From assembly GCA_036001065.1 (NCBI GenBank), contig DASYUQ010000004.1, forward strand, positions 1 through 35,494: 35,494 nucleotides of DNA, read 5' to 3'. Below the pieces are notes generated by a model, which was given only the letters and a program-made list of their open reading frames with translations, was not told where the DNA came from and ran no database searches. Within the stretch, counting starts at the first letter, position 1; every line of letters begins with the position of its first letter. The stretch is from Candidatus Methylomirabilota bacterium. GTDB lineage: Bacteria > Methylomirabilota > Methylomirabilia > Rokubacteriales > CSP1-6. Below, one piece after another: positions 1-35,494 of this stretch. The translations under genes were made by a program, and so were the position numbers.

Positions 1-717
1 AGCGCGGGACGCCTCAGCGTCGAGGCGGCCCTGGCCCGGCTGCGGGGCCTGCCCTACGAGGACCTCGGCTTCGCCAAGGTGGACCAGCACCGCGCCCTGC
101 GTGGCGGGGCGCCCGAGGCCATCTTCTGCCAGGGCAAGAGCGCCGAGCAGATCGTCGCCATCGGCCGGCGTCTGGCCGAACACCACTTCAACGTGCTGGC
201 CACGCGCGCGGACCCCGGCATCGCCGCCGCCGTCGCCGCCGCCGGGCTCCCGCACGTGTACCACGTCGAGGCGCGGCTGCTCGTCATCCGGCCGGTCCCC
301 ACCGAGGGGCTCGGATTGATCGCCGTCGTCGCGGCGGGGACCTCGGATCTGCCGGTGGCCGAGGAGGGCGCCCTCGTGGCCGAAGCGCTCGGCGATCACG
401 TGGAGCGCATCTACGACTGCGGCGTCGCGGGCCTGCACCGGCTCCTAGCCCACTACGACACGCTCGCCGGGGCCAACGTTATCGTCGCCGTTGCCGGGAT
501 GGAGGGGGCGCTGCCCAGCGTCATCGGCGGGCTCGTCGACCGGCCGGTGATCGCGGTGCCGACGAGCGTCGGCTACGGCGCCTCCTTTGGCGGGATCGCG
601 GCCTTGCTGGCGATGCTGAACTCCTGCGCCCCCGGCGTGTCCGTCGTCAACATCGACAACGGCTACGGCGCCGCTCACCAGGCCAGCCTGATCAACCACC
701 TCGTCGCCAAGCGCTGA
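1..717 (+). CDS. larB: LarB, nickel-pincer cofactor biosynthesis protein (5' end missing)
   Basis: The frame is open from base 1, so the gene starts upstream of the window; the GTG at 79 is only an internal valine. LarB acts on nicotinic acid adenine dinucleotide, carboxylating the pyridinium ring and releasing AMP, as the first step to the nickel-pincer cofactor of lactate racemase. Visible features are the N-terminal segment leading into a PurE-like (AIR carboxylase) fold, the glycine-rich stretch around VAVAGMEGALPSVIGGLV, and the VIAVPTSVGYGAS loop followed by a C-terminal VNIDNGYGAA. These are characteristic of LarB rather than true PurE. It is followed after about 170 bp by larC on the same strand. 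No larE or larA lies in the window. Family assignment is firm; the true start cannot be given. Confidence 0.9.
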   Translation, partial: SAGRLSVEAALARLRGLPYEDLGFAKVDQHRALRGGAPEAIFCQGKSAEQIVAIGRRLAEHHFNVLATRADPGIAAAVAAAGLPHVYHVEARLLVIRPVPTEGLGLIAVVAAGTSDLPVAEEGALVAEALGDHVERIYDCGVAGLHRLLAHYDTLAGANVIVAVAGMEGALPSVIGGLVDRPVIAVPTSVGYGASFGGIAALLAMLNSCAPGVSVVNIDNGYGAAHQASLINHLVAKR

Positions 718-756
718 CGGTCTGTCGGCGAATGCTGCCAACTCACTGCGACCACT

Positions 757-876
757 GCTCGGCGTTTCGAGCGCCGGCTCCGCTGGCGCCATCCCTTTGG
801 GGTGGTTCGGAGGGGGCCGTGAGGCCCTCTCTGACTATGAATCTCGGAGGGGGCCGTAACGTCCACCCCCTCCGAC
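757..876 (+). repeat. Structured intergenic repeat, copy 1 (about 120 bp)
   Basis: This stretch matches, in reverse complement, the segment 19721-19846. The two copies share the core around CGAGCGCCGGCT, the run GGGGTGGTTCGGAGGGGGC and the end GGCCGTAACGTCC followed by a C-run and CTCCGAC, with small indels in the middle. It holds two GC-rich hairpins and lies between larB and larC. It could be a REP-like dispersed element or a standard terminator cassette of this genome. Confidence 0.75.
844..875 (+). terminator. GC-rich hairpin in front of larC
   Basis: A perfect 10-bp stem, TCGGAGGGGG at 844-853 and CCCCCTCCGA at 866-875, encloses a 12-nt loop. No T-run follows, so a role as intrinsic terminator is uncertain. 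It ends about 15 bases before the larC start and could instead affect larC expression. Confidence 0.45.
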
Positions 877-890
877 TGAGCTGACGCGAC

Positions 891-2069
891 ATGCGCGTCG
901 TCTACTTCGACTGCCCCAGCGGGGCCGCAGGCGACATGATCATGGCGGCGCTGGTCGACGCCGGGGCGCCGCTGGAGGCCCTCCGCGCCGAGCTCGGCAA
1001 GCTGCCCCTGAGCGGGTGGCGGCTCCTGGCGCGGGAGGTGCGCAAGGGCGCCTTCCGCGCGATGAAGATCGACGTCGAGGTCGATCACCGCGCCCACCAC
1101 CCGCAACGCTCGCTCGGCGACCTCCTCGCCATCCTGGAAGAGAGCACGCTGGCGCCGGCCGTCAAGGACCAGGCCCGGCGCATCTTCGCGCGCCTGGCCG
1201 ACGCCGAGGCCCGCGTGCACGGGACGAGCCGGGACGCCGTCCGCTTCCACGAGGTAGGGGCCGTGGACGCGATCATCGACGTGACGGGGGGCGTGATCGG
1301 GCTGTCGCTCCTGGGCGTCGAAGCGGTGTACGTGTCCGCCCTGCCCCTGGGCGGTGGCTTCGCCGAGGGCCCCCACGGCAAGATCCCCCTGCCGGCGCCG
1401 GGGACCGCCGAATTGCTCCGTGGCTTTCCCATCGTCGACACGGCGGTCCAGGCCGAGCTGGTGACGCCGACGGGTGCGGCGATCCTCACCACGCTCGCCG
1501 CCGGCGCCGGGCGGATGCCGGCCATGACGGTGACGAGCGTCGGCTACGGCGCCGGCACCAGGGACCTCGACGCGCCCAACGTGCTCCGCTGCTTCGTCGG
1601 CGACACCGGTGCCCCGACCGGCCAGGAGACGATCGCCCAGGTGGAGACGACGATCGACGACATGTCCCCACAGCTCTACGAGCCCCTGATCGATCGGCTC
1701 TTCGAGGCCGGCGCCCTTGACGTGTTCCTCACCCCCGTCGTCATGAAGCGGAGCCGCCCCGGGGTGGTGGTGACAGCGCTCGGTCCCCCGGATGCGGTGG
1801 GGGCGCTCTCGCGCGTGCTCTTCGAGGAGTCGAGTACCATCGGCGTCCGCTGGTCCGAGTGGCAGCGGGCGCGGCTCGAGCGGGAGATGGTCACCCTGCC
1901 GACCGCCTACGGGGCCATTACCTTCAAGGTCTCCCGGCTCGAAGGACGGATCGTCACGGTGACCCCGGAGTTCGCCGAGGTGGCGCGCATCGCGCGTGAG
2001 AAGTCGCTGCCCGTGCGCGAGGTACTCGACCAGGCGCGCGCCGACGCCCGCCGCCACCTCCACGGCTGA
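891..2069 (+). CDS. larC: LarC, nickel-pincer cofactor nickel insertase
   Basis: LarC inserts nickel into the bis-thiocarboxylated pyridinium mononucleotide in a CTP-dependent reaction, the last step of nickel-pincer cofactor synthesis. The 392-aa protein opens with the family signature YFDCPSGAAGDMIMAALVDAG (residues 5-25), has the ARVHGTSRDAVRFHEVGAVDAI segment, and continues through the C-terminal part (TIDDMSPQLYEPLIDRLFEAGALDV). In Lactobacillus plantarum larC is split and joined by a programmed frameshift; here N- and C-terminal parts are one uninterrupted frame. The ATG at 891 fits the conserved N-terminus. The target enzyme, a LarA homologue, is not in view. Confidence 0.93.
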   Translation: MRVVYFDCPSGAAGDMIMAALVDAGAPLEALRAELGKLPLSGWRLLAREVRKGAFRAMKIDVEVDHRAHHPQRSLGDLLAILEESTLAPAVKDQARRIFARLADAEARVHGTSRDAVRFHEVGAVDAIIDVTGGVIGLSLLGVEAVYVSALPLGGGFAEGPHGKIPLPAPGTAELLRGFPIVDTAVQAELVTPTGAAILTTLAAGAGRMPAMTVTSVGYGAGTRDLDAPNVLRCFVGDTGAPTGQETIAQVETTIDDMSPQLYEPLIDRLFEAGALDVFLTPVVMKRSRPGVVVTALGPPDAVGALSRVLFEESSTIGVRWSEWQRARLEREMVTLPTAYGAITFKVSRLEGRIVTVTPEFAEVARIAREKSLPVREVLDQARADARRHLHG

Positions 2070-2130
2070 GGCGGCGAGCCGCGCCCTCCTGCTCCGCGGG
2101 GGCGCCGTTTTGTCACCGACGTGACGTCGT

Positions 2131-2373
2131 GTGTCGGATCATGAACGCGCCCGCTCCGGATCGTCGTTTACAACCCTACGAGAAGGCGACGTTTTCATCC
2201 CGCGCGCATCTGGAACGACTGTTGCCTTATCGAGGCGCGTGTCGCTCATCTGGCGCTTGGCGCTCGCGGGACTCCTGCTCATCGTCGTCACCGCCCTGGC
2301 GGCGGTGGCTCTCTCCGCCGGGTCCGACCTCACCGCCCCCCTAGAGACAAGCGCGAGCGACCGCGCCCGGTAG
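2131..2373 (+). CDS. Possible small single-pass membrane protein
   Basis: A GTG-initiated frame of 80 codons with one hydrophobic segment near residues 40-65 (LIWRLALAGLLLIVVTALAAVALSAG), a basic residue just before it and a short acidic/basic tail. No ribosome-binding site is evident and I recognise no family. It sits in the gap between larC and the pqq operon and may be a chance frame or debris of a transporter related to the following fragment. Confidence 0.25.
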   Translation: MSDHERARSGSSFTTLREGDVFIPRASGTTVALSRRVSLIWRLALAGLLLIVVTALAAVALSAGSDLTAPLETSASDRAR

Positions 2374-2378
2374 GGGCC

Positions 2379-2666
2379 ATGGCTCCGCTCCGGTCGCTCC
2401 TGGGCCCGCCGCTCGGCGGGTTCGACCCCGATCTCCGCCGCGTGGTCCGGATCGAGATCTCGGCCGCGCTGCTCGTCACGGCGTCCGCCTCCGTCACCGG
2501 CCCCTTCACGGGCCTGATCTTGCGTCGGGAGCTGGGGGCCACGCCCCTGCAGCTCGCGGCACTCCCCGCCGCCTGCGCCGCGTCCCTGCTCCTGTCGCTG
2601 CTGTGGCAACGGATGCTGGCCAGGCGCGCACGCCGCTCGGATGTGTCGTCTGGGCGGGGCCCGTAA
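2379..2666 (+). pseudogene. N-terminal fragment of an MFS-type transporter
   Basis: The 95-residue frame begins MAPLRSLLGPP and reads like the first two helices of a major facilitator family protein: an RIEISAALLVTASASVTGPFTG helix, the LRRELGATPLQLAALPAA loop and a second helix ending LLSLLWQRML. It then runs into a basic tail and stops, whereas such transporters have about 400 residues and twelve helices. The remaining helices are absent before the pqqA promoter begins. A deletion remnant is the simplest reading; a genuine small membrane protein is the alternative. The family resemblance is from memory and not aligned. Confidence 0.4.
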
Positions 2667-2688
2667 CGCAGAGGGGTCGGGAAGCGCC

Positions 2689-2717
2689 TTGACAGGGGCC
2701 GGCGCCTCTACTATCCT
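2689..2717 (+). promoter_or_regulatory. Predicted sigma-70 promoter of the pqq operon
   Basis: A perfect TTGACA (2689-2694) is followed after 17 bp by TATCCT (2712-2717), about 50 bp before the pqqA start. TTGACA boxes with similar spacing also precede the PQQ dehydrogenase at 12582 and coxS at 19973, which supports the call. Confidence 0.6.
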
Positions 2718-2766
2718 CCGATCCCGCAGACGCTCTACGTCGGTGCGGACAGGGGGGTGAACGCCG

Positions 2767-2865
2767 ATGACCTGGGAGACGCCCGCCTTCGTCGAGATCA
2801 AGATGGACGCCGAGATCAACTCGTATCAAGACGATTTCGATCGGGACGACTCGGAACCCTTTTAG
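2767..2865 (+). CDS. pqqA: PqqA, PQQ precursor peptide
   Basis: A 32-residue peptide beginning MTWETPAFVEIKMDAEINSY. PqqA is the ribosomal substrate whose conserved glutamate and tyrosine are cross-linked by PqqE and become pyrroloquinoline quinone. Here these are Glu16 and Tyr20 in the E-x3-Y motif EINSY. The start has the purine-rich AGGGGGGTGA just upstream, and a promoter lies about 50 bp before it. It is the first gene of pqqABCDE. The tail after Tyr20 is long and acidic (QDDFDRDDSEPF), as in several non-proteobacterial PqqA peptides. It is easily missed because of its length. Confidence 0.93.
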   Translation: MTWETPAFVEIKMDAEINSYQDDFDRDDSEPF

Positions 2866-2882
2866 GGGCGGACACCCCGCCC
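2866..2882 (+). promoter_or_regulatory. Small hairpin between pqqA and pqqB
   Basis: GGGCGG (2866-2871) pairs with CCGCCC (2877-2882) around a 5-nt loop directly after the pqqA stop. PqqA is needed in excess over the enzymes, so a stabilising or attenuating hairpin here would make sense. That function is inferred. Confidence 0.35.
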
Positions 2883-2947
2883 AGTTGAGCGGCCCTTCTT
2901 GACGACCTAACGGCCGGCGTGAAGGGCTGCGTCATCTTCGGTGACGA

Positions 2948-3868
2948 GTGCATATCCGGGTCCTGGGTTCGGCCGCTGGAGGCGGGGCGCCGCAGTGGAA
3001 CTGCGGCTGCCAGAACTGTCGCGGCATGCGCGAGGGCGCGGTCCGCGCCACGGCGCGAACCCAGGAGTGTGTTGCCGTCAGCGCCGACGGCCAGGCATGG
3101 TTCCTGCTGAACGCCTCGCCGGAGATCCGCGCCCAGATCGAGAGCTTCCCGCCGCTCCACCCGCGGGCCCCGCGGCACTCCCCGGCGGCGGGTATTGTCC
3201 TCACCAGCGGCGATCTTGACCACTGCCTCGGGCTGCTCTCCCTTCGCGAGTCGTACCCGCTCACCGTGTACGCCACGGACCGCGTGCGGCGGGGCTTCAC
3301 CGAGGGCAACGTCCTCTACCGGACGCTCCTGCGGTTTCCCGGGCAGGTGACGTGGCGGGTGCTCAAGCCTGGCCACGAGGAGGAGATAACCGCCGATGGC
3401 CGGCCGACCGGCCTCGTGCTCTCGGCCATCGCCGTTCCCGGCAAGCTGCCGATCCACCTCGAGGGGCTTCTGCCGGCCGATCCCGAGGACAACGTCGCCC
3501 TGCGAATCCGTGAGTCGAGGACCGGGCGGACGCTGGTCTACGCCCCGGCCGTCGGCGCGGTGACGCCCGCGGTGCGGGCGGTGCTCGAAGGGGCCGACTG
3601 CCTGTTCTTCGATGGCACCTTCTGGTCCAACGACGAGCTGCCGGCGCAGGGGCTCGGCACGCAGCGGGCCGAGGACATGGCCCATGTTCCCGTGGGCGGG
3701 CCGAAGGGGAGCATGGCGGTGCTGGGACCGGTGCCGGGCGCTCGACGGTGGATCTACATCCACGTCAACAACACCAACCCCCTGCTCCGCGAGGACTCGC
3801 CGGAGCGGCAGGCGGTCGATCGGCAGGGCTGGGAGGTGGCCTACGACGGCATGGAGGTGGTCCTGTGA
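2948..3868 (+). CDS. pqqB: PqqB, PQQ biosynthesis hydroxylase
   Basis: PqqB has a metallo-beta-lactamase fold and is an iron-dependent hydroxylase acting on the cross-linked Glu-Tyr intermediate. The 306-aa protein begins with the PqqB signature VLGSAAGGGAPQWNCGCQNC (residues 5-24), whose Cys19, Cys21 and Cys24 bind zinc. The altered metal motif TSGDLDHCLGLL and the C-terminal HVNNTNPLL segment are also diagnostic. The GTG start at 2948 gives the conserved N-terminus MHIRVLG; no strong ribosome-binding site is visible. Its TGA overlaps the pqqC start. Confidence 0.94.
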   Translation: MHIRVLGSAAGGGAPQWNCGCQNCRGMREGAVRATARTQECVAVSADGQAWFLLNASPEIRAQIESFPPLHPRAPRHSPAAGIVLTSGDLDHCLGLLSLRESYPLTVYATDRVRRGFTEGNVLYRTLLRFPGQVTWRVLKPGHEEEITADGRPTGLVLSAIAVPGKLPIHLEGLLPADPEDNVALRIRESRTGRTLVYAPAVGAVTPAVRAVLEGADCLFFDGTFWSNDELPAQGLGTQRAEDMAHVPVGGPKGSMAVLGPVPGARRWIYIHVNNTNPLLREDSPERQAVDRQGWEVAYDGMEVVL

Positions 3869-4602
3869 TCGAGGCGCAACCGCACGCGTCGCTGCCCCCT
3901 GATGCCTTCGTGGAATGGCTTCGGCGTGAGGGGGAGACGCGCTATCACGACCATCACCGCTACCACCTGATGATGCACGAGGGGAAGCTTACCCAGCGCC
4001 AGCTTCAACAGTGGGTCCTGAACCGCTACTACTACCAGACGCGGGTCCCCATCAAGGACGCGATCATCCTCTCGAAGTCCGAGGATCCGGCCTTCCGTCG
4101 GATGTGGATCCGGCGGATCCACGACCACGACGGCAACGGCGACGAGCCGGGGGGGCTCGACCTCTGGCTCCGCCTGGCCGAAGGCGTGGGGCTCGACCGC
4201 GAGGAGGTGGCGAGCTGCCGCTCGGTGTTGCCCGGCGTCAAGTTCGCGAGCGACGCCTACGTCGACCTCGTGCGCGACCGCAGTCTGGTCGAAGCGGTGG
4301 CGTCGTCGCTGACCGAATTCTTCGCGCCCGACCTGATGACGCGGCGGCTGGCGGCGTGGGAGCGCCACTATCCCTGGATCAGCCGCGAGATGCTTGAGTA
4401 TTTCCGGTCCCGGGTGCCGCGGGCCCGGCGCGACTCCCTGGAGGCGATGGATTTCGTTACCCGCCATGCGACCAGCTACGAGCTGCAGACCCGCTGCGTG
4501 GCCGCGCTCATCCGGAAGACAGAGATCCTCTGGCACCTGCTCGACTGCCTCTACGCGGCGTACATCGAGCCCGGCTGGGGACCGGCCGGCGGACGCGCAT
4601 GA
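3865..4602 (+). CDS. pqqC: PqqC, pyrroloquinoline-quinone synthase
   Basis: PqqC catalyses the final cofactor-free ring closure and oxidation to PQQ using oxygen. The 245-aa product is the usual length. It shows the helical-bundle signature RYHDHHRYHLMMHEGKL and WVLNRYYYQTRVPIKDA and the later RIHDHDG, which carry active-site histidines, arginines and tyrosines of the family. I chose the GTG at 3865, which overlaps the pqqB stop as GTGA and gives translational coupling. A longer in-frame extension upstream exists but lies wholly inside pqqB and does not look like PqqC. Confidence 0.94.
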   Translation: MIEAQPHASLPPDAFVEWLRREGETRYHDHHRYHLMMHEGKLTQRQLQQWVLNRYYYQTRVPIKDAIILSKSEDPAFRRMWIRRIHDHDGNGDEPGGLDLWLRLAEGVGLDREEVASCRSVLPGVKFASDAYVDLVRDRSLVEAVASSLTEFFAPDLMTRRLAAWERHYPWISREMLEYFRSRVPRARRDSLEAMDFVTRHATSYELQTRCVAALIRKTEILWHLLDCLYAAYIEPGWGPAGGRA

Positions 4603-4880
4603 TCGCACCCACGAGCCGGCCGCGGCTGGCCCCCAAGGTCCGGGTCCGCTTCGACCGCCGCGGCCAGCAATACCTGCTGCTCTATCCCGAGAAGGGGCTG
4701 GCCCTGAATCCGACGGCGGCGGCGGTCGTGTCCCTGTGTACCGGCGAGCACACCGTCGAAGCGATCGTGGAGCAGCTCGCCGCCAAGTGCCTCGCCGAGC
4801 CGCGGGAGCGAGTGGAGCGCGACATCCTGGCGTTCCTGCAAGCCATGACCGACCGTGGCCTGGTGAAGGACGGCTCGTGA
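4599..4880 (+). CDS. pqqD: PqqD, PqqA-binding chaperone
   Basis: PqqD binds the PqqA peptide and presents it to PqqE. The 93-aa protein has the PqqD layout: RPRLAPKVRVRFDRRGQQYLLLYPEKGLALN as the beta-rich start, then TAAAVVSLCTGEHTVEAIVEQLA and a C-terminal helix ending FLQAMTDRGLV. Its ATG overlaps the pqqC stop (ATGA) and its TGA overlaps the pqqE GTG, so the set is translationally coupled. Size and order match standard pqqABCDE operons. Confidence 0.93.
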   Translation: MIAPTSRPRLAPKVRVRFDRRGQQYLLLYPEKGLALNPTAAAVVSLCTGEHTVEAIVEQLAAKCLAEPRERVERDILAFLQAMTDRGLVKDGS

Positions 4881-5983
4881 GCGGCGCCTACCGACCGTAC
4901 ACGCTGGTGGCCGAGTTGACGTACCGCTGCCCTCTCCGCTGCGTGTACTGCTCCAACCCGCTCGATTACGCCCGCCACGGCGAGGTGCTCGACACCGCCA
5001 CCTGGCTCCGGGTCCTTCGCGAGGCCGAAGACCTGGGAGTGGTCCAGCTCAACCTGACCGGCGGCGAGCCGCTGATCCGGGGCGACCTGGAGACGCTGAT
5101 CGAAGGGGCGCGATCCCTCGACCTCTACACCAACCTGATCACCAGCGGAATTCCGCTGACCCTCGAGCGGCTTGGCCGGTTCCGCGCGCTCGGCCTCGAC
5201 AACGTCCAGCTCTCGATCCAGGACGTCGAGGCCGGGGCGTCCGACCGCATCGCCGGGCACCGGTCGTTCGCCCGGAAGCTCGAGGTGGCCCGCTGGGTGA
5301 AGGACCTCGGCTTTCCGCTGACGCTCAACGTCGTCCTCCATCGCCACAACCTCGATCGCCTGGCCGAGATCATCGCCATGGCGGAGTCGCTGGCCGCCGA
5401 CCGGCTCGAGCTCGCCAACACCCAGTACCTCGGTTGGGCGCTGCTCAACCGTGGGGCACTCCTGCCGACGCGGGAGCAGATCCAGCGCGCGCGGGCGGTG
5501 GCGGCCGCCGCCCGGGACCGGCTTCGCGGGACGATGGAAATCCTCTTCGTCACGCCTGACTACTACGCGCGCTTCCCAAAGGCCTGCATGGACGGCTGGG
5601 GCCGGCGCTTCCTGGTGATCAGCCCCGACGGGCTGGTGTTGCCCTGCCACGCCGCGCACACGCTGCCCGACGTCACGTTCGAGAACGTGCGGGACCGCGC
5701 CCTCGCCGACATCTGGCAGGACTCACCGGGGTTCAACGCCTTCCGGGGCGAGGAGTGGATGCCGGAGCCGTGCCGGAGCTGCGACCGGCGGACCCTGGAC
5801 TTCGGCGGCTGCCGCTGTCAGGCGTTCCACCTGACCGGCGCCGCCGGCGTGACCGATCCCGCCTGCTCGCTCTCGCCGCATCACGCGATCGTGGAGGCCG
5901 CGCGCGAGGAAGCGGACGATGTCGCGGCCAGACCGGTGGCCTTCCAGTATCGACAGCCGCAGGCCCCGGCCGCGGCCGGATGA
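4877..5983 (+). CDS. pqqE: PqqE, radical SAM PqqA peptide cyclase
   Basis: PqqE uses S-adenosylmethionine to cross-link Glu and Tyr of PqqA. The 368-aa protein has the radical-SAM motif C-x3-C-x2-C as CPLRCVYC (Cys18, Cys22, Cys25) and the SAM-binding NLTGGEPLIR. A cysteine-rich SPASM domain is at the C-terminus (PDGLVLPCHAA, EPCRSCDRRTLDFGGCRCQAF, DPACSLSP), which binds auxiliary iron-sulfur clusters. The GTG at 4877 overlaps the pqqD stop. The frame stays open upstream through pqqD and into pqqC, but that part is out of frame with those genes and does not look coding. Confidence 0.94.
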   Translation: MSGAYRPYTLVAELTYRCPLRCVYCSNPLDYARHGEVLDTATWLRVLREAEDLGVVQLNLTGGEPLIRGDLETLIEGARSLDLYTNLITSGIPLTLERLGRFRALGLDNVQLSIQDVEAGASDRIAGHRSFARKLEVARWVKDLGFPLTLNVVLHRHNLDRLAEIIAMAESLAADRLELANTQYLGWALLNRGALLPTREQIQRARAVAAAARDRLRGTMEILFVTPDYYARFPKACMDGWGRRFLVISPDGLVLPCHAAHTLPDVTFENVRDRALADIWQDSPGFNAFRGEEWMPEPCRSCDRRTLDFGGCRCQAFHLTGAAGVTDPACSLSPHHAIVEAAREEADDVAARPVAFQYRQPQAPAAAG

Positions 5984-6498
5984 GGAAGCGCCGGCTGGAC
6001 GCCACGCTGCTCGTGCTGCTCGGCCTGACGGCGCTCGCCGTCGGCGCCGCCTTCCTGCAGGACCCGGCGCTACCGCTCCGCGGCTTCGCCGCCGCCGGCC
6101 GCCTGTTCAAGGGAGTGTGGGCCGAGCTGCTCCTCGGGTTCCTGCTCGCTGGCCTGCTGGAGGTGCTCGTGCCGCAGCCGGTCCTGTCACGCTGGCTGGG
6201 CAGCGAGCACCTAGCGCGCGGCATCGTGCTGGGTTGGTTCGCCGGGCTCGTGATGCCCGGTGGGCCGTATCTGTTTTTTCCGGTGGCGGCGAACCTCTTC
6301 CGGAGCGGCGCCGCTCCCGGGCCGCTGATCGCTCTCCTGACGGCGAAAACTCTGGTGAGTCCGATCCGAACGCTGACCTATGAGGCGCCGCTCCTGGGCT
6401 GGCCGCTGACCCTCGCGCGGTTCATCCCGGGCGTGCTGCTCCCGCCGGTCATGGGCCTCGTCGGGCAGTGGCTCTTCGTCGTCCTCAAGGGGCGCTGA
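5980..6498 (+). CDS. Permease-like membrane protein coupled to pqqE
   Basis: A 172-aa very hydrophobic protein with about five membrane segments. The pattern ELLLGFLLAGLLEVLVPQPVLSRWLG, then MPGGPYLFFPVAANLFRSGAAPGPLIALLTAKTLVSP, resembles half of the predicted permease family that includes YraQ and ArsP (DUF318). Full-length members have about 300 residues, so this is a half-size version. Its ATG overlaps the pqqE stop (ATGA), which places it in the pqq operon. PQQ must reach the periplasm and no exporter is generally agreed, so a role in moving PQQ or a precursor is possible. That is inference from position only. Confidence 0.65.
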   Translation: MRKRRLDATLLVLLGLTALAVGAAFLQDPALPLRGFAAAGRLFKGVWAELLLGFLLAGLLEVLVPQPVLSRWLGSEHLARGIVLGWFAGLVMPGGPYLFFPVAANLFRSGAAPGPLIALLTAKTLVSPIRTLTYEAPLLGWPLTLARFIPGVLLPPVMGLVGQWLFVVLKGR

Positions 6499-6517
6499 CG
6501 GCGGGCGCTCCTGCCGG

Positions 6518-7612
6518 TCACGGTCGGAAACTGACGCGGAAGATGCGGCCGCCGTGGTCGTCCGAGACGTAGAGCGCCCCATCCGCGCCCACCACGAGAT
6601 CCACGGGTCGCCCGGTGATCTGGCCGGCCTCGGCCCAGCCGGTGATGAAATCCTCGACCCGTGGGGGCTGGCCCGGCGACAGCGTGATTCGGACGACCCT
6701 GTAGCCCGCGCGCGGAAGACCGGCCCGCGAGCCGTGATACGCGACCAGAAGGCTGCCGTGAAAGGCGCGCGGGTACTGCCCCCCGGTGTAGAACGCGAAG
6801 CCGAGCGGCGCGGAGTGCGGCGGAATCTCCACGGTCGGCAGCGCCATCGCCCGGCAGTCGCGGCGCCCGGGCAGCTCGGGATCGGGCGCAGCGAGCCCGC
6901 GCGCGGCGAAGCAGTCGGGCCAGCCGTACCAGGCTCCCGCGGTGACCTCGGTCACGTAGTCCGCGGGCGCTCCACCGGCCTGCCAGTCCCGCTCGTTGAC
7001 GGTCGTCCAGAGCGCGCCGGTACCGGGATGAAACGCGAGACCCACGGGGTTGCGGAGACCGGTGGCGAACAGCCGCGGGGCGGAGCCATCGCGCTCGTAG
7101 CGGACGATAGCGGCGCGCCGGGGATCCTGCTCGCGGCAGATGTCACAGGACGAGCCGACGGCGACGTACATTCTGCCGTCGGGCCCGAACGCGATCGAGC
7201 GCGTCCAGTGGTGGGCGCCCGCCGGGAGGTCGGGGACGATGACCACGGGGTCGCGCGCCGTCACGGTGCCCGCGTCATAGCGGAAGCGGACGACGCGCCC
7301 GGTCTCGGCCACGTACAGATCGCCGTCGCGGAAGGCGAGCCCGTGGGGACGCTCCAGCCCCGCCAGCACCGTGATCGCCTCGTCGGCCCGGCCGCGGCCC
7401 CCCCGGTCGGGCAGCGCGAGCACGCGCCCCTCGGCGGGCACGGAGACCAGGAGCGTGCCCACCGGATCGACGGTCATCGCCCGCGGCGCGCCCAGGCCCG
7501 AGGCGAAGACGCGGACGCGGAATCCGGCCGGCGCGACCAGCGCCGGCTCCGCGGCCACCGCGGCCGCGGTGAGCAGCAGGCCGACGCCCCACGCCGCCAC
7601 GAGCGCCACCAT
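6518..7612 (-). CDS. Secreted PQQ-type sugar (sorbosone/glucose) dehydrogenase-like propeller
   Basis: A 364-aa protein with a signal peptide (MVALVAAWGVGLLLTAAAVAAEP) and a six-bladed propeller of the soluble glucose/sorbosone dehydrogenase family. Typical segments are FASGLGAPRAMTVDPVGTLLVS, LERPHGLAFRDGDLYVAE (the histidine is the catalytic base in glucose dehydrogenase), GLRNPVGLAFHPGTGALWTTVNERD and SDDHGGRIFRV. A CDIC motif (GSSCDICRE) is typical of the sorbosone-type branch. I start at the ATG at 7612; an in-frame extension of 20 residues to 7672 would mask the signal peptide. It converges with the pqq operon. Substrate unknown; some family members do not use PQQ. Confidence 0.82.
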   Translation of the reverse strand: MVALVAAWGVGLLLTAAAVAAEPALVAPAGFRVRVFASGLGAPRAMTVDPVGTLLVSVPAEGRVLALPDRGGRGRADEAITVLAGLERPHGLAFRDGDLYVAETGRVVRFRYDAGTVTARDPVVIVPDLPAGAHHWTRSIAFGPDGRMYVAVGSSCDICREQDPRRAAIVRYERDGSAPRLFATGLRNPVGLAFHPGTGALWTTVNERDWQAGGAPADYVTEVTAGAWYGWPDCFAARGLAAPDPELPGRRDCRAMALPTVEIPPHSAPLGFAFYTGGQYPRAFHGSLLVAYHGSRAGLPRAGYRVVRITLSPGQPPRVEDFITGWAEAGQITGRPVDLVVGADGALYVSDDHGGRIFRVSFRP

Positions 7613-7858
7613 GCGCGTGCTTATAACACCTGTGTGTCGGGAGCACATCATCCGGCCGCCGGCCGAGAGCAAGTCACCTGACCGTTCCCAGCAGGCCGCC
7701 GGGTTGGAATACCGCCCCGGGAGGGCGATGACCTACACCCGGGCTACGGCGGAGGACCATGAAGGTGCGGCGTAGCCAAGAGCGGTCAGATCGCTTGCCA
7801 AAACCGGAGCGGACAGAGCACTTGTCAACGACGGTGGGACGGATCAGATACAGGTCGA

Positions 7859-8122
7859 TTACTCCAGCTCGTCAATCGGCTTCCACGCCGACGAGGTCCG
7901 AGCGCTGGCCGACTGTCCTGACGCCGAGGCCACTGGAATCTCTCGACCGCCCTCGCGGCAGACGTATGCGACGACTGGGAGGGGGTCAACTGAGCGACGT
8001 AGGGCTTCCCTGACCGCGTGGCAATCGGACTGACTTGGCAGCGGCAGGGCATGCCCAACGTAGGCGCCCTCCGCTCCCGCCTGATAGAGCAAGAGCCACC
8101 AGATGATCCAACGCCCCCGCAT
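7859..8122 (-). CDS. Possible small secreted or membrane protein
   Basis: A frame of 87 residues starting at an ATG at 8122, with a short hydrophobic N-terminus (MRGRWIIWWLLLYQAGA). A segment rich in small and polar residues follows, with two cysteines (SQSDCHAVREALRR and VVAYVCREGG). The same frame is open further upstream to 8275. The N-terminal segment could be a signal peptide, and the cysteine-containing part looks protein-like. I recognise no family and see no clear ribosome-binding site. Confidence 0.3.
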   Translation of the reverse strand: MRGRWIIWWLLLYQAGAEGAYVGHALPLPSQSDCHAVREALRRSVDPLPVVAYVCREGGREIPVASASGQSASARTSSAWKPIDELE

Positions 8123-8405
8123 GCCGAGCAGTGAACGCAAGACGAGTACCAACTCCTCGGGGAGGCGACGAAAGGGGCCAATTATCTGACGTGAAACGCC
8201 CCGCGCGGTGGGCGACGGAAAATGGGCGGACCAGGACGAGGAGCCAAAAGGGCATGCGGTGACAGAAACTCGCACGCCCGCCCTCCGGCAGCGCGAGCCG
8301 CGTCATCCAGGCCCGATCCACCACTCACCAGCCACGCCAAGCACCGCTGGCAGGCGGCCTCGGAGCGGTCAAGCGAGGACTCAGGTCGGGCGAGCCGAGC
8401 GCGTG

Positions 8406-8432
8406 TTGACAATGGTCGCCGCCGCATATTAC
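8406..8432 (+). promoter_or_regulatory. Candidate promoter for the DoxX operon
   Basis: A perfect TTGACA at 8406-8411 is followed by TATTAC at 8427-8432. The 15-bp spacing is shorter than the ideal 17, so the -10 assignment is tentative. It lies about 20-45 bp before the start at 8452. Confidence 0.4.
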
Positions 8433-8451
8433 CGTCCGGCCCACACAGCGG

Positions 8452-8967
8452 ATGATTGGATCACAGCGGTGGATCGCGGTGTTGCGGATCGTGGTCGGCG
8501 CATGGTTCCTCAAGGCGGTCTCCACGAAGCTCGCGATCGCCTGGGTCGATGGCGTCCTCCCGTACCCGGCGGTGTCGGCCCGATTTCTCGGCTTCCACCC
8601 CAAGCGGGTGGGCGAGTTTGCCGCCGGTAACCCGGTCCTCTGGTACAAGGACTTCCTCGAGGGCAGCGTCGTTCCCAACGCGAAGTTCTTCGCCACGCTC
8701 CAGGCCTACGGTGAGGTCGCCGTCGGCCTGGGGCTCGTCGTCGGCTTTCTCACCGGGCTGGCCGCGCTCGTCGGCCTCTTCATGGCCCTGAACTTCGGTC
8801 TGGCCACCCAGTGGATGAGCTTCGGGCAGCAGGGGTTTCATCTCCTGCTGGTGACGTCGATGCTGATCTTCCTCTGCGCCCGCGCGGGGCGTCGCTGGGG
8901 CGTGGACGGTTGGCTGCTCGCCCACGCGTCAGCGGGTCAGCGCCGCTGGCTCAGGCTGGTGATGTGA
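8452..8967 (+). CDS. DoxX-family membrane protein
   Basis: A 171-aa protein with about four membrane segments in DoxX arrangement: a first helix WIAVLRIVVGAWFLKAVSTKL, then a soluble loop with FLGFHPKRVGEFAAGNPVLWYKDFLEG, then three closely spaced helices (AYGEVAVGLGLVVGFLTGLAALVGLFMALNFGLATQ, FHLLLVTSMLIFLCARAG). DoxX proteins include thiosulfate:quinone oxidoreductase subunits and many of unknown function; no catalytic residues are known for this branch. Its TGA overlaps the ATG of the next gene (TGATG), so it is coupled to a periplasmic PQQ-associated set. A quinone-linked electron exit is conceivable but unproven. Confidence 0.7.
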   Translation: MIGSQRWIAVLRIVVGAWFLKAVSTKLAIAWVDGVLPYPAVSARFLGFHPKRVGEFAAGNPVLWYKDFLEGSVVPNAKFFATLQAYGEVAVGLGLVVGFLTGLAALVGLFMALNFGLATQWMSFGQQGFHLLLVTSMLIFLCARAGRRWGVDGWLLAHASAGQRRWLRLVM

Positions 8968-10106
8968 TGGCGTCGGTCCCTCGCCGCGCGTTTCTCCGGC
9001 TCGCTGCGACGGCCGCCGTCACGGGCCTGTTTCCGCGCCGCGCCTTCGGCGAGGAAACAGTCCTGGTCGGGCTCGTCCGGCCCCCGGATCGGCGGGCGCT
9101 CGCCGACGGCGCCGCCCTCGGGCTCGAGGACGCCAACGCTCTGGCGACGATGTTCGGCCGGCGCCTGCAGCTCGCAGCTGCGACCGCGGCTGACGCTCGC
9201 GGCGCGGGGGTTGCGGCCCGCGCGTTGGCGCGCGAGGGCGTGATCGCGGTCATCGGCGGAGCGGGCCCCGGCCAGGCCGAGGCGCTGCGCGACGTCGCCG
9301 CCGCGGAAGCCCGGCTCTTCTTCAACGCCGGCGCGCAGGACGACGCCCTGCGGGGCGAGCGCTGCGAGCGCCACAGCTACCACCTCGCCCCCAGCGTCAC
9401 CATGTGCGTAGACGCCCTCGCGCAGTGGCTTGCCGGACCGCGCCGGCTCCGTCGGTGGGCGATCGTGACCGACGGCAGCCCGCGCGGACGGGAGATCGAA
9501 GCGGCCGCGCAGCGGGCCGCCGGTCGCCTCGGGGCCGCCCTGAGCGCGGGCGCGGCTGCCACCGACATCACGCTCATCGCCGTTGACGCCGCCTCCCAGC
9601 GGGAGGCGGCCGGGCGGCTGCGCGCCGCTGGCGTCCCGTTCGCCGGCATCGGCGCCGACGCGGTAGCCGACTTCGGTCCCGAGGAGGGAGCTGGCTTCTG
9701 GGTCGTCGGCTGGCATCACGAGCTCGAGCGCTTCAGCGCCCGAGAGCTGAACCGTCGCTTTCGTCGCCGCTTCGGCGTGCCGCTCGACGAGACGGCGTGG
9801 GCGGCCCGGGCGGCGATGAAGATGATCGGCGAAGGCGCGGTGCGAGGAGGGGCTGGCGATGCGGCCGGCCTGCGCGCGTTCCTGGGCATGGCGCCGCCCT
9901 TCGACGGACACAAAGGCGCGGCACTTACCTTCAGGCCCTGGGACCAGCAGTTGCGCCAGCCGCTGTACATCATCGGGCCGCGACGCCGGGAGGAAGTGGG
10001 CGGCGCCCGGGGGCCGTTCGAAGTCCTGGCCCAGGCGCCGCGCGAGGACCTCGACGCCATCGGCATCGGCCGCACCGAAACGCGCTGTCGGGAGCTGACA
10101 CGATGA
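8967..10106 (+). CDS. Tat-exported ABC-type binding protein, PQQ alcohol dehydrogenase-associated type
   Basis: A 379-aa periplasmic binding protein of the branched-chain amino acid type. The N-terminus has a twin-arginine signal (VPRRAFLRLAATAAV) ending near Phe-Gly-Glu. The body begins VLVGLVRPPDRRALADGAALGLEDAN and alternates Rossmann-like segments such as VIAVIGGAGPGQAEALRDVAA and RWAIVTDGSPRGREIE. This matches the protein family described beside PQQ-dependent alcohol dehydrogenases (TIGR03863 type, named from memory). No ABC permease or ATPase is nearby, so it may be a dehydrogenase partner rather than a transporter part. It overlaps the DoxX gene at its start and the propeller gene at its end. 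Confidence 0.78.
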   Translation: MASVPRRAFLRLAATAAVTGLFPRRAFGEETVLVGLVRPPDRRALADGAALGLEDANALATMFGRRLQLAAATAADARGAGVAARALAREGVIAVIGGAGPGQAEALRDVAAAEARLFFNAGAQDDALRGERCERHSYHLAPSVTMCVDALAQWLAGPRRLRRWAIVTDGSPRGREIEAAAQRAAGRLGAALSAGAAATDITLIAVDAASQREAAGRLRAAGVPFAGIGADAVADFGPEEGAGFWVVGWHHELERFSARELNRRFRRRFGVPLDETAWAARAAMKMIGEGAVRGGAGDAAGLRAFLGMAPPFDGHKGAALTFRPWDQQLRQPLYIIGPRRREEVGGARGPFEVLAQAPREDLDAIGIGRTETRCRELTR

Positions 10107-11062
10107 CGGCGCTGCGGGGATCCATGCTCGGCGCGGTGCTGGTCACGCTAGCCGCCTGGCCTGCGATGGCCGGCTCGCTCGTCTACGTCTCCAACGAGCG
10201 CTCCAACGACATCACTATCATCGATGCGACAACCGACACGGTGGTGGCGACGGTGAAGGTGGGCGACCGGCCGCGCGGGATCGCGATCAGCCCCGACGGC
10301 CGCAACGTGTACGTGGCGCTCGGTGAAGAAGACGTCATCGCGGTGGTGGACACCTCCACCCGCCAGGTAGTGGCCAGGCTGCCGGCCGGCAGCGACCCCG
10401 AGGCGTTCGCGGTGAGCCCGGACGGCCGGTACCTCTACGTCTCGAACGAGGACGCCAACACCGCGTCCGTTGTGGACGCCCGGACCGGCGCGGCCGTGAA
10501 GACGGTCCCGGTGGGGGTCGAGCCGGAGGGCGTGGCCGTGAGCCCCGATGGCCGGCTCGTGTACGTGGTGGCCGAGACGACCCACACGGTCTCGGTGATC
10601 GATACGGGGTCGTTCGCGGTCGTGGCGGCGATTCTCGTGGGCAGCCGGCCCCGCGAGGCCGCGTTCTCGCCGGACGGGCGTCGAGCGTACGTCACGGCCG
10701 AGATCGGTGGAGTGGTATCGGTGATCGACACCGCCAGTCACAAGGTCGTCGGGACACTGAAGATCGAGCGGCCGGGCGCCAAGCCGAAAGGGGTAGTCTT
10801 CCATCCCGAGGGCAAGTGGGTCTACGTCGCCAACGGCGCCTCCAACGATGTGACGGTCATCGACGCCGAGCAGCAGAAGGTGGCCGGGTACATCCCCGTT
10901 GGACGGCGCCCCTGGGGGCTCGCCGTCACGCCGGACGGGCGGAAGCTCTACGTGGCCAACGGCGCCTCCGACGACGTCTCCGTCATAGACACTGCGGCCC
11001 GGCGCGTGGTCGCGACCGTCAAGGCGGGCAAGGGGCCCTGGGGCGTGGCGATCGGACGGTAG
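10103..11062 (+). CDS. Seven-bladed YVTN beta-propeller, PQQ-associated type
   Basis: A 319-aa secreted protein with a signal peptide (LGAVLVTLAAWPAMAG) followed by about seven repeats of roughly 42 residues. Each has an SPDGR-like turn and a YVxN/VIDT strand, for example SNDITIIDATTDTVVATVKVG and ASDDVSVIDTAARRVVATVKAG. It resembles the propeller proteins found with PQQ alcohol dehydrogenase systems (TIGR03866 type, from memory). It has no catalytic residues I can point to; scaffold or electron-transfer partner roles are possible. The ATG overlaps the previous stop (ATGA), and the cupredoxin gene starts 8 bp downstream, so it is the third gene of a four-gene operon. Confidence 0.82.
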   Translation: MTALRGSMLGAVLVTLAAWPAMAGSLVYVSNERSNDITIIDATTDTVVATVKVGDRPRGIAISPDGRNVYVALGEEDVIAVVDTSTRQVVARLPAGSDPEAFAVSPDGRYLYVSNEDANTASVVDARTGAAVKTVPVGVEPEGVAVSPDGRLVYVVAETTHTVSVIDTGSFAVVAAILVGSRPREAAFSPDGRRAYVTAEIGGVVSVIDTASHKVVGTLKIERPGAKPKGVVFHPEGKWVYVANGASNDVTVIDAEQQKVAGYIPVGRRPWGLAVTPDGRKLYVANGASDDVSVIDTAARRVVATVKAGKGPWGVAIGR

Positions 11063-11070
11063 CGGCGAGC

Positions 11071-11808
11071 ATGCGCCGGGCCCTGCTCTTCCTCCTCGCC
11101 ATCGTCGTCCTTCCCGCATCGGCGGCCGGCGGCACCATCACCGGGCGGGTCGTGTTCCGCGGCGAGCCGCCGATCCTCGCGCCCATCGACGTGGTGAAGG
11201 ACCGCGAGGTCTGCGGGACGGCGGTGCCCTCGCCCGCCCTCGTCGTGGCGCCAGGGACGCGCGGCGTCCGCTATGCGGTGGTATTCCTCGAAGGGGCGAC
11301 GGCGCCGGCCGCCCCAGACCCGCCCGACCTCACGCTCGAGAACCGGCAGTGCCGCTTCGTCCCCCACGTGCTCGCGACACGGATCGGCAGCGAGCTCGCC
11401 ATCGTCAACGGTGACCCGGTGCTCCACAACCTCCGGGCCTGGCCGGAGGGTGAGTCGCGTCGCCCCGTGTTCAACGTGGTGCAGCCGACGCAGGGCCAGG
11501 TGAGCCGCCGGACGATCAAGCGCGAGGGCGTCATGGCGCTGACGTGCGACACCCACGTCCACATGAGCGGTTGGCTCCTCGCGTTCGATCACCCCTACTT
11601 CGCGGTCACCAACGCGGACGGCGAGTTCACGATCCCTCGGGTCCCCGCCGGGCGTTATCGCATCACCGTCTGGCACGAGGGATGGAACGTCCTGCGGCGG
11701 ACGCCCGAGGGACGTCTCGTGTACGATCCGCCCCATGTCGCCTCGGAGGACATCACGCTGACCGAAACCGGCAGCGCCCGCATCGTGTTCGAGCTCCCCG
11801 CCCGCTGA
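11071..11808 (+). CDS. Secreted cupredoxin-like protein with amicyanin-type copper loop and a C-terminal Ig-like domain
   Basis: A 245-aa protein with a signal peptide (RALLFLLAIVVLPASAAGG). A plastocyanin-like core supplies plausible type-1 copper ligands: His119 in PVLHNLRAW and Cys159, His162 and Met165 in CDTHVHM. The spacing C-x2-H-x2-M is that of amicyanin, and the preceding HN pair also matches. Two further cysteines (Cys48 and Cys94) might form a disulfide. Residues about 175-245 (FAVTNADGEFTIPRVPAGRYRITVWHEGW) look like a carboxypeptidase-regulatory or Ig-like domain. Amicyanin is the electron acceptor of methylamine dehydrogenase; by position this protein may accept electrons from a PQQ enzyme. 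Copper binding is inferred from motif spacing. Confidence 0.72.
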   Translation: MRRALLFLLAIVVLPASAAGGTITGRVVFRGEPPILAPIDVVKDREVCGTAVPSPALVVAPGTRGVRYAVVFLEGATAPAAPDPPDLTLENRQCRFVPHVLATRIGSELAIVNGDPVLHNLRAWPEGESRRPVFNVVQPTQGQVSRRTIKREGVMALTCDTHVHMSGWLLAFDHPYFAVTNADGEFTIPRVPAGRYRITVWHEGWNVLRRTPEGRLVYDPPHVASEDITLTETGSARIVFELPAR

Positions 11809-11829
11809 CCGCGCTTACCCGAACGTGGA

Positions 11830-11856
11830 TGGGGCGTCTTCGCTCCGTCCGCCCCA
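11830..11856 (+). terminator. Candidate terminator after the cupredoxin gene
   Basis: TGGGGCG (11830-11836) pairs with CGCCCCA (11850-11856) around a 13-nt loop, 22 bp after the stop codon. No T-run follows; position is the main support. Confidence 0.4.
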
Positions 11857-12026
11857 GCTCAGCGCCGAGTCGATGCCCCTCCTGAGCGGCGCGGCCCTGT
11901 GTTGAGCCCGGCGCTCTGCGAACTCACCTGGTGATCCCGCGCTCCACCAAGGCGATGTCTTCGGGCGGCACGCGCCTTGCACACACCCCGGGGCGTGAGG
12001 AACCGACTCGCCCGGGAGGACGGCAG

Positions 12027-12311
12027 ATGACCCGTCGGCTCTTCAGTCTGGCGGCGACGCTCCTTCTCGCTGCCAATGTCCTGATCAGCTTCGACACCAT
12101 GGAGGTTGTGGTGTACGTGGACCCCGGAACCCGCGTCGAGGTGCCGGCCGAGTTCGTGGCGCGAGAAGCGTGCGGCCTCTTGCATTCGATGCGCCTCGCG
12201 CTTCCAGTGCCGTATCGGATCGAGTGGCGGAAGCAGTTGGCCACCGGCGCCGCGGTTCCTGACGAGTCGAAGGTCGTCACCGGCCTGCTGACCGGCTGCG
12301 ACGAAGTCTAG
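12027..12311 (+). CDS. Small secreted protein of unknown function
   Basis: A 94-aa protein starting at an ATG with a good GGGAGGA ribosome-binding site 6-7 bases upstream. The first 22 residues (MTRRLFSLAATLLLAANVLI) form a signal peptide or anchor. The remainder is a compact soluble domain with two cysteines (EACGLLHSM and LTGCDEV) that could pair outside the cytoplasm. I recognise no family. The frame continues upstream to 11931, but the signal peptide and ribosome-binding site favour 12027. It stands alone between the cupredoxin operon and the first PQQ dehydrogenase module. Confidence 0.6.
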   Translation: MTRRLFSLAATLLLAANVLISFDTMEVVVYVDPGTRVEVPAEFVAREACGLLHSMRLALPVPYRIEWRKQLATGAAVPDESKVVTGLLTGCDEV

Positions 12312-12312
12312 C

Positions 12313-12337
12313 CCCCAGTTCAGCCCAGAGGCTGGGG
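12313..12337 (+). terminator. Candidate hairpin terminator after the small secreted gene
   Basis: CCCCAG (12313-12318) pairs with CTGGGG (12332-12337); an alternative inner stem is CAGCC/GGCTG. It lies directly after the stop codon and has no T-run. Confidence 0.35.
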
Positions 12338-12443
12338 CCACCGCCGGGGAAACTATGCCCGGGTGGCAATCGTTGACGTGGTGACACCCGCCGCGAGGCG
12401 CTGGAGCGGCATCGCGCGATCCTACGCCTGGCCCGCCTGCCCC

Positions 12444-12473
12444 TTGACAGCACGCCGAGAAGGCCAGTAAATA
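12444..12473 (+). promoter_or_regulatory. Predicted promoter of the plus-strand PQQ dehydrogenase module
   Basis: TTGACA at 12444-12449, then TAAATA at 12468-12473 after 18 bp in an AT-rich patch (AGTAAATAG) that stands out from the GC-rich surroundings. The start codon is about 110 bp downstream, leaving a leader of roughly 100 nt. Confidence 0.55.
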
Positions 12474-12581
12474 GGGCCCTCCGATAGCGGCCTCCCGCCG
12501 AAGAGGGGGGTGAGAGTCTCTCCGAGTTCGCCCGGCACCGCGGTTCCCTTGGCCTCGCCCAGGAAACGAAAGGAGAAGGGG

Positions 12582-14345
12582 ATGGACAGGAAGACGTCGC
12601 TCCTGCTCTCGTTCGGATCGCTCGTCTTCGTCGTCCTCGTGGTCCTCGCGCCGGCGCCCGCCCCAGGGCAGGAGTGGACGGATGTGACCGAGGCGCGGCT
12701 GCTCGACGCCGACAAGGACGGCAACAACTGGTTGACCTACCGCCGCACGTACAACGGCTGGTGGTACAGCCCGCTGACCCAGATCAACACGAGCAACGTC
12801 GGAAAGCTCACGCCGAAATGGATCTTCTCGGGTGGTGGGTGGGGAGACCAGAAGGGCACCCCGCTCGTGAACAACGGGATCATGTTCACGGTGTCCACCG
12901 ACGCGACCGATCCCACCGCCCATCCGCGGACGATCCACCGCCAGAAGGTCTTTGCCGTCGACGCCGCGACCGGCGTGGCGCTCTGGAAGCACGAGCACAA
13001 GCTGCCAGAGGATCTGACCGCTCTGGTCCGGGTGCTGGTCGGCACACGCGGCCTGGCCCTGTGGAAGGACAAGGTCTACTACGGCACCTACGACGCGCGC
13101 CTGATCGCCCTGCGCGCGAAGACCGGCGAGGTAGCGTGGAACAAGGAGATCACCGACTACCGGGACGGCTACTTCGTCTCGATGGCCCCGTTGATCGTGA
13201 AGGGCAAGGTGATCGTGGGGATGGCCGGCCCCGGGGAGATGGGGCCGCGGGGCTTCATCGAGGCCTTTGACTCCGAGACAGGGGCGAGCCTCTGGCGGAC
13301 CTACACGGTTCCCGGACCGGGCGAGCCCGGCAACAACACGTGGCCCGGCGAGACGTGGAAGCTCGGCGGGGCCGCGGCCTGGAACCACGGGACGTACGAT
13401 CCGGAGACGAACCTGGTCTTCTTCGGCACCGGCAACCCCGCCCCCTGGATCCCGCAGATGCGACAGGGCGACAACCTCTTCGCCAACTCGGTCATCGCCC
13501 TCGACACCGACACCGGCAAGATCAAGTGGCACTTCCAGATCCTGCCGAACGACCCGTGGGACTTCGATACCCCCCAGGAGCCCCTCGTCATCGACGTGGT
13601 GCGGAACGGCCGGACCGTGAAGAGCGTCGTGCAGGCCAACAAGCTCGGGTTCGTCTATACGCTCGAGCGGACGAACGGGAAATTCATGTCGGCCGTGCCC
13701 TTCGTGAACCTGATCAACTGGGGTCAGGTCGATCCGGCGACCGGGCGAGCCGCCAAGGACAACAGCAAGATCCCCGAGATGGGAGGCCAGCGGGTCGAGG
13801 TCTGCCCGGGCCTGGTGGGGGCGACGAGCTGGGGCAGCAAGCCCTACAGCCCGCGGACCGGCTACCTCTACATCCCGGCCAACGAGTACTGCATGATGTA
13901 CGGCTTCCGGGGCGAGCTGGCGTACAAGCGCGGCGCGTTCTACACCGGGGCGATCCACGATCATCACGCCAAGGGAGATCAGTCGGGCGTGCTCCGGGCC
14001 TTCGACGTGAACACCAACCGCATCGTCTGGGAGTGGTCGAACCGATCTCCCCTGATCAGCTTCGCGCTGGCGACGGGTGGCGACCTGGTCTTCGTGGGCA
14101 CTCCCGAGGGGAAGGTGGTGGGGCTGAACGCTCGCACCGGCCAGCAGCTCTGGGAGTTCAACGTCGGGACGCCGGTCTCGGGAGGGATCGTGAGCTATTC
14201 CGTAGGCGGCAAGCAGTACGTGGCTGTCGCGGCCGGCGGGACCACGCGCTCGACCGCGTGGTTCGGGAAGGAGCCGCGCTGGCAGCACCTCTTCAAGAAC
14301 GTCAACTGGGGCGACAGCATCGTGGTCTTCGGCCTGCCCGAGTGA
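12582..14345 (+). CDS. PQQ-dependent methanol/ethanol family dehydrogenase, probably lanthanide type
   Basis: A 587-aa periplasmic quinoprotein with an eight-bladed propeller and a signal peptide (KTSLLLSFGSLVFVVLVVLA). Metal and catalytic residues can be placed as Glu219 (GPGEMG), Asn285 (GTGNP) and Asp327, followed by Asp329 in PWDFD. The aspartate two residues after the catalytic one marks lanthanide-using enzymes. Differences from XoxF are the lack of the vicinal disulfide cysteines, with VRVLVGTRG near residues 149-157 where CC would be expected, and Lys354 in place of the usual Arg beside the active site (QANKLGF). It is therefore a divergent alcohol dehydrogenase whose substrate I cannot name. 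The ATG at 12582 follows AGGAGAAGGG. A triheme cytochrome and a XoxJ-like protein follow. Confidence 0.88.
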   Translation: MDRKTSLLLSFGSLVFVVLVVLAPAPAPGQEWTDVTEARLLDADKDGNNWLTYRRTYNGWWYSPLTQINTSNVGKLTPKWIFSGGGWGDQKGTPLVNNGIMFTVSTDATDPTAHPRTIHRQKVFAVDAATGVALWKHEHKLPEDLTALVRVLVGTRGLALWKDKVYYGTYDARLIALRAKTGEVAWNKEITDYRDGYFVSMAPLIVKGKVIVGMAGPGEMGPRGFIEAFDSETGASLWRTYTVPGPGEPGNNTWPGETWKLGGAAAWNHGTYDPETNLVFFGTGNPAPWIPQMRQGDNLFANSVIALDTDTGKIKWHFQILPNDPWDFDTPQEPLVIDVVRNGRTVKSVVQANKLGFVYTLERTNGKFMSAVPFVNLINWGQVDPATGRAAKDNSKIPEMGGQRVEVCPGLVGATSWGSKPYSPRTGYLYIPANEYCMMYGFRGELAYKRGAFYTGAIHDHHAKGDQSGVLRAFDVNTNRIVWEWSNRSPLISFALATGGDLVFVGTPEGKVVGLNARTGQQLWEFNVGTPVSGGIVSYSVGGKQYVAVAAGGTTRSTAWFGKEPRWQHLFKNVNWGDSIVVFGLPE

Positions 14346-14364
14346 AGTCGCCCCTCCTCTCACG

Positions 14365-14402
14365 GCGGCGGCGGGACGGTGGTCACGCCGCCCCGCCGCC
14401 GC
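14365..14402 (+). promoter_or_regulatory. Long GC hairpin between dehydrogenase and cytochrome genes
   Basis: GCGGCGGCGGG (14365-14375) pairs perfectly with CCCGCCGCCGC (14392-14402), an 11-bp stem with a 16-nt loop, 20 bp after the dehydrogenase stop. It may lower read-through or protect the upstream mRNA 3' end, giving more dehydrogenase than cytochrome. Confidence 0.4.
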
Positions 14403-14418
14403 GTGGGGAGGCGGGAGG

Positions 14419-15393
14419 ATGACCCTGCGCGGTGTCGGCCGGGGCCTGCTCGTCGCGCTGGTCGCGGCCGTCGTGCTCGCGGGGGGCAGGGAACGGCCCC
14501 CGGCGAGTTTCGCCGCGTCCGACGTGGAGTGGGGCCGGGAGGTCTACGAGGTGAACTGCACCGTCTGCCACGGAGCGCAGGGCGACGGTGACGGGCGGGT
14601 GGCCGGTCAGTTCCGCCGACGGCCGCAGAGCCTCCGCGTCGGGAGATTCAAGTTCCGCTCGACCGCCTCGGGCTCGCTGCCGCGCGACGAGGATCTCTAC
14701 CGCACGGTCACCCACGGCATCCCGCGGACAGGAATGCTGCCGCACGACCACCTCGATGAGGCCGATCGCCGAGCGGTTGTCGCCTTCATCAAGACGCTGT
14801 TGCCGCGCTTCCAGGTGGAGCAGCCGGGCCCGGTCATCTCGCCGTCCGCGGCGCCGAGCCGCACGCCAGAGCTGCTGGCTCGAGGCCGTTCGCTGTACGT
14901 GACCGCTGGATGCGCCGAGTGTCACGGCGAGGGTGGAAAAGGAGATGGTCCGGCCACCCCGGACCTGAAGGACGAGTGGGGGCAGGCGATGCTGCCCTCC
15001 GATCTCAATCTCGTGCGGTTGCCGAGGCGGAGCGGCTCGGCGCCGGCCGACCTCTACCGGACGATCGCAACCGGTCTGGATGGCACCCCCATGCCGTCGT
15101 ACGCCGATGCGCTGACCGGCGAGGAGATCTGGGCCATCGTGGCCTTCCTCGACGCGCTGCCGCGGGAAACCGGGTGGGCGGGCCTTCCGGAAAGCTCAGG
15201 CGTGGATCTGGTGCGTTGGCACTGCACCGTCTGCCACAACCTGGACGGTCCTAACCTCCCGCGGCTGGACCGCGCCGGCTGGGCCCACACGGTTGACTTG
15301 ATGATCCGCTGGGGCGCCCCGATCCGCATCCAGGAGCGCGAGAGCGTCGTCCAGTACCTCGTCGAGAACTTCGGAGCGACCCGCGCCCCGTAG
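14419..15393 (+). CDS. Secreted triheme cytochrome c
   Basis: A 324-aa protein with a signal peptide (GRGLLVALVAAVVLAGG) and three CxxCH heme sites: CTVCH at 47-51, CAECH at 165-169 and CTVCH at 269-273. The first two are complete class I domains with the typical HGIPRTGMLPH and GTPMPSYADALTGEEIWAIVAFL segments. The third is shorter, followed by a VDLMIRWGAPIRIQERESVVQYLVENF segment resembling SorB or sulfite-dehydrogenase-type cytochromes. It sits between the dehydrogenase and a XoxJ-like gene, so it most likely takes electrons from the dehydrogenase in the periplasm. The ATG has GGGAGG upstream. Confidence 0.88.
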   Translation: MTLRGVGRGLLVALVAAVVLAGGRERPPASFAASDVEWGREVYEVNCTVCHGAQGDGDGRVAGQFRRRPQSLRVGRFKFRSTASGSLPRDEDLYRTVTHGIPRTGMLPHDHLDEADRRAVVAFIKTLLPRFQVEQPGPVISPSAAPSRTPELLARGRSLYVTAGCAECHGEGGKGDGPATPDLKDEWGQAMLPSDLNLVRLPRRSGSAPADLYRTIATGLDGTPMPSYADALTGEEIWAIVAFLDALPRETGWAGLPESSGVDLVRWHCTVCHNLDGPNLPRLDRAGWAHTVDLMIRWGAPIRIQERESVVQYLVENFGATRAP

Positions 15394-15423
15394 CGGGCCG
15401 CGCGGGTCCCGACAGGAGCCGAA

Positions 15424-16176
15424 ATGAGGATGCTGCGACTCCTGCCAGCGGTCGCCGTGACGGCCGCCCTGGTCCTCGTCGGGAGTCTCGAGGCGGCTGA
15501 TCTCACCAAGCTCCGCGTGTGCGCGGACCCCACGAACCTGCCGTTCTCGAGCCGCGATCCCGCCACCCCGGGCTTCGAGGTCGAGCTGGCGCAGGCGCTC
15601 GTGTCCGATGTCAGCTTCCACTGGGTGCCGACCGAGCGCTGGGCGTTCGTCGCGCGCCAGCTCCTGGACCGGCGGTGCGATCTGGTGTTCGGCCTTCCGC
15701 TGGACTCGCGCTTCGTGGACGACAACCCCCGCATCGCGCTGTCCCGCCCGTACTACGTGATGGGCCAGGTGCTGGTAACGCGCGCCGGTTCAGGCATTCG
15801 CCGCCTGGACGACCTCCAGGACCGGCCGGTGGCCGTGCAGGCCATGACGCCTGGAGACATTCTCGTCTTCCAGCGAGGACACGCCCGCCAGGTCCACTTC
15901 AAGCCGGAGGACGCGGTAGAGGCCGTGAGCTCCGGCAAGGCGGAGGCGGCCGTGATGTGGTCCTCACATGCCGGGTGGCTGATGAGGAAGGTCCCCGGCC
16001 TGGAGCTCACCTGGATCCGCGACCCCGAGGGGGAATTCAAGGTCGCCATCGGGACCAGGAAGGCGGACCAACACCTGCGACAGGCCGCCGACCGCGCCGT
16101 CGAGCGCCTGCTCGCCGATGGAAAGGTGAAGCAGATCCTCGGCCGCTACGGCATTCCGGTCCTGCCAGCTCCCTGA
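15424..16176 (+). CDS. XoxJ/MxaJ-like periplasmic binding protein (plus-strand module)
   Basis: A 250-aa protein with a signal peptide and the opening LRVCADPTNLPFSSRDPATPGFEVELAQAL, characteristic of binding proteins associated with quinoprotein alcohol dehydrogenases. The MxaJ/XoxJ family is thought to help activate or assemble the dehydrogenase rather than feed a transporter. The type-II binding fold shows in RCDLVFGLP, ALSRPYYVMGQVLV, VAVQAMTPGDILV and KQILGRYGIPVLP. AGGAG lies 8 bp before the ATG. It closes the plus-strand module and converges with the monoheme cytochrome gene with only 8 bp between the two stops. A second family member is at 16581-17408. Confidence 0.85.
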   Translation: MRMLRLLPAVAVTAALVLVGSLEAADLTKLRVCADPTNLPFSSRDPATPGFEVELAQALVSDVSFHWVPTERWAFVARQLLDRRCDLVFGLPLDSRFVDDNPRIALSRPYYVMGQVLVTRAGSGIRRLDDLQDRPVAVQAMTPGDILVFQRGHARQVHFKPEDAVEAVSSGKAEAAVMWSSHAGWLMRKVPGLELTWIRDPEGEFKVAIGTRKADQHLRQAADRAVERLLADGKVKQILGRYGIPVLPAP

Positions 16177-16184
16177 GCTCAGAC

Positions 16185-16577
16185 CTACCAGTCGACCCTG
16201 CTGGGATCGCCTACGTAGAGAGAGCGGATGTAGGCGATCATCTTCCACACCTGGTCCGGCTCGAGATCGCCGAACACCTTGGGCATCGTGCTCTCGGCAA
16301 TCTCGCCCTTGATCAGCTTGAAGAGCACCTCGTCGCTGCTGCCGAACTTCCAGACGTCGTCCATCAGCGGCATCCCCATGCCGCCGCCTCCCAGCACCCC
16401 ATGGCAGCCGGAGCACCCGCGCTGCAGGTAGAGCGTCCGGCCTTCCTGGATCGCCTGGGCGTTGCCGGTGTAGGGGTTTAGCTTCTTGACGGCGTTGGGA
16501 CTCTGGCCGCCGGCCGGCCCGCAGAGGCCGACCACCAGCGCGAGGGCGACCCCCGCGCCGAGCGCGAGACCGCGCAC
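16185..16577 (-). CDS. Monoheme cytochrome c, XoxG/cytochrome cL-like
   Basis: A 130-aa secreted cytochrome with a signal peptide and one heme site, CSGCH, at 55-59. The likely axial methionine is Met98 in ESTMPKVFGDL, and the C-terminal helix is DQVWKMIAYIRSLY. In XoxF systems XoxG is the direct electron acceptor. The GTG start at 16577 has GGGAGG upstream and lies 3 bp after the xoxJ stop, so the two are cotranscribed. The SPNAVKKLNPYTGNAQAIQEGRTLYLQRGC region is similar to XoxG-type proteins known to me. Naming it xoxG rests mainly on the neighbours. Confidence 0.82.
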   Translation of the reverse strand: MRGLALGAGVALALVVGLCGPAGGQSPNAVKKLNPYTGNAQAIQEGRTLYLQRGCSGCHGVLGGGGMGMPLMDDVWKFGSSDEVLFKLIKGEIAESTMPKVFGDLEPDQVWKMIAYIRSLYVGDPSRVDW

Positions 16578-16580
16578 CGC

Positions 16581-17408
16581 TTAGCCTCCCGCCCCCTTCG
16601 TCCCGGGCGCGTCGGCTGGCAGCAGCGGCACCCCGTAGTCCTCGAGGACCTTCCGGATGTCGACCCGACGGCGGTCGAGCACGTCCTCCAGTCGCGTCTT
16701 CAACGCCTGGTCACCCTTCTTCACCCCCATGGAGATGTCGAAGGCGAGGGGCACGCCGGGGTCACCGGTGAGGGGCACCAGCTCGAGGGGGACGTTCAGC
16801 TTCTTCGCGAAATAGCCGACGAGCGGGCCCCAGGCGACGGCCACGTCGATCGTGCCGACCACCAGGTCCGTCACGAGCTTGCTGGGCCGCTCCGACGTCG
16901 GACCGCGGGGATCGTAGAAGAGCGAGTAGCCGACTACGTTGTCGAGGATCCCGCGTCGGGCCAGGGCCTCCTCGGGAGGCGTGTTGCGGTGGACGCCGAT
17001 CCGAAGCTGCCGCAGGGCGGGAGCGTCGAGCGTCGTGATCTGGCGCCCGCTCTTCTCGTGGTACGCGATGACGTAGGCGGATCGATAGTACGGCTTGGTC
17101 CATAGCACCGGGTCGTAGCCCTTGGGGATGCCGATCAGCACATCGCACTGGTCGGCCCGGAGCGTGTTCCTCACCAGTCCCCGCTGGTGCGGCCACCAGT
17201 AATAGCTGAGCGGCGCGCCGAGCTCCCGCGCCACCAGCTCGGCGATCTTGTTCTCGAAGCCCTGCTGTTGCTGGTTGGAGAAGGGGAGATTGTCGGGGTC
17301 GGCGCACACGCGAAATGGCTTCGCGTCGTTGCTGAGGGCGTGACCCGCGAGGAGCGACGTCACCACCAGCAGCGCGCCGAGAGATCCGGCCAGCCACCGG
17401 CGACCCAC
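16581..17408 (-). CDS. xoxJ: XoxJ-like periplasmic binding protein (minus-strand module)
   Basis: A 275-aa protein with a signal peptide (RRWLAGSLGALLVVTSLLAGHALS) and the family opening FRVCADPDNLPFSNQQQQGFENKIAELVA. Further signature segments are YYWWPHQRGLVRNTL, CDVLIGIPKGYDPVLWTKPYYRSAYV and the closing VLEDYGVPLLP. It is the assembly or activation partner expected beside XoxF. I chose the GTG at 17408, which has GTGAGG 8 bp upstream; another GTG at 17417 sits on top of that ribosome-binding site, and an extension to 17510 would run into a hairpin. It is separated from xoxF by about 195 bp holding a MITE and a strong palindrome, which is odd for genes that normally act together. Confidence 0.86.
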   Translation of the reverse strand: MGRRWLAGSLGALLVVTSLLAGHALSNDAKPFRVCADPDNLPFSNQQQQGFENKIAELVARELGAPLSYYWWPHQRGLVRNTLRADQCDVLIGIPKGYDPVLWTKPYYRSAYVIAYHEKSGRQITTLDAPALRQLRIGVHRNTPPEEALARRGILDNVVGYSLFYDPRGPTSERPSKLVTDLVVGTIDVAVAWGPLVGYFAKKLNVPLELVPLTGDPGVPLAFDISMGVKKGDQALKTRLEDVLDRRRVDIRKVLEDYGVPLLPADAPGTKGAGG

Positions 17409-17480
17409 TGTGTTCACCTCACGATCCGAGCGCCAGCTCTGACGGCGCGACCGTGTCGCGCGCAACGTGAATGGGGAGGT

Positions 17481-17510
17481 TTGGAGGGGGCGGTCCGCCG
17501 CCCCCTCCAA
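17481..17510. terminator. Strong symmetrical hairpin between xoxF and xoxJ
   Basis: TTGGAGGGGGCGG and its exact reverse complement CCGCCCCCTCCAA form a 13-bp stem with a TCCG loop. On the minus strand it lies after xoxF and before xoxJ, so it could terminate or attenuate transcription between them. The GGAGGGGG core recalls the hairpins in the 757-876 repeat. Confidence 0.6.
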
Positions 17511-17511
17511 G

Positions 17512-17601
17512 CTAGTGCCGTTCCAACTTGTTGATACTAAATCTGTCCACGAACGACGTACACGGTGCCTTCCTAGGCGCGAATAGTTGGAACGGCACTA
17601 G
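17512..17601 (+). mobile_element. 90-bp MITE-like element, copy A
   Basis: The segment begins CTAGTGCCGTTCCAACT and ends with its exact reverse complement. It is identical over all 90 bases, in reverse orientation, to 26734-26823. Taking the outer C-TA and TA-G as a restored CTAG target with a duplicated TA leaves an 84-bp element with 14-bp perfect terminal inverted repeats (GTGCCGTTCCAACT). TA duplication within CTAG is known for IS630-family transposons. It encodes no protein and would need a transposase supplied in trans. It lies 3 bp downstream of the xoxF stop codon. Confidence 0.85.
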
Positions 17602-17604
17602 TGG

Positions 17605-19389
17605 TCAGTCGAGCACGAAAACGTGCAGGGTGCCACCGACCGTCGTGACCTTGTCCAGGCCCGCCTTGTAGGCGACGCCCACCGCGCCCAGGGCTCCGAA
17701 GGGATCCTGCGGCGGGAGGTTCGCCGCGATCGGGAGCCCGAACCAGCCACCGACACCGGAGTAGATGGCGACGTATTGCTTGCCGTCAGGGCCGATGTAG
17801 GTCATGGGATTCCCGATCGATCCGGAGGCAAGCTTGTGCTTCCAGAGCAGGTTGCCGTTCTTGATGTCCACGGCCTTGAACCAGCCGTCCATCGTGCCGT
17901 AGAAGGCGACGTCGCCGGCGGTGACCAGCGTGCCGCTCCAGACCGGGAACGGCTCCTTGACCCCCCAGACCTTCTTGCCCTTGGTGGGGTCCCACGCGAT
18001 GAACTCGCCGAGGTGGCCACCGGGGCCGGCGAACATCAGGACGTTGGCGCCGACGTACGGAGCGCCCGCGGTGTACTTCACCTCGACGCCCTCGTAGTTC
18101 ATGCAGATGTTGTTGGTGCCCGTGTAGAAGAGCTGGGTCCGCGGCGAGTACGCCGAGGGCTGCTGGTCCTTGCCTCCCATGGCGCCGGGGCAGATGTCCT
18201 TGGTGTCCGCCCCCTGCTTGGTACGCTTGCTCGGGTCCTCGACGGGTCGTCCCGTCTTCATATCGACGCTCTTCGCCCAGTTCGTCGGGACGAAGTGCTG
18301 GGCCACGAGCAGCGAGCCGTTGGTGCGATCCAGTGTGTAGGCGAACCCGTTACGGTCGAAGTTGACGAGCGCCTTGACCGTCTTCCCGTTCATCTTCAGA
18401 TCGACCAGGACGTTCTCGTTGATCCCGTCGTAGTCCCAGGCGTCCCAGGGCGTCTTCTGGTATCCCCACTTCGCCTCGCCGGTATCGGGGTTCCGGGCGA
18501 AGATCGTCATCGACCACTTGTTGTCGCCCTTGCGCGGCGTGGGGTTCCAGGTCCCGGGGTTGCCGGTGCCATAGTAGAAGAGGTTCAGGTCGGGATCGTA
18601 GGTGTACCAGCCCCACGTGGTGCCGCCGCCTATCTTCCAATGCTCGGCCGGCCAGGTCTTGGTGCCCTCACCCATCTGGCCGAAATGCGGGTTGGCGGAG
18701 TTGAAGTCGCGGGCGAGCTTCAGGTCCTCGTCCGGCCCTATGCTGTAGGCCTTCCACGCCAGCTTGCCGTCGTTGACATTGTAGGCGGCTACCCATCCCC
18801 GCACGCCGAACTCACCGCCCGACACGCCGACGATGAACTTGTCCTTGACCACCAGGCCCGCCATGGTCATCGTCTCGCCCCTGGTCGGGTCGGCATTCTT
18901 GGTCTTCCAGACCTCCCTTCCGGTCTTCGCGTCGAGGGCGATCACCTGACCGTCGAGCGTGGTCATTAAGATCTTGCCCTGGACGTAGTTCACGCCACGG
19001 TGGACCAGGTCGCAGCATGCGACCGGCACGGCGCGGTCGTCCTGCCGGGGGGTATACCTCCACTTGATGGGTGCGCCTTCCTTGGTCAGGTCGAGCGCGT
19101 AGACGTGGTTCGGGTACGCGCTGTGGACGTACATCGTGCTGCCCACGACCAGCGGCTGCCCCTCGTGGCCGCGCAGGGCGCCAGTCGAGAACGTCCAGGC
19201 GGGCTTGAGGTTCTTGGCCGTTCTGACGTTGATCTTGTCGAGCGTGCTGAAGCGCGTCCCCGCGTAGTCCTTGCTCGGGAGGACCCACTGCTTGTCGTCC
19301 TTCTGGAGCGACAGCAGCTCCTGGTTGGCATCGGCCCCCCAAGGCAGCAACAGCGCGGTCATGACCATGACCCAGATGCTGCGCCTCAT
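17605..19389 (-). CDS. xoxF: XoxF-type lanthanide-dependent methanol dehydrogenase
   Basis: A 594-aa periplasmic quinoprotein with a signal peptide (RRSIWVMVMTALLLPWGADA). The expected residues are all present: the vicinal disulfide Cys125-Cys126 (VPVACCDLVHRG), Glu193 (SGGEFGVRG), Asn277 (GTGNP), catalytic Asp319 with Asp321 in AWDYDG, and Arg346 (NFDRNGF). The Asp-x-Asp pair is the lanthanide signature separating XoxF from calcium MxaF. GGAGGGAGG lies just upstream of the ATG. It should oxidise methanol, possibly also other short alcohols or formaldehyde, and pass electrons to the cytochrome at 16185. The PQQ comes from the operon at 2767. XoxJ and XoxG lie downstream but beyond a MITE and a hairpin. 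Confidence 0.94.
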   Translation of the reverse strand: MRRSIWVMVMTALLLPWGADANQELLSLQKDDKQWVLPSKDYAGTRFSTLDKINVRTAKNLKPAWTFSTGALRGHEGQPLVVGSTMYVHSAYPNHVYALDLTKEGAPIKWRYTPRQDDRAVPVACCDLVHRGVNYVQGKILMTTLDGQVIALDAKTGREVWKTKNADPTRGETMTMAGLVVKDKFIVGVSGGEFGVRGWVAAYNVNDGKLAWKAYSIGPDEDLKLARDFNSANPHFGQMGEGTKTWPAEHWKIGGGTTWGWYTYDPDLNLFYYGTGNPGTWNPTPRKGDNKWSMTIFARNPDTGEAKWGYQKTPWDAWDYDGINENVLVDLKMNGKTVKALVNFDRNGFAYTLDRTNGSLLVAQHFVPTNWAKSVDMKTGRPVEDPSKRTKQGADTKDICPGAMGGKDQQPSAYSPRTQLFYTGTNNICMNYEGVEVKYTAGAPYVGANVLMFAGPGGHLGEFIAWDPTKGKKVWGVKEPFPVWSGTLVTAGDVAFYGTMDGWFKAVDIKNGNLLWKHKLASGSIGNPMTYIGPDGKQYVAIYSGVGGWFGLPIAANLPPQDPFGALGAVGVAYKAGLDKVTTVGGTLHVFVLD

Positions 19390-19720
19390 GTTTCAGCCTC
19401 CCTCCATGATCGCCAGCGCGACGCCAGCTCGCTTCCCGGCGCCCCGGGCGTGACTAAAGCTCCTCCGAGAACGCTGGAGCCTCCCAGTCGATCGACTCAC
19501 CTCCTTCCTCCCAACCTTCGAAACCGTCGGCCCGCAGTTCGTCGCGACGCCGTCGACTCGGGTGCCACGGTGTTACTCCCAGGAGCCCCAAAAATCAAGC
19601 GCGGAGAGATGGGCACGGCAGAAAAGAGCCTGGAAGGCTATTGAGGGCGCCGCGCAACGCGTCATCCGGTGCCCCGTTCGCACCAGACGCCAGGGCCTGT
19701 CCCCTGCGCCCGCGCGAGTC

Positions 19721-19846
19721 GTCGGAGGGGGGCGGACGTTACGGCCCCTCCGAAATCCATCGTCAATAGTCGGAGGGGGCCTTCCCGCCCCCTCCGAACC
19801 ACCCCGTCGGTGGCGCCGGCAAAGCCGGCGCTCGAACAGGCCGAGC
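19721..19846 (-). repeat. Structured intergenic repeat, copy 2
   Basis: Read on the minus strand, this follows copy 1 (757-876) almost base for base at both ends, with a longer spacer between the two hairpins. The match includes GGGGTGGTTCGGAGGGGGC and GGCCGTAACGTCC. It lies upstream of the cox promoter. Confidence 0.75.
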
Positions 19847-19884
19847 GTCGCCAAGCCTGGGGGCGCCGACGGCGCAGAAGGGCG

Positions 19885-19913
19885 TTGACAGGGTGCAGCC
19901 CGCGTCTTACTCT
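19885..19913 (+). promoter_or_regulatory. Predicted promoter of the coxSLM-like operon
   Basis: TTGACA at 19885-19890 and TACTCT at 19908-19913, separated by 17 bp, about 60 bp before the coxS start. The -35 box is perfect; the -10 keeps the important T1, A2 and T6. Confidence 0.55.
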
Positions 19914-19972
19914 CGCAGCCCACGAGGCCCGAGCCAGCCCCCTGAAACCGCCTGAATCGGGGAGGACAAGCC

Positions 19973-20446
19973 GTGAAACTGCCAGTCAAGATGACGATCA
20001 ATGGCCAGACCTACAGCCAGGACGTCGAGCCGCGTCTCCTCCTGGTCCACTACATCCGTGAGAACGCCGGTCTGACCGGCACCCACGTGGGATGCGACAC
20101 GAGCCAGTGCGGCGCCTGCACGATCTCGATGAACGGGCAGGCGGTCAAGTCCTGCACGCTCTTCGCCGTCCAGGCCGACGGCGCCTCGATCACCACCATC
20201 GAGGGGCTCGCCCGGAACGGGGACCTGCACCCGATCCAGCAGGGATTCTGGGAGAAACATGGGCTGCAGTGCGGGTTTTGCACGCCGGGCATGATCATGG
20301 CTGCCCAGCAGCTGCTCGAGCGCTATCCGCGTCCCACCGAGGAGCAGATCCGCCACCAGCTCGAGGGCAACCTCTGTCGCTGCACGGGCTACCACAACAT
20401 CGTCAAGGCCATCCAGTGGGCGGCGGAACAGATGGCGGGGAAGTGA
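19973..20446 (+). CDS. coxS: CoxS-like two-[2Fe-2S] subunit of a molybdenum hydroxylase
   Basis: A 157-aa electron-transfer subunit. The plant-type ferredoxin cluster is bound by Cys41, Cys46, Cys49 and Cys61 ([10 protein letters not shown] and SCT). The second cluster is bound by Cys100, Cys103, Cys135 and Cys137 (CGFC and CRC in [15 protein letters not shown]). It carries electrons from the molybdenum site of the large subunit to the FAD of the medium subunit. The GTG start at 19973 follows GGGGAGG at good distance. First gene of an S-L-M operon behind a TTGACA promoter. Members of this family also serve aldehyde, nicotinate and other hydroxylases. Confidence 0.92.
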
Positions 20447-20456
20447 GGGAATCGCC

Positions 20457-22817
20457 ATGGCAACGGCGACTCAAGAGCGACTGTTCGGCAAGTCGATCAA
20501 ACGCCGGGAGGATCCGCGCTTCATCACCGGCCGCGGCCAGTACGTGGACGACGTGAAGCTGCCGGGCCTGACCTACGCGGCGTTCGTCCGGAGCCCGCAC
20601 TCCCACGCCCGCATCCGGAGCATCAATGTGGCGAAGGCGAAGGGGATGCCCGGGGTCATCGCCGCGTACACGGGTAAGGACGTCCCGGTCGGCGCGCTGC
20701 CGTGCGGCTGGATGCTGCCCGGCATCAAAGTGCCTCAGCGGCCCGCCCTGGCCCAGGACAAGGTGCACTACGTGGGCGAGCCGGTCGCCATCGTCATCGG
20801 CGAGAACGCCTACGCCGCCAAGGATGCGGCCGAGGCGGTCCAGGTCGAGTACCAGGCGCTGCCGGCGGTGAGCAACCCCCGGAAGGCCCACGACCGGGGC
20901 GCTGCGCTGCTCTTCGACGACATTCCCCAGAACCAGTGCTTCTACTGGACCATCGGCGACAAGGCTTCGACCGACGCGGCCTTCACGGCCGCCGCCAAGG
21001 TCGTGAGCCAGCCCCTCATCAATCAGCGCCTCATCCCCAACGCCCTGGAGCCGCGGGCCTGCCTGGCCTCCTTCTCGCAGGCGACCGGCGAGCTGACGCT
21101 GTGGGTGACGTCGCAGAACCCGCACGTCCATCGCCTCCTGATGGCGGCGTTCATCCTCGGCATCCCGGAGACGAAGATGCGGGTGATCGCACCGGACGTG
21201 GGCGGCGGCTTCGGCTCGAAGATCTTCGTCTACAACGAGGAGGTGGTCGTTTCCTGGGCGTCGAGGACGCTCGCCCGGCCCGTGAAGTGGACGGCGGAGC
21301 GGCGCGAGAGCTTCATGAACGACGCTCACGGGCGCGACCACGTCACCGAGGCCGAGATGGCCTTCGACCGGGACGGCAAGATCACCGGCCTGCGCGTCAA
21401 GACCCACGCCAACCTCGGCGCCTATCTCTCGACGTTCGCTCCGCTCATTCCGTCCTATCTCTACGGCCCGCTGCTCTCGGGCGTCTACAAGATCCCCGCG
21501 ATCTTCTGTGAGGTCTGGGGGATGTTGACCAACACCGCGCCGGTGGACGCCTATCGGGGGGCCGGCCGGCCCGAGGCCACCTACCTGCTCGAGCGCATAA
21601 TGGACCGGGCGGCGCGCGAGCTGAACGTCGATCCCGCCGAGCTGCGGAGCCGGAACCTGATCCCGGCGTTCACCGACGGCACGCCCTACCAGACGCCGGT
21701 CGCCTTCGCCTACGACAGCGGCAACTACGGGCCGGCGCTGAAGCGCGCGCTGGAGAGCGCCGGCTACCCCCAGGTGAGGAAGGAGCAGGAGCAGGCGCGC
21801 AAGCAGGGACGCTACCTCGGCATCGGCGTGACGACGTACATCGAGGCGTGCGGTCCCGCGCCGTCCGCCGTGGCCGGCTCCCTGGGCGCGGGCGCCGGGC
21901 TCTGGGAGTCGGGCCAGGTCCGCGTCCATCCCGCCGGCGCGGTGACCGTGTTCACGGGCTCGCACTCCCACGGCCAGGGGCACGAGACGACGTTCGCCCA
22001 GTTGGTGGCCGACGAGCTGGGGATCCCCATGGAGCAGGTGGAGATCGTCCACGGCGACACCGCGCAGATCCCGTTCGGCATGGGCACCTACGGCAGCCGC
22101 TCGGCGTGCGTCGGCGGCAGTGCGATCTTCAGGTGTCTGGAGAAGATCAAGGACAAGGGGCGGAAGATCGCCGCGCATCTGCTGGAGGCGGGGGAGCAGG
22201 ACCTCGTCTTCGAGGACGGCAAGTGGTCGGTGAAGGGATCTCCCGGCAAGGCCAAGACGTGGGGCGAGGTGGCGCTGATGGCCTATCTGGCCCACAACAT
22301 CCCGCAGGGGATGGAGCCCGGGCTCGAGGCCACATCCTTCTACGACCCGTCGAACTTCACGTTCCCGTTCGGCGCCCACGTCGCCGTGGTCGACGTGGAT
22401 CCCGAGACCGGCACCGTGAAGCTCCTCAAGTACGTGGCCGTCGACGACGTCGGCCGCGTCATCAACCCGATGATCGTTGACGGCATGGTGCACGGCGGCA
22501 TCGCCCAGGGCGTGGGCCAGGCACTGTGGGAGCACGGCGTCTACGGTGACGACGGCCAGCTCCTGACGGCGACGATGATGGACTACGCGATGCCGAAGGC
22601 CGATCAGCTGCCGTCCTTTCAGACCGATCGCACCGTGACCCCCAGCCCGGTCAACCCCCTCGGCGTCAAGGGCGCGGGCGAGACCGGCACCATCGCATCC
22701 ACTCCCACGGTCGCCAACGCGGTCATCGACGCGCTGGCGCCGTTCGGCGTGGCCCACATCGACATGCCGCTGACGCCCGAGAAGATCTGGCGGGCCGTCA
22801 AGGCAGCGAAGAAATAG
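20457..22817 (+). CDS. coxL: CoxL-like molybdopterin subunit, form II (AYRGAGR)
   Basis: A 786-aa catalytic subunit of the xanthine oxidase family that binds molybdopterin cytosine dinucleotide. The N-terminal domain starts [23 protein letters not shown]. The Mo-binding segment VGGGFGSK is at about 248-255 and the conserved catalytic glutamate at 742 in KGAGETG. The active-site loop reads AYRGAGR (365-371). Form I enzymes, the proven CO dehydrogenases, have AYxCSFR with a copper-binding cysteine; that cysteine is missing here, so CO oxidation should not be assumed. A small aldehyde or another heterocyclic or carbonyl substrate is possible. It starts 10 bp after coxS and is followed by coxM after 12 bp. 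Confidence 0.92.
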
Positions 22818-22829
22818 GAGGCGCGCGCC

Positions 22830-23699
22830 ATGTACCCCGCTGCATTCGAGTACCACGCTCCGACCAGCGTCAAGGACGCGCTCGGGCTGCTGGGACGTCT
22901 CAAGGACGACGCCAAGCTCCTGGCCGGCGGCCACAGCCTGATCCCGATGATGAAGCTCCGGCTGGCGCAGCCCAAGCACCTCATCGACCTGCGCCGGGTG
23001 CCCGGCCTCAGCGGGATCAAGGAGGAGGGCGGCACCATCGTCATCGGCGCCATGACGACCCATTGGCAGGTGGAGTCCTCCACGCTGCTGAAGTCCAAGT
23101 GCGCGATCCTGTCGGAAACGGCGTCGGTCATCGGCGATCCCCAGGTGCGGAACCTGGGGACGTTCGGCGGCTCGCTCGCCCACGCCGATCCGGCGGCGGA
23201 TCAGCCGGCCACGATGATCGCCGTGGGCGGGGAGTTCGTGTGCGAAGGGTCCAAGGGCCGGCGCACGGTGAAGGTCGACGACTGGTTCAAGGGGCTCATG
23301 TCCACCGCGCTCGGGGACGACGAGATTCTCATAGAGATCCGGGTGCCGCTCTGGCCGGCGGGCAGCGGGGGCGCCTACATGAAGTTCCCCCATCCCGCGT
23401 CGCGCTTCGCCGTGGTCGGTGTCGCCGCCATGGTCACGCTGGACAAGGAGGGCAAGAGCACGAAGGCCAGCGTCGGCGTGACCGGCGCCGGGACGAAGGC
23501 CGTGAGGGCCAAGGGCGTGGAGGCGGCGCTGGTCGGCAAGAAGCTCGACGCCGCGACGATCGAGGCCGCCGCCCAGAAGGCGGCCGAGGGCGTCGACGTG
23601 CAGGCCGACCTCCAGGGGTCCGTCGAGTACAAGTCGCACCTCTGCCGCGTCTTCGCCAAGCGCGCGATCACCGAAGCGGTGAGACGCGCCCGCGGGTAG
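22830..23699 (+). CDS. coxM: CoxM-like FAD subunit of a molybdenum hydroxylase
   Basis: A 289-aa flavoprotein subunit. FAD-binding motifs are AGGHS (32-36) and TFGGSLAHADP (111-121), and IGDPQVRNLG precedes the latter, all typical of CoxM. The C-terminal CO_deh_flav_C-type domain begins near LDAATIEAAAQKAAEGVD and ends VFAKRAITEAVRRA. It passes electrons to the respiratory chain. GGAGG precedes the ATG. Last gene of S-L-M before a long perfect hairpin. Confidence 0.92.
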   Translation: MYPAAFEYHAPTSVKDALGLLGRLKDDAKLLAGGHSLIPMMKLRLAQPKHLIDLRRVPGLSGIKEEGGTIVIGAMTTHWQVESSTLLKSKCAILSETASVIGDPQVRNLGTFGGSLAHADPAADQPATMIAVGGEFVCEGSKGRRTVKVDDWFKGLMSTALGDDEILIEIRVPLWPAGSGGAYMKFPHPASRFAVVGVAAMVTLDKEGKSTKASVGVTGAGTKAVRAKGVEAALVGKKLDAATIEAAAQKAAEGVDVQADLQGSVEYKSHLCRVFAKRAITEAVRRARG

Positions 23700-23713
23700 C
23701 GACCATCGGCGCT

Positions 23714-23776
23714 CGGGACAGGGGAGGGCTCCCCGGCTTCGAAAGGCAACTCGCCGGGGAGCCCTCCCCTGTCCCG
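23714..23776. terminator. Very long perfect hairpin after coxM
   Basis: A 24-bp perfect inverted repeat, arms 23714-23737 and 23753-23776, encloses a 15-nt loop. The arm reads CGGGACAGGGGAGGGCTCCC then CGGC. It starts 14 bp after the coxM stop. No T-run follows. It may end the coxSLM transcript or act as an mRNA-stabilising structure separating structural from accessory genes. Confidence 0.7.
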
Positions 23777-23875
23777 AACGCCACGCTCCCCACCCGGTCT
23801 CTTCCACCGTTTCCTGGGTCCGCAGCCCTGGACGACACTCGCCGCGCGGTGTGATTTGACCTCTCGTTCGTCATC

Positions 23876-24451
23876 GTGATCGCGGGAATCGTGCTGGCGG
23901 CGGGGTTTGCCCGCCGCATGGGCCGCCAAAAGCTCCTGCTCTCGCTCCGCGGCACGCCGATCGTCCGCCTCAGCGTCGAGGCGATTGCGCCTCACCTGGA
24001 GGACCTCGTCGTCGTCACCGGCCAGGACGAGGCGGCGGTACGCGAGGCCCTGGCCGGCCTGCCCGTTCGCTTCGCCAGGAATCCGCGTCCGCAGGACGGC
24101 CAGGGGTCCTCCATCGCCGTCGGCGTCCGGGCGCTCAAGCCGTGGACGCGCGCGGTCCTGGTCGCGCTCGGGGATCAGCCGCGGGTGCCGGCCGGCGTCG
24201 TCCCGGCGCTGCTGGCCGCCTGGACGCGCGGCGAGAAAGCCATCGTCGCGCCCGCCTATCGGGGCACGCAGGGCACGCCGGTGCTGTTCGCGGCGGAGGT
24301 CTTCGGGGAGCTGGCCGCTCTCAGCGGTGACGCCGGAGCGCGGGCCGTCGTCCAGGCCCGGCCCGAGCGCGTGGAGCTGGTCCACTTCGACGTGGCGATG
24401 CCGGCGGATGTCGACACGCCGGAGGACTACGCGAGGCTTCATGTACAATAG
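23876..24451 (+). CDS. mocA: MocA-like molybdenum cofactor cytidylyltransferase
   Basis: A 191-aa nucleotidyltransferase of the MobA/MocA fold. The N-terminal loop VLAAGFARRMGRQKLLL (7-23) binds the nucleotide; ALGDQPRVPAGVV carries the metal-binding aspartate, and GTQGTPVLFAAEVF and VDTPEDYARL complete the pattern. MocA makes the molybdopterin cytosine dinucleotide used by CoxL-type enzymes, which fits its place directly after coxSLM; MobA (GMP form) is less likely. The start is a GTG with no evident ribosome-binding site, chosen because IAGIVLAAG is the conserved beginning. Confidence 0.87.
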   Translation: MIAGIVLAAGFARRMGRQKLLLSLRGTPIVRLSVEAIAPHLEDLVVVTGQDEAAVREALAGLPVRFARNPRPQDGQGSSIAVGVRALKPWTRAVLVALGDQPRVPAGVVPALLAAWTRGEKAIVAPAYRGTQGTPVLFAAEVFGELAALSGDAGARAVVQARPERVELVHFDVAMPADVDTPEDYARLHVQ

Positions 24452-24457
24452 TGCCAC

Positions 24458-26737
24458 GTGCGCCACGAGATAAAGAAGATCCAGGAGCTGATGGAAGCGG
24501 CCGAGTACGTGACGGACGCTCCCATCGCCACCTCCGTCCACCTGGCCCTCGCGCTCGGTAAGCCGCTGCTCATCGAAGGCCACGCCGGCGTCGGCAAGAC
24601 CGAAGTGGCCAAGGTGATGGCGCGGATGCTGGGGACCAACCTCATCCGCCTGCAGTGCTACGAAGGGCTCGACGCCTCCACGGCGCTCTACGAGTGGAAC
24701 TACCAGAAGCAGCTCCTCCACATCAAGCTCACCGAGGAGTCGAACAGCCGGTCGGTGGGGGAGAAGGAGCACGAGATCTTCTCCGAGCCCTTCCTCCTGC
24801 GCCGCCCGCTGCTCCAGGCCATCAGCCAAGAGCATCGTGCTCCGGTCCTGTTGGTGGACGAGGTGGACCGCTGTGTGGCGGCTGACACGCTCATCACCAC
24901 CAGCTCGGGAGTAAAGAGAGCGCAAGACGTCCAAGCCGGAGACGAGTTGGTGAGCTTCGCCCCGGACGAGTTTCAGGCTGCTCGGGCCAGGGTGAGGAAG
25001 GTCATTCCCCGGACGGCGCCTTCCCTGCTTCAGATCCTGGTCGGCGGTCGTCTGCTCGAGGTCACCCCCGAGCATCGGTTCGTTCGCTATTCGGATGCTG
25101 GCTACGAAGTCGTCCAAGCGGCCGAGCTTCGGGTCGGGGATAGGATCCCGCTCCATAAGAACCTGCCGGAGACCGAGCCCGCAGAGCCGCGATTCGAGTT
25201 CGCCGACCAGATCGGCGTCTCGCGCAGTCATCTTCGAAATGTCATTCAACCCGTCTCCCCTCGTGACTCCCTTCGGGCCGGAGTCCTGGAGAAGTTGGTT
25301 CTCGAACTCGGGCCGAATGGTTCATTGACAAGCTCTGAAAACGGACACCGTGATGGTGTCTGCCAATCCGTTGCCTTTTACGAGCTGCTTGGATACATCG
25401 TCGCCGACGGCTGCTTCAGGAGTGCTCGCCTCTGCATCGCCGACAAGGATCGAGCGAATCTGGAGGTCTATGCCCGGAAGTTCGAGGAGGCTTTCGGGCA
25501 GCGCCCGAGAATCGTCAGAGGCCCGCACGAGAACTACGAGCTGACCTGCCATTCGCTCCCGCTGGGGCGTTTCCTCCGGCGGGTGTTGGGTCACGGGATG
25601 GTCCGCAGCCGGCCGCGTATGGTACCGGAGTTCGTCTTTTCGCTACCGCGGGCCAAGCGGGCGGGGTTCGTGCGAGGGTTTTTCGACGGCGAGGGCTGGG
25701 TTGGTGACCACCAAGTATCCGCCGCGTCGTCGTCGCGCTATCTGCTCGTCGGGATTCAATGTCTTTTGAGCTCGTTGGGAGTGGACAGTCACATCGTGAG
25801 GATGCGTACCCATCCCGGCAATTTCGGCAGGGGCCCGTTTTTCGCCCTGACGGCGTCGGACGTCGGGGCGTTTGTGAAGGCGGTCGGTTTCTGCTCGCCA
25901 GCAAAGCAGGCGCGCATCCAGCGTCCCCCGACTCGTCGGTTCACGCGGACGGAGACTCTGCCGCGGCAGCTCGTGGCGGCGGCCCTGAGCCCGATTCGGG
26001 GACGGGGGGTTCTGAATGGGATGCCATCCCATCAGACGGTGTACGACATCCTAGCTGGCCGGGTTCGTCCCAATGTGTCTTCGCTGCGGAAGATCGCTGG
26101 GTCCCTTCCTGCGCCCGAACTCGACGACTTGCTGCAGCGTGGTGTCGTCCTCGGCGAAGTGACGTCGATCGAGACGGTGGAGGGGCCACAAGCAGTCTAC
26201 GACTTCGTCATCGACGGCCATCCATACTTCGTCGCCAATCAGGTCGTCACCCACAATTGCGACGAAGAGTTCGAGGCCTTCATGCTGGAGGTCTTCTCCG
26301 ACTGGCAGGTGACGATCCCCGAGATCGGGACGATCAAGGCGACCCACCCGCCGCACGTCGTTTTGACGTCGAACCGCACGCGGGAACTCTCCGACGCGCT
26401 CAGGCGCCGCTGCCTGTACCTCTGGATCGACTATCCGAGCTTCGAGAAGGAGGTACGCATCGTCGAGCTCAAGGTGCCTGGCATCAACCATCGCATCGCC
26501 GTGCAGGTTGCGCGCTTCATGGAGGCCCTCCGCCGCGTGCGACTCAGCAAGGTGCCGGGGGTCGCCGAGGCCCTCGATTGGGCGCAGGCGCTCGTCTCGC
26601 TGCACGCCGACCACCTCGAGGAGGCGCTGGTCCACGAGACGCTCGGCGTCCTTCTCAAGGACGCCGATGACATGAAGCGCTTCCGCGCCGAGGTCGCCAA
26701 GAGCGGCCTCACCCCGTTCCTGCCCGCCCAGAGCTAG
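24458..26737 (+). CDS. coxD: CoxD-type MoxR AAA+ ATPase containing an intein
   Basis: A 759-aa precursor. The extein parts, residues 1-138 and 601-759, join to a 297-aa MoxR-family ATPase. Walker A is GHAGVGKT (41-48) and Walker B LLVDEVDR (131-138). The sensor region THPPHVVLTSNRTRELSDALRRRCLYLWIDYP follows the intein. CoxD-type ATPases, with a VWA partner, mature the metal centre of CoxL enzymes, consistent with coxSLM upstream and coxE downstream. Residues 139-600 are an intein inserted directly after Walker B, so the ATPase cannot work until splicing. Residue 601 is Cys, where intein-free homologues usually have Ala in DRADEEFEAF, as I recall. The start is GTG at 24458. The stop codon TAG lies inside MITE copy B. 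Confidence 0.93.
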   Translation: MRHEIKKIQELMEAAEYVTDAPIATSVHLALALGKPLLIEGHAGVGKTEVAKVMARMLGTNLIRLQCYEGLDASTALYEWNYQKQLLHIKLTEESNSRSVGEKEHEIFSEPFLLRRPLLQAISQEHRAPVLLVDEVDRCVAADTLITTSSGVKRAQDVQAGDELVSFAPDEFQAARARVRKVIPRTAPSLLQILVGGRLLEVTPEHRFVRYSDAGYEVVQAAELRVGDRIPLHKNLPETEPAEPRFEFADQIGVSRSHLRNVIQPVSPRDSLRAGVLEKLVLELGPNGSLTSSENGHRDGVCQSVAFYELLGYIVADGCFRSARLCIADKDRANLEVYARKFEEAFGQRPRIVRGPHENYELTCHSLPLGRFLRRVLGHGMVRSRPRMVPEFVFSLPRAKRAGFVRGFFDGEGWVGDHQVSAASSSRYLLVGIQCLLSSLGVDSHIVRMRTHPGNFGRGPFFALTASDVGAFVKAVGFCSPAKQARIQRPPTRRFTRTETLPRQLVAAALSPIRGRGVLNGMPSHQTVYDILAGRVRPNVSSLRKIAGSLPAPELDDLLQRGVVLGEVTSIETVEGPQAVYDFVIDGHPYFVANQVVTHNCDEEFEAFMLEVFSDWQVTIPEIGTIKATHPPHVVLTSNRTRELSDALRRRCLYLWIDYPSFEKEVRIVELKVPGINHRIAVQVARFMEALRRVRLSKVPGVAEALDWAQALVSLHADHLEEALVHETLGVLLKDADDMKRFRAEVAKSGLTPFLPAQS
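24872..26257 (+). mobile_element. Intein with LAGLIDADG homing endonuclease
   Basis: Codons 139-600 of the ATPase gene. Splicing motifs are complete: Cys1 in CVAADTLITTSSG (block A), VTPEHRF with the Thr-x2-His of block B (203-206 of the precursor), VYDFVIDGHPYFVANQVVTHN as blocks F and G ending His-Asn, and Cys as +1 residue. Two endonuclease motifs, LLGYIVADG (310-318, Asp317) and FVRGFFDGEG (404-413, Asp410/Glu412), keep acidic residues, so the enzyme may be active. Segments near 250-265 (DQIGVSRSHLRNVIQ) and 524-548 (SHQTVYDILAGRVRPNVSSLRKIAG) look like helix-turn-helix DNA-binding modules. The region has less strongly GC-biased codons than its host gene, suggesting transfer. Confidence 0.93.
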
Positions 26738-26823
26738 TGCCGTTCCAACTATTCGCGCCTAGGAAGGCACCGTGTACGTCGTTCGTGGACAGATTTAGTA
26801 TCAACAAGTTGGAACGGCACTAG
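26734..26823 (-). mobile_element. 90-bp MITE-like element, copy B, in the coxD stop codon
   Basis: An exact reverse-complement copy of 17512-17601. Removing the 84-bp element and one TA leaves AGC-TAG-ATG-GTC, so the ancestral coxD stop and coxE start were directly adjacent. Insertion into the CTAG rebuilt the TAG stop of coxD at one end and left the ATG of coxE immediately after the other end. The two genes stay intact but are now 86 bp apart and have lost close coupling. Confidence 0.87.
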
Positions 26824-27972
26824 ATGGTCGCGCCGCGCGACCTCGGCAGCGCCATGGTCCGGTTCGCCGTGTTGTTGCGACAGCAGGGCGTTCCCGCCAC
26901 GCTGATCCAGGTGACCGATGCGGTGCGCGCCCTCGACCACGTGGACGTCGCGGATCGGGAGGAGCTTCGCCTCGCGCTCCGCACCGTCTTCGTCAGCCGG
27001 CTCGAGGAGATGGCGACTTTCGACCGCTGCTTCCAGTCCTTCTGGCGGGCGCAGCTGGAGGCGGCCGAGGGGATCCCGGGGCTGATCGCGGTGCCGCCCG
27101 CCGAGGAGGCCGACGCCTCCGCGCTGCTCAAGACCGGCGGCCAGAAGCGCGACACCCTGGCCCTGGAGACGTGGGGAGACGAGGGCGAGTCCGAGACCGG
27201 AGAACCGCTCGGCGTTCCCGGCGTCTCCGATCGCGAGGCGCTGGCCGGCCAGGACTTCGCGACCTTCACGGCCGACCAGCTGGACGAGGTCTTCCGCCTC
27301 ACGGTCCAGATCGCGCGCCGCCTGGCGCGCCGCCTGAGCCGGCGGCGGCGCCCCTTCGCCCGCCGGGGCCGCGTCGATCTCCGCCGGACGCTGCGGGCGA
27401 ACCTCAGCCGGGGCGACTTCATCGAGCTCCGGTACCGCCAACGGAAACGGCGGAAGGTGCGGCTGGTGCTCCTGTGCGACGTCTCGGGCTCGATGGACCT
27501 CTACAGCCGCTTCCTCCTGCAGTTCCTCTTCGCCATCCAGAGCGTCTTCGGCCGCGTGGAGACGTTCACCTTCTCGACGCGCCTGACGCGTGTCACCGAG
27601 CACCTGCGGGCGCGCTCCTACCGGCAGGTGCTGCGCCGCCTCACCGAGGTGCGGGACTGGTCGGGTGGCACGCGGATCGGAGAGTCCATCGCGCAGTTCA
27701 ACCGCGACTGGTCGCACCTGGTGGACCGCCAGACCATCGTCATCGTGGTCTCGGACGGGTGGGACACCGGCGAGCCGGAGGTGCTCGCCGCCGAGTTGCT
27801 GAGGATCAAGCGCCGCGCGGGACGGGTGATCTGGCTCAACCCGCTGCTCGGTAACCCTTCCTACGAGCCGCTCACGCGCGGGATGGCGGCGGCGCTGCCG
27901 CTGATCGACGACTTCGCCCCCGCCCACAATCTGAACGCCCTCCGCGACCTGGCTCGCAAGCTATCGCTGTAA
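26824..27972 (+). CDS. coxE: CoxE-type VWA domain protein
   Basis: A 382-aa protein with a variable N-terminal helical part (residues 1-180, with a Glu/Asp-rich stretch and a very Arg-rich stretch near 165-185) and a C-terminal von Willebrand factor A domain. The metal-ion-dependent adhesion site reads DVSGSM (219-224), supported by SGGTRIGESI and IVIVVSDGWDTGE. CoxE works with the CoxD ATPase as a MoxR-VWA chaperone pair in metal-centre maturation. The ATG at 26824 directly follows MITE copy B and the element supplies its upstream sequence; I see no Shine-Dalgarno there (AACGGCACTAG), so expression may be reduced. Confidence 0.88.
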   Translation: MVAPRDLGSAMVRFAVLLRQQGVPATLIQVTDAVRALDHVDVADREELRLALRTVFVSRLEEMATFDRCFQSFWRAQLEAAEGIPGLIAVPPAEEADASALLKTGGQKRDTLALETWGDEGESETGEPLGVPGVSDREALAGQDFATFTADQLDEVFRLTVQIARRLARRLSRRRRPFARRGRVDLRRTLRANLSRGDFIELRYRQRKRRKVRLVLLCDVSGSMDLYSRFLLQFLFAIQSVFGRVETFTFSTRLTRVTEHLRARSYRQVLRRLTEVRDWSGGTRIGESIAQFNRDWSHLVDRQTIVIVVSDGWDTGEPEVLAAELLRIKRRAGRVIWLNPLLGNPSYEPLTRGMAAALPLIDDFAPAHNLNALRDLARKLSL

Positions 27973-28151
27973 GTTTCACGACAATCTCCGCAGGACGCGC
28001 CACAGGACGTTCGGCTCGTTGCGGGAGTTGTGCAACGCCTTGCAGATGAGCGGGCGCCGTCCGGCGCGATTTGACGTGTTCGATCGTGGCCCCCGGCTTG
28101 CAGTCATTCGGGGTACCAACGTTTCCACGTCGAAGAGGAGGGCTGGCGCCG

Positions 28152-28445
28152 GTGCGAAGGCTGATCAGTGCCGTGATGCTACTGCTGCTCGCGGTGCTCC
28201 ACGCGCCCACGCAGGCGCAAGCCCTCTTCTTCGACTTCCTGCCCGCCGATCTGTTCCATCTCGGAACCAGCGAGCCGGTGACGCTGCTGATTACCGGCAT
28301 CGCGCTGCTCAGCCTGGCTCGGGTCGGTCTCACCAGCAGCCGCGGCGCCGACGCCGACCGCGCGCCGCTGCGCCTCGCCCGTACGCTCCGACCGCGGCGT
28401 CGGCGCGCGGCGCCGTCCGCCCCCTCCACCGAGCGCGCCGCTTAA
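28152..28445 (+). CDS. Small membrane or secreted protein with a PEP-CTERM-like segment
   Basis: A GTG-initiated frame of 97 residues with GAGGAGG about 10 bases upstream. It has a signal-like N-terminus (RRLISAVMLLLLAVLHAPTQAQA), a short soluble part and a second hydrophobic stretch, SEPVTLLITGIALLSLARVG, followed by a basic proline-rich tail. The Glu-Pro pair, hydrophobic helix and Arg-rich end resemble PEP-CTERM sorting signals, though the tail is longer than usual. No exosortase is in view. No family recognised. Confidence 0.5.
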   Translation: MRRLISAVMLLLLAVLHAPTQAQALFFDFLPADLFHLGTSEPVTLLITGIALLSLARVGLTSSRGADADRAPLRLARTLRPRRRRAAPSAPSTERAA

Positions 28446-28527
28446 GACGCCGCAGGCGCGGGGCGTGACCCCGCGCATCGCGTCCGGCCGGCTCGCCGGT
28501 TTTCGTTTTGTTCTCCCGGAGCGTATG

Positions 28528-29646
28528 ATGTGGGATGCCATGGCGGAACTCTTCGATCACATTGACCAATTGCGGCGTTCCCGGGGACGGGTGGCGGTAG
28601 CGACCCTCGTCAACACCCGGGGCACCACCCCTCGGAAAGAAGGCGCCAAGATGCTCGTGGCCGAGGGGGGCGCCGTGCTGGGCTCCGTGACCATCGGGGG
28701 TTGCGTGGACGCCCAGGTCATCGAGGAGTCCGCGCGAGTACTGGAAACGATGCGTCCTCAGTTGCTCGAGTTGAATCTCGGTGACGAGGAGGCCTGGGAG
28801 ATCGGCCTCACGTGCGGCGGCACCATCGAAGTTTTCGTGGAGCCGCTCGCGCTCGATCACTATGAGCGGGTGCGCGCCCACGCCTCCGCCGGCGGCCACG
28901 GCGCGCTGGTGACCCGCCTGGATGATGCGGACGTCGCCGGCCGGAGGCTCCTCGTGCTGGACGATGGCACCGTCGAGGGCAGTCTGGGCGACGCCTTCCT
29001 CGACGAGCGTTTCGCGGCCGAGGCCCGCGAAGCGATTGCCCGCGGCACCTCGCAGACCCTCTTCATCGAGGGCCTCCGCGCCTTCGTGGAGGTGTTCGCG
29101 CCGCCGGCCCTGCTCGTCGTCGTCGGCGCCGGCCACGTCGCGATGCCGCTGACCGCGCTGGCCAAGAGCCTCGGCTACCGGACGGTGGTCCTGGACGGCC
29201 GCCCGCGGTTCGCCACGCGCGAGCGCTTTCCGGAGGTCGACGAGCTGCGGGTCGGCATCCCGTCGGAGCTGATCAAGAACTACGCGCTGACACCGGCGGC
29301 GGCCCTGGTCCTCGTCGCCCACGACTACAAGTACGACCTGCCCGTGCTGCGCTACGCCCTCGACACGCCCGTCGCCTACATCGGGATGCTGGGGTCGTCG
29401 CGCCGGGGCGCCACCATCTTGAAGTTCCTCAGCGAGGACGGCGCCAGCGACGCCCAGCTCAAGCGCGTGCGCGTCCCCATCGGGCTCGACCTGGGCGCTC
29501 GCAGCGCGCCCGAGATCGCGCTCGCCATCCTGGCCGAGATCCAGGCCGTGCGCGGCGGCGGCACCGGCCAGCCGCTCAGCATGGGTGTGCGAAGCCGCAG
29601 GGCGGCGGCGGGGCCGCAGGTCCGCCCGCCCGAGGCGAGCCTGTGA
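28528..29646 (+). CDS. XdhC/CoxF-type molybdenum enzyme maturation protein
   Basis: A 372-aa protein with an N-terminal XdhC/CoxI domain (VATLVNTRGTTPRKEGAKMLV, GSVTIGGCVDAQVIEES) and a C-terminal Rossmann-type XdhC_C domain (LLVVVGAGHVAMPLTALAKSLGYRTVVLDGRPRFATRERFP, HDYKYDLPVLRYAL, YIGMLGSSRRG). XdhC proteins bind molybdenum cofactor and help its sulfuration and insertion into xanthine-oxidase-family enzymes, here presumably the CoxL-like subunit. Adjacent ATGs at 28525 and 28528 share a GGAG; spacing favours the second slightly. The last 22 residues (MGVRSRRAAAGPQ and onward) come from a 40-bp sequence repeated just downstream and look like an addition to the normal C-terminus. Confidence 0.87.
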   Translation: MWDAMAELFDHIDQLRRSRGRVAVATLVNTRGTTPRKEGAKMLVAEGGAVLGSVTIGGCVDAQVIEESARVLETMRPQLLELNLGDEEAWEIGLTCGGTIEVFVEPLALDHYERVRAHASAGGHGALVTRLDDADVAGRRLLVLDDGTVEGSLGDAFLDERFAAEAREAIARGTSQTLFIEGLRAFVEVFAPPALLVVVGAGHVAMPLTALAKSLGYRTVVLDGRPRFATRERFPEVDELRVGIPSELIKNYALTPAAALVLVAHDYKYDLPVLRYALDTPVAYIGMLGSSRRGATILKFLSEDGASDAQLKRVRVPIGLDLGARSAPEIALAILAEIQAVRGGGTGQPLSMGVRSRRAAAGPQVRPPEASL

Positions 29647-29685
29647 TGGGTGTGCGAAGCCGCAGGGCGGCGGCGAGGCCGCAGG
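29581..29685 (+). repeat. 40-bp direct repeat at the end of the xdhC-like gene
   Basis: The segments 29581-29620 and 29646-29685 are identical except for one base (G/A at 29611/29676), offset by 65 bp. Each begins ATGGGTGTGCGAAGCCGCAG. The first encodes the C-terminal extension of the XdhC-like protein; the second begins at the ATG overlapping its stop codon. Confidence 0.85.
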
Positions 29686-29693
29686 CGGACTGA
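29646..29693 (+). CDS. 15-codon mini reading frame bridging two genes
   Basis: An ATG overlapping the upstream TGA as TGATG opens a frame, MGVRSRRAAARPQAD, whose own TGA overlaps the next ATG, again as TGATG. It therefore could pass ribosomes from the XdhC-like gene to the molybdopterin-binding gene. It most likely arose from the local duplication and need not have a peptide function. Confidence 0.35.
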   Translation: MGVRSRRAAARPQAD

Positions 29694-30733
29694 TGAAGGC
29701 CATCGCCCAGCGCCGGGACACCGCGACCGTCGAGACGCTGACGGGAACGGTGCTCTGCCACGACGTGCGGGACGCGGCGGGGAAGATCGTCGGCTCCAAG
29801 GGCGCGCGGCTCGACGCCGCCTCGGCCGCGGCCGTGCTGGCGGCCCACTGGGACGAGATTCACCTCCTGGCGATGGAGCCCGGCGATCTGCACGAGGAGG
29901 AGGCGGGCGGTCGCCTGGCCCGCGCCGTCACCGGCGAGGGCGTCGAGGTGAAGGGCTACAGCGGCGGGCAATGGACACTGGTGGCGACCGGGCGCGGGCT
30001 GCTCTCCATCGCGCGGGCGGCCCTGGCGGCGGTCAACGCCCAGGAAGGCGTCTCGGTGTTCACGCTGTTCGACGGGCAGCCCGTCGAGCCGGGCGAGACG
30101 GTCGGCAAGGCGAAGGTGACGCCGCTGGTCATCGCCGAGCAGACCATCGTCTCCGTGAAACGGACGGCGCGAGCGGCGGGGGGGCTCCTCGCGGTGGAGA
30201 GCTTCCGTCCGACGACGGTCGGCGCCGTCGCCCGCGAGAACCTCGACGCCAAGCAGCGCGCCCGCTTCGAGGCCGCGCTCAAGCAGAAGATCGACTGGTT
30301 CGGCGGCCGGCTGCTGGCGATCCGTTATGCCGGCGCCTCGCCGCGCGCGGTCGCCGACGAACTGCTGGCCCTCCAACGCGAGGGGGCCGAGCTGCTGATC
30401 GTGGCCGGCGCCAGCGCGCTCGATCCCCTCGATCCCGTCTTCGGCGGCCTCGAGCTGCTCGGCGCGCGGATGGAGCGCCACGGCGCCCCAGCGCATCCCG
30501 GCAGCCTCCTCTGGGTCGCGCGCTGGGAAGGGGCGCCCGTCCTCGGGATGCCGACGTGCGGGATGTTTTCCCAGGCCACGACCTTCGACCTTGTCCTCCC
30601 GCGGATCCTGACGGGAGAGTCGATCGGCAATCGCGAGCTGGCGGAGCTCGGTCACGGAGGCCTGCTCTCGCGCGAGATGGCGTATCGCTTCCCGCCGTAC
30701 CGCGCCAGCGCCGCGCGTGGGGAGCTCGAATGA
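29693..30733 (+). CDS. Molybdopterin-binding protein, MoeA/MoaB-like
   Basis: A 346-aa protein. The N-terminal half (TLTGTVLCHDVRDAAGKIVGSKGARLD, then VTGEGVEVKGYSGGQWTLVA) resembles a MoeA-like or molybdopterin-binding scaffold. The C-terminal half (ELLIVAGASALDPLDPVFGGLELLGA, HPGSLLWVARWEGAPVLGMPTCGMFSQATTFDLVLPRILTGE) is the MoCF-type domain that binds molybdopterin. It is commonly near CO-dehydrogenase-like operons and probably helps prepare the cofactor for CoxL. Substrate residues typical of MoeA are not obvious, so adenylyl-molybdopterin chemistry is not assured. Start and stop both overlap neighbours. Confidence 0.75.
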   Translation: MKAIAQRRDTATVETLTGTVLCHDVRDAAGKIVGSKGARLDAASAAAVLAAHWDEIHLLAMEPGDLHEEEAGGRLARAVTGEGVEVKGYSGGQWTLVATGRGLLSIARAALAAVNAQEGVSVFTLFDGQPVEPGETVGKAKVTPLVIAEQTIVSVKRTARAAGGLLAVESFRPTTVGAVARENLDAKQRARFEAALKQKIDWFGGRLLAIRYAGASPRAVADELLALQREGAELLIVAGASALDPLDPVFGGLELLGARMERHGAPAHPGSLLWVARWEGAPVLGMPTCGMFSQATTFDLVLPRILTGESIGNRELAELGHGGLLSREMAYRFPPYRASAARGELE

Positions 30734-31122
30734 GCACGGCGGGGACGGCCCGCCTCCGGCCGGCGCTCTATGGCGACGTCATCCGGCAACGCTGGCGCCA
30801 GCCCCGCTTCCGCGGCGAGCTGGCCGAGGCCAATGCGGTGGCCGAGGACGTCAACCCTCTGTGCGGCGATCGGGTGCGGATGATGCTCAAGGTCGACGAC
30901 GGAACGATTCGGGCCGCCCGCTTCCTGGGTGACTCCTGCGCGATCTGTACGGCATCAGCCGACGTCCTCGCCGAGCTGATCCAGGGCAGGCCGACCCGGG
31001 CCGCGCGCGTCGGCCCGGCCGACCTGCTCGACGTGCTGCAGGTGGACATCCGTCCCACCCGGATGCGCTGCGTGACGCTGCCGCTCTCGGTGCTGGACCA
31101 GGCGCTCGGGAAGGTCGGATGA
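30730..31122 (+). CDS. sufU: SufU/IscU-type iron-sulfur scaffold or sulfur relay protein
   Basis: A 130-aa NifU-N-domain protein with the three conserved cysteines and the aspartate: Cys45-x-Asp47 (NPLCGDRV), Cys70 (GDSCAICTASADVL) and Cys114 (RMRCVTLPL). Cys73 is an extra cysteine. SufU binds zinc through these and receives sulfur from SufS, whose gene follows with an ATGA overlap. The 44-residue distance from Cys70 to Cys114 is close to that of IscU and shorter than in Bacillus SufU, which has an insertion there, as I recall. Arg113 precedes the last cysteine as in SufU, not the His of IscU. The name is therefore given with reserve. Confidence 0.8.
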   Translation: MSTAGTARLRPALYGDVIRQRWRQPRFRGELAEANAVAEDVNPLCGDRVRMMLKVDDGTIRAARFLGDSCAICTASADVLAELIQGRPTRAARVGPADLLDVLQVDIRPTRMRCVTLPLSVLDQALGKVG

Positions 31123-32327
31123 GGCTCGACGAGCTGACGCGCCCGGACTTTCCGATCCTGGAGCGGATCGTCAACGGCCACCCGCTCGTCTATCTGGACT
31201 CGGCCGCCTCGAGCCAGAAGCCGCGCACCGTGATCGAGGCGATGGCCCGCTACTACGAGCGCACCCACGCCAACGTTCACCGCTCGATCCACACGCTCGG
31301 CGAGGAGGCCACGGAGCTCTACGAGGCCGCCCGCGACCGCGTCCAGCGGTTCATCGGCGCCGCCCATCGCGAGGAAGTCGTGCTCACGCGAGGGACGACC
31401 GACGGGCTCAACCTCATCGCCGACGCCCTCGGCCGCACGCTCCGGGCCGGGGACGAGATCCTCATCACGGAGATGGAGCACCACTCGAACATCATTCCTT
31501 GGCAGATGGCGGCGCGTGCTCGCGGTGCGGTGGTCAAGGCCGTTCCGGTGGTGGGGGAGGGAGTCCTCGATCTCGACGCCCTCGACCGGCTCCTCACGGA
31601 TCGCACGCGGGTCGTGGCCGTGGCGCACGTCTCCAACGTGCTGGGCACGATCAACCCGATCGCTGCGATCGGCGCCCGGGTGCGAGCGGCCGGGGCGCTC
31701 AGCGTCGTGGACGGGGCTCAAGCCGCGCCTCATATGCCGCTCGATATTCCAGCGCTGAACTGCGACTTTTACGTGTTCTCCGGCCACAAGATGCTGGGGC
31801 CGACCGGGGTGGGCGTGCTCTGGGGCCGCCGCGAGGTGCTGGAGCGCCTCGAACCCACCCGGGGCGGTGGCGAGATGATCAAGGAGGTGTGGCTCGACCG
31901 CGCCCAGTGGAACGATCTGCCCTGGCGGTTCGAGCCCGGTACCCCGCCCATCGCCGAAGCGGTTGGGCTGACGGCGGCCATCGAATATCTAGAAAAACTG
32001 GGGATGGAGCGAGTGGCGGAGCACGAGTGTCAGCTCGCACAGCAGGCGGCCGAGGTGCTGGCCGCGACTCCGGACGTGAGCGTCTACGGCCCCCGGGAGC
32101 GCGGGGCGGTGGTGGCGTTCAGCGTCGCGGGCCTGCATCCTCACGACGTGGCCGCATTGCTCGACGCCGAAGGCATCGCCGTGAGGGCCGGTCACCACTG
32201 CGCCCAGCCCCTGATGCGCCGGCTCGGCGTGGTGGGGACGTCGCGGGCGAGCTTCTCGGTCTTCAACTCGCCCGAGGAGGTCGCGCTGCTCGCCTCCACC
32301 GTGGCCGACCTTTCCTCCGGGCTCTGA
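31119..32327 (+). CDS. sufS: SufS-type cysteine desulfurase
   Basis: A 402-aa pyridoxal-phosphate enzyme releasing sulfur from cysteine as a protein persulfide. The N-terminus FPILERIVNGHPLVYLDSAASSQKP is the SufS start; EMEHHSNIIPWQ and VVDGAQAAPHMPLD are cofactor-binding segments. PLP binds Lys224 in SGHKMLGPTG, and the catalytic Cys361 lies in RAGHHCAQPLM. It overlaps sufU upstream (ATGA) and the agmatinase-like gene downstream (TGATG). With SufU it could supply sulfur for the clusters of CoxS and PqqE; a role in cofactor sulfuration with the XdhC-like protein is possible. Confidence 0.93.
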   Translation: MRLDELTRPDFPILERIVNGHPLVYLDSAASSQKPRTVIEAMARYYERTHANVHRSIHTLGEEATELYEAARDRVQRFIGAAHREEVVLTRGTTDGLNLIADALGRTLRAGDEILITEMEHHSNIIPWQMAARARGAVVKAVPVVGEGVLDLDALDRLLTDRTRVVAVAHVSNVLGTINPIAAIGARVRAAGALSVVDGAQAAPHMPLDIPALNCDFYVFSGHKMLGPTGVGVLWGRREVLERLEPTRGGGEMIKEVWLDRAQWNDLPWRFEPGTPPIAEAVGLTAAIEYLEKLGMERVAEHECQLAQQAAEVLAATPDVSVYGPRERGAVVAFSVAGLHPHDVAALLDAEGIAVRAGHHCAQPLMRRLGVVGTSRASFSVFNSPEEVALLASTVADLSSGL

Positions 32328-33265
32328 TGGCCCCGCCGCAGCCCCGCGACCCCTTCGTCTCACCGCGCTTCGGGCAGATCGCGACCTTCATGCTGCTGCC
32401 CGCCGCGGAGTCGGCGGCCGGACTCGACGTGGCGCTGCTCGGCGTGCCCTACGACGGGGGTGCCTCCTACCGTACGGGAGCGCGCTTCGGGCCGCGCGCC
32501 GTGCGCGAGCAGTCCTCCCTCATCCGGCCCTGGAACCCCGTCCTCAAGGTGCACCCGTTCCAGCGGCTGCGCGTCGCCGACTGCGGCGATATCGACGTCG
32601 TGCCGATCTCCATCGAGCGGACCTACGACGCGATCGAGAAGGCCATCGACCGCGTGCTGGCGGCGGGGGCTATGCCGCTCTGTGTGGGCGGCGACCATTC
32701 GGTGACGCTTCCTATCCTGCGATCGCTGGCGCGGCGTCACGGCCGTCTCGGCGTCGTGCACTTCGACGCCCATCCCGACACCTGGGACGAATACTTTGGC
32801 AGCAAGTTCTTCCACGGTACGCCCTTCCGGCGCGCCGTCGAAGAGGGGCTCGTCGACCCGCGGCGCATGATCCAGGTCGGCATCCGCGGTCCCCTCTACG
32901 GGCCGGAGGACTTCGCCTTCCACGACCAGCACGGCATCGAGGTGGTCCGCATCGAGGCGGTCAAGGAGCAGGGCGCCGACCGCGTCGCCGAACGCTTGGG
33001 GCGACTCCGCGGCGGTCCCGTTTACTGCTCGTTCGACATCGACGCCGTGGACCCGGCGTACGCGCCGGCCACCGGCACTCCGGAGGTCGGCGGCCTGACG
33101 TCCTACGAGGCGCTGGCGCTGGTCCGCGCGCTGGCCGGGCTGAGCCTCGTGGGCGCCGACGTCGTGGAGGTCGCGCCGCCGTACGACGGTCCAGGCCAGG
33201 TCACGGCCCTGCTGGCCGCCAACCTGCTCTTCGAGCTGCTCGGAGTGATGGCGCTCGAGCGATGA
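32327..33265 (+). CDS. speB: Agmatinase/ureohydrolase family enzyme
   Basis: A 312-aa manganese ureohydrolase. Metal-binding motifs are GGDHS (121-125), DAHPD (147-151) and FDIDAVDP with Asp237 and Asp239. The segment DTWDEYFGSKFFHGTPFRRAVEEG is close to the agmatinase pattern, in which agmatine becomes putrescine plus urea. Related enzymes cleave guanidinobutyrate or guanidine itself, so the substrate is not fixed by sequence. No urease or arginine decarboxylase is near. Its ATG overlaps the sufS stop and its TGA overlaps the nfeD-like start, so it sits in a coupled operon without obvious functional link. Confidence 0.82.
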   Translation: MAPPQPRDPFVSPRFGQIATFMLLPAAESAAGLDVALLGVPYDGGASYRTGARFGPRAVREQSSLIRPWNPVLKVHPFQRLRVADCGDIDVVPISIERTYDAIEKAIDRVLAAGAMPLCVGGDHSVTLPILRSLARRHGRLGVVHFDAHPDTWDEYFGSKFFHGTPFRRAVEEGLVDPRRMIQVGIRGPLYGPEDFAFHDQHGIEVVRIEAVKEQGADRVAERLGRLRGGPVYCSFDIDAVDPAYAPATGTPEVGGLTSYEALALVRALAGLSLVGADVVEVAPPYDGPGQVTALLAANLLFELLGVMALER

Positions 33266-34569
33266 GCCGGTGCGGTGCGAGCTGGGCCCTGGCGCTGATC
33301 GCCTCGTTCCTGGCAGTGGACCCCGCGCGGGCGGAGTCGCGGCCGGTGTCGACGCTCCAGATCGACGGCGTCATCAGCCCCGTGACGCTACGCCTGGTGG
33401 GGACGGCCATCGACCGCGCGCAGGCCGAGCGGAGTCAGGCGCTGATCATCCAGCTCGACACCCCGGGCGGGCTCGAGCGGTCGATGCGCGCCATCGTCCA
33501 GCGGATATTGAACTCCGAGGTGCCCGTCATCGTCTACGTGGCCCCTACCGGAGCGCGCGCCGCCTCGGCCGGGGTCTTCATCACACTGGCGGCGCACGTG
33601 GCCGCCATGGCGCCCGCGACCAACATCGGGGCGGCGCATCCGGTCGCGCTGGGCGGGGGCGTGGACAAGGAGAGCATGAAGAAGATCGAGAACGACGCCG
33701 CCGCCTTCATCCGGACGGTGGCCCTCGACCGGGGCCGCAACGCCGAGTGGGCGGAGAAGGCCGTCCGCCAGTCGGTCTCGATCACCGAGCGCGAGGCCGT
33801 GCGGCTCAAGGTCGTGGACCTGATCGCCGAGTCCGTCCCCGATCTGCTCGAGAAGATCGACGGGCGAACGGTGAAGACGACCAAGGGCCCGGTCACGCTG
33901 GCCACGCGGGGAGCCCCGGTCCAGCCGATCGCGATCGGCTTCCGCGATCGCTTCCTCAACGTCATCACCGACCCGAACGTCGCCTACGTTCTGATGATGC
34001 TGGGCATGGTCGGACTGCTGGCCGAGCTCTACAACCCGGGCGCCATCCTGCCTGGCGTGATCGGCGGGATCTCGCTCATCCTCGCCTTCTTCGCCTTTCA
34101 GAGCCTGCCCATCAACTACGCCGGCCTCCTGCTGATCCTGTTCGGGATCCTCCTCCTGATCGCCGAAATCATGATCGTGAGCCACGGCGTCCTCGCCATC
34201 GGGGGAACCGTGTCGATGGCGCTCGGCTCGCTGATGCTCTTCGACGCGCCCGAGGTCGGGTTCCGAATTTCGTGGTGGGTGCTCGTGCCCACCGTGGGCG
34301 CCACGGCAGGCCTGTTCGCGTTCGTCGTGACGGCCGGTGTGCGGGCGCTGGCCCGCCGGCCGCTGCTGGGTTCGTCGGGCCTCATCGGGCAGACGGGCGT
34401 CGCCCGAGAGCGCCTGGCGCCCGGGGGTCAGGTGACAGTCCAAGGGGAAATCTGGCGCGCGGTGTCGGAGGAGGGCCCCGTGGACGAGGGCGCCTCGGTC
34501 CGCATCGTCGACGTCCAGGGGCTGACGCTCAAGGTCGTTAAAGCCGGCAACACCGGAGGGGCACCATGA
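33262..34569 (+). CDS. Long NfeD membrane-bound serine protease
   Basis: A 435-aa protein with a signal peptide, an N-terminal ClpP-like protease domain, four to five membrane helices (about residues 235-365) and a C-terminal NfeD OB-fold domain ([47 protein letters not shown]). The protease nucleophile is Ser102 in [17 protein letters not shown] and the later [13 protein letters not shown], with the candidate partner lysine, are also conserved. Family members cleave the C-terminus of stomatin-like proteins and are encoded next to them, exactly as here. The ATG overlaps the previous stop and the slipin start overlaps its own stop. Confidence 0.92.
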
Positions 34570-35369
34570 ACATGGACCTGCTGCTCGTGGCCGTCGTCGT
34601 CGTCGCCATTCTCGTCTTCATCGCCTCCTTCGTTAAGATCCTGCGCGAGTACGAGCGGGGGGTGATCTTCCGTCTCGGACGGTCCGCGCGGTCGATCTTC
34701 AACCCGGGAGGGACGGGCAACGGCCCCGGGCTCGTGTTCCTGGTGCCGCTCATCGACAAACTGGTGAAGGTGAGTCTCCGCACCATCGCCATGGACGTCC
34801 CGCCCCAGGACGTGATCACGCGCGACAACGTCTCCGTCAAGGTCAACGCCGTCATCTACTTCCGCGTGGTGGACGCCGAGCGGGCCGTCATCTCGGTGGA
34901 GGACTACCTCTACGCGACCTCGCAGATCGCCCAGACGACCCTGCGCTCCGTCCTCGGGCAGGTGGAGATGGACGACCTCCTGTCGTCGCGCGACAAGATC
35001 AACCAGCAGCTCCAGCGGATCATCGACGAGCACACCGACCCCTGGGGGATCAAGGTCACCACGGTCGAGGTCAAGCACATCGACCTGCCCCAGGACATGC
35101 AGCGCGCGATGGCCAAGCAGGCCGAGGCGGAGCGCGAGCGGCGCGCCAAGGTCATCAACGCCGACGGTGAGTTCCAGGCGGCGGCCAAGCTCGCGGAGGC
35201 GGCCGAGGTGCTCACCCGCTATCCCGTAGCGGTCCAGCTCCGCTACCTCCAGACGATGCGCGAGATCGCCTCCGAGCGGAACACCACGACCTTCTTCCCG
35301 CTCCCCATGGACCTGCTCACGCTCTTTGCTGGGAATGCGACCAGGGACGCGACGCGCAGCGATCGCTAA
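34566..35369 (+). CDS. Slipin, SPFH/stomatin-like membrane protein
   Basis: A 267-aa protein with one N-terminal membrane segment ([19 protein letters not shown]), then the SPFH/Band 7 domain ([60 protein letters not shown]). A helical Ala/Glu-rich region follows ([35 protein letters not shown]). The hydrophobic tail [16 protein letters not shown] is the type of site that the partner NfeD protease cleaves. It overlaps nfeD by ATGA and forms a standard pair involved in membrane organisation. A tRNA gene follows 25 bp after the stop. Confidence 0.93.
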
Positions 35370-35394
35370 TGTAGACTACGAACGTTTGACCTAC

Positions 35395-35470
35395 GGGGGG
35401 TTAGCTCAGTTGGGAGAGCGCGGCGTTCGCAACGCCGAGGTCGAGGGTTCGAATCCCTTACCCTCCACCA
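35395..35470 (+). tRNA. tRNA-Ala, anticodon CGC
   Basis: A full 76-nt cloverleaf with encoded CCA. The acceptor GGGGGGT pairs with ACCCTCC (one G-T pair). The D arm is GCTC/GAGC. The anticodon stem CGGCG/CGCCG holds loop TTCGCAA with CGC at 34-36, reading GCG alanine codons. The T arm is GAGGG-TTCGAAT-CCCTT. The discriminator base is A. The CGC anticodon suits the high-GC codon use of the window. Confidence 0.95.
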
Positions 35471-35494
35471 TTTAAAAGATCAGGTACTTACATG

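Follow-up and report, generated by a model that had tools for sequence, protein, structure and literature searches.

Is the long insertion in a CoxD-like MoxR ATPase gene of an uncultured bacterium an intein, and if so, is it a mobile element that is tolerated by its host or a switch that its host uses? The window, i.e. the whole stretch of 35,494 nucleotides that was analysed, contains a 759-aa open reading frame (24458-26737, plus strand) with a GTG start and an uninterrupted reading frame, in which the ATPase is split three residues past its Walker B glutamate. Taken together, the evidence makes it very probable that a class 1 LAGLIDADG homing-endonuclease intein has colonised one site of this ATPase in Rokubacteria, splices and has spread by homing. 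The copy in the window is most likely a splicing-competent selfish element. Coordinates are compiled in Table 1.

Table 1. Features of the interrupted ATPase gene and of the surrounding operon, in positions of the window.
Feature	Position	Strand	Basis or remark
N-extein, 138 aa (ORF residues 1-138)	24458..24871	+	CoxD/MoxR-type AAA+ ATPase; Walker A EGHAGVGKT, Walker B LLVDE; ends LLVDEVDR
Intein, 462 aa, Cys1 to Asn462 (ORF residues 139-600)	24872..26257	+	Pfam, structure, empty sites, GC3
Hint N-terminal half, intein residues 1-97	24872..25162	+	Cys1, block B T65-P-E-H68; pLDDT >90 mostly
HTH-like DNA-recognition segment remnant, intein residues 109-161	25196..25354	+	29 residues (87 nt) missing
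LAGLIDADG motif 1 region YELLGYIVADGCF, acidic D179	25379..25417	+	Sequence, alignment of copies
LAGLIDADG motif 2 region RAGFVRGFFDGEGWV, acidic E274	25655..25702	+	Sequence, alignment of copies
Hint C-terminal half, intein residues 425-462	26144..26257	+	Block F D444, block G His461-Asn462
C-extein, 159 aa plus stop (ORF residues 601-759)	26258..26737	+	Starts CDEEFEAF, +1 nucleophile Cys601
CoxS	19973-20446	+	Upstream operon gene
CoxL form II	20457-22817	+	AYRGAGR loop; upstream operon gene
CoxM	22830-23699	+	Upstream operon gene
MocA-like NTP transferase	23876-24451	+	Upstream operon gene
CoxE-like VWA protein	26824-27972	+	Downstream operon gene
XdhC-family maturation factor	28465-29646	+	Downstream operon gene

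The insertion opens with a Cys directly after LLVDEVDR and closes with VVTHN, followed by CDEEFEAF. In intein numbering its splicing residues are Cys1, TPEH in block B, D444 in block F, the terminal His461-Asn462 and Cys+1, which comprise all sequence marks of class 1 (a nucleophile at position 1, TxxH, the block F Asp, a His-Asn end and Cys, Ser or Thr at +1). These residues are invariant across 16 copies except for Thr65, which is Ser in two; Cys1, E67 and H68 are unchanged in all 16. Two LAGLIDADG motifs, LLGYIVADG and FVRGFFDGEG, each retain the acidic residue (D179 and E274, respectively). A sequence-only reading of the locus had described a 462-residue insertion with all splicing elements and two such motifs, and its boundaries are correct to the base. 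The GC content at third codon positions is 0.73 in the intein compared to 0.92 in both exteins. The predicted Hint and LAGLIDADG domains are both recovered above curated Pfam cutoffs (Intein_splicing, PF14890, 41.7 bits, cutoff 35.8; LAGLIDADG_3, 55.5 bits, cutoff 22.5); the intein N-terminal profile TIGR01445 scores 15.7 bits, under its cutoff of 24.5.

An AlphaFold model built from 13 aligned intein copies has an overall pLDDT of 79.8, with values mostly above 90 in the Hint parts and below 50 for residues 109-161. Among solved structures, HEN-containing inteins have the closest folds, with TliVMA (7qss) as the best Foldseek match (E 3e-24) and PI-PfuI and PI-SceI also found. Like the LAGLIDADG VMA inteins (TliVMA 7qss/7qsu, PhoVMA 7qst, PI-SceI), the window intein has a two-motif LAGLIDADG nuclease set into its Hint domain, but it shares only about 17% identity with them, resides in another host protein at another site and carries HTH-like accessory segments.

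With CoxD of Afipia carboxidovorans pHCG3 the exteins share 57% (N) and 54% (C) identity, and the alignment breaks exactly at LLIDEVDR/ADEEFEAF, where the CoxD site is empty. As Walker B of CoxD has been placed at V130-E135 (PMC3471820), the insertion point is three residues past the catalytic Glu. About 30 orthologues of the same phylum are likewise empty at this point, with boundaries exact to the residue, which bears out the earlier placement of the insertion after LLVDEVDR, behind Walker B; an alignment of intein-free CoxD proteins across position 138/601 had been suggested as a check. A permanent, unspliced domain of an ATPase subfamily would be in line with the single continuous reading frame. 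We regard it as barely credible, since empty-site orthologues with exteins 80-87% identical lack exactly that stretch, the insertion has Hint and LAGLIDADG folds and its distribution is scattered.

The assignment of the host as CoxD-type holds with regard to the Walker A and B motifs, the similarity to CoxD and the gene order with a CoxE-like VWA gene. In Afipia (Oligotropha) carboxidovorans CoxE-like VWA and XdhC-like genes follow coxD as they follow the ATPase gene in the window; there, however, CoxD has no intein and serves CO dehydrogenase, whereas the active-site loop of the window CoxL reads AYRGAGR. We take AYRGAGR to be the form-II loop and AYxCSFR that of form I; on account of this loop a form-I CO dehydrogenase operon was rejected, and a CO-oxidising role is not established. 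Against TIGR02416 the window CoxL scores 776 bits, under the cutoff of 991. Of the proposed CO-dehydrogenase-like operon, the CoxD/CoxE/XdhC-type gene order thus stands, but CoxL is of form II and the operon does not represent a proven CO dehydrogenase. An assignment to the MadB ATPase (NF047784) was rejected, with 253 bits for the protein with intein and 285 for an empty orthologue at a cutoff of 475. From gene order and CoxD similarity, the most likely role of the host protein is that of an ATPase working with a VWA partner in the maturation of a form-II Mo hydroxylase. The order of the operon genes is the same in intein-occupied and empty relatives. Beyond the operon lies a 490-aa open reading frame (29650-31122) whose NifU_N domain is confined to the last 120 residues. 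A class V aminotransferase gene (31119-32327) comes next, and the two may form an Fe-S assembly pair.

We infer from the conserved residues that the 759-aa precursor would splice autocatalytically. An acyl shift at Cys1, aided by Thr65 and His68, would be followed by transfer to Cys+1 (Cys601) and by cyclisation of Asn462, aided by His461; ligation would then yield a predicted product of 297 aa, an ATPase whose Walker B region is no longer interrupted. The nuclease of the intein is predicted to cleave empty alleles, and gene conversion would then spread the element.

The sequence-only reading had called the intein complete. This is true for splicing, which is probably intact in the window copy, and probably not for homing. 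In the HTH-like segment the window copy, alone among the full-length ones, is 87 nt (29 aa) short, with the frame kept; HTH_31/HTH_3 match there in relatives, and the window copy has no HTH match there. The DNA-recognition regions of its nuclease are less intact than in the closest relatives, and the deletion has probably weakened homing. Accessory DNA-contact regions and nuclease degeneration are known from VMA inteins (PMC8966425). The same deletion, the low-confidence model of residues 109-161 around it and a distant intein-free paralogue of the ATPase (on G000:C1) could also point to an intein that is dead or splices poorly, leaving the ATPase an effectively broken gene in this genome. This is very unlikely given that no splicing residue is missing, that pLDDT is mostly above 90 in the Hint parts, that both exteins are intact and conserved and that the reading frame is maintained in every copy. 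The G012 copy (L036), which is about 29 residues short in its second HTH-like segment and has DGEAW in its second LAGLIDADG motif, perhaps also encodes a degenerating nuclease.

A strong match to the ATPase was found in 48 of 57 genomes of the window's family. The intein occupies the identical site in 17 Rokubacteria genomes, of which 16 belong to this family (including G022 and G026, whose copies are cut by contig ends) and one, G036, to another. A naturally split gene in G022 and G026 was rejected because the breaks fall at contig ends. All records behind occupied and empty loci, where named, are Candidatus Rokubacteria MAGs, so that binning or assembly may distort some of the presence/absence calls. 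A motif scan of 84,980 species found no close copies outside Rokubacteria MAGs, although more divergent alleles could escape it. A phage or plasmid vector found no support, as no close intein occurs in viral contigs, phages or plasmids. At one locus (L014, G026:C69, 538-2109) the frame first passes through an empty site (DECDR/SDEEFEAFMLEIFS); the upstream stretch then recurs and leads into the intein (DECDR/C). Such a structure may stem from an assembly that joined an empty to an occupied allele, or from genuine recombination, and is a hint that the two alleles occur together in one population.

Mapped onto the extein tree, intein presence requires at least 11 state changes, in which gains and losses are not distinguishable, compared to 12.6 for shuffled labels; at least nine are forced by the starred branches alone. 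The intein tree is incongruent with the extein tree. G036, outermost by its extein, groups by its intein with G079 and genus g9 inside a supported clade. The closest inteins to that of the window are found in G077 and G017 (68%), whereas the closest extein among occupied genomes is that of G012 (86%). In the sister genomes G028 and G077 4-fold sites differ by 7% in the intein versus 27.5% in the extein (p=5.5e-8), and DNA differences amount to 52/1473 over the intein versus 270/2437 in the flanks (p=2e-18). Judged from these alignments, this shows a recent transfer of the intein alone. Other genome pairs have a higher silent-site divergence in the intein than in the extein, as expected if close hosts acquired different copies. 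The LAGLIDADG part, with dN/dS values mostly of 0.08-0.17 and of 0.43 in one near-identical pair, is by this measure under purifying selection. Tree comparisons and silent sites thus show, at the level of the intein family and not of the window copy as such, that the element was repeatedly gained or lost and moved horizontally.

In the C-extein, the +1 residue is Cys in 16/16 scored occupied alleles and in only 2 of 29 empty ones (Fisher p=2.4e-10), the remainder being Ser (11), Ala (10), Gly (5) and Val (1). Among all extein columns this position has the strongest association with intein presence, and a tree-corrected sign test on tree-independent pairs gives a median p=0.008. Either the codon is carried by homing co-conversion or only Cys alleles can retain the intein. 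The two empty alleles with Cys, in G031 (L018) and G032 (L013), may be scars of intein loss.

It had also been speculated that splicing acts as a switch on enzyme maturation through the redox state of Cys1 and Cys+1. Any Cys/Cys intein uses these two residues as its normal nucleophiles. In its general form the idea is that conditional splicing, sensing redox state via this pair or a metal, gates the ATPase and hence maturation of the Mo hydroxylase. We consider it improbable; just as doubtful is a MoaA-like switch on the maturation ATPase that would make Mo-hydroxylase maturation depend on redox- or metal-sensing splicing. The location would suit a switch, as an insertion three residues past Walker B probably leaves the precursor inactive, and it is plausible that the unspliced ATPase is unable to hydrolyse ATP. 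Precedents are the redox trap of the MoaA intein in the molybdopterin pathway, formed with an N-extein Cys (PMC10663303), and the mycobacterial DnaB intein as an oxidative sensor (PMC6195587). The MoaA intein of Pyrococcus abyssi and the SufB intein of Mycobacterium tuberculosis, for which a redox response has been reported, also reside in proteins of cofactor or metal-centre biogenesis; their hosts, however, are unrelated to the window ATPase, and the MoaA trap requires an N-extein Cys that is absent here. In the window position -3 is Val and the nearest N-extein Cys is about 70 residues away, so that a MoaA-like trap was rejected. Cys occupies -3 in only 1/16 occupied copies, and not all Cys inteins show redox inhibition (PMC6195587). 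Moreover, most relatives have the same operon without the intein, and the near-random gain or loss among close relatives is in line with a parasite rather than a conserved switch. With the trap Cys absent, Cys1 and Cys+1 accounted for as the catalytic pair and a patchy presence, the switch proposal gained no specific support. Among the full-length occupied alleles, Cys at -3 is found only in L060 (G061, DECDR/C), whose arrangement comes closest to the MoaA trap and which would be a better redox candidate than the window copy.

Returning to the mobile, splicing intein, this kind of element is well known, whereas its host protein and insertion site are apparently new. In the open-licence literature no intein was found described for MoxR or CoxD proteins, nor for Rokubacteria, consistent with the earlier statement that none was known in the maturation ATPase of a CO-dehydrogenase-like operon; novelty is provisional. 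Inteins in ATP-binding motifs include the P-loop inteins of RecA and DnaB and TerL1-e in Walker B of a mycobacteriophage terminase (PMC5050341). Like the window intein, they interrupt a P-loop ATPase at its catalytic core, but their hosts act in DNA replication, repair or packaging. The MoxR-type AAA+ maturation ATPase thus adds an insertion site beyond the usual replication, repair and nucleotide-metabolism hosts. Across close relatives, alleles with and without the intein, nucleases that look active or are degenerate and a strict footprint of Cys at +1 form a natural series, a good system for studying homing dynamics in uncultured bacteria and whether splicing ever influences cofactor maturation.

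The same genome also contains an NrdJ-like B12-dependent ribonucleotide reductase gene (G000:C33, L004, 571-3912, plus strand) with two inteins. The second is a mini-intein (EATNP/C...GYISRG/CGEQP) with a terminal Gly instead of Asn; this Gly is also found in the genus-mate G001 (97% identical), and other relatives have Asn or Gln.
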